DNA from: a virus
Length of the DNA: 29,936 nt
IMG/VR virus record: IMGVR_UViG_3300045996_000806
Location: 1-29,936 of that record
Strand: one strand, 5' to 3'
Shown here one piece after another: positions 1-29,936 of this stretch. Position 1 is the first letter of the stretch, and every line of letters begins with the position of its first letter. Under the pieces are notes generated by a model, which ran no database searches, was not told the DNA's origin, and saw only the letters and a program-made list of their open reading frames with translations. The position numbers were made by a program, and so were the translations under genes.

Positions 1-54
1 AGCAGAGGACTCATAATCCTTTGGTCCTGGGTTCAAGTCCCAGCGGGCCCACCA
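1..54 (+). tRNA. partial tRNA-Ile (anticodon CAT), 3' part; probable attachment site
   Basis: The window opens inside a tRNA. A 5-bp anticodon stem (5-9 with 17-21) encloses a 7-base loop with anticodon CAT at 12-14. A T stem-loop follows (27-31 with 39-43, loop TTCAAGT), then the 3' acceptor strand (44-50), discriminator A at 51 and an encoded CCA at 52-54. The D arm and 5' acceptor strand lie outside the window. CAT may mean elongator Met or the Ile2 tRNA whose C34 is modified to lysidine. The anticodon arm resembles proteobacterial Ile2, so I favour that. Phage genes begin just downstream, so this is the likely attL, with the phage restoring the tRNA 3' end. Confidence 0.85.
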
Positions 55-108
55 ATTTCCCTTCTGCTTCAATCGCTTGCGAACTCTCGAATCTCGGCAA
101 AATCGCCC

Positions 109-138
109 GAGAAATTTCCGAGAAATTTCCGAGAAATA
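109..138. repeat. 11-bp tandem repeat beside the tRNA
   Basis: Unit GAGAAATTTCC occurs at 109-119 and 120-130, with a partial third copy at 131-138. Each unit contains the palindrome GAAATTTC. It lies about 55 bp from the tRNA CCA end. Short direct repeats next to an attachment core often are arm-type integrase or accessory-protein sites, but that role is inference here. The rest of 55-294 holds no gene I can support. Confidence 0.6.
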
Positions 139-294
139 AGTCTCCTGTTTTGTCCCGCGACCGTCTGGTTCGTAGCCTCATGGCTCACCAGCAACGGCGC
201 GGGTTTCCTGGCATCCGTACCAAAATAGCTGCCTGTTTGGGCAGTGGTTTGGCGTGGGGTTCAGGGCGGATTTTGGTAGAGAAATGGAGGGGGT

Positions 295-639
295 ATGAAG
301 CTGGTGAAGGTGAAGACTGCCGACCTGATCGGTGCGCAACTGGACTGGGCTGTTGGCACAGCGGCGGGCTGTGACGGGCTCTGGATGTGGACGGCCGACG
401 ATGGGAGTCGCCACTGCCAACACAATATAGGAGGGCCATTTTCGCCATCGTCTAACTGGCGTGACGGCGGCCCGATTATCGAGCGCGAGCGCATTGACCT
501 CACTTGGCGGCCAAGCGAGGGCTGGGTGGCGTGGGACGCAGACATGCGCTGCCCGAAGAAGGGCCCCACACCCCTCGTCGCCGCCATGCGTGCCTATGTT
601 ACTAGTAAGCTGGGCGATGAAGTGGAAGCGCCCGCCTAA
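295..639 (+). CDS. DUF2591 (NinX-type) phage protein
   Basis: A 114-residue protein starting at ATG after a good ribosome site (GGAGGGGG). The N-terminus (VKTADLIGAQLDWAVG), the central segment (NWRDGGPIIERE) and the C-terminal GPTPLVAAMRAYVTSKLGDE are the conserved blocks I know from the DUF2591/NinX family of lambdoid phages. The biochemical function of that family is unknown. It is the first gene after the presumed attL and is read away from the tRNA. It is followed by three more small plus-strand phage genes. Family call confident, function unknown. Confidence 0.85.
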   Translation: MKLVKVKTADLIGAQLDWAVGTAAGCDGLWMWTADDGSRHCQHNIGGPFSPSSNWRDGGPIIERERIDLTWRPSEGWVAWDADMRCPKKGPTPLVAAMRAYVTSKLGDEVEAPA

Positions 640-666
640 CCCCACCCACGCACAAGAGAGGATGAG

Positions 667-828
667 ATGATGACAGTGACTGATGAGATGCTAGAGGCCG
701 CCATGAAGAAGGCGGTTGAGCTTGAGGTATTCCCGAAGGGGCCTGTTGATGAGGCGACTTACCTCCGCCATTGGGCGTCGATGAAGGCGGTTCTGCAAGC
801 CGCGTTTGAGAAGGCGGAACCCAAATAA
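667..828 (+). CDS. small phage hypothetical protein (53 aa)
   Basis: A short gene reading MMTVTDEMLEAAMKKAVELE and ending at TAA 826-828. The start is one of two adjacent ATGs (667 or 670), preceded by AGAGAGGATGAG. The protein is charged and helical with no membrane segment. Its layout (TDEMLEAAMK, then YLRHWASMKAVLQAAF) resembles the C-terminal part of the protein at 907-1359 (TKEMIEAAIK, then VWRSMIQAI). The two probably share a small domain. Function unknown. It sits 27 bp after the DUF2591 gene, probably in the same operon. Confidence 0.65.
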   Translation: MMTVTDEMLEAAMKKAVELEVFPKGPVDEATYLRHWASMKAVLQAAFEKAEPK

Positions 829-851
829 AAAGCGGCGGCCCGAAGGCCGCC
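826..851 (-). terminator. intrinsic terminator read on the minus strand
   Basis: On the minus strand GGCGGCC-TTCG-GGCCGCC (834-851) forms a 7-bp stem with a UUCG-type tetraloop, followed by GC and a T run with TTTTTA. There is no T run on the plus side. It faces leftward transcripts, so it could end read-through from the late/lysis operon that converges on these genes. Confidence 0.75.
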
Positions 852-906
852 CCTGAAGCGTTACCGGCCGCTCAAGGCTGGTGTGTGTAGTTTGGCAGAG
901 GGAATC

Positions 907-1359
907 ATGGACACAATGCGGAAAGAGTTTGAGGCGTATGTTTGCCGCGATATGACCCGCGAGCAGCGCATAGACCTTATGCCGAGGCATTGCATCGTTG
1001 GTGAGCCATACGTGGACAAGGCGATGCAAGCGAGGTGGGAAGATTGGCAGGCCGCCGCCAAGGCCGAGCGGGAAGCGTGTGCTGCCGTGTGCGAGGATAG
1101 AATGGATGCGCACATGCCGCCGGCGATGTCGCCAGATAAAGCCAGCGCGGCCGTTGAAGCGCTGGGCCTGTGTGCAGACGCCATCCGCAGGCGTGACGAT
1201 GCGTCGGATGGTATGGTACTAGCCCCAATCGAGCCAACCAAGGAAATGATTGAGGCCGCCATCAAGAGTCAGCTTGAATGGAGCCAGCCGGAAGACTACC
1301 CGGTTGCGGAGGTGTGGCGGTCTATGATTCAGGCCATCCGCAGGCGTGGGGAGGGGTGA
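907..1359 (+). CDS. phage hypothetical protein with EACAAVCE motif
   Basis: A 150-residue protein started at ATG 907 (AGAGGG upstream) rather than the earlier in-frame start at 883. It contains WEDWQAAAKAEREACAAVCE followed by an ALGLCADAIRRR segment, a pattern common in accessory proteins of lambdoid and other temperate phages. The C-terminal 45 residues form a second small domain resembling the 53-aa protein at 667-828. No membrane segment, and no enzymatic motif recognised. It belongs to the plus-strand cluster next to attL. Function unknown. Confidence 0.75.
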   Translation: MDTMRKEFEAYVCRDMTREQRIDLMPRHCIVGEPYVDKAMQARWEDWQAAAKAEREACAAVCEDRMDAHMPPAMSPDKASAAVEALGLCADAIRRRDDASDGMVLAPIEPTKEMIEAAIKSQLEWSQPEDYPVAEVWRSMIQAIRRRGEG

Positions 1360-1360
1360 G

Positions 1361-1606
1361 ATGGGTAGTACTTTGATGTGGAAGCCGGTGGAAGAGGCGA
1401 AAGGCCACCTCCCCGATGAATTGAAATACAAGCTCAGCCGCAAGCTCTGGGATACCGACGGCTCATGCGGGAATGGCCCTGCCGTAGTGGACGAACGTAT
1501 TATCCCCTACTTGGAGGGGCTTCGGGATGCCGGCATAAAAGGGGCGGACAAATTGATTAAGCTCATTCAGGAGCATGGCTCAATTGAACTGTGGCACGAA
1601 AGCTAG
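1361..1606 (+). CDS. small phage hypothetical protein (81 aa)
   Basis: Starts at ATG 1361, one base after the TGA of the preceding gene, with GGGGAGGGGTGAG as ribosome site, so the two are translationally close. The protein is soluble, charged and rich in Lys, Glu and Leu (MGSTLMWKPVEEAKGHLPDE at the start). I do not recognise the family. It is the last plus-strand gene before the convergent lysis operon. The 82 bp to the Rz stop hold no clear terminator, only a 14-bp direct repeat shared with the rz 3' end. Confidence 0.65.
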   Translation: MGSTLMWKPVEEAKGHLPDELKYKLSRKLWDTDGSCGNGPAVVDERIIPYLEGLRDAGIKGADKLIKLIQEHGSIELWHES

Positions 1607-1611
1607 CGCCT

Positions 1612-1714
1612 CTCAGCCCTAAGCATCGTCCTGCGTCCTAGGACTGCGGACACATGGGCGCGATTAGATTGCGTTAGTCAAGCAAGGGCTAATTAGATCG
1701 CTCAGCCCTAAGCA
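1612..1714. repeat. 14-bp direct repeat pair flanking the rz 3' end
   Basis: CTCAGCCCTAAGCA is present at 1612-1625 and again at 1701-1714. The second copy lies within the last codons of rz. The pair brackets the junction between the convergent plus-strand cluster and the lysis operon, and may mark an old recombination or duplication. The palindrome GTCCTAGGAC lies between the copies. Confidence 0.6.
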
Positions 1715-2183
1715 GCTCCACCGCCATATTCCGCTCGTGCACTACCTCGTCGCAGGCGGCGAAGCGGGCTGTAATTGCTTCTCCCACCAATCCAGGTTGT
1801 CCGCTGTCCGAGGACTCTGAAGCTGGGGCGGGATCGGCGGCAGCTTGGCAGGTTGCAGTGGCTTGCACTCCCGGCCAAAGCAGCCGGCCAGAGCGCAGGT
1901 CAGCAATAATGCGGTCTTTCTGAGCAAGGACATTGTTCCGCTCCCTTATGTTCTGCGCCGCCAATATGGCGAACTCGCTGGACTTCATATGTTCCCATTC
2001 GCGCATATGGCGCTGCTGGGATGCCTCGGCCAAGGCGTTGCCCTTCTCTATGGCCGCAATCTGCGCCTTGTACTCGCTGGCCGTGCACCGGCTGACCTGT
2101 TGGCACAACAGCAGAATGAGAATGAGCATGGCTGCCGCCTTGAGGTGGAAGACATAGGGGCGGATGACATCAAGTCGACTCAC
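1689..2183 (-). CDS. Rz: Rz-like inner-membrane spanin (i-spanin)
   Basis: A 164-residue protein with an N-terminal membrane anchor (VFHLKAAAMLILILLLCQQV). A long charged helical region follows (KAQIAAIEKGNALAEASQQ onward) and then a C-terminal segment RFAACDEVVHERNMAVELL like that of other Rz proteins. I-spanins pair with the Rz1 lipoprotein to fuse inner and outer membranes at the last step of lysis. GTG at 2183 is preferred over GTG at 2189 because GGAGG is then 8 bases upstream. An Rz1 gene is embedded in another frame, as in lambda. The start overlaps the upstream 41-aa membrane protein gene. Confidence 0.88.
   Translation of the reverse strand: MSRLDVIRPYVFHLKAAAMLILILLLCQQVSRCTASEYKAQIAAIEKGNALAEASQQRHMREWEHMKSSEFAILAAQNIRERNNVLAQKDRIIADLRSGRLLWPGVQATATCQAAADPAPASESSDSGQPGLVGEAITARFAACDEVVHERNMAVELLRAERSN
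1742..1933 (-). CDS. Rz1: Rz1-like outer-membrane lipoprotein spanin (o-spanin)
   Basis: A 63-residue ORF lying completely inside rz in a different frame. It starts MSLLRKTALLLTCALAGC: a positively charged start, a hydrophobic run and a lipobox LAGC with the acylated Cys at residue 18. The mature part is short and proline-rich (KLPPIPPQLQ, then ASPP). Nesting, lipobox and proline content are the defining marks of Rz1. It would sit in the outer membrane and contact the Rz coiled coil across the periplasm. Confidence 0.88.
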   Translation of the reverse strand: MSLLRKTALLLTCALAGCFGRECKPLQPAKLPPIPPQLQSPRTADNLDWWEKQLQPASPPATR

Positions 2184-2295
2184 GGTCACTTCCTCCGCAT
2201 ATCCAGATTGCGCCGATCATCAGCAGCGGCGGGATGCACGTCACCACGAACAGCAGGCCAAGACAGAAGCGACCGGCGTCTTTCAGTGTTTCCAT
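2170..2295 (-). CDS. 41-aa single-span membrane protein in lysis cassette
   Basis: Begins METLKDAGRFCLGLLFVVTC and continues IPPLLMIGAIWICGG before a short polar tail. This makes one long or two short membrane segments. ATG 2295 is preceded by a weak GGTGAGCT. The 3' end overlaps the rz start, and its GGAGGAAG codons provide the rz ribosome site. The position between endolysin and spanin genes suggests a role in lysis (holin accessory or antiholin), but this is inference from place and topology only. Confidence 0.55.
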   Translation of the reverse strand: METLKDAGRFCLGLLFVVTCIPPLLMIGAIWICGGSDREST

Positions 2296-2298
2296 AGC

Positions 2299-2391
2299 TC
2301 ACCCCACTACCAAGCCAACGCAGAAGCCTGCGGCAGCACCACACATGAACACGGCCACGATGAAAGCTAGGGGACTCATACGCCACTCCAT
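2299..2391 (-). CDS. 30-aa membrane microprotein
   Basis: Reads MEWRMSPLAFIVAVFMCGAA and ends GFCVGLVVG, so almost the whole protein is one membrane helix. Its ATG overlaps the endolysin stop (TGATG at 2389-2393), indicating coupled translation, and it ends three bases before the next small membrane gene. Such tiny one-helix proteins are frequent beside phage endolysins. Function not known; holin-related is a guess. Confidence 0.5.
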   Translation of the reverse strand: MEWRMSPLAFIVAVFMCGAAAGFCVGLVVG

Positions 2392-2825
2392 CACGCCACC
2401 GGGAGCTGTTTGCCGGCCTGCAGGTCGGCGAGCGTCAGTCCGCCAGTCCACTGGAAATGCGCCATCTCGCGAAACGTCTTCCAGCGTCCGGCCCACTCCA
2501 GCCCGCAGGCCTCGCCGATCTGGCCGATGCGCTCCCACAGCTCGCCGTCCGCTCCGGTCGTGTTCCATACCGGCTTGCCATGGCGCAGCGGCACGCAATC
2601 GAAGGCGCAGCGCCAGTTGTGCCAGCTCTGCCCCGGCTTCGCGTTCGTGACCTTCTTGCCGGGCTTGGTGCGGCCAATGGCGTACAGCTCCGCCTGCGAC
2701 TCGGCATCGCGGTAGGTCGAGGTAATCAGGATTTCAATGCCCTGCTTCCGGCACTCCGCCATGAAGGCCTGAGCGCGCTTGAAGACGGCCGGGTGGAGGT
2801 CGGCGGGGTCGCGGGAGTTCTTCAT
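2391..2825 (-). CDS. M15-family peptidase endolysin (L-Ala-D-Glu peptidase type)
   Basis: A 144-residue enzyme expected to cut peptidoglycan cross-link peptides. The M15/VanY signature is visible: a TSTYRDAESQAELYA block, SWHNWRCAFD with His69 and Asp76 as metal ligands, and a second His at 123 (MAHFQ) preceded by a catalytic-type acidic residue. The length matches small phage M15 endolysins. The start is ATG 2825, with AGGGG six bases upstream, rather than ATG 2831. There is no signal peptide, so it would need a holin for export. It lies upstream of two tiny membrane proteins and Rz/Rz1. Confidence 0.92.
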   Translation of the reverse strand: MKNSRDPADLHPAVFKRAQAFMAECRKQGIEILITSTYRDAESQAELYAIGRTKPGKKVTNAKPGQSWHNWRCAFDCVPLRHGKPVWNTTGADGELWERIGQIGEACGLEWAGRWKTFREMAHFQWTGGLTLADLQAGKQLPVA

Positions 2826-2843
2826 GGTCATCCCCTAATCACA

Positions 2844-2882
2844 ATTAAAAGCACCGTTAGCCGGCGTAAGCGCTGTTTTAAT
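2844..2882. terminator. imperfect palindrome with flanking A/T runs, possible terminator
   Basis: ATTAAAA (2844-2850) and TTTTAAT (2875-2881) flank an imperfect GC stem (AGCAC...GCGCT), giving a hairpin with T runs on both strands. It fills most of the 62-bp gap between the 57-aa gene and the endolysin gene and may separate endolysin expression from the genes upstream. Confidence 0.4.
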
Positions 2883-2887
2883 GGCTA

Positions 2888-3061
2888 TCAATGCACCGTC
2901 TCGTAAGAGTTCGCGATGGCCCACAGCTTGTAGGCCGCATCGTTCTGCGCCTGCTCGTCCTGAGCGGACCGCATGTTCTCGACAAGGCGCGCCATGGCCT
3001 CTTGCTCGTGCCGCTTGGCGAACTCCTGCGCGTCGAATTCGGGCTTCTTGGGCCTAGCCAT
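2888..3061 (-). CDS. small helical phage protein (57 aa)
   Basis: Begins MARPKKPEFDAQEFAKRHEQ and is highly charged and Gln/Glu/Ala-rich, consistent with one long soluble helix. The start overlaps the end of the metallophosphoesterase gene by 8 bases, so it is likely translationally coupled to it. No family recognised. Small charged proteins of this kind are common between tail and lysis genes. Confidence 0.6.
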   Translation of the reverse strand: MARPKKPEFDAQEFAKRHEQEAMARLVENMRSAQDEQAQNDAAYKLWAIANSYETVH

Positions 3062-4112
3062 GCTGCCCCCTGAGAAAACGCAGGTACTCGGCGCCCTGCT
3101 CCACGTCGTGGAAGACGGTCAACATGCGAGGATTGGTGTCGGTGTGGCGGTGATCGATAACCACCATGCAGGCCGGCGCAATCGTGTTGTCGCGGAAGCC
3201 GCCCTCTTTGGCGTACTCATCGATGACCTTGTACGAGGCCACTTGCAGGGCGTGGCAGATGCGGCCGTTGGGGGCCTTCAGGATGTTCTGCCCGGTCGTG
3301 TGTTTGTGGCCGCAGACGGTGATGTGATCGATGTTCCCCATCAGCACGGAGCGTGCTGCGCCGTGGGCCGTGTTCCACATGGAATTGCCGGGGAAGGTGT
3401 GGCGGGCATTGATGAACAGGGTATTGCGCCCCTGCCGTATCCCAATTTTGCCGCCGATGGGGATATACGTTGCCTGCGCTGCCTTGCAGAGATTTGGAAG
3501 CGGATCGTCGTGCCCGCTCCAGAGGTCGTGATTGCCGCCGACATGGAACAGCCACTTGCCCTGCAGCTCCCGGATAAAACCCTCAACCAGGATGTGCGCC
3601 TCAGCGGCCGTGGTGCGCTGGTTGGCATAGAGCCGTTCCAGTCGGCCGACCCAGTTGTTGGACGTGTCGCCGAGATTGACGGCATACAGGCCTTCCGTGT
3701 CACGGATGGTCGATATATGCCGGTCGAGGGTTTCCCAATCGCAGCCATCATCGTCAACGTGAGGGTCGCCCAAGAAGACGATGCCATAAGGGCCATCGAT
3801 GGGCAGTGTCAGCGTGAGCTTAGCGAGGTCGTCTTCGTGGTTCTTCTTGCGCCGAAAGGTGCGCTTCCGGTCCTGCTTGAGGGCGTCATAGCTCAGGTTG
3901 GAACTGCGCACCCGGGAGGCCAGCGGAGCCTGCTGGGCGCGCTCCCTGATGCCCTTGAGCGAGCGCCACAAGTTGCGCTCATTGATGCCCATGACTTCAG
4001 CTGCCTTTGCCACACTCCCGCAATCGATAACGCTCTGCACATATTCGCGCTGCCGGTCAGTACTGCAGAACGGTAGCACCCCCTCCCACATGCCAGACTG
4101 CGTACTTGGCAT
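3054..4112 (-). CDS. calcineurin-like metallophosphoesterase with N-terminal helix-turn-helix
   Basis: A 352-residue protein. Residues about 20-60 look like a helix-turn-helix (CGSVAKAAEVMGINERNLWR). From about residue 108 it has the metallophosphoesterase motifs in order: GDPHVD (115-120), GDTSNNW (148-154), GGNHDLW (192-198), ARHTFPG near 238 and GHKH (268-271). These make a two-metal phosphodiesterase site. Similar HTH-phosphoesterase proteins occur in many phages; substrates are unknown. ATG 4112 has GAGGG upstream. It sits between the holin-type genes and the endolysin. Confidence 0.9.
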   Translation of the reverse strand: MPSTQSGMWEGVLPFCSTDRQREYVQSVIDCGSVAKAAEVMGINERNLWRSLKGIRERAQQAPLASRVRSSNLSYDALKQDRKRTFRRKKNHEDDLAKLTLTLPIDGPYGIVFLGDPHVDDDGCDWETLDRHISTIRDTEGLYAVNLGDTSNNWVGRLERLYANQRTTAAEAHILVEGFIRELQGKWLFHVGGNHDLWSGHDDPLPNLCKAAQATYIPIGGKIGIRQGRNTLFINARHTFPGNSMWNTAHGAARSVLMGNIDHITVCGHKHTTGQNILKAPNGRICHALQVASYKVIDEYAKEGGFRDNTIAPACMVVIDHRHTDTNPRMLTVFHDVEQGAEYLRFLRGQHG

Positions 4113-4133
4113 GGCTTTGCCCTCTTTTGTGGA

Positions 4134-4382
4134 CTACTGATTCTGTTGCGCTTTGCCCGCCACCCACTGACGAGCCACTGCATATCCGCCGACTGTGCCC
4201 ATGTACGTCAGCCACAGCTCCCAGCTATCCGGCATGTGCGCGGCCATCTTCACGGTGAAGACAAGGCCGGCGACGATCATGCCGATGCGCGTATGGGAGA
4301 GCGTGCCGTCCTTGGGGTCGGTGTAGAGTTCCGGCAGGCGACGGGCGAAGTCCTGAGCCTGTTTCCACAAGATGCCGATCAT
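4134..4382 (-). CDS. membrane protein, possible holin partner
   Basis: An 82-residue protein with two hydrophobic segments (IGMIVAGLVFTVKMAA and LWLTYMGTVGGYAVARQWVA) after a soluble N-terminus. ATG 4382 overlaps the stop of the upstream holin-like gene as ATGA, which fixes the start better than the longer ORF. Being coupled to a holin-like gene suggests an antiholin or second holin. No specific family recognised. Confidence 0.65.
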   Translation of the reverse strand: MIGILWKQAQDFARRLPELYTDPKDGTLSHTRIGMIVAGLVFTVKMAAHMPDSWELWLTYMGTVGGYAVARQWVAGKAQQNQ

Positions 4383-4582
4383 TTGTCTTCCTTCCAGCGC
4401 CTGTAGCGGTCGAAGACCCAGCCGCCGATCTGCAGGCACAGCCATATGATCGTCAGGACCTGTAGCCACCGCTCCAGCGGCAAGCCGAACCATATCCATG
4501 TCGATGCAGCAACGGCCGGAGCCGATTTGGTTACGCCTGCAGCTATCTCGGCTGCCGTGCTGTGCTGGTCGTGCATCTTCAT
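4379..4582 (-). CDS. putative phage holin
   Basis: A 67-residue protein with a polar N-terminus, a small-residue and hydrophobic region (AAGVTKSAPAVAASTWIWFG), a second hydrophobic stretch (LQVLTIIWLCLQIGGWVFD) and a strongly charged tail RYRRWKEDK. Two spans, short length, a charged C-terminus and the lysis-region location are typical of holins that release the endolysin through the inner membrane. ATG 4582 or 4576 could be the start; AAGGAAG lies just upstream. Confidence 0.7.
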   Translation of the reverse strand: MKMHDQHSTAAEIAAGVTKSAPAVAASTWIWFGLPLERWLQVLTIIWLCLQIGGWVFDRYRRWKEDK

Positions 4583-4594
4583 ACTTCCTTACCG

Positions 4595-4999
4595 TTATTG
4601 GGTGATGTAGCCAGCGCCCGTGATGAAGGCCTGCGCGTGCGCTTCCATCGCCGCACGCTCGCCAACCTCGATCACCATTTGCGGCTTGGCGGCAGTAATC
4701 ATCGCGGTGCTCACGCCGACCGCGTTGAGGCCGGGGTACGGGCCGTCGCTGATGAACTCCTGTACCAAGGCATATTCCCGAGCGGTCAGTAGCGGCGAGG
4801 CGAACCGAGCGTCCGGCGTGCCGAGATGGGTGCCGAACCGGCCGTTTGTGTTGAGGGTCGTGCCCTCCAGAAACAGTGCGGTCCCGCAGCGGGAGAACGT
4901 GCTGGCGTCCTCGGGCGTGATACCGATTGCGCCAGCAAGCGCATCACCGACTGCCACGCTCTTGGCGATGCAGTTGGCGCGATAGAGATAGGCAGTCAT
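4595..4999 (-). CDS. phage hypothetical protein downstream of tail fibre genes
   Basis: 134 residues, Ala/Gly/Thr-rich, with no membrane segment. It starts at ATG 4999, which overlaps the TGA of the preceding tail protein gene (TGATG). The central part (FLEGTTLNTNGRFGTH) and the end (AQAFITGAGYITQ) look like a compact structural protein. Coupling to the fibre gene suggests a tail-associated protein or fibre chaperone. No family recognised. Confidence 0.6.
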   Translation of the reverse strand: MTAYLYRANCIAKSVAVGDALAGAIGITPEDASTFSRCGTALFLEGTTLNTNGRFGTHLGTPDARFASPLLTAREYALVQEFISDGPYPGLNAVGVSTAMITAAKPQMVIEVGERAAMEAHAQAFITGAGYITQ

Positions 5000-5817
5000 C
5001 AGTAACCCCCGAATGCGTCGAGCAGGTGAGACTGCACCGTGCTCTGTCGCGTGCCGTTGAAAGCACCCGAGCAGAACAGGCAGAAGGCGACGTCAGCGAG
5101 GTGGAAGCCGTCGAGGCTCGGGTAACCCGCCAGCCAGCCATTAACCTCGCCCGAGGTGCCGGTGTTGTGCGTGCCCGTGGTGGTAACCATGTCGGTGAAT
5201 GACACGCTATCCTTGCCGGCCAGCGCGACCTCGCCCGCCCCGTTGCCGGACTTGATGATGCGCAGGACGCTCGCCCCGCCATCGAACAGCGCGGCCGCCC
5301 CGTTCAGGTTGGTGCTAGCCCCGCCGATGTTGCACTCGATCCGGTTGTTGTCGCGGATGTTGATGTAGTTGTTGTTGTCGAAGCCGAACAGGTGCGCGAA
5401 CGGCAGCGAGCCGGCCGGTGACGTCTTGGTCTTGAACACGACATACAGCGTGTAGGTGGTGAGGTCCGCCGGATTGGGGAAGTCCAGCCAGGTGCGCTGG
5501 TTGGCCGCGTTCTGCCCGCCCTGCACAACCTTGATGCCGTTGTCAACGATGTACAGCCCTCGCGCCGCCGACGTGGCCTGCGTGATAGCCGTATCCAGCC
5601 CGCTCAGGTCTTCCGCCTTGCCCACCGGATCAGCCCCGGACGTCGCGCAAGGCGTGAGGCCGGCCGAGGTTGTCCAGAGTTCGCCGGCCGAGCCATCCCA
5701 GATAAAACCGTCTTCACCGGGCAGGAAGAGGCTGGCGAGCGGATAGCCAGTGTTTGCGGGAGGCTGTACCGCGATGGGACCGAAAGCGCTTCGGCCAGCG
5801 CCGACTCGCAAACTCAT
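4999..5817 (-). CDS. tail appendage protein with lectin-like (LamG-type) fold
   Basis: 272 residues. The segment SLFLPGEDGFIWDGS, followed by ELWTTSAGLTPCATSGADPVG, is a motif I know from phage tail fibre or structural proteins that continue into a concanavalin-A/LamG-like sandwich. The following beta-rich part (TLYVVFKTK, FGFDNNNYINIRDNNR, then NGWLAGYPSLDGFHLADV) agrees with that. Likely surface exposed and possibly glycan-binding. It lies in the tail cluster with overlapping or near-contiguous neighbours. Confidence 0.7.
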   Translation of the reverse strand: MSLRVGAGRSAFGPIAVQPPANTGYPLASLFLPGEDGFIWDGSAGELWTTSAGLTPCATSGADPVGKAEDLSGLDTAITQATSAARGLYIVDNGIKVVQGGQNAANQRTWLDFPNPADLTTYTLYVVFKTKTSPAGSLPFAHLFGFDNNNYINIRDNNRIECNIGGASTNLNGAAALFDGGASVLRIIKSGNGAGEVALAGKDSVSFTDMVTTTGTHNTGTSGEVNGWLAGYPSLDGFHLADVAFCLFCSGAFNGTRQSTVQSHLLDAFGGY

Positions 5818-5819
5818 GA

Positions 5820-6128
5820 CTAGAGCCCCGTGCCCATCTGGATTTCAACCGTAGAGCCCGCACTGCCGCTGACGGCGACGTGCGAGACCTGCGGATCAAG
5901 CGTGAACGTTTCCACGCTATTCGCGATCATCAGGGCGCCGTTGCTGACGGTGCCGCTCGCACCATTGGGCGACGTGCCGGGCTGAACGCGAGCGGTCGCC
6001 GTGCCAGCCACCACCACGCGAATGACATCGCCGGAGCCCGCGACCTTGGGAAGCTGGGCGACTTGGGTGGTGCCGTCCAGCGTGATGGCTGCCGGTGCAA
6101 GGTCCTTGTAAGGCTTGAACGTGTTCAT
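5820..6128 (-). CDS. small beta-rich tail-region protein
   Basis: 102 residues beginning MNTFKPYKDLAPAAITLDGT, rich in Val, Thr, Gly and Ser without long helices, so probably a beta fold. It sits 9 bases after the tail fibre gene and 2 bases before the lectin-like gene, in the same operon. It may be a fibre accessory, collar or decoration protein. No family recognised. Confidence 0.6.
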   Translation of the reverse strand: MNTFKPYKDLAPAAITLDGTTQVAQLPKVAGSGDVIRVVVAGTATARVQPGTSPNGASGTVSNGALMIANSVETFTLDPQVSHVAVSGSAGSTVEIQMGTGL

Positions 6129-6137
6129 GAGCGCTCC

Positions 6138-7691
6138 TTAGCTGGCGAGTTCGCCAAATACGTGGATGAAGAACCCGGTGTTGGGGTTGTAGGTCGCGCC
6201 GCTGGCGTTATCGATACGGACGCGGAATGTCGTCGTGGTCAGCGCAAACGTCTTGCAGGGCGTGGAGGTCGTGGTCGTGTCGTAAACCTGCGCGATAGGC
6301 AGCATCTTGGAGGCGCCATAGGTATCCGACAGCGTGACCTCGAAAATGCCCGTGCCGATTTGCGAAACCGAACTCACGCCCTTGCCATAAGTGATGCTCG
6401 GCGACGCGGGCGTCGTGGTGTCGATGAAGGCAACGGCAGTGGCAATGAGCGCCCGAATTTCCGGGTTCTCCAGCACAAAGCGACTGTTGGTGGAGTCGTA
6501 CCGGAAGCGGTAGTAACGCCCGTTCACCGTGTCGCCGTTGCGGCAGGCAGTCCCATCCGAGCGCACGACAGTCGTGTTACCGTTGCTGTCCACATTCAGA
6601 GTTAGCGCCCCGGTGCTGGTGGCAGTGCGCAGGACAACCACCGTCATCCCGTCGTAAAGACTCACGGCCTCGCGGGTAGTGATGGCAATCGCATTCGCCG
6701 AGCCGGTATCGCGGAAGACGCCAAGACCAACCTCCAACGCCTCTGCCCGCGATTCGGCGTATGAGGGCGGTGAAAACGTCGTGGCCGAGGCGCCGACTTC
6801 AATCTTGATGTCGGTCAGGTAGAAATCCTTCGTGGTGAAGGCGCCGCCCGGCTGCGTCTTGATGACCAGCTCAATGCCGTTGGACACGTCACCCATGGCA
6901 AGGCCGGCATATTCAACGGTCGTGTTGGTGCTGCTCGGAACGTTGGTAGCGTTGGAGCCGACCAGCGTCACGGCAGAGAAGTTGTCGGCTGCATCAGCCT
7001 TGTAGACGGCGATGGTCGTGGAGGCGGTCAGTCCGGACTCCTGCCGGATCTTCGCGGAGATGGAGCAGGTCTTGCTGGCGAAGCGACGCGCCTCGGCCGA
7101 CGCCACCCGGAAGCGCCACTCGACGACCGAGGACGAGTCCCCCGAAACGCCGGCCATCTTGGCCTGACGAGAGGTCGAGCCCAGCCCTGACAGGGTGCCC
7201 GACTGCATGGTGCCAGCCGTCACGGTACCGGCCACACGCCCGTCGATGCCCACGCAGACGTGCGGGAGGAAGGAGGTCGTCAACGTGACCGAATCATCCG
7301 CCGTGATAACTTCCGTCGTCGGGTTGCGGATGGGGTTGGCGTTGGTGACGATGGTCTCAATATTGTCGATCTGGTCCTGCAGCTCCTCGGCCAGAGTGAC
7401 CAATTGCTGCACGTCGGCGAACTGGACGCTGTCCTTCGTCCAGACTGTGACATCGGCCGATGTTTTCAGGACGACCCGATAGGTATCCTCGTAGGAGGCA
7501 AAGATGTTGGGCGTCCGGCCGGCAGCGTCCAGAACGACCGGGTTGGTGTTCGGGGTGGTCAGGCCGGCATCGCTGTAGGTATCCTGCGGCGTGGTCGTGC
7601 CCGACTCGTAGAAATAGAGCTTGCCGCCCGGCAACGGGTTGCCGTTATCATCCAGATATTGCGGAACCGGGTTGCTGTATCTGCCTGCCAT
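6138..7691 (-). CDS. tail fibre / tailspike-type protein
   Basis: 517 residues. The N-terminal ~100 residues (NPVPQYLDDNGNPLPGGKLY, then NTNPVVLDAAGRTPNIF) match the virion-binding module found at the start of many podovirus fibres and spikes, analogous to the P22 tailspike head-binding domain. A short helical neck (QLVTLAEELQDQIDNIETI) follows, then beta-rich domains, and the C-terminus ends in small beta repeats. No clear right-handed helix or lyase motif is visible, so fibre is preferred over enzymatic spike. ATG 7691 has AGAGG upstream and diverges from a plus-strand gene 24 bases away. Confidence 0.82.
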   Translation of the reverse strand: MAGRYSNPVPQYLDDNGNPLPGGKLYFYESGTTTPQDTYSDAGLTTPNTNPVVLDAAGRTPNIFASYEDTYRVVLKTSADVTVWTKDSVQFADVQQLVTLAEELQDQIDNIETIVTNANPIRNPTTEVITADDSVTLTTSFLPHVCVGIDGRVAGTVTAGTMQSGTLSGLGSTSRQAKMAGVSGDSSSVVEWRFRVASAEARRFASKTCSISAKIRQESGLTASTTIAVYKADAADNFSAVTLVGSNATNVPSSTNTTVEYAGLAMGDVSNGIELVIKTQPGGAFTTKDFYLTDIKIEVGASATTFSPPSYAESRAEALEVGLGVFRDTGSANAIAITTREAVSLYDGMTVVVLRTATSTGALTLNVDSNGNTTVVRSDGTACRNGDTVNGRYYRFRYDSTNSRFVLENPEIRALIATAVAFIDTTTPASPSITYGKGVSSVSQIGTGIFEVTLSDTYGASKMLPIAQVYDTTTTSTPCKTFALTTTTFRVRIDNASGATYNPNTGFFIHVFGELAS

Positions 7692-7715
7692 TACTGCTTA
7701 CCTCTTGGAAGCCCC

Positions 7716-7916
7716 ATGAAGGACTATGCCTTTCTGATCGCTGCAGCCCTGGTACCGATAGGGATGCTTCTATACGTCAAGTTCTGGTCGTCTCTTGAGG
7801 AGATGGCCTTTAAGCACCTGCCCAATGGCCGCCTCCGCACGCTGCTCATCACTGATTGGTCAACAGGTAAGACTCCAGAAACGCTGGAAGAGCTACGGGA
7901 GCAGCGCGGCCTATAG
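7716..7916 (+). CDS. small membrane protein, candidate superinfection-exclusion moron
   Basis: 66 residues on the strand opposite to its surroundings. The N-terminus MKDYAFLIAAALVPIGMLLY is one clear membrane helix, followed by a charged soluble tail (FKHLPNGRLRTLLITDWSTG). ATG 7716 has TTGGAAG upstream. The gene lies between the tail fibre gene and the last ejection gene and overlaps the 3' end of the latter by 68 bp in antisense. P22 carries its immI/sieA island at the same place, with small plus-strand-type accessory genes. A lysogeny-expressed exclusion protein is a reasonable guess but unproven. Confidence 0.65.
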   Translation: MKDYAFLIAAALVPIGMLLYVKFWSSLEEMAFKHLPNGRLRTLLITDWSTGKTPETLEELREQRGL

Positions 7917-9714
7917 GCGCCGCCTTCTGCAGGGTCTTGGAGCCCTCCGCCAGATACTTGGCCACCGCCGGGCTATCCATCGCTGCATTCGCCGCACGCC
8001 CCATCGTCATGCCCGACCCATACGCCAGCGCCGTCGTCACCGGATCGACCATGGCAGCGGGCACTGACGCATAGACGGCCCCGCGCTGCGCCGTCCCCGA
8101 GTCCCCGACGCGCCCCTTCAAGAACGTCGCCGCGATGTCGGCCAGCTCGCCAAGATCACCCGTCATGTAGCCGCGCATGTTGGCGAGGCGCGCCGGCGAA
8201 ATATCAGCCTCGGCGCCACGCGGCACGATCTTGCGAAGGTTCATGAGGTTGCTGTACTGCCCCCGCGTCTGGGCGAACGCCGCCGCCTCATCGGGGCCGA
8301 GAGAACGATTTAGGGCCTCCATCAGAGACTTCTTCATCTCCGTTGCGTAGGTGGCGAGCGTCGTGTCGTTCGACTTGCCAAGACGGTCAAGGCCCTTCTT
8401 GATGTTGTAGGCGGCCTGCGCGTCGATCAGGTCACCCTCTTTCACCTTGTTGAGGACGTTATCCAGTTGGCGCTGCATGACGCCGAACTGAGCGTCGGTC
8501 ATCTCGTTGCGGGCGTTGCCGATGATGGTGGAAAGCTCGTTCTGGAAAACATCATCCGCCCGGACGGCTGTGCTCTGCAGCACGCGATCGAACTCAGCGC
8601 CAAGCGCCGTCTCGGCCTGCTTGATGGCAAACGCCGGATTGTCGGAGGCCTGACCAATCGACTTGGCGAGGGCCTGATTAAATTGCTTCTGCAGGTTTTC
8701 TTTCGACTTCCCGGCACCAGAGAGCGGCACATAGTCGAGGGCCGCAGAAAGCGCATTGACGGGCTTGCTGTTGACCAACTGATCAGCGCGGACGGAGATG
8801 CCCCACTTGTCTTTGGCGAGCTGCGCAAGACTCTTTACTTCGGCACTAATGGCGTCTGACGCCCCCTTTCCGGCGCGCTCCAACCCCTTGGCGAGACCAT
8901 GACCCGCCTTGCCAGCAACATATCCGCCGGCGACCTGAATACCCTTCTCCTTCAGGTCGACCGCAGGCTGCACTACTCCGGAGGCAAGGCCAGCGCCGCC
9001 AGCCTGAGCAAAGGTCTTTGGCGCAATCATGGCGTTACCAGCAGCCTCTGCCGCACCGCCAGCTCGTTGCATAACTTGGCCAACTCGCGGGGCCATTTGC
9101 AGCTCAGTCAGCCCCGCGCCTACGCCCTTAGTCGTCTGCCCGGCAGTTCGGAGCGCACCGCCACCTGCGGCAATCATTGCAATGTTGCCGGCCACATTCC
9201 CCGCAATCCCCGCCTTCGTGTCCATCAGGTCGGCGTCACGAGCGCGACTTTCCTTCACGTCACCCATGACGCTATCCACGGTGTCGTTATCCACGAGGCC
9301 GAGCGTGTTCCCGGCAAGTGCGGTGAGCTGACGAATCCCGCGTTTCGTGTCGGTAGCAGCCTTGCCCGCGCCCGCCCAAAAGTTCTCGCCATCCGTGCCG
9401 GCGGCACTCATCTTGCTCTTGTAGGGCTTCAGCCCCAACGAGCCGTCTGGGTTGCGGTTGATGTAGAAGGCCGAACCATCACGCCCCCCCACCACATAAG
9501 CACGCTTGCCGTTCTCTTCCGTGAGCACGCCACGCACAGGGACGACCTGATCGCCCAGCGCGACCTTGGCCTCCCACAGGGCAGGCAACTTGCGGCCGAT
9601 AGCGGCGTCCATCCTCACGCTTTCTTTGGGCGCAGTCGCAGTGCTGCCGGCGAGGATGTCGTCAAACGCCCCGCCGCCGTCGGCCTCGAAGATGTCGTCG
9701 AATGCGCCGCTCAT
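7849..9714 (-). CDS. internal virion / DNA ejection protein (P22 gp16-like position)
   Basis: 621 residues, Ala/Gly-rich and largely helical. It opens with a duplicated acidic motif (GAFDDIFEADGGGAFDDILA) that is frequent in large phage ejection proteins. Glycine-rich potentially membrane-active stretches occur in the middle (AGIAGNVAGNIAMIAAGGGA) and near the C-terminus. Such proteins leave the capsid with the DNA and help it cross the envelope. The ATG overlaps the previous stop (ATGA). It is the third of three consecutive ejection-type genes, as in P22 7-20-16. No lysozyme motif seen. Confidence 0.78.
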   Translation of the reverse strand: MSGAFDDIFEADGGGAFDDILAGSTATAPKESVRMDAAIGRKLPALWEAKVALGDQVVPVRGVLTEENGKRAYVVGGRDGSAFYINRNPDGSLGLKPYKSKMSAAGTDGENFWAGAGKAATDTKRGIRQLTALAGNTLGLVDNDTVDSVMGDVKESRARDADLMDTKAGIAGNVAGNIAMIAAGGGALRTAGQTTKGVGAGLTELQMAPRVGQVMQRAGGAAEAAGNAMIAPKTFAQAGGAGLASGVVQPAVDLKEKGIQVAGGYVAGKAGHGLAKGLERAGKGASDAISAEVKSLAQLAKDKWGISVRADQLVNSKPVNALSAALDYVPLSGAGKSKENLQKQFNQALAKSIGQASDNPAFAIKQAETALGAEFDRVLQSTAVRADDVFQNELSTIIGNARNEMTDAQFGVMQRQLDNVLNKVKEGDLIDAQAAYNIKKGLDRLGKSNDTTLATYATEMKKSLMEALNRSLGPDEAAAFAQTRGQYSNLMNLRKIVPRGAEADISPARLANMRGYMTGDLGELADIAATFLKGRVGDSGTAQRGAVYASVPAAMVDPVTTALAYGSGMTMGRAANAAMDSPAVAKYLAEGSKTLQKAAPIGRAAPVALPAFLESYLLTNQ

Positions 9715-10973
9715 TTAATCAGCCCCATCTGCCGAGCGCGGGCAGTGATAGCGTCAATCTGCTGCTGATTGCCGGCCGCCCGCTTCAGTGCCGCCTCGTA
9801 CTGCCTGTAGAGCACCGGCTTTGCCGTATTGATCGGAGGAGCGGGCCGCGCAGGCTTGGTCGACGCCCCCGGGGCCTCGCGCTTGGTCAGCCTCTGCTGA
9901 TGACGCGCACGAGCCGCTTCCAGCTCAGACTGGAAGATGTCCAACTGCCGCAGGAATTCAGGCTCGCTCTGCGCTGCGTCCAGTGCGGCGGCGGCGGAGC
10001 TAAGCCGACGGCCTTCCTGTTCGGTCAGCGTGCCAAGGCCGCGCATCTTCTCGACTTCCGTTAGGAAGGTTTGGCCAGTGAGTTGCTCCAGCTTGATCTT
10101 GAAGTCATAGGCAGGCGTACCCGGCACAGCAGAGACCAAGGAACTTCCGCCAGTGCCCCATTCGCGCCCTCTGTGGTTTCGCAGCTCGTTGACGATGCTC
10201 AGCGTCTTGTCGATGACGGGGATGCTCTTCCCGGCACCAACATCGGCATTGGCTTCCGCCTCGCTAGTAATACGCGCTCCGGTCTTGGCTCCTTCGACAG
10301 CGGCAGCCTGCGCAGCCTGTGCCTCATCGTTCATTTGCCACTGCTGGTACTGCGTCGGCGTCACTGTGAACTCGCGCACCGGCTCGCCGGTGTAGCCGTT
10401 CACCCAAATCTTTTTGCCGCCCGCGTCGACCTGCTTCAGTTCGCCGGTGAGGTCGCCGTCGATAGGGATAAGCTTCGTGTTGCCCGCGCTGCTCGTGACT
10501 TGGTTATAAACCTTGCCGTCCGAGCCCTTCACGAGCCGGCCGTTGCCGTACCATTTCTCAGAGTTGGCCGAGGCGCGGTTACCCAGCGCGCTCTTGTACT
10601 GGTTGTTCTCCAGCTTCTCCGCGCCATCGAGGTCGCCGATGCTGTACAGGCGATCAATCGCTCCCTGCAGGTTGAACTTCGCCTCCTGTGCGGGAACTTG
10701 CGTCTCCTCGAACAACTGCGGGCGCGCCATGCCACTCGGCATGCCTTCCACGGCCGGCGGCTCCAGTCCGAACAGCGATGCGGTCGGGGCGCCCAGCTCA
10801 GTGCGCGCCTCAGTAGCTGGCGTGTAGCTCTCCTTGAGAATCTGCAGGCGCTGCTGCTCCAGATCCTGCTGGCGGCGCATGGCATTGCGCTTGGCCTGCA
10901 TCTCCTCGAAGCCGTACAGCCGCTCCATGGGGCTGCGAGAATCACCGACGTATTGGCCATTAACGAAGGGCAT
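9711..10973 (-). CDS. internal virion / DNA ejection protein (P22 gp20-like position)
   Basis: 420 residues, charged and helical at the N-terminus (MERLYGFEEMQAKRNAMRRQ). A C-terminal region contains AYDFKIKLEQLTGQTFLTEV, then MRGLGTLTEQEGRRLSSA, a block I know from podovirus injection proteins. It lies between the other two ejection genes with 3-base spacing on one side and an ATGA overlap on the other, which supports a co-produced, co-assembled set. Confidence 0.75.
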   Translation of the reverse strand: MPFVNGQYVGDSRSPMERLYGFEEMQAKRNAMRRQQDLEQQRLQILKESYTPATEARTELGAPTASLFGLEPPAVEGMPSGMARPQLFEETQVPAQEAKFNLQGAIDRLYSIGDLDGAEKLENNQYKSALGNRASANSEKWYGNGRLVKGSDGKVYNQVTSSAGNTKLIPIDGDLTGELKQVDAGGKKIWVNGYTGEPVREFTVTPTQYQQWQMNDEAQAAQAAAVEGAKTGARITSEAEANADVGAGKSIPVIDKTLSIVNELRNHRGREWGTGGSSLVSAVPGTPAYDFKIKLEQLTGQTFLTEVEKMRGLGTLTEQEGRRLSSAAAALDAAQSEPEFLRQLDIFQSELEAARARHQQRLTKREAPGASTKPARPAPPINTAKPVLYRQYEAALKRAAGNQQQIDAITARARQMGLIK

Positions 10974-10976
10974 GGC

Positions 10977-11621
10977 TCACACTCCGAACAGGGATTGAGC
11001 GGCATTCATGGATGAACCAGCACCGCCGGCCATGCCGAAGCCGCCAGCGGGGTTCATGCCGCCCATGGCAGCAGCGGCGCCGCTGTTGAGGATTTCGCCA
11101 ATGGCGTTGGCTTGGCTCATCGTGGCGTTTGCCTGGTTGTTGCCGATGGTCTGGTAGATGCTGCCCAACTGCGCCGCGTTCCCCGCGCCGAGCGAACCGA
11201 GATTGGCCGCCGCGTTCTGACCGGAGCCCGCCACGCCGAACAGGCGCGCCAAGTAATTGTCGAATTCCTGTGAGGCCGTGTTTTGGCCGTAGTTCGTGAG
11301 CGCCTTGCCGGCAGCCCCGGAGAACAGGCCGCCTTTTGCAGCCGCACTGCGCTCAACCGCCTGCTGCCCCTGCTGTTGCCGGAACTGATACCCGGGCGAC
11401 GCCGTGAAAGCGGACATATCCGCCGGCTGTCCGTCCAGCCCGAAAAGTCGGTCGATAATGCTCTGCGCGCCACTCCCGCCCTTGATGAAAGGGTTGAGCA
11501 TGTCCTCCGCTTGCCCGTATCGCTCGCGACTGATGCCCTCGGCCCGCTGCATCGCGGCAAACTGCGCATCTTCTGCATCTTCCGAACCGACAAGGCCCGC
11601 AATGCCGTCAAACAGACTCAT
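10977..11621 (-). CDS. DNA transfer / ejection protein (P22 gp7-like position)
   Basis: 214 residues starting MSLFDGIAGLVGSEDAEDAQ at ATG 11621, which overlaps the upstream TGA (ATGA). It contains the block FTASPGYQFRQQQGQQAVER, followed by GLFSGAAGKALTNYG and SQEFDNYLARLFGVAGSGQN. This block is widespread in small podovirus DNA-transfer proteins. The C-terminus is Gly/Ala/Met-rich and probably flexible or membrane-active. First of the three ejection-type genes. Confidence 0.8.
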   Translation of the reverse strand: MSLFDGIAGLVGSEDAEDAQFAAMQRAEGISRERYGQAEDMLNPFIKGGSGAQSIIDRLFGLDGQPADMSAFTASPGYQFRQQQGQQAVERSAAAKGGLFSGAAGKALTNYGQNTASQEFDNYLARLFGVAGSGQNAAANLGSLGAGNAAQLGSIYQTIGNNQANATMSQANAIGEILNSGAAAAMGGMNPAGGFGMAGGAGSSMNAAQSLFGV

Positions 11622-11836
11622 TTCGCCACCCACCCGGTGTTAGTACCGTTTCCAGATTCCTTGACGTACAGCGTCACGCCTGCGCCGCCGCTCGTGTTGA
11701 TGTAGAGGTCTCCGACATTGCCTTCGCGAGCGCCCTCCGGAGTGCCGGCGCCATAGATCGTGCGTGGCGACAGGCTGATGATGTCCTGCAGCAGTTGAAT
11801 CAACGCTTTCGGCAGGTCGAGCCGGGGGAAAGGCAC
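11618..11836 (-). CDS. short appendage protein at the tail-needle position
   Basis: 72 residues if translation starts at GTG 11836, just after the TAG of the gp10-like gene. The longer upstream frame runs through that gene and is unlikely. The C-terminal half (GAREGNVGDLYINTSGGAGV, then TLYVKESG, then GWVAK) is a small beta module seen at the ends of various phage virion proteins. P22 carries the gp26 tail needle here, but 72 residues is far too short for a normal needle. It could be a knob-only or accessory protein. Confidence 0.65.
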   Translation of the reverse strand: MPFPRLDLPKALIQLLQDIISLSPRTIYGAGTPEGAREGNVGDLYINTSGGAGVTLYVKESGNGTNTGWVAK

Positions 11837-11837
11837 C

Positions 11838-13220
11838 CTAAGCAACGGACACCTCTGCCTCGGCATTGATGATGGCGCGACGCACCGGAGCACTTCCGCG
11901 CAGCCGGATCACGCGCTGATAGAAGCGCCCCAGCCGATTCCACTTGATGCGGGTGCGATACCGACCGACCGTGCCCATGGAGCCCTCGCGGTCGTTCGTG
12001 TAGGTCCGGCCGCCGTCGTCGCTGTAGCTCATCAGCATCACCGGATCGGCGCCGCTTTCGAGGCCGACACCGGTTTCCGCAATCACCTGAAGGCAGGTCA
12101 TCACGACCGGCTTGGCGTCCGCGCTGAAGACCGTGGAGATGCGCTCCCAAATGATGGGCTCGCTGAATTCCGTGTAGGTGTTGAGGTCGAGATAGCCGAT
12201 CTTTCCGGAGAGGGAATCGAAGACGTATAGCTGGCCGAACGCCTCCACGATGGCAGCGGGCCGCCAGTAACGATCCCGCCCTTCGACGCGGCTGCTGCGC
12301 TCGTGCCACTGCCCAATGGTGGCGTCGTACACAAAGGTCTGATCGGCGGCGGGGAAGGTCAGCACGAGGAAGTTATGGCCTTCCTGCGAGTAGGTCAGCG
12401 CATAGCCGCCGGTCGTGTCGATTTCGCTAAGCTGCGTCTCGATGCCGTGGGTAGATATGCGCTGCGGCTGGTAGCCCTGCGCGGCATAGACAGCGAGGTC
12501 ATTGCCCACCCAAAACACCGTATTGGCCATGCGAGCACAGAGGTCGCGGGCAGCGATGCCCTTCTGCAGCACCGCGCCGTTGATGCGGGCGAACGGAAAG
12601 TCCGCAGCCCCGGTATTGCTCCAGACTTCGGTATTCGACTCGCCGAACAGCCACAACTCGCCGTTGTCCGCGAGGTGACCCACGATCTGGTCGGGGTTAG
12701 CTTCGGCCGAGGCGAAGTCCAGCGCATCGAAGGTCGTACCATCTGCCAAGTCGGACAGGAAGAAGACCTGCGACGACTGCTTCACATGCACGAAGAACTG
12801 ATTCAGGAAGACCACGCCCCGCGAGGGATTCGGCGGCGCAATCTGCTCCAATCCATCACCCAGCGAGTAGATGAAGGCCCCCGCCTCCAGCGACACGATG
12901 CAGACCTGCGTGCCGTTCACGGCGACAGAGAGGCGATCCGTCCCGCCAATCGTGCCCAAGCTCGTTGCCGTGCCGTCGCTGATGATGCTGTAGAGCGTCG
13001 TGCCAATGACGGCGTACAGACGACCGTCCATGTAGGTCGCGCCCCGGCAGCCGCTTGTGCCGCCGATGTCTTCCCAACTCACTGTCCCGGGCGTGCCCAG
13101 CAGCACGAACTGATCGCGTGCCGTGGCCTCGGCCGCTTCCGGGTAAAGATTGATCGTGCGCTGACATGAGAACGGCAGCGAACGCGATTGGTAGGATGGG
13201 CCGACAAGCGAAAGCTTCAT
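11838..13220 (-). CDS. P22 gp10-like tail hub / packaged DNA stabilization protein
   Basis: 460 residues from ATG 13220, which overlaps the gp4-like stop. The N-terminus (YQSRSLPFSCQRTINLYPE) is characteristic of the P22 gp10 family. The rest shows repeated short beta motifs with Gly-Arg-Leu-Tyr/Val-type turns (GRLYAVIGTTLYSI, then NGELWLFGESNTEVW, then GQLYVFDSLSGKIGYLDL), consistent with its beta-propeller-like body. Six copies close the portal channel and hold packaged DNA. Order coat-gp4-gp10 as in P22. Confidence 0.9.
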   Translation of the reverse strand: MKLSLVGPSYQSRSLPFSCQRTINLYPEAAEATARDQFVLLGTPGTVSWEDIGGTSGCRGATYMDGRLYAVIGTTLYSIISDGTATSLGTIGGTDRLSVAVNGTQVCIVSLEAGAFIYSLGDGLEQIAPPNPSRGVVFLNQFFVHVKQSSQVFFLSDLADGTTFDALDFASAEANPDQIVGHLADNGELWLFGESNTEVWSNTGAADFPFARINGAVLQKGIAARDLCARMANTVFWVGNDLAVYAAQGYQPQRISTHGIETQLSEIDTTGGYALTYSQEGHNFLVLTFPAADQTFVYDATIGQWHERSSRVEGRDRYWRPAAIVEAFGQLYVFDSLSGKIGYLDLNTYTEFSEPIIWERISTVFSADAKPVVMTCLQVIAETGVGLESGADPVMLMSYSDDGGRTYTNDREGSMGTVGRYRTRIKWNRLGRFYQRVIRLRGSAPVRRAIINAEAEVSVA

Positions 13221-13912
13221 GACGGGAAGTTCCGCTTCACGAACCACACGTCAGACGTGCGGCGGCAGGGGATGTCGAACTGCGCCTGCGAGAGCGTCTG
13301 CGACAGGTTCATCGACTTCACGGTGCGCTCAGCCGCTGCGTACTCGTCCTGCAGCTCGACATTCCACAGCCCGACGCCGTACTCCGGCGCGATGCGCTTC
13401 GCCACCGACAACACGATGAAATCGCGGTATTCGGCGGGGTATGTGACCGTTGTTGCGAGCGAGACTTCCGCGAACGGAACCAGCGCAATCAGGCGCAGCG
13501 TGTCGGCTTGGGAGGGAACCGGCCACAACCGCACCTTGGAGCCACGCTCGTAGTTCAGAACAGAAGGCGTGCCGCCCGAGGTTTTGTCGGGAATGCTCTG
13601 GTAGTCCGACTCCGACCAGATTTGCATCTCAAGGTCGGTGTTGTTCTGGCGGATGAACGCCTGCTCAACGCGGGTAATCTCGTAGGCGATATTTCCCGAC
13701 GTGCCCACCGTATACTCAGCATCGCCCGGCGTCAGCACATGGCTGATTTCGGTGTCCTGGTAGATGGCATTCGTCTGCGCGGAAAGGCGCCCGAGAATAG
13801 AGTTAAGGGCGAACAAGGCCGTGGCCGAATCGGACGCGCTGGGCGTCTCGTCTGCGTCAATCACGCGGATTGCGCGCAGGGATGCCTTGATCAGATCCAG
13901 CACCGTCGCCAT
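13217..13912 (-). CDS. P22 gp4-like tail accessory factor (head completion adaptor)
   Basis: 231 residues; P22 gp4 is somewhat shorter. The N-terminus (VLDLIKASLRAIRVIDADET), then ALNSILGRLSAQTNAIYQ, is the family pattern. A beta region (EYTVGTSGNI, then KVRLWPVP) and a helix (YRDFIVLSVAKRIAPEYG) follow. Gp4 binds beneath the portal and bridges it to gp10 and the tailspikes. ATG 13912 has AGGGG upstream. It is separated from the coat gene by a terminator-like hairpin and overlaps the gp10-like gene by 4 bases. Confidence 0.9.
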   Translation of the reverse strand: MATVLDLIKASLRAIRVIDADETPSASDSATALFALNSILGRLSAQTNAIYQDTEISHVLTPGDAEYTVGTSGNIAYEITRVEQAFIRQNNTDLEMQIWSESDYQSIPDKTSGGTPSVLNYERGSKVRLWPVPSQADTLRLIALVPFAEVSLATTVTYPAEYRDFIVLSVAKRIAPEYGVGLWNVELQDEYAAAERTVKSMNLSQTLSQAQFDIPCRRTSDVWFVKRNFPS

Positions 13913-13931
13913 GTATCGCCCCTAACTGCTC

Positions 13932-13957
13932 AAAAAAGGGTGGGGCGTCCTTGCCCC
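13932..13957 (-). terminator. intrinsic terminator after the coat gene
   Basis: On the minus strand GGGGC-AAGGAC-GCCCC (13942-13957) is followed by ACCC and six T residues (13932-13937). It lies in the 63-bp gap between coat and gp4-like genes. A partial terminator here would give more coat mRNA than mRNA for minor tail proteins. Confidence 0.7.
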
Positions 13958-13975
13958 CTAGAGGGAGAGTCCGGG

Positions 13976-15166
13976 TTAACCGATGACGCGGCACGCCCAC
14001 GCGGCGCGGGCAGTCGTCCAGCCGAACAGCACGTCCAGACGGGTCGGCAGCTTGTCGTTGTTCACGTCGTAGCTGCGCACCATGCGGATGCTCATGCCGT
14101 TGTAGGACTTGCGAGCGGCCTTATCGACGCCATCCGGCAGGTACAACTGCCCCATCGCGAACGCGAAGGCGTCACGGTGGAAAGCCATGCTGATGGGATA
14201 GGCCGTCGAGGCCGTGCCGATCTTGGTCACCACCGCGCCGTCAGTCACAGCCGCACTGACGTTCTTGAACTTGCCGGTGGTCACGATGGACGGAGACACG
14301 GACAGGGTGGCCACGCCGCCGACAGTCGTCACCGCTGCAGTCAGGGTGAACTGCATGAGCTGGCCGGTGCTCTGGCCGGTGATGGGGTTGACGGCGTACA
14401 CGTCAGCCACGGTGATGATGTCGCCAATCGCCAGCGTGCCGGTGGTCCAGCTATCGGTCACGATGGAAGTGCCGGACGACACGGTGCCAGTCACCGCACC
14501 AGTAGCGCCTGCGGAGCCGACCGTGTGAGCCGGGGTGTTCTGGCTCATGAAGTGGTCGAAGCCCAGCGTGCCCTTGCCCATCAGGCCCTTCTCGTACTGA
14601 TCGCCGATCTTGCCGGACGACTGGAACAGCGTGGAAAGGCCGCCAACGAGGGAGGCGTTGTGGCCCGGCGACCAGATGGCATAACGCTCGCCATCGCGGG
14701 GAGCCGAGTTGTTGTCCAGCTTCACGCCGGCATCGAGGATGAACGAGGCAGCGTTGGGCGCGGTGCCCGGGGTGCCAACTTGGTTGTAGATGTCGTCGTA
14801 GAGCGCGAGGCCCTGACGGTCGATCTCGTTGGCGATGGTCACGATGCGGGGCTTCAGGATGCGCTCGCTGAACTCAGCGATATCCAGTGTCAGCTCCTTG
14901 GTCGTGAAGTTGCAGTCGGCGCCGCCCTGGCTCAGGGTGATGTCGACCGAGCTTTCGGTGATGTCGTCAGCAGAGAAGGTTGCACCGCTGCGGTAGGTGC
15001 CACGGTCGGGCAGGCGCAGCTTCACGGTGTCGCCGTTCTGGTGGTCCTGATTGCCGAACATGTTGTCGACAGGACGGGCAACCTTCTTGGCGAAGACGAT
15101 TTCGTTTTCGAGAACCGCCAGCGATTCGTTGGTGATTTCGTCGTTGGTAAGCAGGGTGTTGCTCAT
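13976..15166 (-). CDS. major coat protein, P22 gp5 family
   Basis: 396 residues. The opening (LLTNDEITNESLAVLENEIV), then FAKKVARPVDNMFGNQ and GDTVKLRLPDRGTYRSG, is the P22-type coat N-arm and first core segment of the HK97 fold. DCNFTTKELTLDIAEFSERI and a C-terminal KSYNGMSIRMVRSYDVN block also match. A Thr/Val-rich beta region in the middle (about residues 215-320) corresponds to the P22 insertion domain. It follows the scaffold gene by 3 bases. P22 coat is a known GroEL/ES client, and a GroES-like gene lies in this same operon. Confidence 0.93.
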   Translation of the reverse strand: MSNTLLTNDEITNESLAVLENEIVFAKKVARPVDNMFGNQDHQNGDTVKLRLPDRGTYRSGATFSADDITESSVDITLSQGGADCNFTTKELTLDIAEFSERILKPRIVTIANEIDRQGLALYDDIYNQVGTPGTAPNAASFILDAGVKLDNNSAPRDGERYAIWSPGHNASLVGGLSTLFQSSGKIGDQYEKGLMGKGTLGFDHFMSQNTPAHTVGSAGATGAVTGTVSSGTSIVTDSWTTGTLAIGDIITVADVYAVNPITGQSTGQLMQFTLTAAVTTVGGVATLSVSPSIVTTGKFKNVSAAVTDGAVVTKIGTASTAYPISMAFHRDAFAFAMGQLYLPDGVDKAARKSYNGMSIRMVRSYDVNNDKLPTRLDVLFGWTTARAAWACRVIG

Positions 15167-15169
15167 GGC

Positions 15170-15976
15170 TTAGGCTCGCTTTTGCTTGGCCCGCCACTTC
15201 CTGTACTCAGCAGGGTCAGTGGGAGCCTTGTCAGAGGTCACGCGGCCACCATTGCCCTTAAGGGGTTCCACCAGGGCAGGTGCCGCAGTCAGCTTTTTCG
15301 ACGCGAAGCGTTCTTCGAGTCGGCCGATTGCCTTCACTTGTTCCCGTGGGGATTTGCTGCTTAGTTCGATTGCGAAAGAGGGGTTTTTGCCGAGGTAGTA
15401 GAGAATGTCCGCCGCCTTATCCGACTCCAAAGCAGCGTCAAGGCCTTCACGGAAATCGGCGGGATCTATGGCACTATTGAGCGCCTGCAGCGTCGCGTCG
15501 AAGTCCTTGAAAGATTCAGCCCCCTTGGTCACTACGGACTCAACAAGGGTCTGCCTGCGCGCCTTTTCCTCGGCCTGCTTCGCTTCTCTGGCCTTCAGCT
15601 CTCCGGCCTTCTCGCGCTCCTTGAGCTTCTGGTCGAGCAGCCAGTCTTGGCGCTTCTCCAGGTACTCGTCGTAGCTCTCAAAGTCTTCGGGCTTGGGGGC
15701 CGCACCTTTGCCTTCGCGCAGTTCCGCGAGCTGCCGTTCGTAATCGGCCTTCTCACGCTCCCGCGCTTCCTCTGCCGCCTTCGCTAAGCGCTTGGCCTCT
15801 CGGGCTTCAAATGCCAGCTTGGCTAGACGCTTCTGCTCAGCGTCCTTCTCGGACTCCGGCTTGGCGCCATCTGTCGTGGCCGTCACGACCTCTTGGACAT
15901 CGGCAACAGGGCCTTGGGCCCCTTCAGGTGCAGCCCCAACTTCGGGTGCGCCCTGAGCTACTTCACTGCTGCTCAT
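15170..15976 (-). CDS. capsid scaffolding protein
   Basis: 268 residues, highly charged. Acidic N-terminus, then a long Glu/Lys/Arg/Ala coiled-coil region (LAKLAFEAREAKRLAKAAEE, then EREKADYERQLAELREG), and a basic C-terminal helix (AEYRKWRAKQKRA) like the coat-binding end of P22 scaffold. Located between portal and coat genes, as expected. GGAG precedes ATG 15976. Its own promoter candidate lies just upstream. There is no protease motif. Confidence 0.85.
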   Translation of the reverse strand: MSSSEVAQGAPEVGAAPEGAQGPVADVQEVVTATTDGAKPESEKDAEQKRLAKLAFEAREAKRLAKAAEEAREREKADYERQLAELREGKGAAPKPEDFESYDEYLEKRQDWLLDQKLKEREKAGELKAREAKQAEEKARRQTLVESVVTKGAESFKDFDATLQALNSAIDPADFREGLDAALESDKAADILYYLGKNPSFAIELSSKSPREQVKAIGRLEERFASKKLTAAPALVEPLKGNGGRVTSDKAPTDPAEYRKWRAKQKRA

Positions 15977-16017
15977 GGCTACTCCATGGGATATCGGATA
16001 TCAGCTATCCGTGGGCT

Positions 16018-16053
16018 TTGGTCAATTTATAATCAGTTTTACTGATAAGTCAA
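16018..16053 (-). promoter_or_regulatory. strong promoter with palindromic spacer before scaffold/coat
   Basis: On the minus strand TTGACT (16048-16053), a 16-base spacer and TATAAA (16026-16031) form a near-consensus sigma-70 promoter. The spacer contains a perfect inverted repeat, ATCAGT-N3-ACTGAT (16032-16046), placed where a regulator would control polymerase. TATAAA is directly followed by TTGACCAA (16018-16025), an element also found before the GroES-like gene. The scaffold ATG is about 40 bases downstream. Confidence 0.72.
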
Positions 16054-16087
16054 TACTATCGGACTACAGAAAGCTGATTGATTCCTG

Positions 16088-18175
16088 CTATTCGTCTACG
16101 TCGGGAGCGGTCGGCATTTCCGGCGGTGTTTCCAGCGGCATCTCGGCCATTTCCACGCCCATGGCTTCGGGCATTGCGGCGTCGGCGAGGTCGTCCTGCA
16201 GCGTCTTGTCGGCATCGACCTGCATGTCAGCAAGGATGGTCTGCACGATGCCGGCCACGCGCTCATCGGTCATGGCGGAGGCAGCCAGCGCATCAAGGCG
16301 CTTGTTCTCGGCCTCGTCCTGTTTGACCTTGAGTTCCTGCGCCTTCAGCTTGAGTTCCGCCCACTTCAGCGCCTGCTCGTCCTGCGCCTCCTTCAGCTTC
16401 TGCTCGTACTGCTGCTGCATCGTGCCCAGCGCGGCCTTCGCCTTCTCAGCCACCTGCTGCACCATGAGCTGCGGGTTCTGCGGGCCCGGCGTGATGGCTT
16501 CCAGTTCCTGCGCAATCTCCTCGGCGCCATCCCAGTCCTGCAGCTTCGCGAGACGCTTGCCGATGACGGGGGCAGCGGGCGGGAAGGCCTGCATGAAGTC
16601 GAGCATGGCCTGCGACGTTTCCATGCGCTTGGTGGCGTAGCTCGGACCGGTCGTCACTTCGACGTCGTACTTGCCGACTGTCACGTCGTTGAGCTTCTGC
16701 ATTGCGCCGCCAGGAATGGGAACCTCTTGGTTCAGCACCGCCAGCGACGCCTCACCGTCCTCCCCCAGCACGCGAACGATGCGCTCGGTGTCGTAGAGCT
16801 TGCCGATGAGCTGGACGATGACGCGGCCGCACTGCGCCTTGGCGCGGGCCAGGTTGTCGGCGTAGTTGAAGGTGGAGGTATCGCCCTGCTTCTGCAGCGC
16901 GAGGATGGCGCGGCCGGACTGATTGCCCTCGTTGATGCCAAGGGTCGGTTTGTGGATGCCAAGGGCCGATTGAATGTTCTGCTCGGCCTGCTGGAGCGCG
17001 ATCATCATGCCGGTAATGTCAGCATCAGTACTCAGGCGCTGCGGCATCACGCCAGGGGCCGAAGGGTCGGGATTGAACGGAACCCACGGGAAGGCCTTGG
17101 TGCCGAGGTTGTTCCAGATGCTTTCCAGCCCCTCGACCATCTTGGTTGAGGCCATGATTGGCGTCTTCGGCGCGAGGGCGATCTTCTCGGCAATCGACGA
17201 CAGCCAGTAGTTGAACATCTTCTGCGGATCGCGGGCGAAGCGCGTCAGCCCGAAGATATGCACCTTGCCGCCGACGTTGATGCGCTTGCCATAGACCGGG
17301 AAGATGGGGATGTAGGTGGCGGGAAAGTCCATCTCGGCCAGCACGCGATCACCGGCGAGCTTGTACATCTTGACCTTGTGCGCCTTGGCCTCGCGCTTAC
17401 GGACGACCGTCACGCCCGGCGGCAGCGGCTCGCCCTCCTTGCGCGTCACGCCATCGCTGCCCAGCGTGAGCATGACCGGCTCCCACGTGCGCTCCCAGTA
17501 TTCGCGGATATACACATGGTCGTCGTCGTGCCATGCCTCGGCGTAGGAGTCAGGAACAGCATCGGTGTCGTACTCGCCGTGCTCGTCCTCAAACTCCTCC
17601 CGACTGAGGCGGTCTTCCACGAAGGCCCAATTGCCGTCGGACCCATCGGGCTCCACGGAGTCGCAGTCGAACTTCACCGCAAGGAAGTTCTCGAAGGTGC
17701 GAATGCGGATGTCCTGCTCGAAGGTGTCTTGATCGGCATAGCAGGTCAGCACGCCAAAAAAGCCCTTGCCGCCCGCTACCCCAGCCTCGTAGGCGGTCTC
17801 ATAGGCGATGTCGGCACGGGAGAGGTATTCGATATTCCGGATGACGCCGGTCTCGATCTTGGCAACCGCCTTGTCGGCCTTGCCATCGACGCCGACGACC
17901 TTGATGGACTGTTTGGCTTGGCGCTGTTCGTTGACAACCTGATTGATGTTCTCGGCCAGCTTGTTGGCCGTGAGGCTCGGGCGGCCTTCTCGGGCGGCGA
18001 GGTCATCGCCTGACCATTGCTGCCCCAAGAGAGAGAACTTGATGTCCTCAAGGGCAGCCTTGTCGTTCTCCCCCATCACCTCGTCATAGAGCTTCAGCCG
18101 CTTGGTGGCCCGCTCCAGGATGGCTTTGTGCTCGGGGGACTGCTTGGAAACCGGCTTTTCCGATACTTCTTCCAT
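16088..18175 (-). CDS. P22-like portal protein
   Basis: 695 residues from ATG 18175; the longer frame adds an implausible cysteine-rich leader. N-terminal helical wing (ILERATKRLKLYDEVMGEND, then SLLGQQWSGDDLA and RPSLTANKLAENINQVVNEQ), a central core with the phage-portal block IFGLTRFARDPQKMFNYWLS, then NEGNQSGRAILALQKQGDTS. A long C-terminal coiled coil follows (about 560-640, QQQYEQKLKEAQDEQALKWA), resembling the P22 barrel. It forms the dodecameric DNA-entry ring that docks terminase and gp4. Size close to P22 gp1. Confidence 0.92.
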   Translation of the reverse strand: MEEVSEKPVSKQSPEHKAILERATKRLKLYDEVMGENDKAALEDIKFSLLGQQWSGDDLAAREGRPSLTANKLAENINQVVNEQRQAKQSIKVVGVDGKADKAVAKIETGVIRNIEYLSRADIAYETAYEAGVAGGKGFFGVLTCYADQDTFEQDIRIRTFENFLAVKFDCDSVEPDGSDGNWAFVEDRLSREEFEDEHGEYDTDAVPDSYAEAWHDDDHVYIREYWERTWEPVMLTLGSDGVTRKEGEPLPPGVTVVRKREAKAHKVKMYKLAGDRVLAEMDFPATYIPIFPVYGKRINVGGKVHIFGLTRFARDPQKMFNYWLSSIAEKIALAPKTPIMASTKMVEGLESIWNNLGTKAFPWVPFNPDPSAPGVMPQRLSTDADITGMMIALQQAEQNIQSALGIHKPTLGINEGNQSGRAILALQKQGDTSTFNYADNLARAKAQCGRVIVQLIGKLYDTERIVRVLGEDGEASLAVLNQEVPIPGGAMQKLNDVTVGKYDVEVTTGPSYATKRMETSQAMLDFMQAFPPAAPVIGKRLAKLQDWDGAEEIAQELEAITPGPQNPQLMVQQVAEKAKAALGTMQQQYEQKLKEAQDEQALKWAELKLKAQELKVKQDEAENKRLDALAASAMTDERVAGIVQTILADMQVDADKTLQDDLADAAMPEAMGVEMAEMPLETPPEMPTAPDVDE

Positions 18176-18200
18176 CGCCCTACCACTCAATACAGGACTA

Positions 18201-18238
18201 TGGTTAAAAACTATACAATAGCTACAGGCTATTAACCA
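18201..18238 (-). promoter_or_regulatory. AT-rich hairpin region before portal gene
   Basis: The 56-bp gap between terL and portal is AT-rich against a GC-rich background. It carries an inverted repeat AATAGC-TACAG-GCTATT (18217-18233) nested in TGGTTAA...TTAACCA (18201-18238). The minus strand also reads TATAGT (18210-18215) followed shortly by TTAACCA, loosely like the element before the scaffold gene. It may be a weak promoter or attenuator; I cannot decide which. Confidence 0.4.
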
Positions 18239-19494
18239 GCCCACTTAGGAATGGCAATGTTTATGGCTTGGGCGTTGTTGTTCAGTTGGTCGGCCACAAG
18301 GCACAGATACCGGAAGGCGTCCGCTCCGTGGCTGTACTCGTCGTGCAGGGGATTGCCGGGTTCGCCGGTCTTGAGGGATACATTGCGCCGGTAGCGCTTC
18401 AGGCACTCCACGAGGCGCTTCACGCCCTCGGATTCGGCGTTGAACCAGATGCGAGGGAAGACAATGCGCGCCTGCCGGATGCCTGCCTCCAGCTCAGTGT
18501 TCGGGGTGCGCTCCACCCTCCTCCCCAGCGCCTCCAGCACCTCGGAATCGGTCTTGCCGGTCTGATGGCGCTTGGCAAAGCCGTCATGCGGCAGGTAGTC
18601 CTTCCCCCAATTGAACGGCCGCGCCTGAAGCTGAGTCACATAGTCCGGCAAGGGCCGTTGTGTGTCCTCGATGTAGTCAATGATGCGGATCTCGGAGGCG
18701 GCGCGCTGGGCGATGATGATGGCCATGGCGTCATGCCAGCCCAAATCCCATATGGCGTGAGCCTTGAGCAGGGGGTCGTATGGCACGCGGCCAATCCTGC
18801 CCGCTGCCTCCGCCTGCGCCACCTCGTTGAAGTAGATGGCGCCCTCCACGGCAGGCTTGCAGCGACCCTCCCATATGTGCGCGTACTCGGCGGGCGGCAT
18901 GGTGGCTTGAGCGTGCAGTCGCTCCTGCTCCAGGACAGCCGGAAACCACGGGTTGTCGTGGTAGTTCATCTCAATGCTGATCGTGTCGGGGGGCGGGTTC
19001 ACGACCGCCATTTGGTGTATCTCGTCGCTCTCCAGCTCCGGGTTGTAGGTTGCCCATATCTCGGAGCCCGCAGCACGAATGGTCGGCACAAGGATGGTCA
19101 GGCTGCGCCGGGTGATGGTGTGCGCCTCCTCAATCCACACGCGAGTACAGCCCTCGAACGACTTGATGCTGTCGGCCGTAAGGTCAGAAAGGCCGTTGAA
19201 CAGGATGAGCGTCCCGTTCAGCCCCCGGATTTCCGTCTCCAGCACCCGGTAAAAGCTCTCCAGTCCGAGCGCCTTGATCTGGTCGCGCAGGAGCTGATGC
19301 ACGGATTGCTTGATGGACTTCTGGACTTCGCGAGTGCAGAGGATGCGTTGAGGGGATTGGGCGCCCTGTATCAGCAGCGCCCTAGCAACGCCCCAAGACT
19401 TACCAGAACCACGACCGCCCCGGATGAACTTGTAGCGGCTCGGCGTGAATAGCGGCTGCAGCTTGGCCGGAAACTCAGCCTTGGTTGCCGACAA
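18232..19494 (-). CDS. terL: terminase large subunit (PBSX/Terminase_3 type)
   Basis: 420 residues. Walker A GGRGSGKSW (26-34), Walker B with catalytic Glu in RVWIEEAHT (118-126) and a coupling motif IWATYNPE (146-153) make the ATPase. The nuclease half has AIWDLGWHDAMAI (Asp250), LPHDGFAKR near 305 and HDEYSHGADAFRYL near 395 as acidic metal sites. It packages DNA into the portal, probably by headful cutting given the P22-type head. The start is TTG 19494 with GAGG seven bases upstream. It overlaps terS by 20 bases. Confidence 0.92.
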   Translation of the reverse strand: MSATKAEFPAKLQPLFTPSRYKFIRGGRGSGKSWGVARALLIQGAQSPQRILCTREVQKSIKQSVHQLLRDQIKALGLESFYRVLETEIRGLNGTLILFNGLSDLTADSIKSFEGCTRVWIEEAHTITRRSLTILVPTIRAAGSEIWATYNPELESDEIHQMAVVNPPPDTISIEMNYHDNPWFPAVLEQERLHAQATMPPAEYAHIWEGRCKPAVEGAIYFNEVAQAEAAGRIGRVPYDPLLKAHAIWDLGWHDAMAIIIAQRAASEIRIIDYIEDTQRPLPDYVTQLQARPFNWGKDYLPHDGFAKRHQTGKTDSEVLEALGRRVERTPNTELEAGIRQARIVFPRIWFNAESEGVKRLVECLKRYRRNVSLKTGEPGNPLHDEYSHGADAFRYLCLVADQLNNNAQAINIAIPKWAG

Positions 19495-19759
19495 AAGACA
19501 CCTCGATAGAGGTCTTGACCGGGCCGCCGTCCTCGCCGGTCATGATGATTTGCTGCGCCGTCTTGCCGTCCAGTCGGTCGCCCAGCTCCTTGATGGCAGC
19601 CATGTCGCCCTCGGCTGCCTTCTCCAGCAGGGCCTCGGCAATCTTCCGCAGCCGCTCAGGGTCGCCCTGTGCAATGGCGCGCTGTATGGTATTGCGCCAT
19701 AAGCGATTGTCCTTGCTGGACTTTGTGTTGCCCGGAGGGCCGCCAACGCCTTCAGCCAT
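19475..19759 (-). CDS. terS: putative terminase small subunit
   Basis: 94 residues from ATG 19759 with AAGGA upstream. A basic and helical N-terminus (NTKSSKDNRLWRNTIQRAIA) and the segment MAAIKELGDRLDGKTAQQII are common in small proteins encoded directly before terL. It overlaps terL. The protein is shorter than typical TerS and I see no classical DNA-binding domain, so the call rests mostly on context. It would recognise the pac site and load TerL. Confidence 0.65.
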   Translation of the reverse strand: MAEGVGGPPGNTKSSKDNRLWRNTIQRAIAQGDPERLRKIAEALLEKAAEGDMAAIKELGDRLDGKTAQQIIMTGEDGGPVKTSIEVSFVGNQG

Positions 19760-19952
19760 TGCTGCGCATCCTTTGAGGCATGCGGAATACGAGGGCGCCA
19801 TCGGGCCGCGTCTCAAACGCTGCTGTCATTGCCGCTCTCAGAGAGGCGGCCTCGGCCTTTGCTGCGAACTCCGCCATTTCTGCCAGCGACATCCCGGAGA
19901 CCTCTACGGCCTGTTGAAGGATCTCGCCAACCGTTAATGTCTTGCCAGCCAT
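19752..19952 (-). CDS. small phage protein (66 aa)
   Basis: Starts MAGKTLTVGEILQQAVEVSG at ATG 19952, which overlaps the stop of the previous gene by one base. Helical, Ala/Glu-rich N-terminal two thirds (AEMAEFAAKAEAASLRAAMT), then a short beta-like tail ending RMRSNG. Overlaps terS by 8 bases. No family recognised; perhaps a packaging or regulatory accessory. Confidence 0.65.
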   Translation of the reverse strand: MAGKTLTVGEILQQAVEVSGMSLAEMAEFAAKAEAASLRAAMTAAFETRPDGALVFRMPQRMRSNG

Positions 19953-20158
19953 CACTTCCGCCCCCTCTCTGCCTCTTTCCGCAGCGCCCGGTATGCCTCG
20001 ATGCTGATCCGGTGAAAGTTGCCGCCTATCTCGTTCAGCAGCACCTGCGCAGCCTTGGGCGCCTTGACGCAGTCCATGTAGACGCCGTTGGCATCCTGCA
20101 TGGCAGACAGGAGCCAGGTTTTGGTCCTGGTGTCGTAAGCGACGATGGCAGTCTTCAT
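19952..20158 (-). CDS. small phage protein (68 aa)
   Basis: Starts MKTAIVAYDTRTKTWLLSAM at ATG 20158, which overlaps the GroES-like stop as ATGA; this decides the start against the frame extending three codons upstream. An apparent small alpha/beta fold with a basic C-terminal helix (YRALRKEAERGRK). Not recognised. Coupled to the co-chaperonin gene upstream and the 66-aa gene downstream. Confidence 0.65.
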   Translation of the reverse strand: MKTAIVAYDTRTKTWLLSAMQDANGVYMDCVKAPKAAQVLLNEIGGNFHRISIEAYRALRKEAERGRK

Positions 20159-20499
20159 ACGTTCCACGCCTTCCGGTTCTCGGTCGGACCGACATAAGCA
20201 TCGTCCGGGATAATGGCCATGATGTCGGGTTCGCGCATGACCAGCAGATCACGGCCGTCGACCTTCTCTTCCATCCCGGCGCGCCATGAGAACAGCACGC
20301 GGTCGCCTACCACCACATCGGGCGTATCGCGGAACTCTTTGCCGTCCTGCCCCCGACGAAGCTTGCCCGGGCCGACAGCCACGACACGACCGACATGCTG
20401 CTTGTGGTTGGCCAGAATGATGCCGCCCTGCGTGGCGCCCTCTTCGGCTTCCACGAAGACAATGTCATCAATTGGCCTGATCTTTACGGCTGCATTCAT
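20155..20499 (-). CDS. GroES-like co-chaperonin (cpn10 fold)
   Basis: 114 residues aligning by eye over the full length of GroES: KIRPIDDIVFVEAEEGATQG corresponds to the first strand and the start of the mobile loop, and GGIIL (25-29) to the GroEL-binding IVL tripeptide. GRVVAVGPGKLRRG, then VVVGDRVLFSWRAG and LLVMREPDIMAII match the remaining strands. A short extra C-terminal tail follows. No GroEL is encoded nearby, so it would work with host GroEL, plausibly to fold coat protein. AAGGA precedes ATG 20499. Confidence 0.88.
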   Translation of the reverse strand: MNAAVKIRPIDDIVFVEAEEGATQGGIILANHKQHVGRVVAVGPGKLRRGQDGKEFRDTPDVVVGDRVLFSWRAGMEEKVDGRDLLVMREPDIMAIIPDDAYVGPTENRKAWNV

Positions 20500-20507
20500 A
20501 GGTATTC

Positions 20508-20536
20508 CTTATATCACTTGGTCAAATAATAGGCAA
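20508..20536 (-). promoter_or_regulatory. candidate late promoter before the GroES-like gene
   Basis: An AT-rich 53-bp gap. One reading is TTGCCT (20531-20536), 17 bases, TATAAG (20508-20513), which would make an almost leaderless mRNA. Another is TATTAT at 20526-20531 followed directly by TTGACCAA (20518-20525), matching the TATAAA-TTGACCAA arrangement before the scaffold gene. Either could start a transcript for GroES-like, terminase and portal. Confidence 0.55.
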
Positions 20537-20552
20537 AGGCTATGCGGCCGCC

Positions 20553-20843
20553 TCAATCCTCACCCGCACTGCCCACGGCCTTTAGCGCCTCGTTGACGCT
20601 GCAGACGACGGTCACCTGCCCTCGCCATTGGTCGTGCCATTTCTCCTGATCGGGAGTGAGCTTGCGGGCGCTGGGCGGCTTGTTGCCGTCCTTGCATTCA
20701 ATAAGGACATTGAGCCCCTGCCAGCCCACGAGCAGATCCGGACACCCTTTCCCCACCATATGCAAAAGTTGCACGGTGCAGCCTGCCTCACGCAGCGCGG
20801 CGACTATCTCCGGCTGGTTGGCGTCGATCTTGGCGGCTCTCAT
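20553..20843 (-). CDS. VRR-NUC domain nuclease
   Basis: 96 residues from ATG 20843 (GGAG about nine bases upstream), preferred over GTG 20849. A PD-(D/E)xK core is visible: GKGCPDLLVG with Asp36, then NVLIECKDG with Glu49 and Lys51, followed by LTPDQEKWHDQW and a VVCSVNEALKAV strand-helix end. Phage stand-alone VRR-NUC proteins are structure-dependent nucleases thought to act on branched or recombining DNA. It lies between nin-like genes and the packaging block. Confidence 0.88.
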   Translation of the reverse strand: MRAAKIDANQPEIVAALREAGCTVQLLHMVGKGCPDLLVGWQGLNVLIECKDGNKPPSARKLTPDQEKWHDQWRGQVTVVCSVNEALKAVGSAGED

Positions 20844-20849
20844 TCCCAC

Positions 20850-21233
20850 CTACTCCTTGCAATAGGCAAGCAGGTAGTCCTTCAGCAGCGATCGGATAAC
20901 GTCATCACCGAGCCCAGACAAGGGGCGATTACCGTTCGCGACCTCGCGCACTGCCGATACGGGCATAACCACAACCCCGCCGGGCACCTGAATCGTCAAA
21001 TGTGGTTGTTGGGCGGCTATATCGACAACGCATTGGCCCGGGCGATATAGCCTCCCATCGCGCTGCGCTTGGTCGAATAGCTCGCTCACATCAGGGATGT
21101 CAGATTCATCAATATCTTCGTCCGTCATCGTCTCAAGCGCCGCCCTCGTACCCGGGCGTAGACTACTCGGCCATTTTGGGCAGATATGCGCGCCATCAAT
21201 CAGGACCGCTCCACACTCATTGCACTTTTCCAT
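20850..21233 (-). CDS. phage hypothetical protein with N-terminal CxxC
   Basis: 127 residues started at ATG 21233 with GGTGGAG upstream; the longer frame runs through an unlikely region. It starts MEKCNECGAVLIDGAHICPK, a possible zinc knuckle, then an acidic linker (ETMTDEDIDESDIPDVSELF) and a C-terminal domain. Not recognised as a known family. The upstream 61 bp (21234-21294) hold no feature beyond the ribosome site. Confidence 0.65.
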   Translation of the reverse strand: MEKCNECGAVLIDGAHICPKWPSSLRPGTRAALETMTDEDIDESDIPDVSELFDQAQRDGRLYRPGQCVVDIAAQQPHLTIQVPGGVVVMPVSAVREVANGNRPLSGLGDDVIRSLLKDYLLAYCKE

Positions 21234-21294
21234 CTCTCCACCCCCGACAAATCCCGTCCGTACTGTTCTCTTGAATGACCGATGAGGCAGTCCA

Positions 21295-21504
21295 TCAATG
21301 GCCGTCACTGCGGTAGACAAGCACTTCGCTGGCCTCAGCCGACCACAGAGCGCCGTCTTCCTCGCATATCGGGCCGAACTCTTTAGTGCACTTGTCGCAT
21401 CTCTCCACCCATCTTGGCTTTCCATCCTCACCCTTGCCGCAGCCAAAGCTCATCCCGTTAGCGGGCTTGAATATCGAATGACACCTATCGCAGAAATTAA
21501 TCAT
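21295..21504 (-). CDS. small zinc-ribbon protein
   Basis: 69 residues with CDRC near the N-terminus, a Cys at FGCGKG, then RCDKC and a further PICEE: enough cysteines for one or two zinc sites. ATG 21504 has GGGGAGG eight bases upstream. The GTG at 21510 overlaps the previous TGA and is an alternative start. Zinc-ribbon proteins of this size are common in nin regions and may bind nucleic acid or proteins. Function unknown. Confidence 0.65.
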   Translation of the reverse strand: MINFCDRCHSIFKPANGMSFGCGKGEDGKPRWVERCDKCTKEFGPICEEDGALWSAEASEVLVYRSDGH

Positions 21505-21506
21505 GC

Positions 21507-21701
21507 TCACCCCCTCCCCAAAGCCTTGCGCCCTTCTCCCGTCAGGAAGTAGGCAACGCCAACTGTCGTATCTTCAGACCGCACAAGCCCTCTACGCTCA
21601 AGCGCCTGCATGGTTTTCCTCATCCACCGGTAGCCATGGCCCTTGATGTTGTAATCGGCGCACTCTTCCAAAGCCGTGCGTTCTCTTTGATTCAGACTCA
21701 T
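21507..21701 (-). CDS. small winged-helix-like protein
   Basis: 64 residues from ATG 21701, overlapping the DUF1364 stop (ATGA). MSLNQRERTALEECADYNIK, then KTMQALERRGLVRSE and VAYFLTGEGRKALGRG has the helix-helix-wing pattern of small winged-helix proteins, where the second helix would contact DNA and the last segment is the wing. It may be a regulator or only a fold relic. Function not established. Confidence 0.6.
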   Translation of the reverse strand: MSLNQRERTALEECADYNIKGHGYRWMRKTMQALERRGLVRSEDTTVGVAYFLTGEGRKALGRG

Positions 21702-22018
21702 GCCTTCACTCCCGCCACCTTGATAAGCCCCTCGCGGAGCCAGTACATCCACGTTTCCGCTACCGCCCTAACCACATCCCACGCATCGACCTTCCACGGC
21801 TCACGATCCAGCACGGCATGGCAGGCAGAGCAGCCGAAGCACGCCACCACATCCGGCCCCTTCAGCGACGTACCGCGCATGTTGCAGGGCACATGGCAGA
21901 GGACGGTCGTGGCCGGGTCGAAGTTGCAGATGCCAGCGAGACGCAATGTGCAGTCCTTGCCCTTGGCGCTGTCGCGGAGCTTCTGGCTGACGATGGAGGG
22001 TTGCTTTAGGAGGGCCAT
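21698..22018 (-). CDS. DUF1364 nuclease-domain phage protein
   Basis: 106 residues. KLRDSAKGKDCTLRLAGICN, then NFDPATTVLCHVPCNMRG and GPDVVACFGCSACHAVLDRE, is the DUF1364 pattern, with conserved Cys and His residues arranged like a degenerate HNH/zinc site. Family members sit in nin regions of lambdoid phages and are annotated as nuclease-domain proteins; activity is little studied. AGGGG precedes ATG 22018. Confidence 0.85.
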   Translation of the reverse strand: MALLKQPSIVSQKLRDSAKGKDCTLRLAGICNFDPATTVLCHVPCNMRGTSLKGPDVVACFGCSACHAVLDREPWKVDAWDVVRAVAETWMYWLREGLIKVAGVKA

Positions 22019-22233
22019 GCGTCACCCCTAAGCATTTGCCCAAGCATGAAGTGCAAAGCCTCGGCGTGCTCACGGCTGCGAATGGTTATGGCCGCGCATA
22101 CATCGCTATTCGTGACCATCTCAATCTCAGACCAATCAGAGCCGCAAACTTTCCGCACGGAAAGAACATCATTGCCGCTAGCGGCTGACAGCGAGTACTG
22201 GCGCGTCACCCAGCGCCTGGCGCCACTCTCCAT
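22006..22233 (-). CDS. small phage protein (75 aa)
   Basis: Starts at ATG 22233, overlapping the TAA of the HNH gene (TAATG), and overlaps the DUF1364 gene by 13 bases. Sequence such as SDWSEIEMVTNSDVCAAITI, then REHAEALHFMLGQML suggests a small alpha/beta protein. No family recognised. Its tight coupling on both sides suggests it was adjacent to ninB before the HNH gene entered. Confidence 0.6.
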   Translation of the reverse strand: MESGARRWVTRQYSLSAASGNDVLSVRKVCGSDWSEIEMVTNSDVCAAITIRSREHAEALHFMLGQMLRGDAWPS

Positions 22234-22835
22234 TACGCCGCCCTCCTGCTCATCGCCTCGCGGTACAGGTCGTCAGGCACAACAACATGACCCCAACTGC
22301 GGCCAGCCTTGATTTCCCCGATAGCTCCCTTTTTGACGGCCGGATAGTCGCGGACGATCTGGCAGATGCGCTCCCCAAGCATCAGGCGCAGCTTGATTTG
22401 AACTACATCAGACTCGGTGAGCTTGCTGGCATGGCAGAGGTCGCCCGCCCCACTGCTTTTCCCCATGCGCCCAAGCCGGGCCGAATGCTCCATGTTTTGC
22501 TTGTGGGTCACCCACTCAAGGTTTTCCACAAAGTTATTGGAGGTGCAGCAGTCAATGTGATTCACATGCGGCAAGGCCTGCGGATTAGGAATAAACGCCA
22601 GAGCCACGAGCCGATGCACCAGGTGGCGCTTGCGCTTGCCACCCATACCAAACTCAACCGACCGATAGCCGTGCCTGGTTCCCGTTGTTTTCAGAACGCG
22701 CTCAGGAAGGCGCCGGGTTGTCCAAATACCCTTTGGGCAGGTGCTAACAGTGCTCGGCATTGCCTTTACGCGCCCAGCATTGGAGACCATGTAGGCGCCC
22801 TCATAACCCGGAATATCTCGCCAGACTTCATTCAT
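22233..22835 (-). CDS. free-standing HNH homing endonuclease (NUMOD4-HNH)
   Basis: 200 residues. The N-terminus NEVWRDIPGYEGAYMVSNAG with RVK is the NUMOD4 DNA-contact motif. HLVHRLVALAFIPNP, then VNHIDCCTSNNFVENLEWVT carries the HNH site (His74, His93, Asn near 101-106). The C-terminal part (HASKLTESDVVQIKLRLM, then KKGAIGEIKAGRSWGHV) is a helix-turn-helix typical of such enzymes. ATG overlaps the ninB stop. Probably a selfish element that nicks or cuts related phages lacking it. Confidence 0.92.
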   Translation of the reverse strand: MNEVWRDIPGYEGAYMVSNAGRVKAMPSTVSTCPKGIWTTRRLPERVLKTTGTRHGYRSVEFGMGGKRKRHLVHRLVALAFIPNPQALPHVNHIDCCTSNNFVENLEWVTHKQNMEHSARLGRMGKSSGAGDLCHASKLTESDVVQIKLRLMLGERICQIVRDYPAVKKGAIGEIKAGRSWGHVVVPDDLYREAMSRRAA

Positions 22836-23242
22836 GCCGCATCCTCGCTTGCCGTGAAGCGAACACCGCGATCAGTGCCGAAGGCATACATCAGCTCGAT
22901 CAGATTGGTCATCTCTTTGACCGTCATTTTGCTAGTCCGCTTCCCAAGCAGAACGATTCCCCCATTCACTCCTTGGGCAACTCGCATTTCGGAGGTGAGC
23001 GAAGCAGTCAGCAAATCCTTCCACTCCTCCGGGTCAAGGCGCTGCATCTGGCCATTCACGCTCCATAGGATTTGCGCACTAATGTCAGCCAGCATTGCCC
23101 ACATCAAACGGTTCTGGGCATCGCGGCGCTTCTCGTCGGCCTCGCGCCACTCCAGCACCCAACGCTTACCGTTGAGGGGCAGGTTGGCGACCATGTTTGC
23201 CGCCCGCTGGCGGCCAAGCTCATCGCGAAAGGAAAAGTTCAT
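22832..23242 (-). CDS. ninB: NinB recombination protein
   Basis: 136 residues from ATG 23242 (ATGA overlap with the upstream stop). WVLEWREADEKRRDAQNRLM, then WAMLADISAQILWSVNGQM, PEEWKDLLTASL and a C-terminal LIELMYAFGTDRGVRFT match the NinB/Orf family of lambda. NinB is a recombination mediator that helps load recombinases on SSB-covered single strands. Length as expected. Confidence 0.92.
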   Translation of the reverse strand: MNFSFRDELGRQRAANMVANLPLNGKRWVLEWREADEKRRDAQNRLMWAMLADISAQILWSVNGQMQRLDPEEWKDLLTASLTSEMRVAQGVNGGIVLLGKRTSKMTVKEMTNLIELMYAFGTDRGVRFTASEDAA

Positions 23243-23415
23243 TCCGGAATCCTCTTCTTCGCCTCGTCCAGCTTTGCGCAGTAGCGCTTCCACTCTTCTT
23301 CGTCGACCAAGGGCGGCTGCTTGTGGCGGTGCGAGCGGGCGACGGCTATCAGCGACAGCAGCACCGGGATGCCGCACAGCACGATCCACGGCAGAGCGTT
23401 GGGGATGTCTTGCAT
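23239..23415 (-). CDS. small membrane protein (58 aa)
   Basis: MQDIPNALPWIVLCGIPVLL, then SLIAVARSHRHK gives one membrane helix followed by a basic stop-transfer and a charged cytoplasmic tail (EEEWKRYCAKLDEAKKRIPE). ATG 23415 overlaps the preceding TAA, and its stop overlaps the ninB start (ATGA). Not recognised; embedded in the replication/nin operon. Confidence 0.65.
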   Translation of the reverse strand: MQDIPNALPWIVLCGIPVLLSLIAVARSHRHKQPPLVDEEEWKRYCAKLDEAKKRIPE

Positions 23416-23762
23416 TAGGCGGCCCTCCGGACTTTCGCCATCTCGGCGCTTATCTGTTCTTCGGTGATGCGCTGGCGGTGCCGGCGCGTACGCAGCTCTG
23501 GCGAACACTCCAAGATGCTCAGCACGGCCATGCCCCGAGGCGTGGCGCGGTAAAGCAGGGGCAGTTGCCCATGTCCGCAACGGCGCTCGCCATAGCCGAC
23601 GATGGCAATCAGCCCTGCATCGCGCAGGTCACAAACGAGCTTTTCGCTCTGCTGGCGTGCGGCCAGTGCAAGCGCTGCATGGACCTGGGTCATTGTTCCT
23701 TGCTGATTCGCCAAGTACGCCAGAGCCTCGCTGCGGGGCTTGGTCATGAAGATGCGCTTCAT
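23415..23762 (-). CDS. putative winged-helix DNA-binding protein
   Basis: 115 residues from ATG 23762, overlapping the DUF6475 stop. EALAYLANQQGTMTQVHAAL, then SEKLVCDLRDAGLIAIVGYG and LLYRATPRGMAVL has the pattern of a winged helix with a beta wing, followed by an Arg-rich tail (RTRRHRQRITEEQ). It could regulate early or late phage transcription. No recognisable Q protein exists in the window, so this is a candidate only by place and fold. Confidence 0.6.
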   Translation of the reverse strand: MKRIFMTKPRSEALAYLANQQGTMTQVHAALALAARQQSEKLVCDLRDAGLIAIVGYGERRCGHGQLPLLYRATPRGMAVLSILECSPELRTRRHRQRITEEQISAEMAKVRRAA

Positions 23763-24418
23763 GCGACGTCCCCCGGCTTGTGCATCAGGCGCACGACGTT
23801 GTTGCCCAGCACTTCGGACGCATCGCACGACAAGCGCTTGGGCTCGATTCGGCCGCCCAGCAGAACGGCCTTTGCCTTCTCCGGATTGCCGATCAGCTTC
23901 GGCTGCGGTGCCGGCAGGTTGCGGCGGTTGCAGTCGGCTTCGATCAAGCCCACCAGCACGCGGGGGAATTCCTGCACGCCACCCTGCAGAACGTAGCCCT
24001 GATAGCGCTTCTCGAATTCCTTGCCGAGGAAAGTGAACTTGTGCTCATCCGGGCAGCCACACACTTCCAGCCAGCCGCCCATGTCTTCGATGACGGCGTG
24101 CGTTATCGGGTCATCAAAGACCACGGACGGGTAATTGCCGATGCTGCGAACGGCGCGCTCCACCTGCGTCCATGCCTTCAGCGCACGGGTGGACTTGCTG
24201 CCCTCGATGTGGCGCACGAAGTCGGCAGGCTTCGGCATGAACGAACCAGCATCCGGGTCCAGCGCGTGCAGATTGGCAGCGCGGCTCAGGTCGGCCAGCT
24301 CGTAGGCTCGCAGGGCGTTGAAGTAGATTTCCAGTAGCTCAGGGCTGGCCTTCTTGTTGTACAGCTCGAAAAGCCCGGTCATCAGGGCATAGAAATTCCC
24401 GCGCTCGTGCTCAAGCAT
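23759..24418 (-). CDS. DUF6475 protein, putative replication accessory / helicase loader
   Basis: 219 residues. FYALMTGLFELYNKKASPEL, then EIYFNALRAYELADLSRAAN and MPKPADFVRHIEGSKSTRAL, followed by FDDPITHAVIEDMGGW and KEFEKRYQGYV, is the DUF6475 pattern I know from phages of beta- and gammaproteobacteria. The N-terminal part resembles domains of phage helicase-loader (P-like) proteins, and the gene follows the O-like initiator with an 8-base overlap, the place of lambda P. No Walker motif. Confidence 0.75.
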   Translation of the reverse strand: MLEHERGNFYALMTGLFELYNKKASPELLEIYFNALRAYELADLSRAANLHALDPDAGSFMPKPADFVRHIEGSKSTRALKAWTQVERAVRSIGNYPSVVFDDPITHAVIEDMGGWLEVCGCPDEHKFTFLGKEFEKRYQGYVLQGGVQEFPRVLVGLIEADCNRRNLPAPQPKLIGNPEKAKAVLLGGRIEPKRLSCDASEVLGNNVVRLMHKPGDVA

Positions 24419-25187
24419 CGCGCTCTCCTGCCAGTCGCTGGCGTTCTTCGTGACGGCGCAGGGCCTCAGCCATGACCGCCTTGTTGTGATCCAGGTTTGT
24501 TGCGTTGCCAGCCCTCGGGCTGTCGTTCAACCACTTGGCTTTAAAGCCCTGCCACCCACTCTCGGCCGCCAGCGTGACGGCAGCAGCCAATGTCATGCCG
24601 GCCTTAGCGGCCTCGCGCTGGATGCCATCAAGTGCGGTTTGAGTTAGCGGGGCTTTTTTGGCTTTCCGGGTTGTCAGGAAGTCCTTTGCAGCCTGCTCAG
24701 GCACGCCAACAGCAACGAGGTCGCGAACACCAAGCGCCGCAGGCGTGTCTTGTTGTTCCCTTGTCTTTGTATTTGTTGTTAGTTGTTTATTGGGTGCACG
24801 AGGTGCAGGGGTGGGGTGCACGAGGTGCAGGGGTGGGGGTGCATCCTGTGCAGGGGGGGGCTGCATATCGTGCAGGGGTGCATCCTGTGCAGGGGTGCAC
24901 GGCGTGCAGGGGTTGGCTTGGCTTAGGGGTGCACCATGTGCAGAGGTAAGGGTGTATTTGGTGCTGGTCCCGGCGCGCACTTCTGCACTCAGGTACCCCA
25001 TGTTGGCGAGGTCATGCAGTGTCTTGCGGACAGCTCTTTCAGACAGGCAGGTGTGTTCGCAAACAGTGGAGACTGAGCCCCAATACTCGCCGTCATCACT
25101 CGCGTACCAGGCGACAGCCATCAGCACCGCCTTTTGGGTCGGTGACATTTGGAGCGCCTTACAGGCTTTGATGAGGTCGAGACTCAA
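24411..25187 (-). CDS. lambda O-like replication initiator
   Basis: 258 residues from TTG 25187 (AGGGG eight bases upstream). The first ~75 residues form a winged helix-turn-helix (SPTQKAVLMAVAWYASDDGE, then VCEHTCLSERAVRKTLHDLA). A Pro/Ala/His-rich linker of about 60 residues follows (PPPAQDAPPPLHLVHPTP), encoded by the iteron DNA, then a C-terminal domain (SGWQGFKAKWLNDSP) expected to contact the helicase loader. Like lambda O it would bind iterons within its own gene and recruit the next gene product. Confidence 0.85.
   Translation of the reverse strand: MSLDLIKACKALQMSPTQKAVLMAVAWYASDDGEYWGSVSTVCEHTCLSERAVRKTLHDLANMGYLSAEVRAGTSTKYTLTSAHGAPLSQANPCTPCTPAQDAPLHDMQPPPAQDAPPPLHLVHPTPAPRAPNKQLTTNTKTREQQDTPAALGVRDLVAVGVPEQAAKDFLTTRKAKKAPLTQTALDGIQREAAKAGMTLAAAVTLAAESGWQGFKAKWLNDSPRAGNATNLDHNKAVMAEALRRHEERQRLAGERDA
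24760..24942 (-). other. replication origin: seven iterons plus AT-rich region inside the O-like gene
   Basis: Seven 13-bp copies of TGCAY-N3-GTGCA occur at 24795, 24817, 24840, 24862, 24879, 24896 and 24930 (first base). Steps are 22, 23, 22, 17, 17 and 34 bp. Each is an inverted repeat, usually followed by GGGG. Immediately beyond, in gene direction, 24760-24794 is T/A-rich (TTGTCTTTGTATTTGTTG), a probable unwinding element. Position and layout match lambda-type origins. Confidence 0.88.
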
Positions 25188-25311
25188 CGGCGGAACCCCT
25201 GCTAGGTTTCCGCTTCCCTGCGATCTTATGGGCCGCTATCCGTGCGGCCTCTTGTGCGATCAGTGATGTGGTGGCCGGTGCTGATCTCCGGCTTGCTGGC
25301 GACAGGTTCAA
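25159..25311 (-). CDS. possible small protein upstream of the initiator (50 aa)
   Basis: A short frame from TTG 25311, whose TTGA overlaps the TGA of an open frame upstream; it then overlaps the O-like start by 29 bases. LIAQEAARIAAHKIAGKRKP is an amphipathic basic helix, as in a small regulatory protein. AAAGG lies six bases upstream of TTG. Lambda has cII here, but I see no CII motif. Modest support only. Confidence 0.35.
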   Translation of the reverse strand: MNLSPASRRSAPATTSLIAQEAARIAAHKIAGKRKPSRGSAVESRPHQSL

Positions 25312-25391
25312 CGTGCGCCTTTCGGCGGCGTCGCGTCCGACACGAGTAGTCCAGCCTTCATTCCTGTCCGCGCATCAGCCTGCGCATTCAC

Positions 25392-25451
25392 CACATCCGG
25401 CAGCCCCAGGTAATGCGTGCCCTTTTGGGGCTCCGGAGGCTGTCGGATGTG
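25392..25451. repeat. 14-bp inverted repeat in the early-operon leader region
   Basis: CACATCCGGCAGCC (25392-25405) and GGCTGTCGGATGTG (25438-25451) pair with one G-T wobble around a 32-base loop. A competing AGCCCC/GGGGCT pairing is possible inside. On the minus strand a GTG at 25394-25392, which could start a short frame ending at 25308, lies in the 3' arm. Region 25312-25496 otherwise has only a coding-like frame (25308-25466, mostly GC-ending codons) preceded by TAG and without a normal start. Confidence 0.6.
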
Positions 25452-25496
25452 TCCTGATTCGCCGTCCTAGGCACCATCAGGCGGGAACGGTTGTCC

Positions 25497-25667
25497 TCAG
25501 AGAAAGCCGAGAACCGAGCCAACAGGCGGCACGAAAACACCAATGACTCGCCCGATCACCAAGCCAGTCAGCGGGTCAAAATCACTTCCAACCAGCTTCA
25601 CGATGTTGGCAATCCAGCCGCCAAGCCCGACAAGGCACACCACGATAAGCAACAGATAACCTTTCAT
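25497..25667 (-). CDS. small two-span membrane protein of the early operon
   Basis: 56 residues: MKGYLLLIVVCLVGLGGWIA, then NIVKLVGSDFDPLTGLVIGR and a second hydrophobic run VIGVFVPPVGSVLGFL. Similar small membrane proteins are widespread in early operons of lambdoid and mu-like phages, often next to replication genes, without known function. AGGGG and GAG precede ATG 25667. Confidence 0.75.
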   Translation of the reverse strand: MKGYLLLIVVCLVGLGGWIANIVKLVGSDFDPLTGLVIGRVIGVFVPPVGSVLGFL

Positions 25668-25680
25668 CTCATTTCCCCTG

Positions 25681-25773
25681 TTAAGCCATCACCACAAACG
25701 TCGCTGCGACTGCAGCCATCACAAGCAGAAAGATCGTCAGTCCTACCGTCTCGCCGTCTGCTCGCAGATTCAT
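25681..25773 (-). CDS. membrane microprotein (30 aa)
   Basis: MNLRADGETVGLTIFLLVMA, then AVAATFVVMA: a short polar start and one membrane helix. ATG 25773 has AGGTGAG seven bases upstream and lies 10 bases after the preceding stop. It ends 14 bases before the 56-aa membrane protein gene. Too small for standard gene callers. Function unknown. Confidence 0.55.
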   Translation of the reverse strand: MNLRADGETVGLTIFLLVMAAVAATFVVMA

Positions 25774-25782
25774 CGCGCTCAC

Positions 25783-26001
25783 CTAGTAGTACGTTTCGAG
25801 CTGGTTAATCGCGCTCAGCAACGCGTCCAATTTCGCTCTATCCGAGTCGGCCGCCTTCTTCGCTGCGGCAACCGCCTCCTTGAAAGCCTTGGCCTTCTGG
25901 AATGACCAAGAGGCAAAGCCCTGCGGAATCCCCTTGGAGAGCATGGAATTTATTCGTCCCTTCAATTCCTCCTTGCGCTTCTTCTCTTCTTGCTCGCTCA
26001 T
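25783..26001 (-). CDS. small charged helical protein (72 aa)
   Basis: MSEQEEKKRKEELKGRINSM, then FQKAKAFKEAVAAAKKAADS and DALLSAINQLETYY: almost entirely helical and Lys/Glu/Ala-rich, probably coiled coil. ATG 26001 overlaps the stop of the preceding 56-aa gene (ATGA). Not recognised. Early-operon position suggests a host-interaction or regulatory role, unproven. Confidence 0.65.
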   Translation of the reverse strand: MSEQEEKKRKEELKGRINSMLSKGIPQGFASWSFQKAKAFKEAVAAAKKAADSDRAKLDALLSAINQLETYY

Positions 26002-26168
26002 ACCGGCACCCACCGGCCGCCCCTGTAGCAGCCTTTCTGCCCGTTAACGGAGAACGTCAGCGTGTTGCCGCCGTCCGAAAGTAGAATCGTGTGCCCACAG
26101 AAAGGGCCGCCGCTCAGGCTCACGCTGAAGTGGCGGATATAGATTCTTCGCGTTGCTCCTCTCAGCAT
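25998..26168 (-). CDS. small hypothetical protein (56 aa)
   Basis: MLRGATRRIYIRHFSVSLSG, then HTILLSDGGNTLTFSVNGQK and CYRGGRWVPV: beta-rich, with a basic start and no membrane helix. ATG 26168 is preceded by GAGGGGGTG. The stop overlaps the next gene start. No known family recognised. Confidence 0.6.
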   Translation of the reverse strand: MLRGATRRIYIRHFSVSLSGGPFCGHTILLSDGGNTLTFSVNGQKGCYRGGRWVPV

Positions 26169-26193
26169 TTTTTCACCCCCTCTTGGCCCCAAA

Positions 26194-26451
26194 AGAGGCC
26201 CTCTTTTTCTTTCACTAAGAAGGCTCTTTTGAGGGCCTCTTTCGACCCACAATGCTCAGCACCGGGGCTTTGTGCTCTTGCTGCTTGACGAGGTTGGCAA
26301 GCCTCATTGCTATGCCTTCCTCGACTACTCGCTCTGTCGCCTCACTCAACGTAAGGCCCCGGCGAGCCGCTAATTCCTGTATCGCACCACTCACATGCGG
26401 CGGCAGATCGTCTAAATCGAACTCGGCCACTTGACCCTCCTGAGGGCCTCT
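26194..26451. repeat. three GAGG-N-CCTC inverted-repeat sites around an RHH gene
   Basis: The 10-mer GAGGGCCTCT occurs at 26231-26240 and 26442-26451, and its complement AGAGGCCCTC at 26194-26203. Each contains GAGG-N-CCTC. One site lies at the ribosome-binding region of the RHH gene (26215-26430), one inside its last codons and one just beyond it. The first, with flanking A/T runs, can also form an AAAGAG-GCC-CTCTTT hairpin. Confidence 0.5.
26215..26430 (-). CDS. putative ribbon-helix-helix DNA-binding protein
   Basis: 71 residues from GTG 26430, with AGGAGG five bases upstream; the longer frame to 26475 is less likely. A short strand (AEFDLDDLP), then helix PHVSGAIQELAARRG, a turn and helix LTLSEATERVVEEGIAMRLA fit the Arc/MetJ fold. 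The basic tail is GRKRPSKEPS. It could be an early regulator. Flanking inverted-repeat sites might be its operators. Confidence 0.6.
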   Translation of the reverse strand: MAEFDLDDLPPHVSGAIQELAARRGLTLSEATERVVEEGIAMRLANLVKQQEHKAPVLSIVGRKRPSKEPS

Positions 26452-26647
26452 AGGCCGCGATATGCTTGTCTCCACGCAGTGTTTCGCAGGCGCCGTTTTC
26501 CACTGCCCACACGATCAACTCGTGCAGAAACGTCGCGTGCTGTTTGCCCGCCAGAGTGGCCGAGCGCTGAAGCATCCGGTCCATCTGAGCGTTAAAGCGG
26601 ACCTTGCGGTCCTTACTTCGTTTGTCAGCAGGGTTGACGTATGCCAT
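26450..26647 (-). CDS. putative ribbon-helix-helix protein (65 aa)
   Basis: MAYVNPADKRSKDRKVRFNA, then QMDRMLQRSATLAGKQHATF and LHELIVWAVENG: a basic start, a strand (RKVRFNA) and two helices, as in MobC- or Arc-type DNA-binding proteins. ATG 26647 has AAAGGAG at good spacing; the longer frame starts inside the terminator region. First gene after the cro terminator. Confidence 0.65.
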   Translation of the reverse strand: MAYVNPADKRSKDRKVRFNAQMDRMLQRSATLAGKQHATFLHELIVWAVENGACETLRGDKHIAA

Positions 26648-26673
26648 CTGGTACTTCTCCTTTCTCTCCATCG

Positions 26674-26699
26674 AATAAAAAGAGCCGACAGCGCCGGCT
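26674..26699 (-). terminator. intrinsic terminator directly after cro (tR1-like)
   Basis: On the minus strand AGCCGGC-GCT-GTCGGCT (26683-26699, one G-T pair) is followed by CTTTTTATT. It lies between cro and the first early gene, the place of lambda tR1. Full expression of the replication genes would need read-through or antitermination. Confidence 0.8.
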
Positions 26700-26706
26700 A
26701 ATGGGG

Positions 26707-26946
26707 TCAGTGCCCGTTGTGCTTATGTGGCGAGGCCAAGTCCTTAAGCTGCTTTGCAGTGAAGGCGCCTCTGCTGGCCTTCGAAAGCAGCTCCGAGTAG
26801 TTGGTCTCCCCGGTGTATTCAGTTCTCGGCAGATGGCCGCGCTTCAGCCACTTGCCTACCGCCGCAGCGGAAACGGCACAGATCCGAGCGGCTTCTGAGG
26901 GGCCGCCCACCTTGGCAATTGCTTGGGTGAGGTCATTGATTTCCAT
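26707..26946 (-). CDS. cro: Cro-like repressor (YdaS-type HTH)
   Basis: 79 residues from ATG 26946. EINDLTQAIAKVGGPSEAAR, then ICAVSAAAVGKWLKRGHLPR is a complete small helix-turn-helix of the Cro/YdaS kind, with the recognition helix around AAAVGKWLKRG. A short tail follows. It is divergent from the cI-like gene, with operator sites in between, and first in the leftward operon. Expected to repress cI and favour lytic growth. Confidence 0.88.
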   Translation of the reverse strand: MEINDLTQAIAKVGGPSEAARICAVSAAAVGKWLKRGHLPRTEYTGETNYSELLSKASRGAFTAKQLKDLASPHKHNGH

Positions 26947-26955
26947 GTCCGTATG

Positions 26956-27037
26956 AAACCACAGGTTTAATTGATGATGCAACCGCAAGTTTATTCCCGT
27001 TCGTCGGCGGTGGCCGGACAATTGCTACCTATGGTTG
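26956..27037. promoter_or_regulatory. right operator cluster between cro and cI
   Basis: AAACC-ACA-GGTTT (26956-26968) is a perfect 5+3+5 inverted repeat. CAACC-GCA-AGTTT (26980-26992) is a weaker copy 24 bp away. A third, CTACC-TAT-GGTTG (27025-27037), overlaps the cI start codon and matches 12 of 15 bases of a site near 28979. I could not assign -35/-10 boxes for the two promoters here with confidence. Confidence 0.75.
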
Positions 27038-27855
27038 AAGACACGAAAGCAGCTCGGCTGCATGAAGCAATCAAGAGCGCCGGCCACTCGTGGTCGAGCG
27101 CGGCATTGGCTATTGGCAAGTCAGCTCAGGCGCCGACGAAGTGGAAGAAGGGGCAGATCGGGAATGACACAGTTGAGGCGCTGGCCAAGCTAACGGGCTG
27201 GAACTACGTCTATCTGTTGACGGGGGTCGGCCAGAAAAAGCCGGTCGATCCGACGAAAGACATAGAAACCATTGATCCAAGTCAAGAAAGCGGGAGTGGT
27301 GGCGATTCTGTACAACTACCCATCGAACAACGTTCGGGAAACAGTGAGGTACCAACAACAAACCCGGCGCTTGTGCCTATCTCCGTATGGGATGACAACA
27401 CGCCGCTCGGGGCAGATGAAGTCGAGCTAAAGTTCTTGAAGACATGGATTTCGCGGTCAGGCAGCGGGTATGCCGAAGACACCATTTACGACGAGGGCAA
27501 GCGCCTGCGCATGGGGAAAATCACCCTGCAAAAGGCTGGCGTGAATGCCGAGACCTCAGTGGTAGGCCTGAACAAAGGGGACAGCAACGAGCCCGTAATC
27601 CCCGATGGCGGCGCGGTCTATGTGGACCGCTCAAAGCGCCAGATCATCGATGGCGAGGTCTACGCCATCTACCACGAGGGCGAATTCAGGGTGAAGCTGC
27701 TCTACAGGCTTCCGGGCGGCGGCTTGCGCATCCGGAGCTACAACAGGGCCGAATACCCCGACGAGGACTACCCTGCCGGCTGGGAAGAGAAGATCCGGAT
27801 TGAGGGCTGGGTGTGGAACTGGAGCCCGCCCATTAGGAAGTGGAGGGGAAAATAG
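27031..27855 (+). CDS. cI: CI-like phage repressor (HTH plus S24 peptidase fold)
   Basis: 274 residues from ATG 27031. N-terminal HTH (HEAIKSAGHSWSSAALAIGK, then SAQAPTKWKKG), a hinge with many Ser/Gln/Pro, then an S24 LexA-like domain with the serine in KGDSNEPVIPDGG (Ser185) and lysine in FRVKLLYR (Lys222). The usual Met of GDSMEP is Asn. No Ala-Gly cleavage pair is present about 35-40 residues before Ser185; an Ala-Gly at 169-170 is only 15 residues away. Lysogeny repressor, divergent from cro. The start codon overlaps an operator-like site. Confidence 0.9.
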   Translation: MVEDTKAARLHEAIKSAGHSWSSAALAIGKSAQAPTKWKKGQIGNDTVEALAKLTGWNYVYLLTGVGQKKPVDPTKDIETIDPSQESGSGGDSVQLPIEQRSGNSEVPTTNPALVPISVWDDNTPLGADEVELKFLKTWISRSGSGYAEDTIYDEGKRLRMGKITLQKAGVNAETSVVGLNKGDSNEPVIPDGGAVYVDRSKRQIIDGEVYAIYHEGEFRVKLLYRLPGGGLRIRSYNRAEYPDEDYPAGWEEKIRIEGWVWNWSPPIRKWRGK

Positions 27856-27894
27856 GCCGGCCGTCGCCTGATAAGACGGATAACGATTTAGCAT

Positions 27895-27922
27895 TTGACT
27901 ACCCAATGGGGACTGCCAAAAT
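27895..27922 (+). promoter_or_regulatory. putative promoter for the leader RNA / toxin
   Basis: TTGACT (27895-27900), a 16-base spacer and CAAAAT (27917-27922). The -35 is close to consensus and the -10 matches four of six. It follows the cI stop by 39 bp and would start RNA near 27929. It carries no visible CI operator, so it may be active in the lysogen. Confidence 0.55.
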
Positions 27923-27928
27923 ACGCAT

Positions 27929-28050
27929 GTCTCCGGCGAAAGCCGGCTTGAGTCTGCGTCCGCTTCGGCGTTGATGCAGCCACGCGGGAGGGGCGATAGC
28001 AAGCTCATCTGCGTGTTGTAGAAGCCGCCTTCGGGCGGCTTTGCTTTTTC
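27929..28050 (+). ncRNA. putative structured small RNA or leader
   Basis: About 120 bases between promoter and terminator, with four consecutive hairpins: CCGGC-GAAA-GCCGG (27933-27946, GNRA loop), CTGCGTC-CGC-TTCG-GCG-TT-GATGCAG (27954-27979), CACGC...GCGTG (27981-28015) and the terminator stem (28022-28041). Only two tiny frames (15 and 14 codons) fit. It could be a free sRNA, an antitoxin RNA or an attenuator leader for the downstream toxin gene. No known RNA family recognised. Confidence 0.5.
28022..28050 (+). terminator. strong intrinsic terminator upstream of the toxin gene
   Basis: AAGCCGCC-TTCG-GGCGGCTT (28022-28041) followed by TGC and five T residues: an 8-bp stem with a UUCG tetraloop. 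It stands 11 bases before the PemK-like start codon, so toxin mRNA from the upstream promoter needs read-through. Confidence 0.88.
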
Positions 28051-28060
28051 TGGGGGAAAC

Positions 28061-28471
28061 ATGGGGCTTACAAGATACCACCCTAAGCCCGGGGACGTTC
28101 TTATCTGTGACTTCGCCAGGGGCTTTGTTCCCCCAGAGATGGTGAAGTCTCGCCCCGTCGTAGTCATCTCTCCGTCCGCTACTCATGGCCGCCGGCTCTG
28201 TACCGTAATCCCGCTTTCCACAACTCCCCCTGATGAGGTGCAAGCTTGGCACCACCCTCTCCGTACAAACCCCAATCCCTATGCTGCAGCGCATGAGCAG
28301 GTTTGGGCGAAGTGCGACATGCTGTACACGGTCAGCTTCGACAGGCTGGATATGCCTCATAGGAAGACTCGGCGCGGAGGCCGGGAATACTATGTGCCCA
28401 AGCTGGTGCCCCAAGACCTGGAGCAGGTGATGACTTGTGTTCGTCATTATCTGCGGCTGCATCTCGCCTAA
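28061..28471 (+). CDS. PemK/MazF-family toxin without an adjacent antitoxin gene
   Basis: 136 residues. KPGDVLICDFARG, then VKSRPVVVISPSATHGRRLC with the conserved Arg31, then TVIPLSTTPP and WAKCDMLYTVSFDRLD are hallmarks of the PemK/MazF ribonuclease fold. The end (YYVPKLVPQDLEQVM) is also typical. GGGGG precedes ATG 28061. MazF-type toxins cut RNA at short sequences. No protein antitoxin lies beside it; upstream is a structured RNA and terminator, downstream a coupled nuclease. Confidence 0.88.
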   Translation: MGLTRYHPKPGDVLICDFARGFVPPEMVKSRPVVVISPSATHGRRLCTVIPLSTTPPDEVQAWHHPLRTNPNPYAAAHEQVWAKCDMLYTVSFDRLDMPHRKTRRGGREYYVPKLVPQDLEQVMTCVRHYLRLHLA

Positions 28472-28899
28472 TGGAACTTCCAGCCCTTCTCCTCGGCCTA
28501 GTCGTCGGCGTTTCCGACGGCGATACGCTGACACTGCTCACTCCCGAGAAGCAGCAGGTAAAGGTCCGGCTGGCCGAGATCGACGCTCCCGAAAAGTCGC
28601 AGCCCTTCGGCCAGCGCTCCAAGCAATCCCTCTCTGCCCTTTGCTACGACAAGCAGGCCCAGCTCCGCATCGTGGATATGGACCGCTACGGCCGGGCTGT
28701 AGCTCGCGTCATCTGTGACGGCACGGATGCCAATGCCAGCCAGGTTAAGGCCGGCATGGCGCACGTCTACCCTAAGTACGCCAAAGACCCCGCCCTCTAC
28801 ACCCTGCAGGACGAAGCCCGCACCGCCAAGCGCGGCCTTTGGGCTGATCCCTCCCCCGTCCCGCCTTGGGAATTCCGCAAAGCCCAGCGCAGCAAGTAA
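28471..28899 (+). CDS. thermonuclease (staphylococcal nuclease-like)
   Basis: 142 residues starting at ATG 28471, which overlaps the toxin stop (TAATG). GVSDGDTLTLLTPEKQQ, then VKVRLAEIDAPEKSQPFGQR and MDRYGRAVARVI give the full SNase active-site set: Asp16, Arg33, Asp38, Glu41 and Arg75. ARTAKRGLWADPSPVPPWEF is the usual family end. The hydrophobic N-terminus (ELPALLLGLVV) is short, and I cannot say whether it is exported. Translational coupling to the PemK-like gene suggests co-production. Confidence 0.9.
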   Translation: MELPALLLGLVVGVSDGDTLTLLTPEKQQVKVRLAEIDAPEKSQPFGQRSKQSLSALCYDKQAQLRIVDMDRYGRAVARVICDGTDANASQVKAGMAHVYPKYAKDPALYTLQDEARTAKRGLWADPSPVPPWEFRKAQRSK

Positions 28900-28925
28900 C
28901 GCCCGCCTAAACCACTCATCGGATT

Positions 28926-28985
28926 ATCCCGCAGGTTTAACTTTTACTTAAACCTAAGGTTGCCTGTAATTTATACCTGTGGTTT
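28926..28985. promoter_or_regulatory. left operator cluster and overlapping rightward promoter
   Basis: Three operator-like sites: ATCCC-GCA-GGTTT (28926-28938), AAACC-TAA-GGTTG (28950-28962) and ATACC-TGT-GGTTT (28973-28985), with centres 24 and 23 bp apart. A plus-strand promoter TTTACT (28943-28948), 16 bases, TGTAAT (28965-28970) has the middle site in its spacer and the third at the transcription start. This is the arrangement for CI repression of an early rightward operon. Confidence 0.78.
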
Positions 28986-29009
28986 AATCACTCCATCGAA
29001 TCGCCGCCG

Positions 29010-29357
29010 ATGGAGAACAAGAAAATGCTCGACGGAGCCCTCCCCCACAACACCGCCCTCCGCGAATACGAGCGCCAGCAGGCGGCCTACGCCTCGTGGG
29101 ATGCGCTTGTGGAGCGCTGCAAGGAAGAAATCAAGGCCGACATCGCCAAGGGCATTCCGGTGCGCTGCAACGGCTATGTGATCGGCCCCAACGACTTCTC
29201 TGTTTACGTCGGCGAGCACGCCGACAATGACATGCAGCTGCTGGCCTTCATGGCCGGCCACCTGAGCGCCGATGACTACCGCAAGTGGCTGGATGCGCGT
29301 CTGGACGAGTACGCAGACCGCCATGCGTTTGCGCGGGCTGAAGAAGTTTCCAAATAA
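29010..29357 (+). CDS. phage early protein, unknown function
   Basis: 115 residues from ATG 29010, or 110 from ATG 29025, which has GGAG about nine bases upstream. NTALREYERQQAAYASWDAL, then CKEEIKADIAKGIPVRCNGY and NDMQLLAFMAGHLSADDYRK: mostly helical with a small beta part and a charged tail. I do not recognise the family. First gene behind the CI-controlled rightward promoter, so probably expressed early after induction. Confidence 0.75.
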   Translation: MENKKMLDGALPHNTALREYERQQAAYASWDALVERCKEEIKADIAKGIPVRCNGYVIGPNDFSVYVGEHADNDMQLLAFMAGHLSADDYRKWLDARLDEYADRHAFARAEEVSK

Positions 29358-29383
29358 ACAACGACCGATTCAGGGGAATCATC

Positions 29384-29936
29384 GTGGGCAAGAAGAAAGA
29401 AGAAACCATCATCGCCTACAAGGGCTTTGACAAGAGCTGGCAGTGCCGAGGCTTTCAGTTCGCGCCGGGACAGACTTACGCCCATGAGGGCGAAGTCGAG
29501 GCGTGCCGTGGCGGCTTCCATGCCTGCGAATATCCGCTGGATGTATTCGGCTACTACTCTCCCGGCGAGAGTCGCTTTGCCATTGTGGAGCAGAGCGGCG
29601 AGCTATCCCGCCATGAGGATGATTCCAAGGTTGCCAGTCGCGTTATTACGGTGAAAGCCGAAATCGATCTGGTCGGCATGATCAAGGCGGCCATTGAGTA
29701 CACGACGCAGCGTTGCGACCCCGTGAAATCGGCGCACACGAAAGGTGATGGCCTTGCGAATGCTGCAACGGGCGACAGCTCCGCCAGCAGCGCAACGGGC
29801 TACAGGTCCGCCAGCAGCGCAACGGGCGACAGGTCCGCCAGCAGCGCAACGGGCGACGGCTCCGCCAGCAGCGCAACGGGCGACAGGTCCGCCAGCAGCG
29901 CAACGGGCTACAGGTCCGCCAGCAGCGCAACGGGCG
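29384..29936 (+). CDS. DUF7666-type protein with nonapeptide repeats (cut by window edge)
   Basis: Starts at GTG 29384 (AGGGG eight bases upstream). The N-terminal 127 residues contain YKGFDKSWQCRGFQFAPGQT, then GGFHACEYPLDVFGYYSPGE and SKVASRVITVKAEIDLVGMI, the DUF7666 pattern of phage and bacterial proteins that carry Gly/Ala/Ser/Thr-rich repeat tails. The tail begins at 29765 with nine-residue units ATG(D/Y)xSASS, probably a beta-roll. Function of the family unknown. It continues past the right edge. Confidence 0.82.
   Translation, partial: MGKKKEETIIAYKGFDKSWQCRGFQFAPGQTYAHEGEVEACRGGFHACEYPLDVFGYYSPGESRFAIVEQSGELSRHEDDSKVASRVITVKAEIDLVGMIKAAIEYTTQRCDPVKSAHTKGDGLANAATGDSSASSATGYRSASSATGDRSASSATGDGSASSATGDRSASSATGYRSASSATG
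29765..29936 (+). repeat. 27-bp in-frame tandem repeat
   Basis: Six full units and one partial unit of 27 bp start at 29765, 29792, 29819, 29846, 29873, 29900 and 29927. They differ at only a few positions, mainly codons 4-6 of the unit (Asp/Tyr, then Ser/Arg/Gly). It is a coding repeat without spacers and continues beyond the window. The near-identity of the units suggests recent expansion. Confidence 0.93.

Follow-up and report, generated by a model that had tools for sequence, protein, structure and literature searches.

A conserved antisense membrane-protein gene at the ejection-gene junction of P22-like phages is a candidate for superinfection exclusion

The genes that PHROG identifies between positions 1689 and 25187 of the viral DNA analysed here (29,936 nucleotides, the whole of which is called the window) lie on the minus strand. 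Among the late genes, a short open reading frame runs the other way (7716..7916, plus strand), which raises the question of whether the frame is a gene and, if so, what its product does at that place. It starts with an ATG at 7716 and encodes 66 residues (MKDYAFLIAAALVPIGMLLYVKFWSSLEEMAFKHLPNGRLRTLLITDWSTGKTPETLEELREQRGL), with one predicted membrane helix followed by a family motif, here LPNGRLRTLL. The 3′ end overlaps, for 68 nt (7849..7916), that of the last ejection gene (7849..9714, minus strand), which stands at the position of P22 gp16 and matches phrog_26400, a DNA ejection protein (E=4.8e-29). Behind it are a second ejection gene (9711..10973, minus strand; phrog_2534, “released from the phage upon host infection”, as P22 gp20; E=4.4e-19) and a third (10977..11633, minus strand; phrog_598, “DNA ejection”, as P22 gp7; E=1.5e-35). 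On the other side, a gap of 24 nt between divergent starts (7692..7715) separates the frame from the next gene of the late operon (6138..7691, minus strand), whose N-terminal part matches phrog_26190 (no function assigned) and which is called fibre-type by its position. An earlier note on this DNA had described an opposite-strand gene of 66 residues with a 68-nt overlap, and its ATG, stop codon, length and overlap are all confirmed.

The late genes of the window also match phrog_156 (portal), phrog_283 (major head protein) and phrog_578 (head closure Hc3). Because HK620 and P22 records use the head-closure, DNA-ejection and “released” labels for their gp10, gp7 and gp20, the virion genes appear to be P22-like, and the description of this phage in the earlier note as unrelated to P22 is doubtful. 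A CI-like repressor (26971-27855, plus strand) and an O-like replication gene (24411-25187) are recognised by PHROG matches, and no PF00589 integrase was found in the 29.9-kb record. Elsewhere in the window, a short protein (4134-4499, minus strand) resembles phrog_1322, a membrane protein classed as a moron (E=2.3e-11). The late-region gene at 3054-4112 (minus strand) resembles the phrog_7339 DNA repair exonuclease family (E=3.1e-52), and its product carries an N-terminal LysR-type helix-turn-helix match below the Pfam cut-off.

The length of the small frame proves nothing about its status, since the frame is open from 7260 and forms a 218-residue antisense shadow. That openness well beyond the gene is what a chance frame shadowing late genes would look like, so gene status has to come from homologues. 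The 66-residue protein as sole query found no relatives in viral contigs, had a best match of E=0.2 among phages, and found only itself in its own record. For this reason, relatives were collected through the ejection protein, a route that does not select for presence of the small gene; one set of ejection-protein relatives used comprised 80 of 158 confirmed. A profile of 14 small proteins (alignment A4) was compared with the 14,349 six-frame stop-to-stop segments of 91 loci, re-fetched copies excluded. At E<=0.015, 68 of the 91 loci have a family match, every one antisense at the 3′ end of the ejection gene, and the best match off the junction has E=0.94. Thirteen of the matched loci are profile seeds or flagged with seeds and 55 are not; two (L011 and L047) are one record, so the 68 loci represent 67 records. 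The remaining 23 comprise 17 loci that lack the gene (with only 29 nt of sequence past the ejection gene in L078 and only 320 nt in L061), two with another two-span antisense frame, and four that end before the ejection gene does. The two-span frames, in L052 and L053, are more diverged and lie beyond the reach of the 14-protein profile.

The window copy itself can be recovered in the same way. With a model built without it and without the copy in L002, it ranks first among the six-frame segments of the window (E=2.3e-4; second, 0.19), and in a single blastp comparison it shares 35% identity with the L002 copy over 46 residues (E=9e-7). In the search with a larger model, the best off-site match, in L020, has E=0.028. 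The window protein thus has the profile match, the junction position, and the predicted membrane helix with a cationic P-x-G-[KR] motif that mark the family. Comparison of the locus among relatives, which the earlier note had named as a check, finds the frame conserved. The frame 7716-7916 is a real gene, and profile similarity places its product in a widespread, previously overlooked protein family; homologues, position specificity, selection and promoter statistics refute the reading as a chance frame.

Existing resources do not recognise the family. Pfam and PHROG searches with the 14 members gave nothing convincing (best E of 0.029 and 0.035), and PADLOC had no match to three family members and two of the micro-ORFs described below. 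NCBIfam returned EccE for one member (0.0021) and MgtR for another (0.089), which were judged to be chance similarities of membrane segments, as was chance assumed for one weak match in a sample of 398 genomes (a 39-residue frame, E=6.4e-4). Among the papers listed by literature searches, which leave most subscription journals outside, no title or abstract describes such proteins.

Family members are 43-97 residues long, and a typical one has a short N-terminus, a hydrophobic helix, and then a motif like M-P-[DE]-G-[KR]-[LI]-K-R-[LI]-L. Clustering at 60% identity reduced the 68 loci to 37 groups, one member of each being used for promoter and terminator counts. In 30 of the 37 representatives, [KR]-P occurs inside the first 22 residues, where the window copy has V-P. 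The start codon lies 108-135 nt past the ejection stop in 31 of the 37 and 139-230 nt past it in the others, while the overlap with the ejection gene ranges from -16 to 162 nt. For the window protein, AlphaFold2 predicts a long helix (2-34), a short one (39-45) and a third (57-63), with a mean pLDDT of 79.9 and a pTM of 0.45; the single-span protein of the earlier note agrees with the one long helix, whose membrane location is predicted. By the positive-inside rule, the C-terminal motif of the family would be cytoplasmic. A variant with an extra hydrophobic C-terminal stretch occurs in L051 and L056 (5620 onward, minus strand).

The family also extends to named phages. Xanthomonas phage PBR31, described as presumably temperate, carries the gene without annotation (E=9.5e-11 with a model excluding PBR31); of 14 named phage or prophage loci not used in the larger model, it alone matches. 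In tblastn, PBR31's own copy recovers PBR31. Another member finds Rhodoferax phage P26218 under two accessions (E=0.02), as well as two Manatee Spring records that have the same length (E=3); these weak matches were accepted because of their place at the junction. P26218 and the circular metagenome record MW202557 both have the gene on a strand without annotation there, and in MW202557 the annotation instead holds a 135-nt frame on the opposite strand. P26218 is described as lytic. An integrase match occurs in 18 of 49 records, many of them fragments: 16 of 44 carriers, with the L052 variant included, and two of five records lacking the gene. Since the family occurs without detectable integrase, including in a phage described as lytic, expression restricted to lysogens is not general.

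Beyond the overlap, the small protein evolves under purifying selection. In eight clusters the dN/dS there is 0.20, 0.18, 0.06, 0.10, 0.27, 0.35, 0.14 and 0.15, and a ninth is saturated; pairs with fewer than four differences were dropped, which removes two of the 11 multi-member clusters, and the estimates are noisy for genes so short and come from clusters that are not fully independent. These values bear on whether the antisense transcript acts in place of the protein, by pairing with the late mRNA of the ejection gene and lowering its stability. The transcript would indeed be antisense to the ejection 3′ end, as the earlier note had pointed out from the overlap. However, the selection acts at the protein level outside the shared stretch, the family is recognisable as a protein across 37 clusters, and the overlap shrinks to 7 nt and is absent in one cluster. 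An RNA role is therefore not favoured, though an added one would be compatible with the selection.

In relatives, the gene carries signals of its own. Ten of 37 clusters (L002, L005, L011, L029, L057, L066, L097, L098, L101 and L102) have a TANNNT hexamer that stops exactly 6 nt short of the start codon, at a background of 0.0088 per position (25/2,849; binomial P ~8e-13); at any other listed distance, only one or two groups have it. At the usual spacing, a -10-like box at -6 would make transcription begin at the A of the AUG, so its fixed distance in the homologues suggests a leaderless mRNA. At six of the 37 junctions, a strict intrinsic terminator of the late strand stands 12-19 nt upstream of the start of the small gene, where the remaining sequence of the loci predicts 0.006 per junction. 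Both patterns were first spotted by eye in the same loci, which makes the tests after the fact. The terminators (L003, L046, L075, L091, L095 and L101) lie inside the late operon, between the ejection and fibre-type genes. The window copy lacks both the -10-like box at -6 and the late-strand terminator of its relatives, and no consensus promoter was found at 7400-8100. Its own ribosome site, claimed in the earlier note, is present as GGAAG (7707-7711, within the 24-nt gap), with 4 nt separating it from the ATG; it is the sole ribosome signal and a weak one.

The gene also behaves as an inserted cassette, because the flanking genes abut where it is lacking: in nine of 12 displayed loci among the 17 without it, the ejection stop and the start of the next late gene are -3 to +14 nt apart. 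In the other three (L061, L067 and L077), the filter used finds no next gene that near. These observations weigh on a role in virion assembly, in which the small protein would help or restrain the phage's own ejection protein, for example by keeping it from membranes before packaging. The pairing with the ejection gene is conserved whether or not a record has an integrase match, as such a helper would lead one to expect. Nevertheless, the opposite strand and the promoter signals of relatives mean that the protein is probably not made together with the late proteins, and 17 of 91 loci do without the gene; the assembly role is judged improbable.

The slot occupied by the gene has a known tenant in P22. 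There, sieA (13336-13830, minus strand) is convergent with gene 16 and ends 22 nt after it (13313). The HS1 prophage is similar: a frame with the published motif, taken as its SieA, has its end 21 nt past the gp16 gene. The window gene has the same location, convergent and between the homologues of gp16 and gp9, the downstream gene being fibre-type by position; the P22 immI/sieA position proposed in the earlier note thus holds in both slot and orientation. According to a published study, SieA blocks DNA injection through gp16 and gp20, and escape from it comes from changes in the C-terminal regions of these two proteins (PMC10883804).

Likeness to SieA (phrog_7745 in P22) consists of being a membrane protein, encoded in convergent orientation between the last ejection gene and the tailspike gene. 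SieA, at 162 or 164 residues, is predicted to span the membrane three times, whereas the window protein has 66 residues and one predicted helix; three or more spans are not predicted for it by AlphaFold2, which gives the single long helix. Moreover, the SieA gene ends 22 nt beyond gene 16, while the window gene overlaps the ejection gene. Homology, suspected from the C-terminal ends, was rejected on an hhalign probability of 0.1% between the family and the SieA proteins of P22 and HS1, and phrog_7745 is absent from the PHROG matches of the window at E<=0.1. Other occupants of the slot include a lipoprotein-like gene in Proteus phage Brookers and hkcB of HK620, likewise a minus-strand gene directly after gene 16 (33313-33642), but one that encodes a 109-residue protein listed as hypothetical. 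In phages of another type, T4 Imm is a membrane protein said to block DNA entry. The same is said of Sie of Tuc2009 and HK97 gp15, also membrane proteins of other phage types, in PMC10883804.

The window gene probably encodes a minimal superinfection-exclusion protein, one that would strike the entry conduit of same-kind phages by way of their ejection proteins. The link to exclusion is drawn by analogy with two published systems of the same slot (PMC10883804, PMC7067206), of which the second is taken up below. The small gene would have its own transcription, separate from that of the late genes, as the promoter signals of homologues suggest. A cell carrying the phage would make the small protein in its inner membrane, where the single helix and the positively charged tail may interfere with the DNA-entry conduit formed by incoming ejection proteins. 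The likeliest target is the C-terminal portion of the gp16-type protein, at or close to the inner membrane; contact with the helix could stop the conduit from forming or opening, and same-kind phages would be excluded. Since the putative blocker is antisense to the tail of its proposed target and shares DNA with it, recombination and inheritance would carry both together. The hot spot for exclusion morons put forward in the earlier note fares well in part, with the slot, the conservation, the look of an independent unit in relatives and two published excluding systems in its favour. Against the exclusion reading weigh the want of a recognisable promoter at the window copy, the lack of detectable homology to SieA, the presence of the family in a phage described as lytic, and the single match among the 14 named loci.

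A short, hydrophobic protein with a cationic tail could also act in host takeover or lysis timing, as an antiholin-like protein or membrane toxin that happens to use a convenient slot, and the presence of the gene in P26218, described as lytic, would fit this. However, the endolysin and Rz-type genes of the window sit elsewhere, and such a role leaves the fixed link to the ejection gene unexplained; it is considered unlikely.

Relatives with a gp16 of the Sf6 or BTP1 type offer a second view of the junction. They have a conserved antisense membrane micro-ORF of 23-25 residues whose end lies 8 or 11 nt within gene 16 (Sf6, MQRDLLNIAFYIVGFCTFLVFAKLF; BTP1, MERDLLNFVFLIFGLVVGKLLFA). The BTP1 copy has 23 residues (L120, 2512-2583, minus strand), and other copies are in L023, L024, L116-L119 and L121-L128. 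The micro-ORF is intact in 15 of 15 copies examined, from ten phages and five E. coli prophages, picked because their DNA resembles the Sf6 or g341c junction; an in-frame upstream ATG would extend two copies to 27 and 29 residues. Copies of the Sf6 type have a pN/pS of 0.33 and those of the BTP1 type one of 0.25, and DNA similar to the Sf6 copy occurs in 311 of 5,426 E. coli genomes. The sequences upstream are of several unlike types, that of BTP1 having a promoter sequence (TATAAT) and a Shine-Dalgarno sequence (GGAGG). In some enteric phages and prophages (590-970, minus strand, in L117 and L119; from 355, minus strand, in L124 and L127), a further antisense gene stops just short of the micro-ORF, which suggests a single accessory operon on that strand. 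PHROG gave no match for three micro-ORFs, and the sequence is absent from P22, HK620, HS1, APSE-1 and Brookers; APSE-1 and Brookers have other hydrophobic frames near the spot (27 and 40 residues), which may be chance. The micro-ORFs share with the window family place, orientation and topology only.

In BTP1, this junction is crossed by STnc6030, an antisense transcript that excludes BTP1 superinfection (Owen et al. 2020, PMC7067206). When cloned on its own, it protected fully against BTP1 but not against P22; it was seen in a Northern at about 500 nt, not 786, and was classed as non-coding, no ORF over 60 residues being reported (PMC7067206). A 2025 review still treats it as an antisense RNA (PMC12197685). 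Five escape phages carried four different SNPs, all non-synonymous and confined to 36 bp of the ejection gene's 3′ end, reported in D23580 chromosome coordinates (PMC7067206). From coordinates, we infer that the STnc6030 interval must contain the 23-codon frame, and the “antisense RNA” may be the mRNA of the BTP1 micro-ORF. The likeness to the window gene is in the shared junction and the antisense orientation, and the exclusion by STnc6030 comes with escape changes in the ejection protein (PMC7067206); the difference is a micro-ORF of 23 residues, for which no homology to the window protein is claimed.

Pairing of the transcript with late mRNA was proposed by Owen et al. for BTP1; they noted that the P22 DNA differs at this place, which fits the lack of effect on P22, and read the clustering of the escape SNPs at the 3′ end of the transcript as an RNA seed region (PMC7067206). 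The transcript length in their Northern also counts against the microprotein reading. Against this, overexpression of STnc6030 did not reduce BTP1 release from the lysogen, and single amino-acid-changing SNPs escaped (PMC7067206). Normal release is hard to explain by an RNA that destroys late mRNA, as the authors agree, and so is escape through a single mismatch in a long duplex. A protein that blocks entry via the ejection protein would explain exclusion, normal release and escape changes together. For the window gene, action of the transcript in place of the protein is judged unlikely, and a blocking protein stays the preferred reading. There is about an even chance that many P22-like phages carry a tiny one-helix self-blocker at this place, with SieA as the large occupant and STnc6030 as the mRNA of a 23-residue microprotein.

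The analysis adds an unannotated protein family, here of 37 sequence clusters, and gives a published antisense-RNA exclusion system a testable re-reading. If that re-reading is true, the 23-residue microprotein of BTP1 would be a very small exclusion protein. Proteins this short make the passage of DNA through the inner membrane amenable to study in P22-like phages. If the proposed function is true, what has been a feature of P22 would become a pattern for where many podophages keep a self-exclusion gene.
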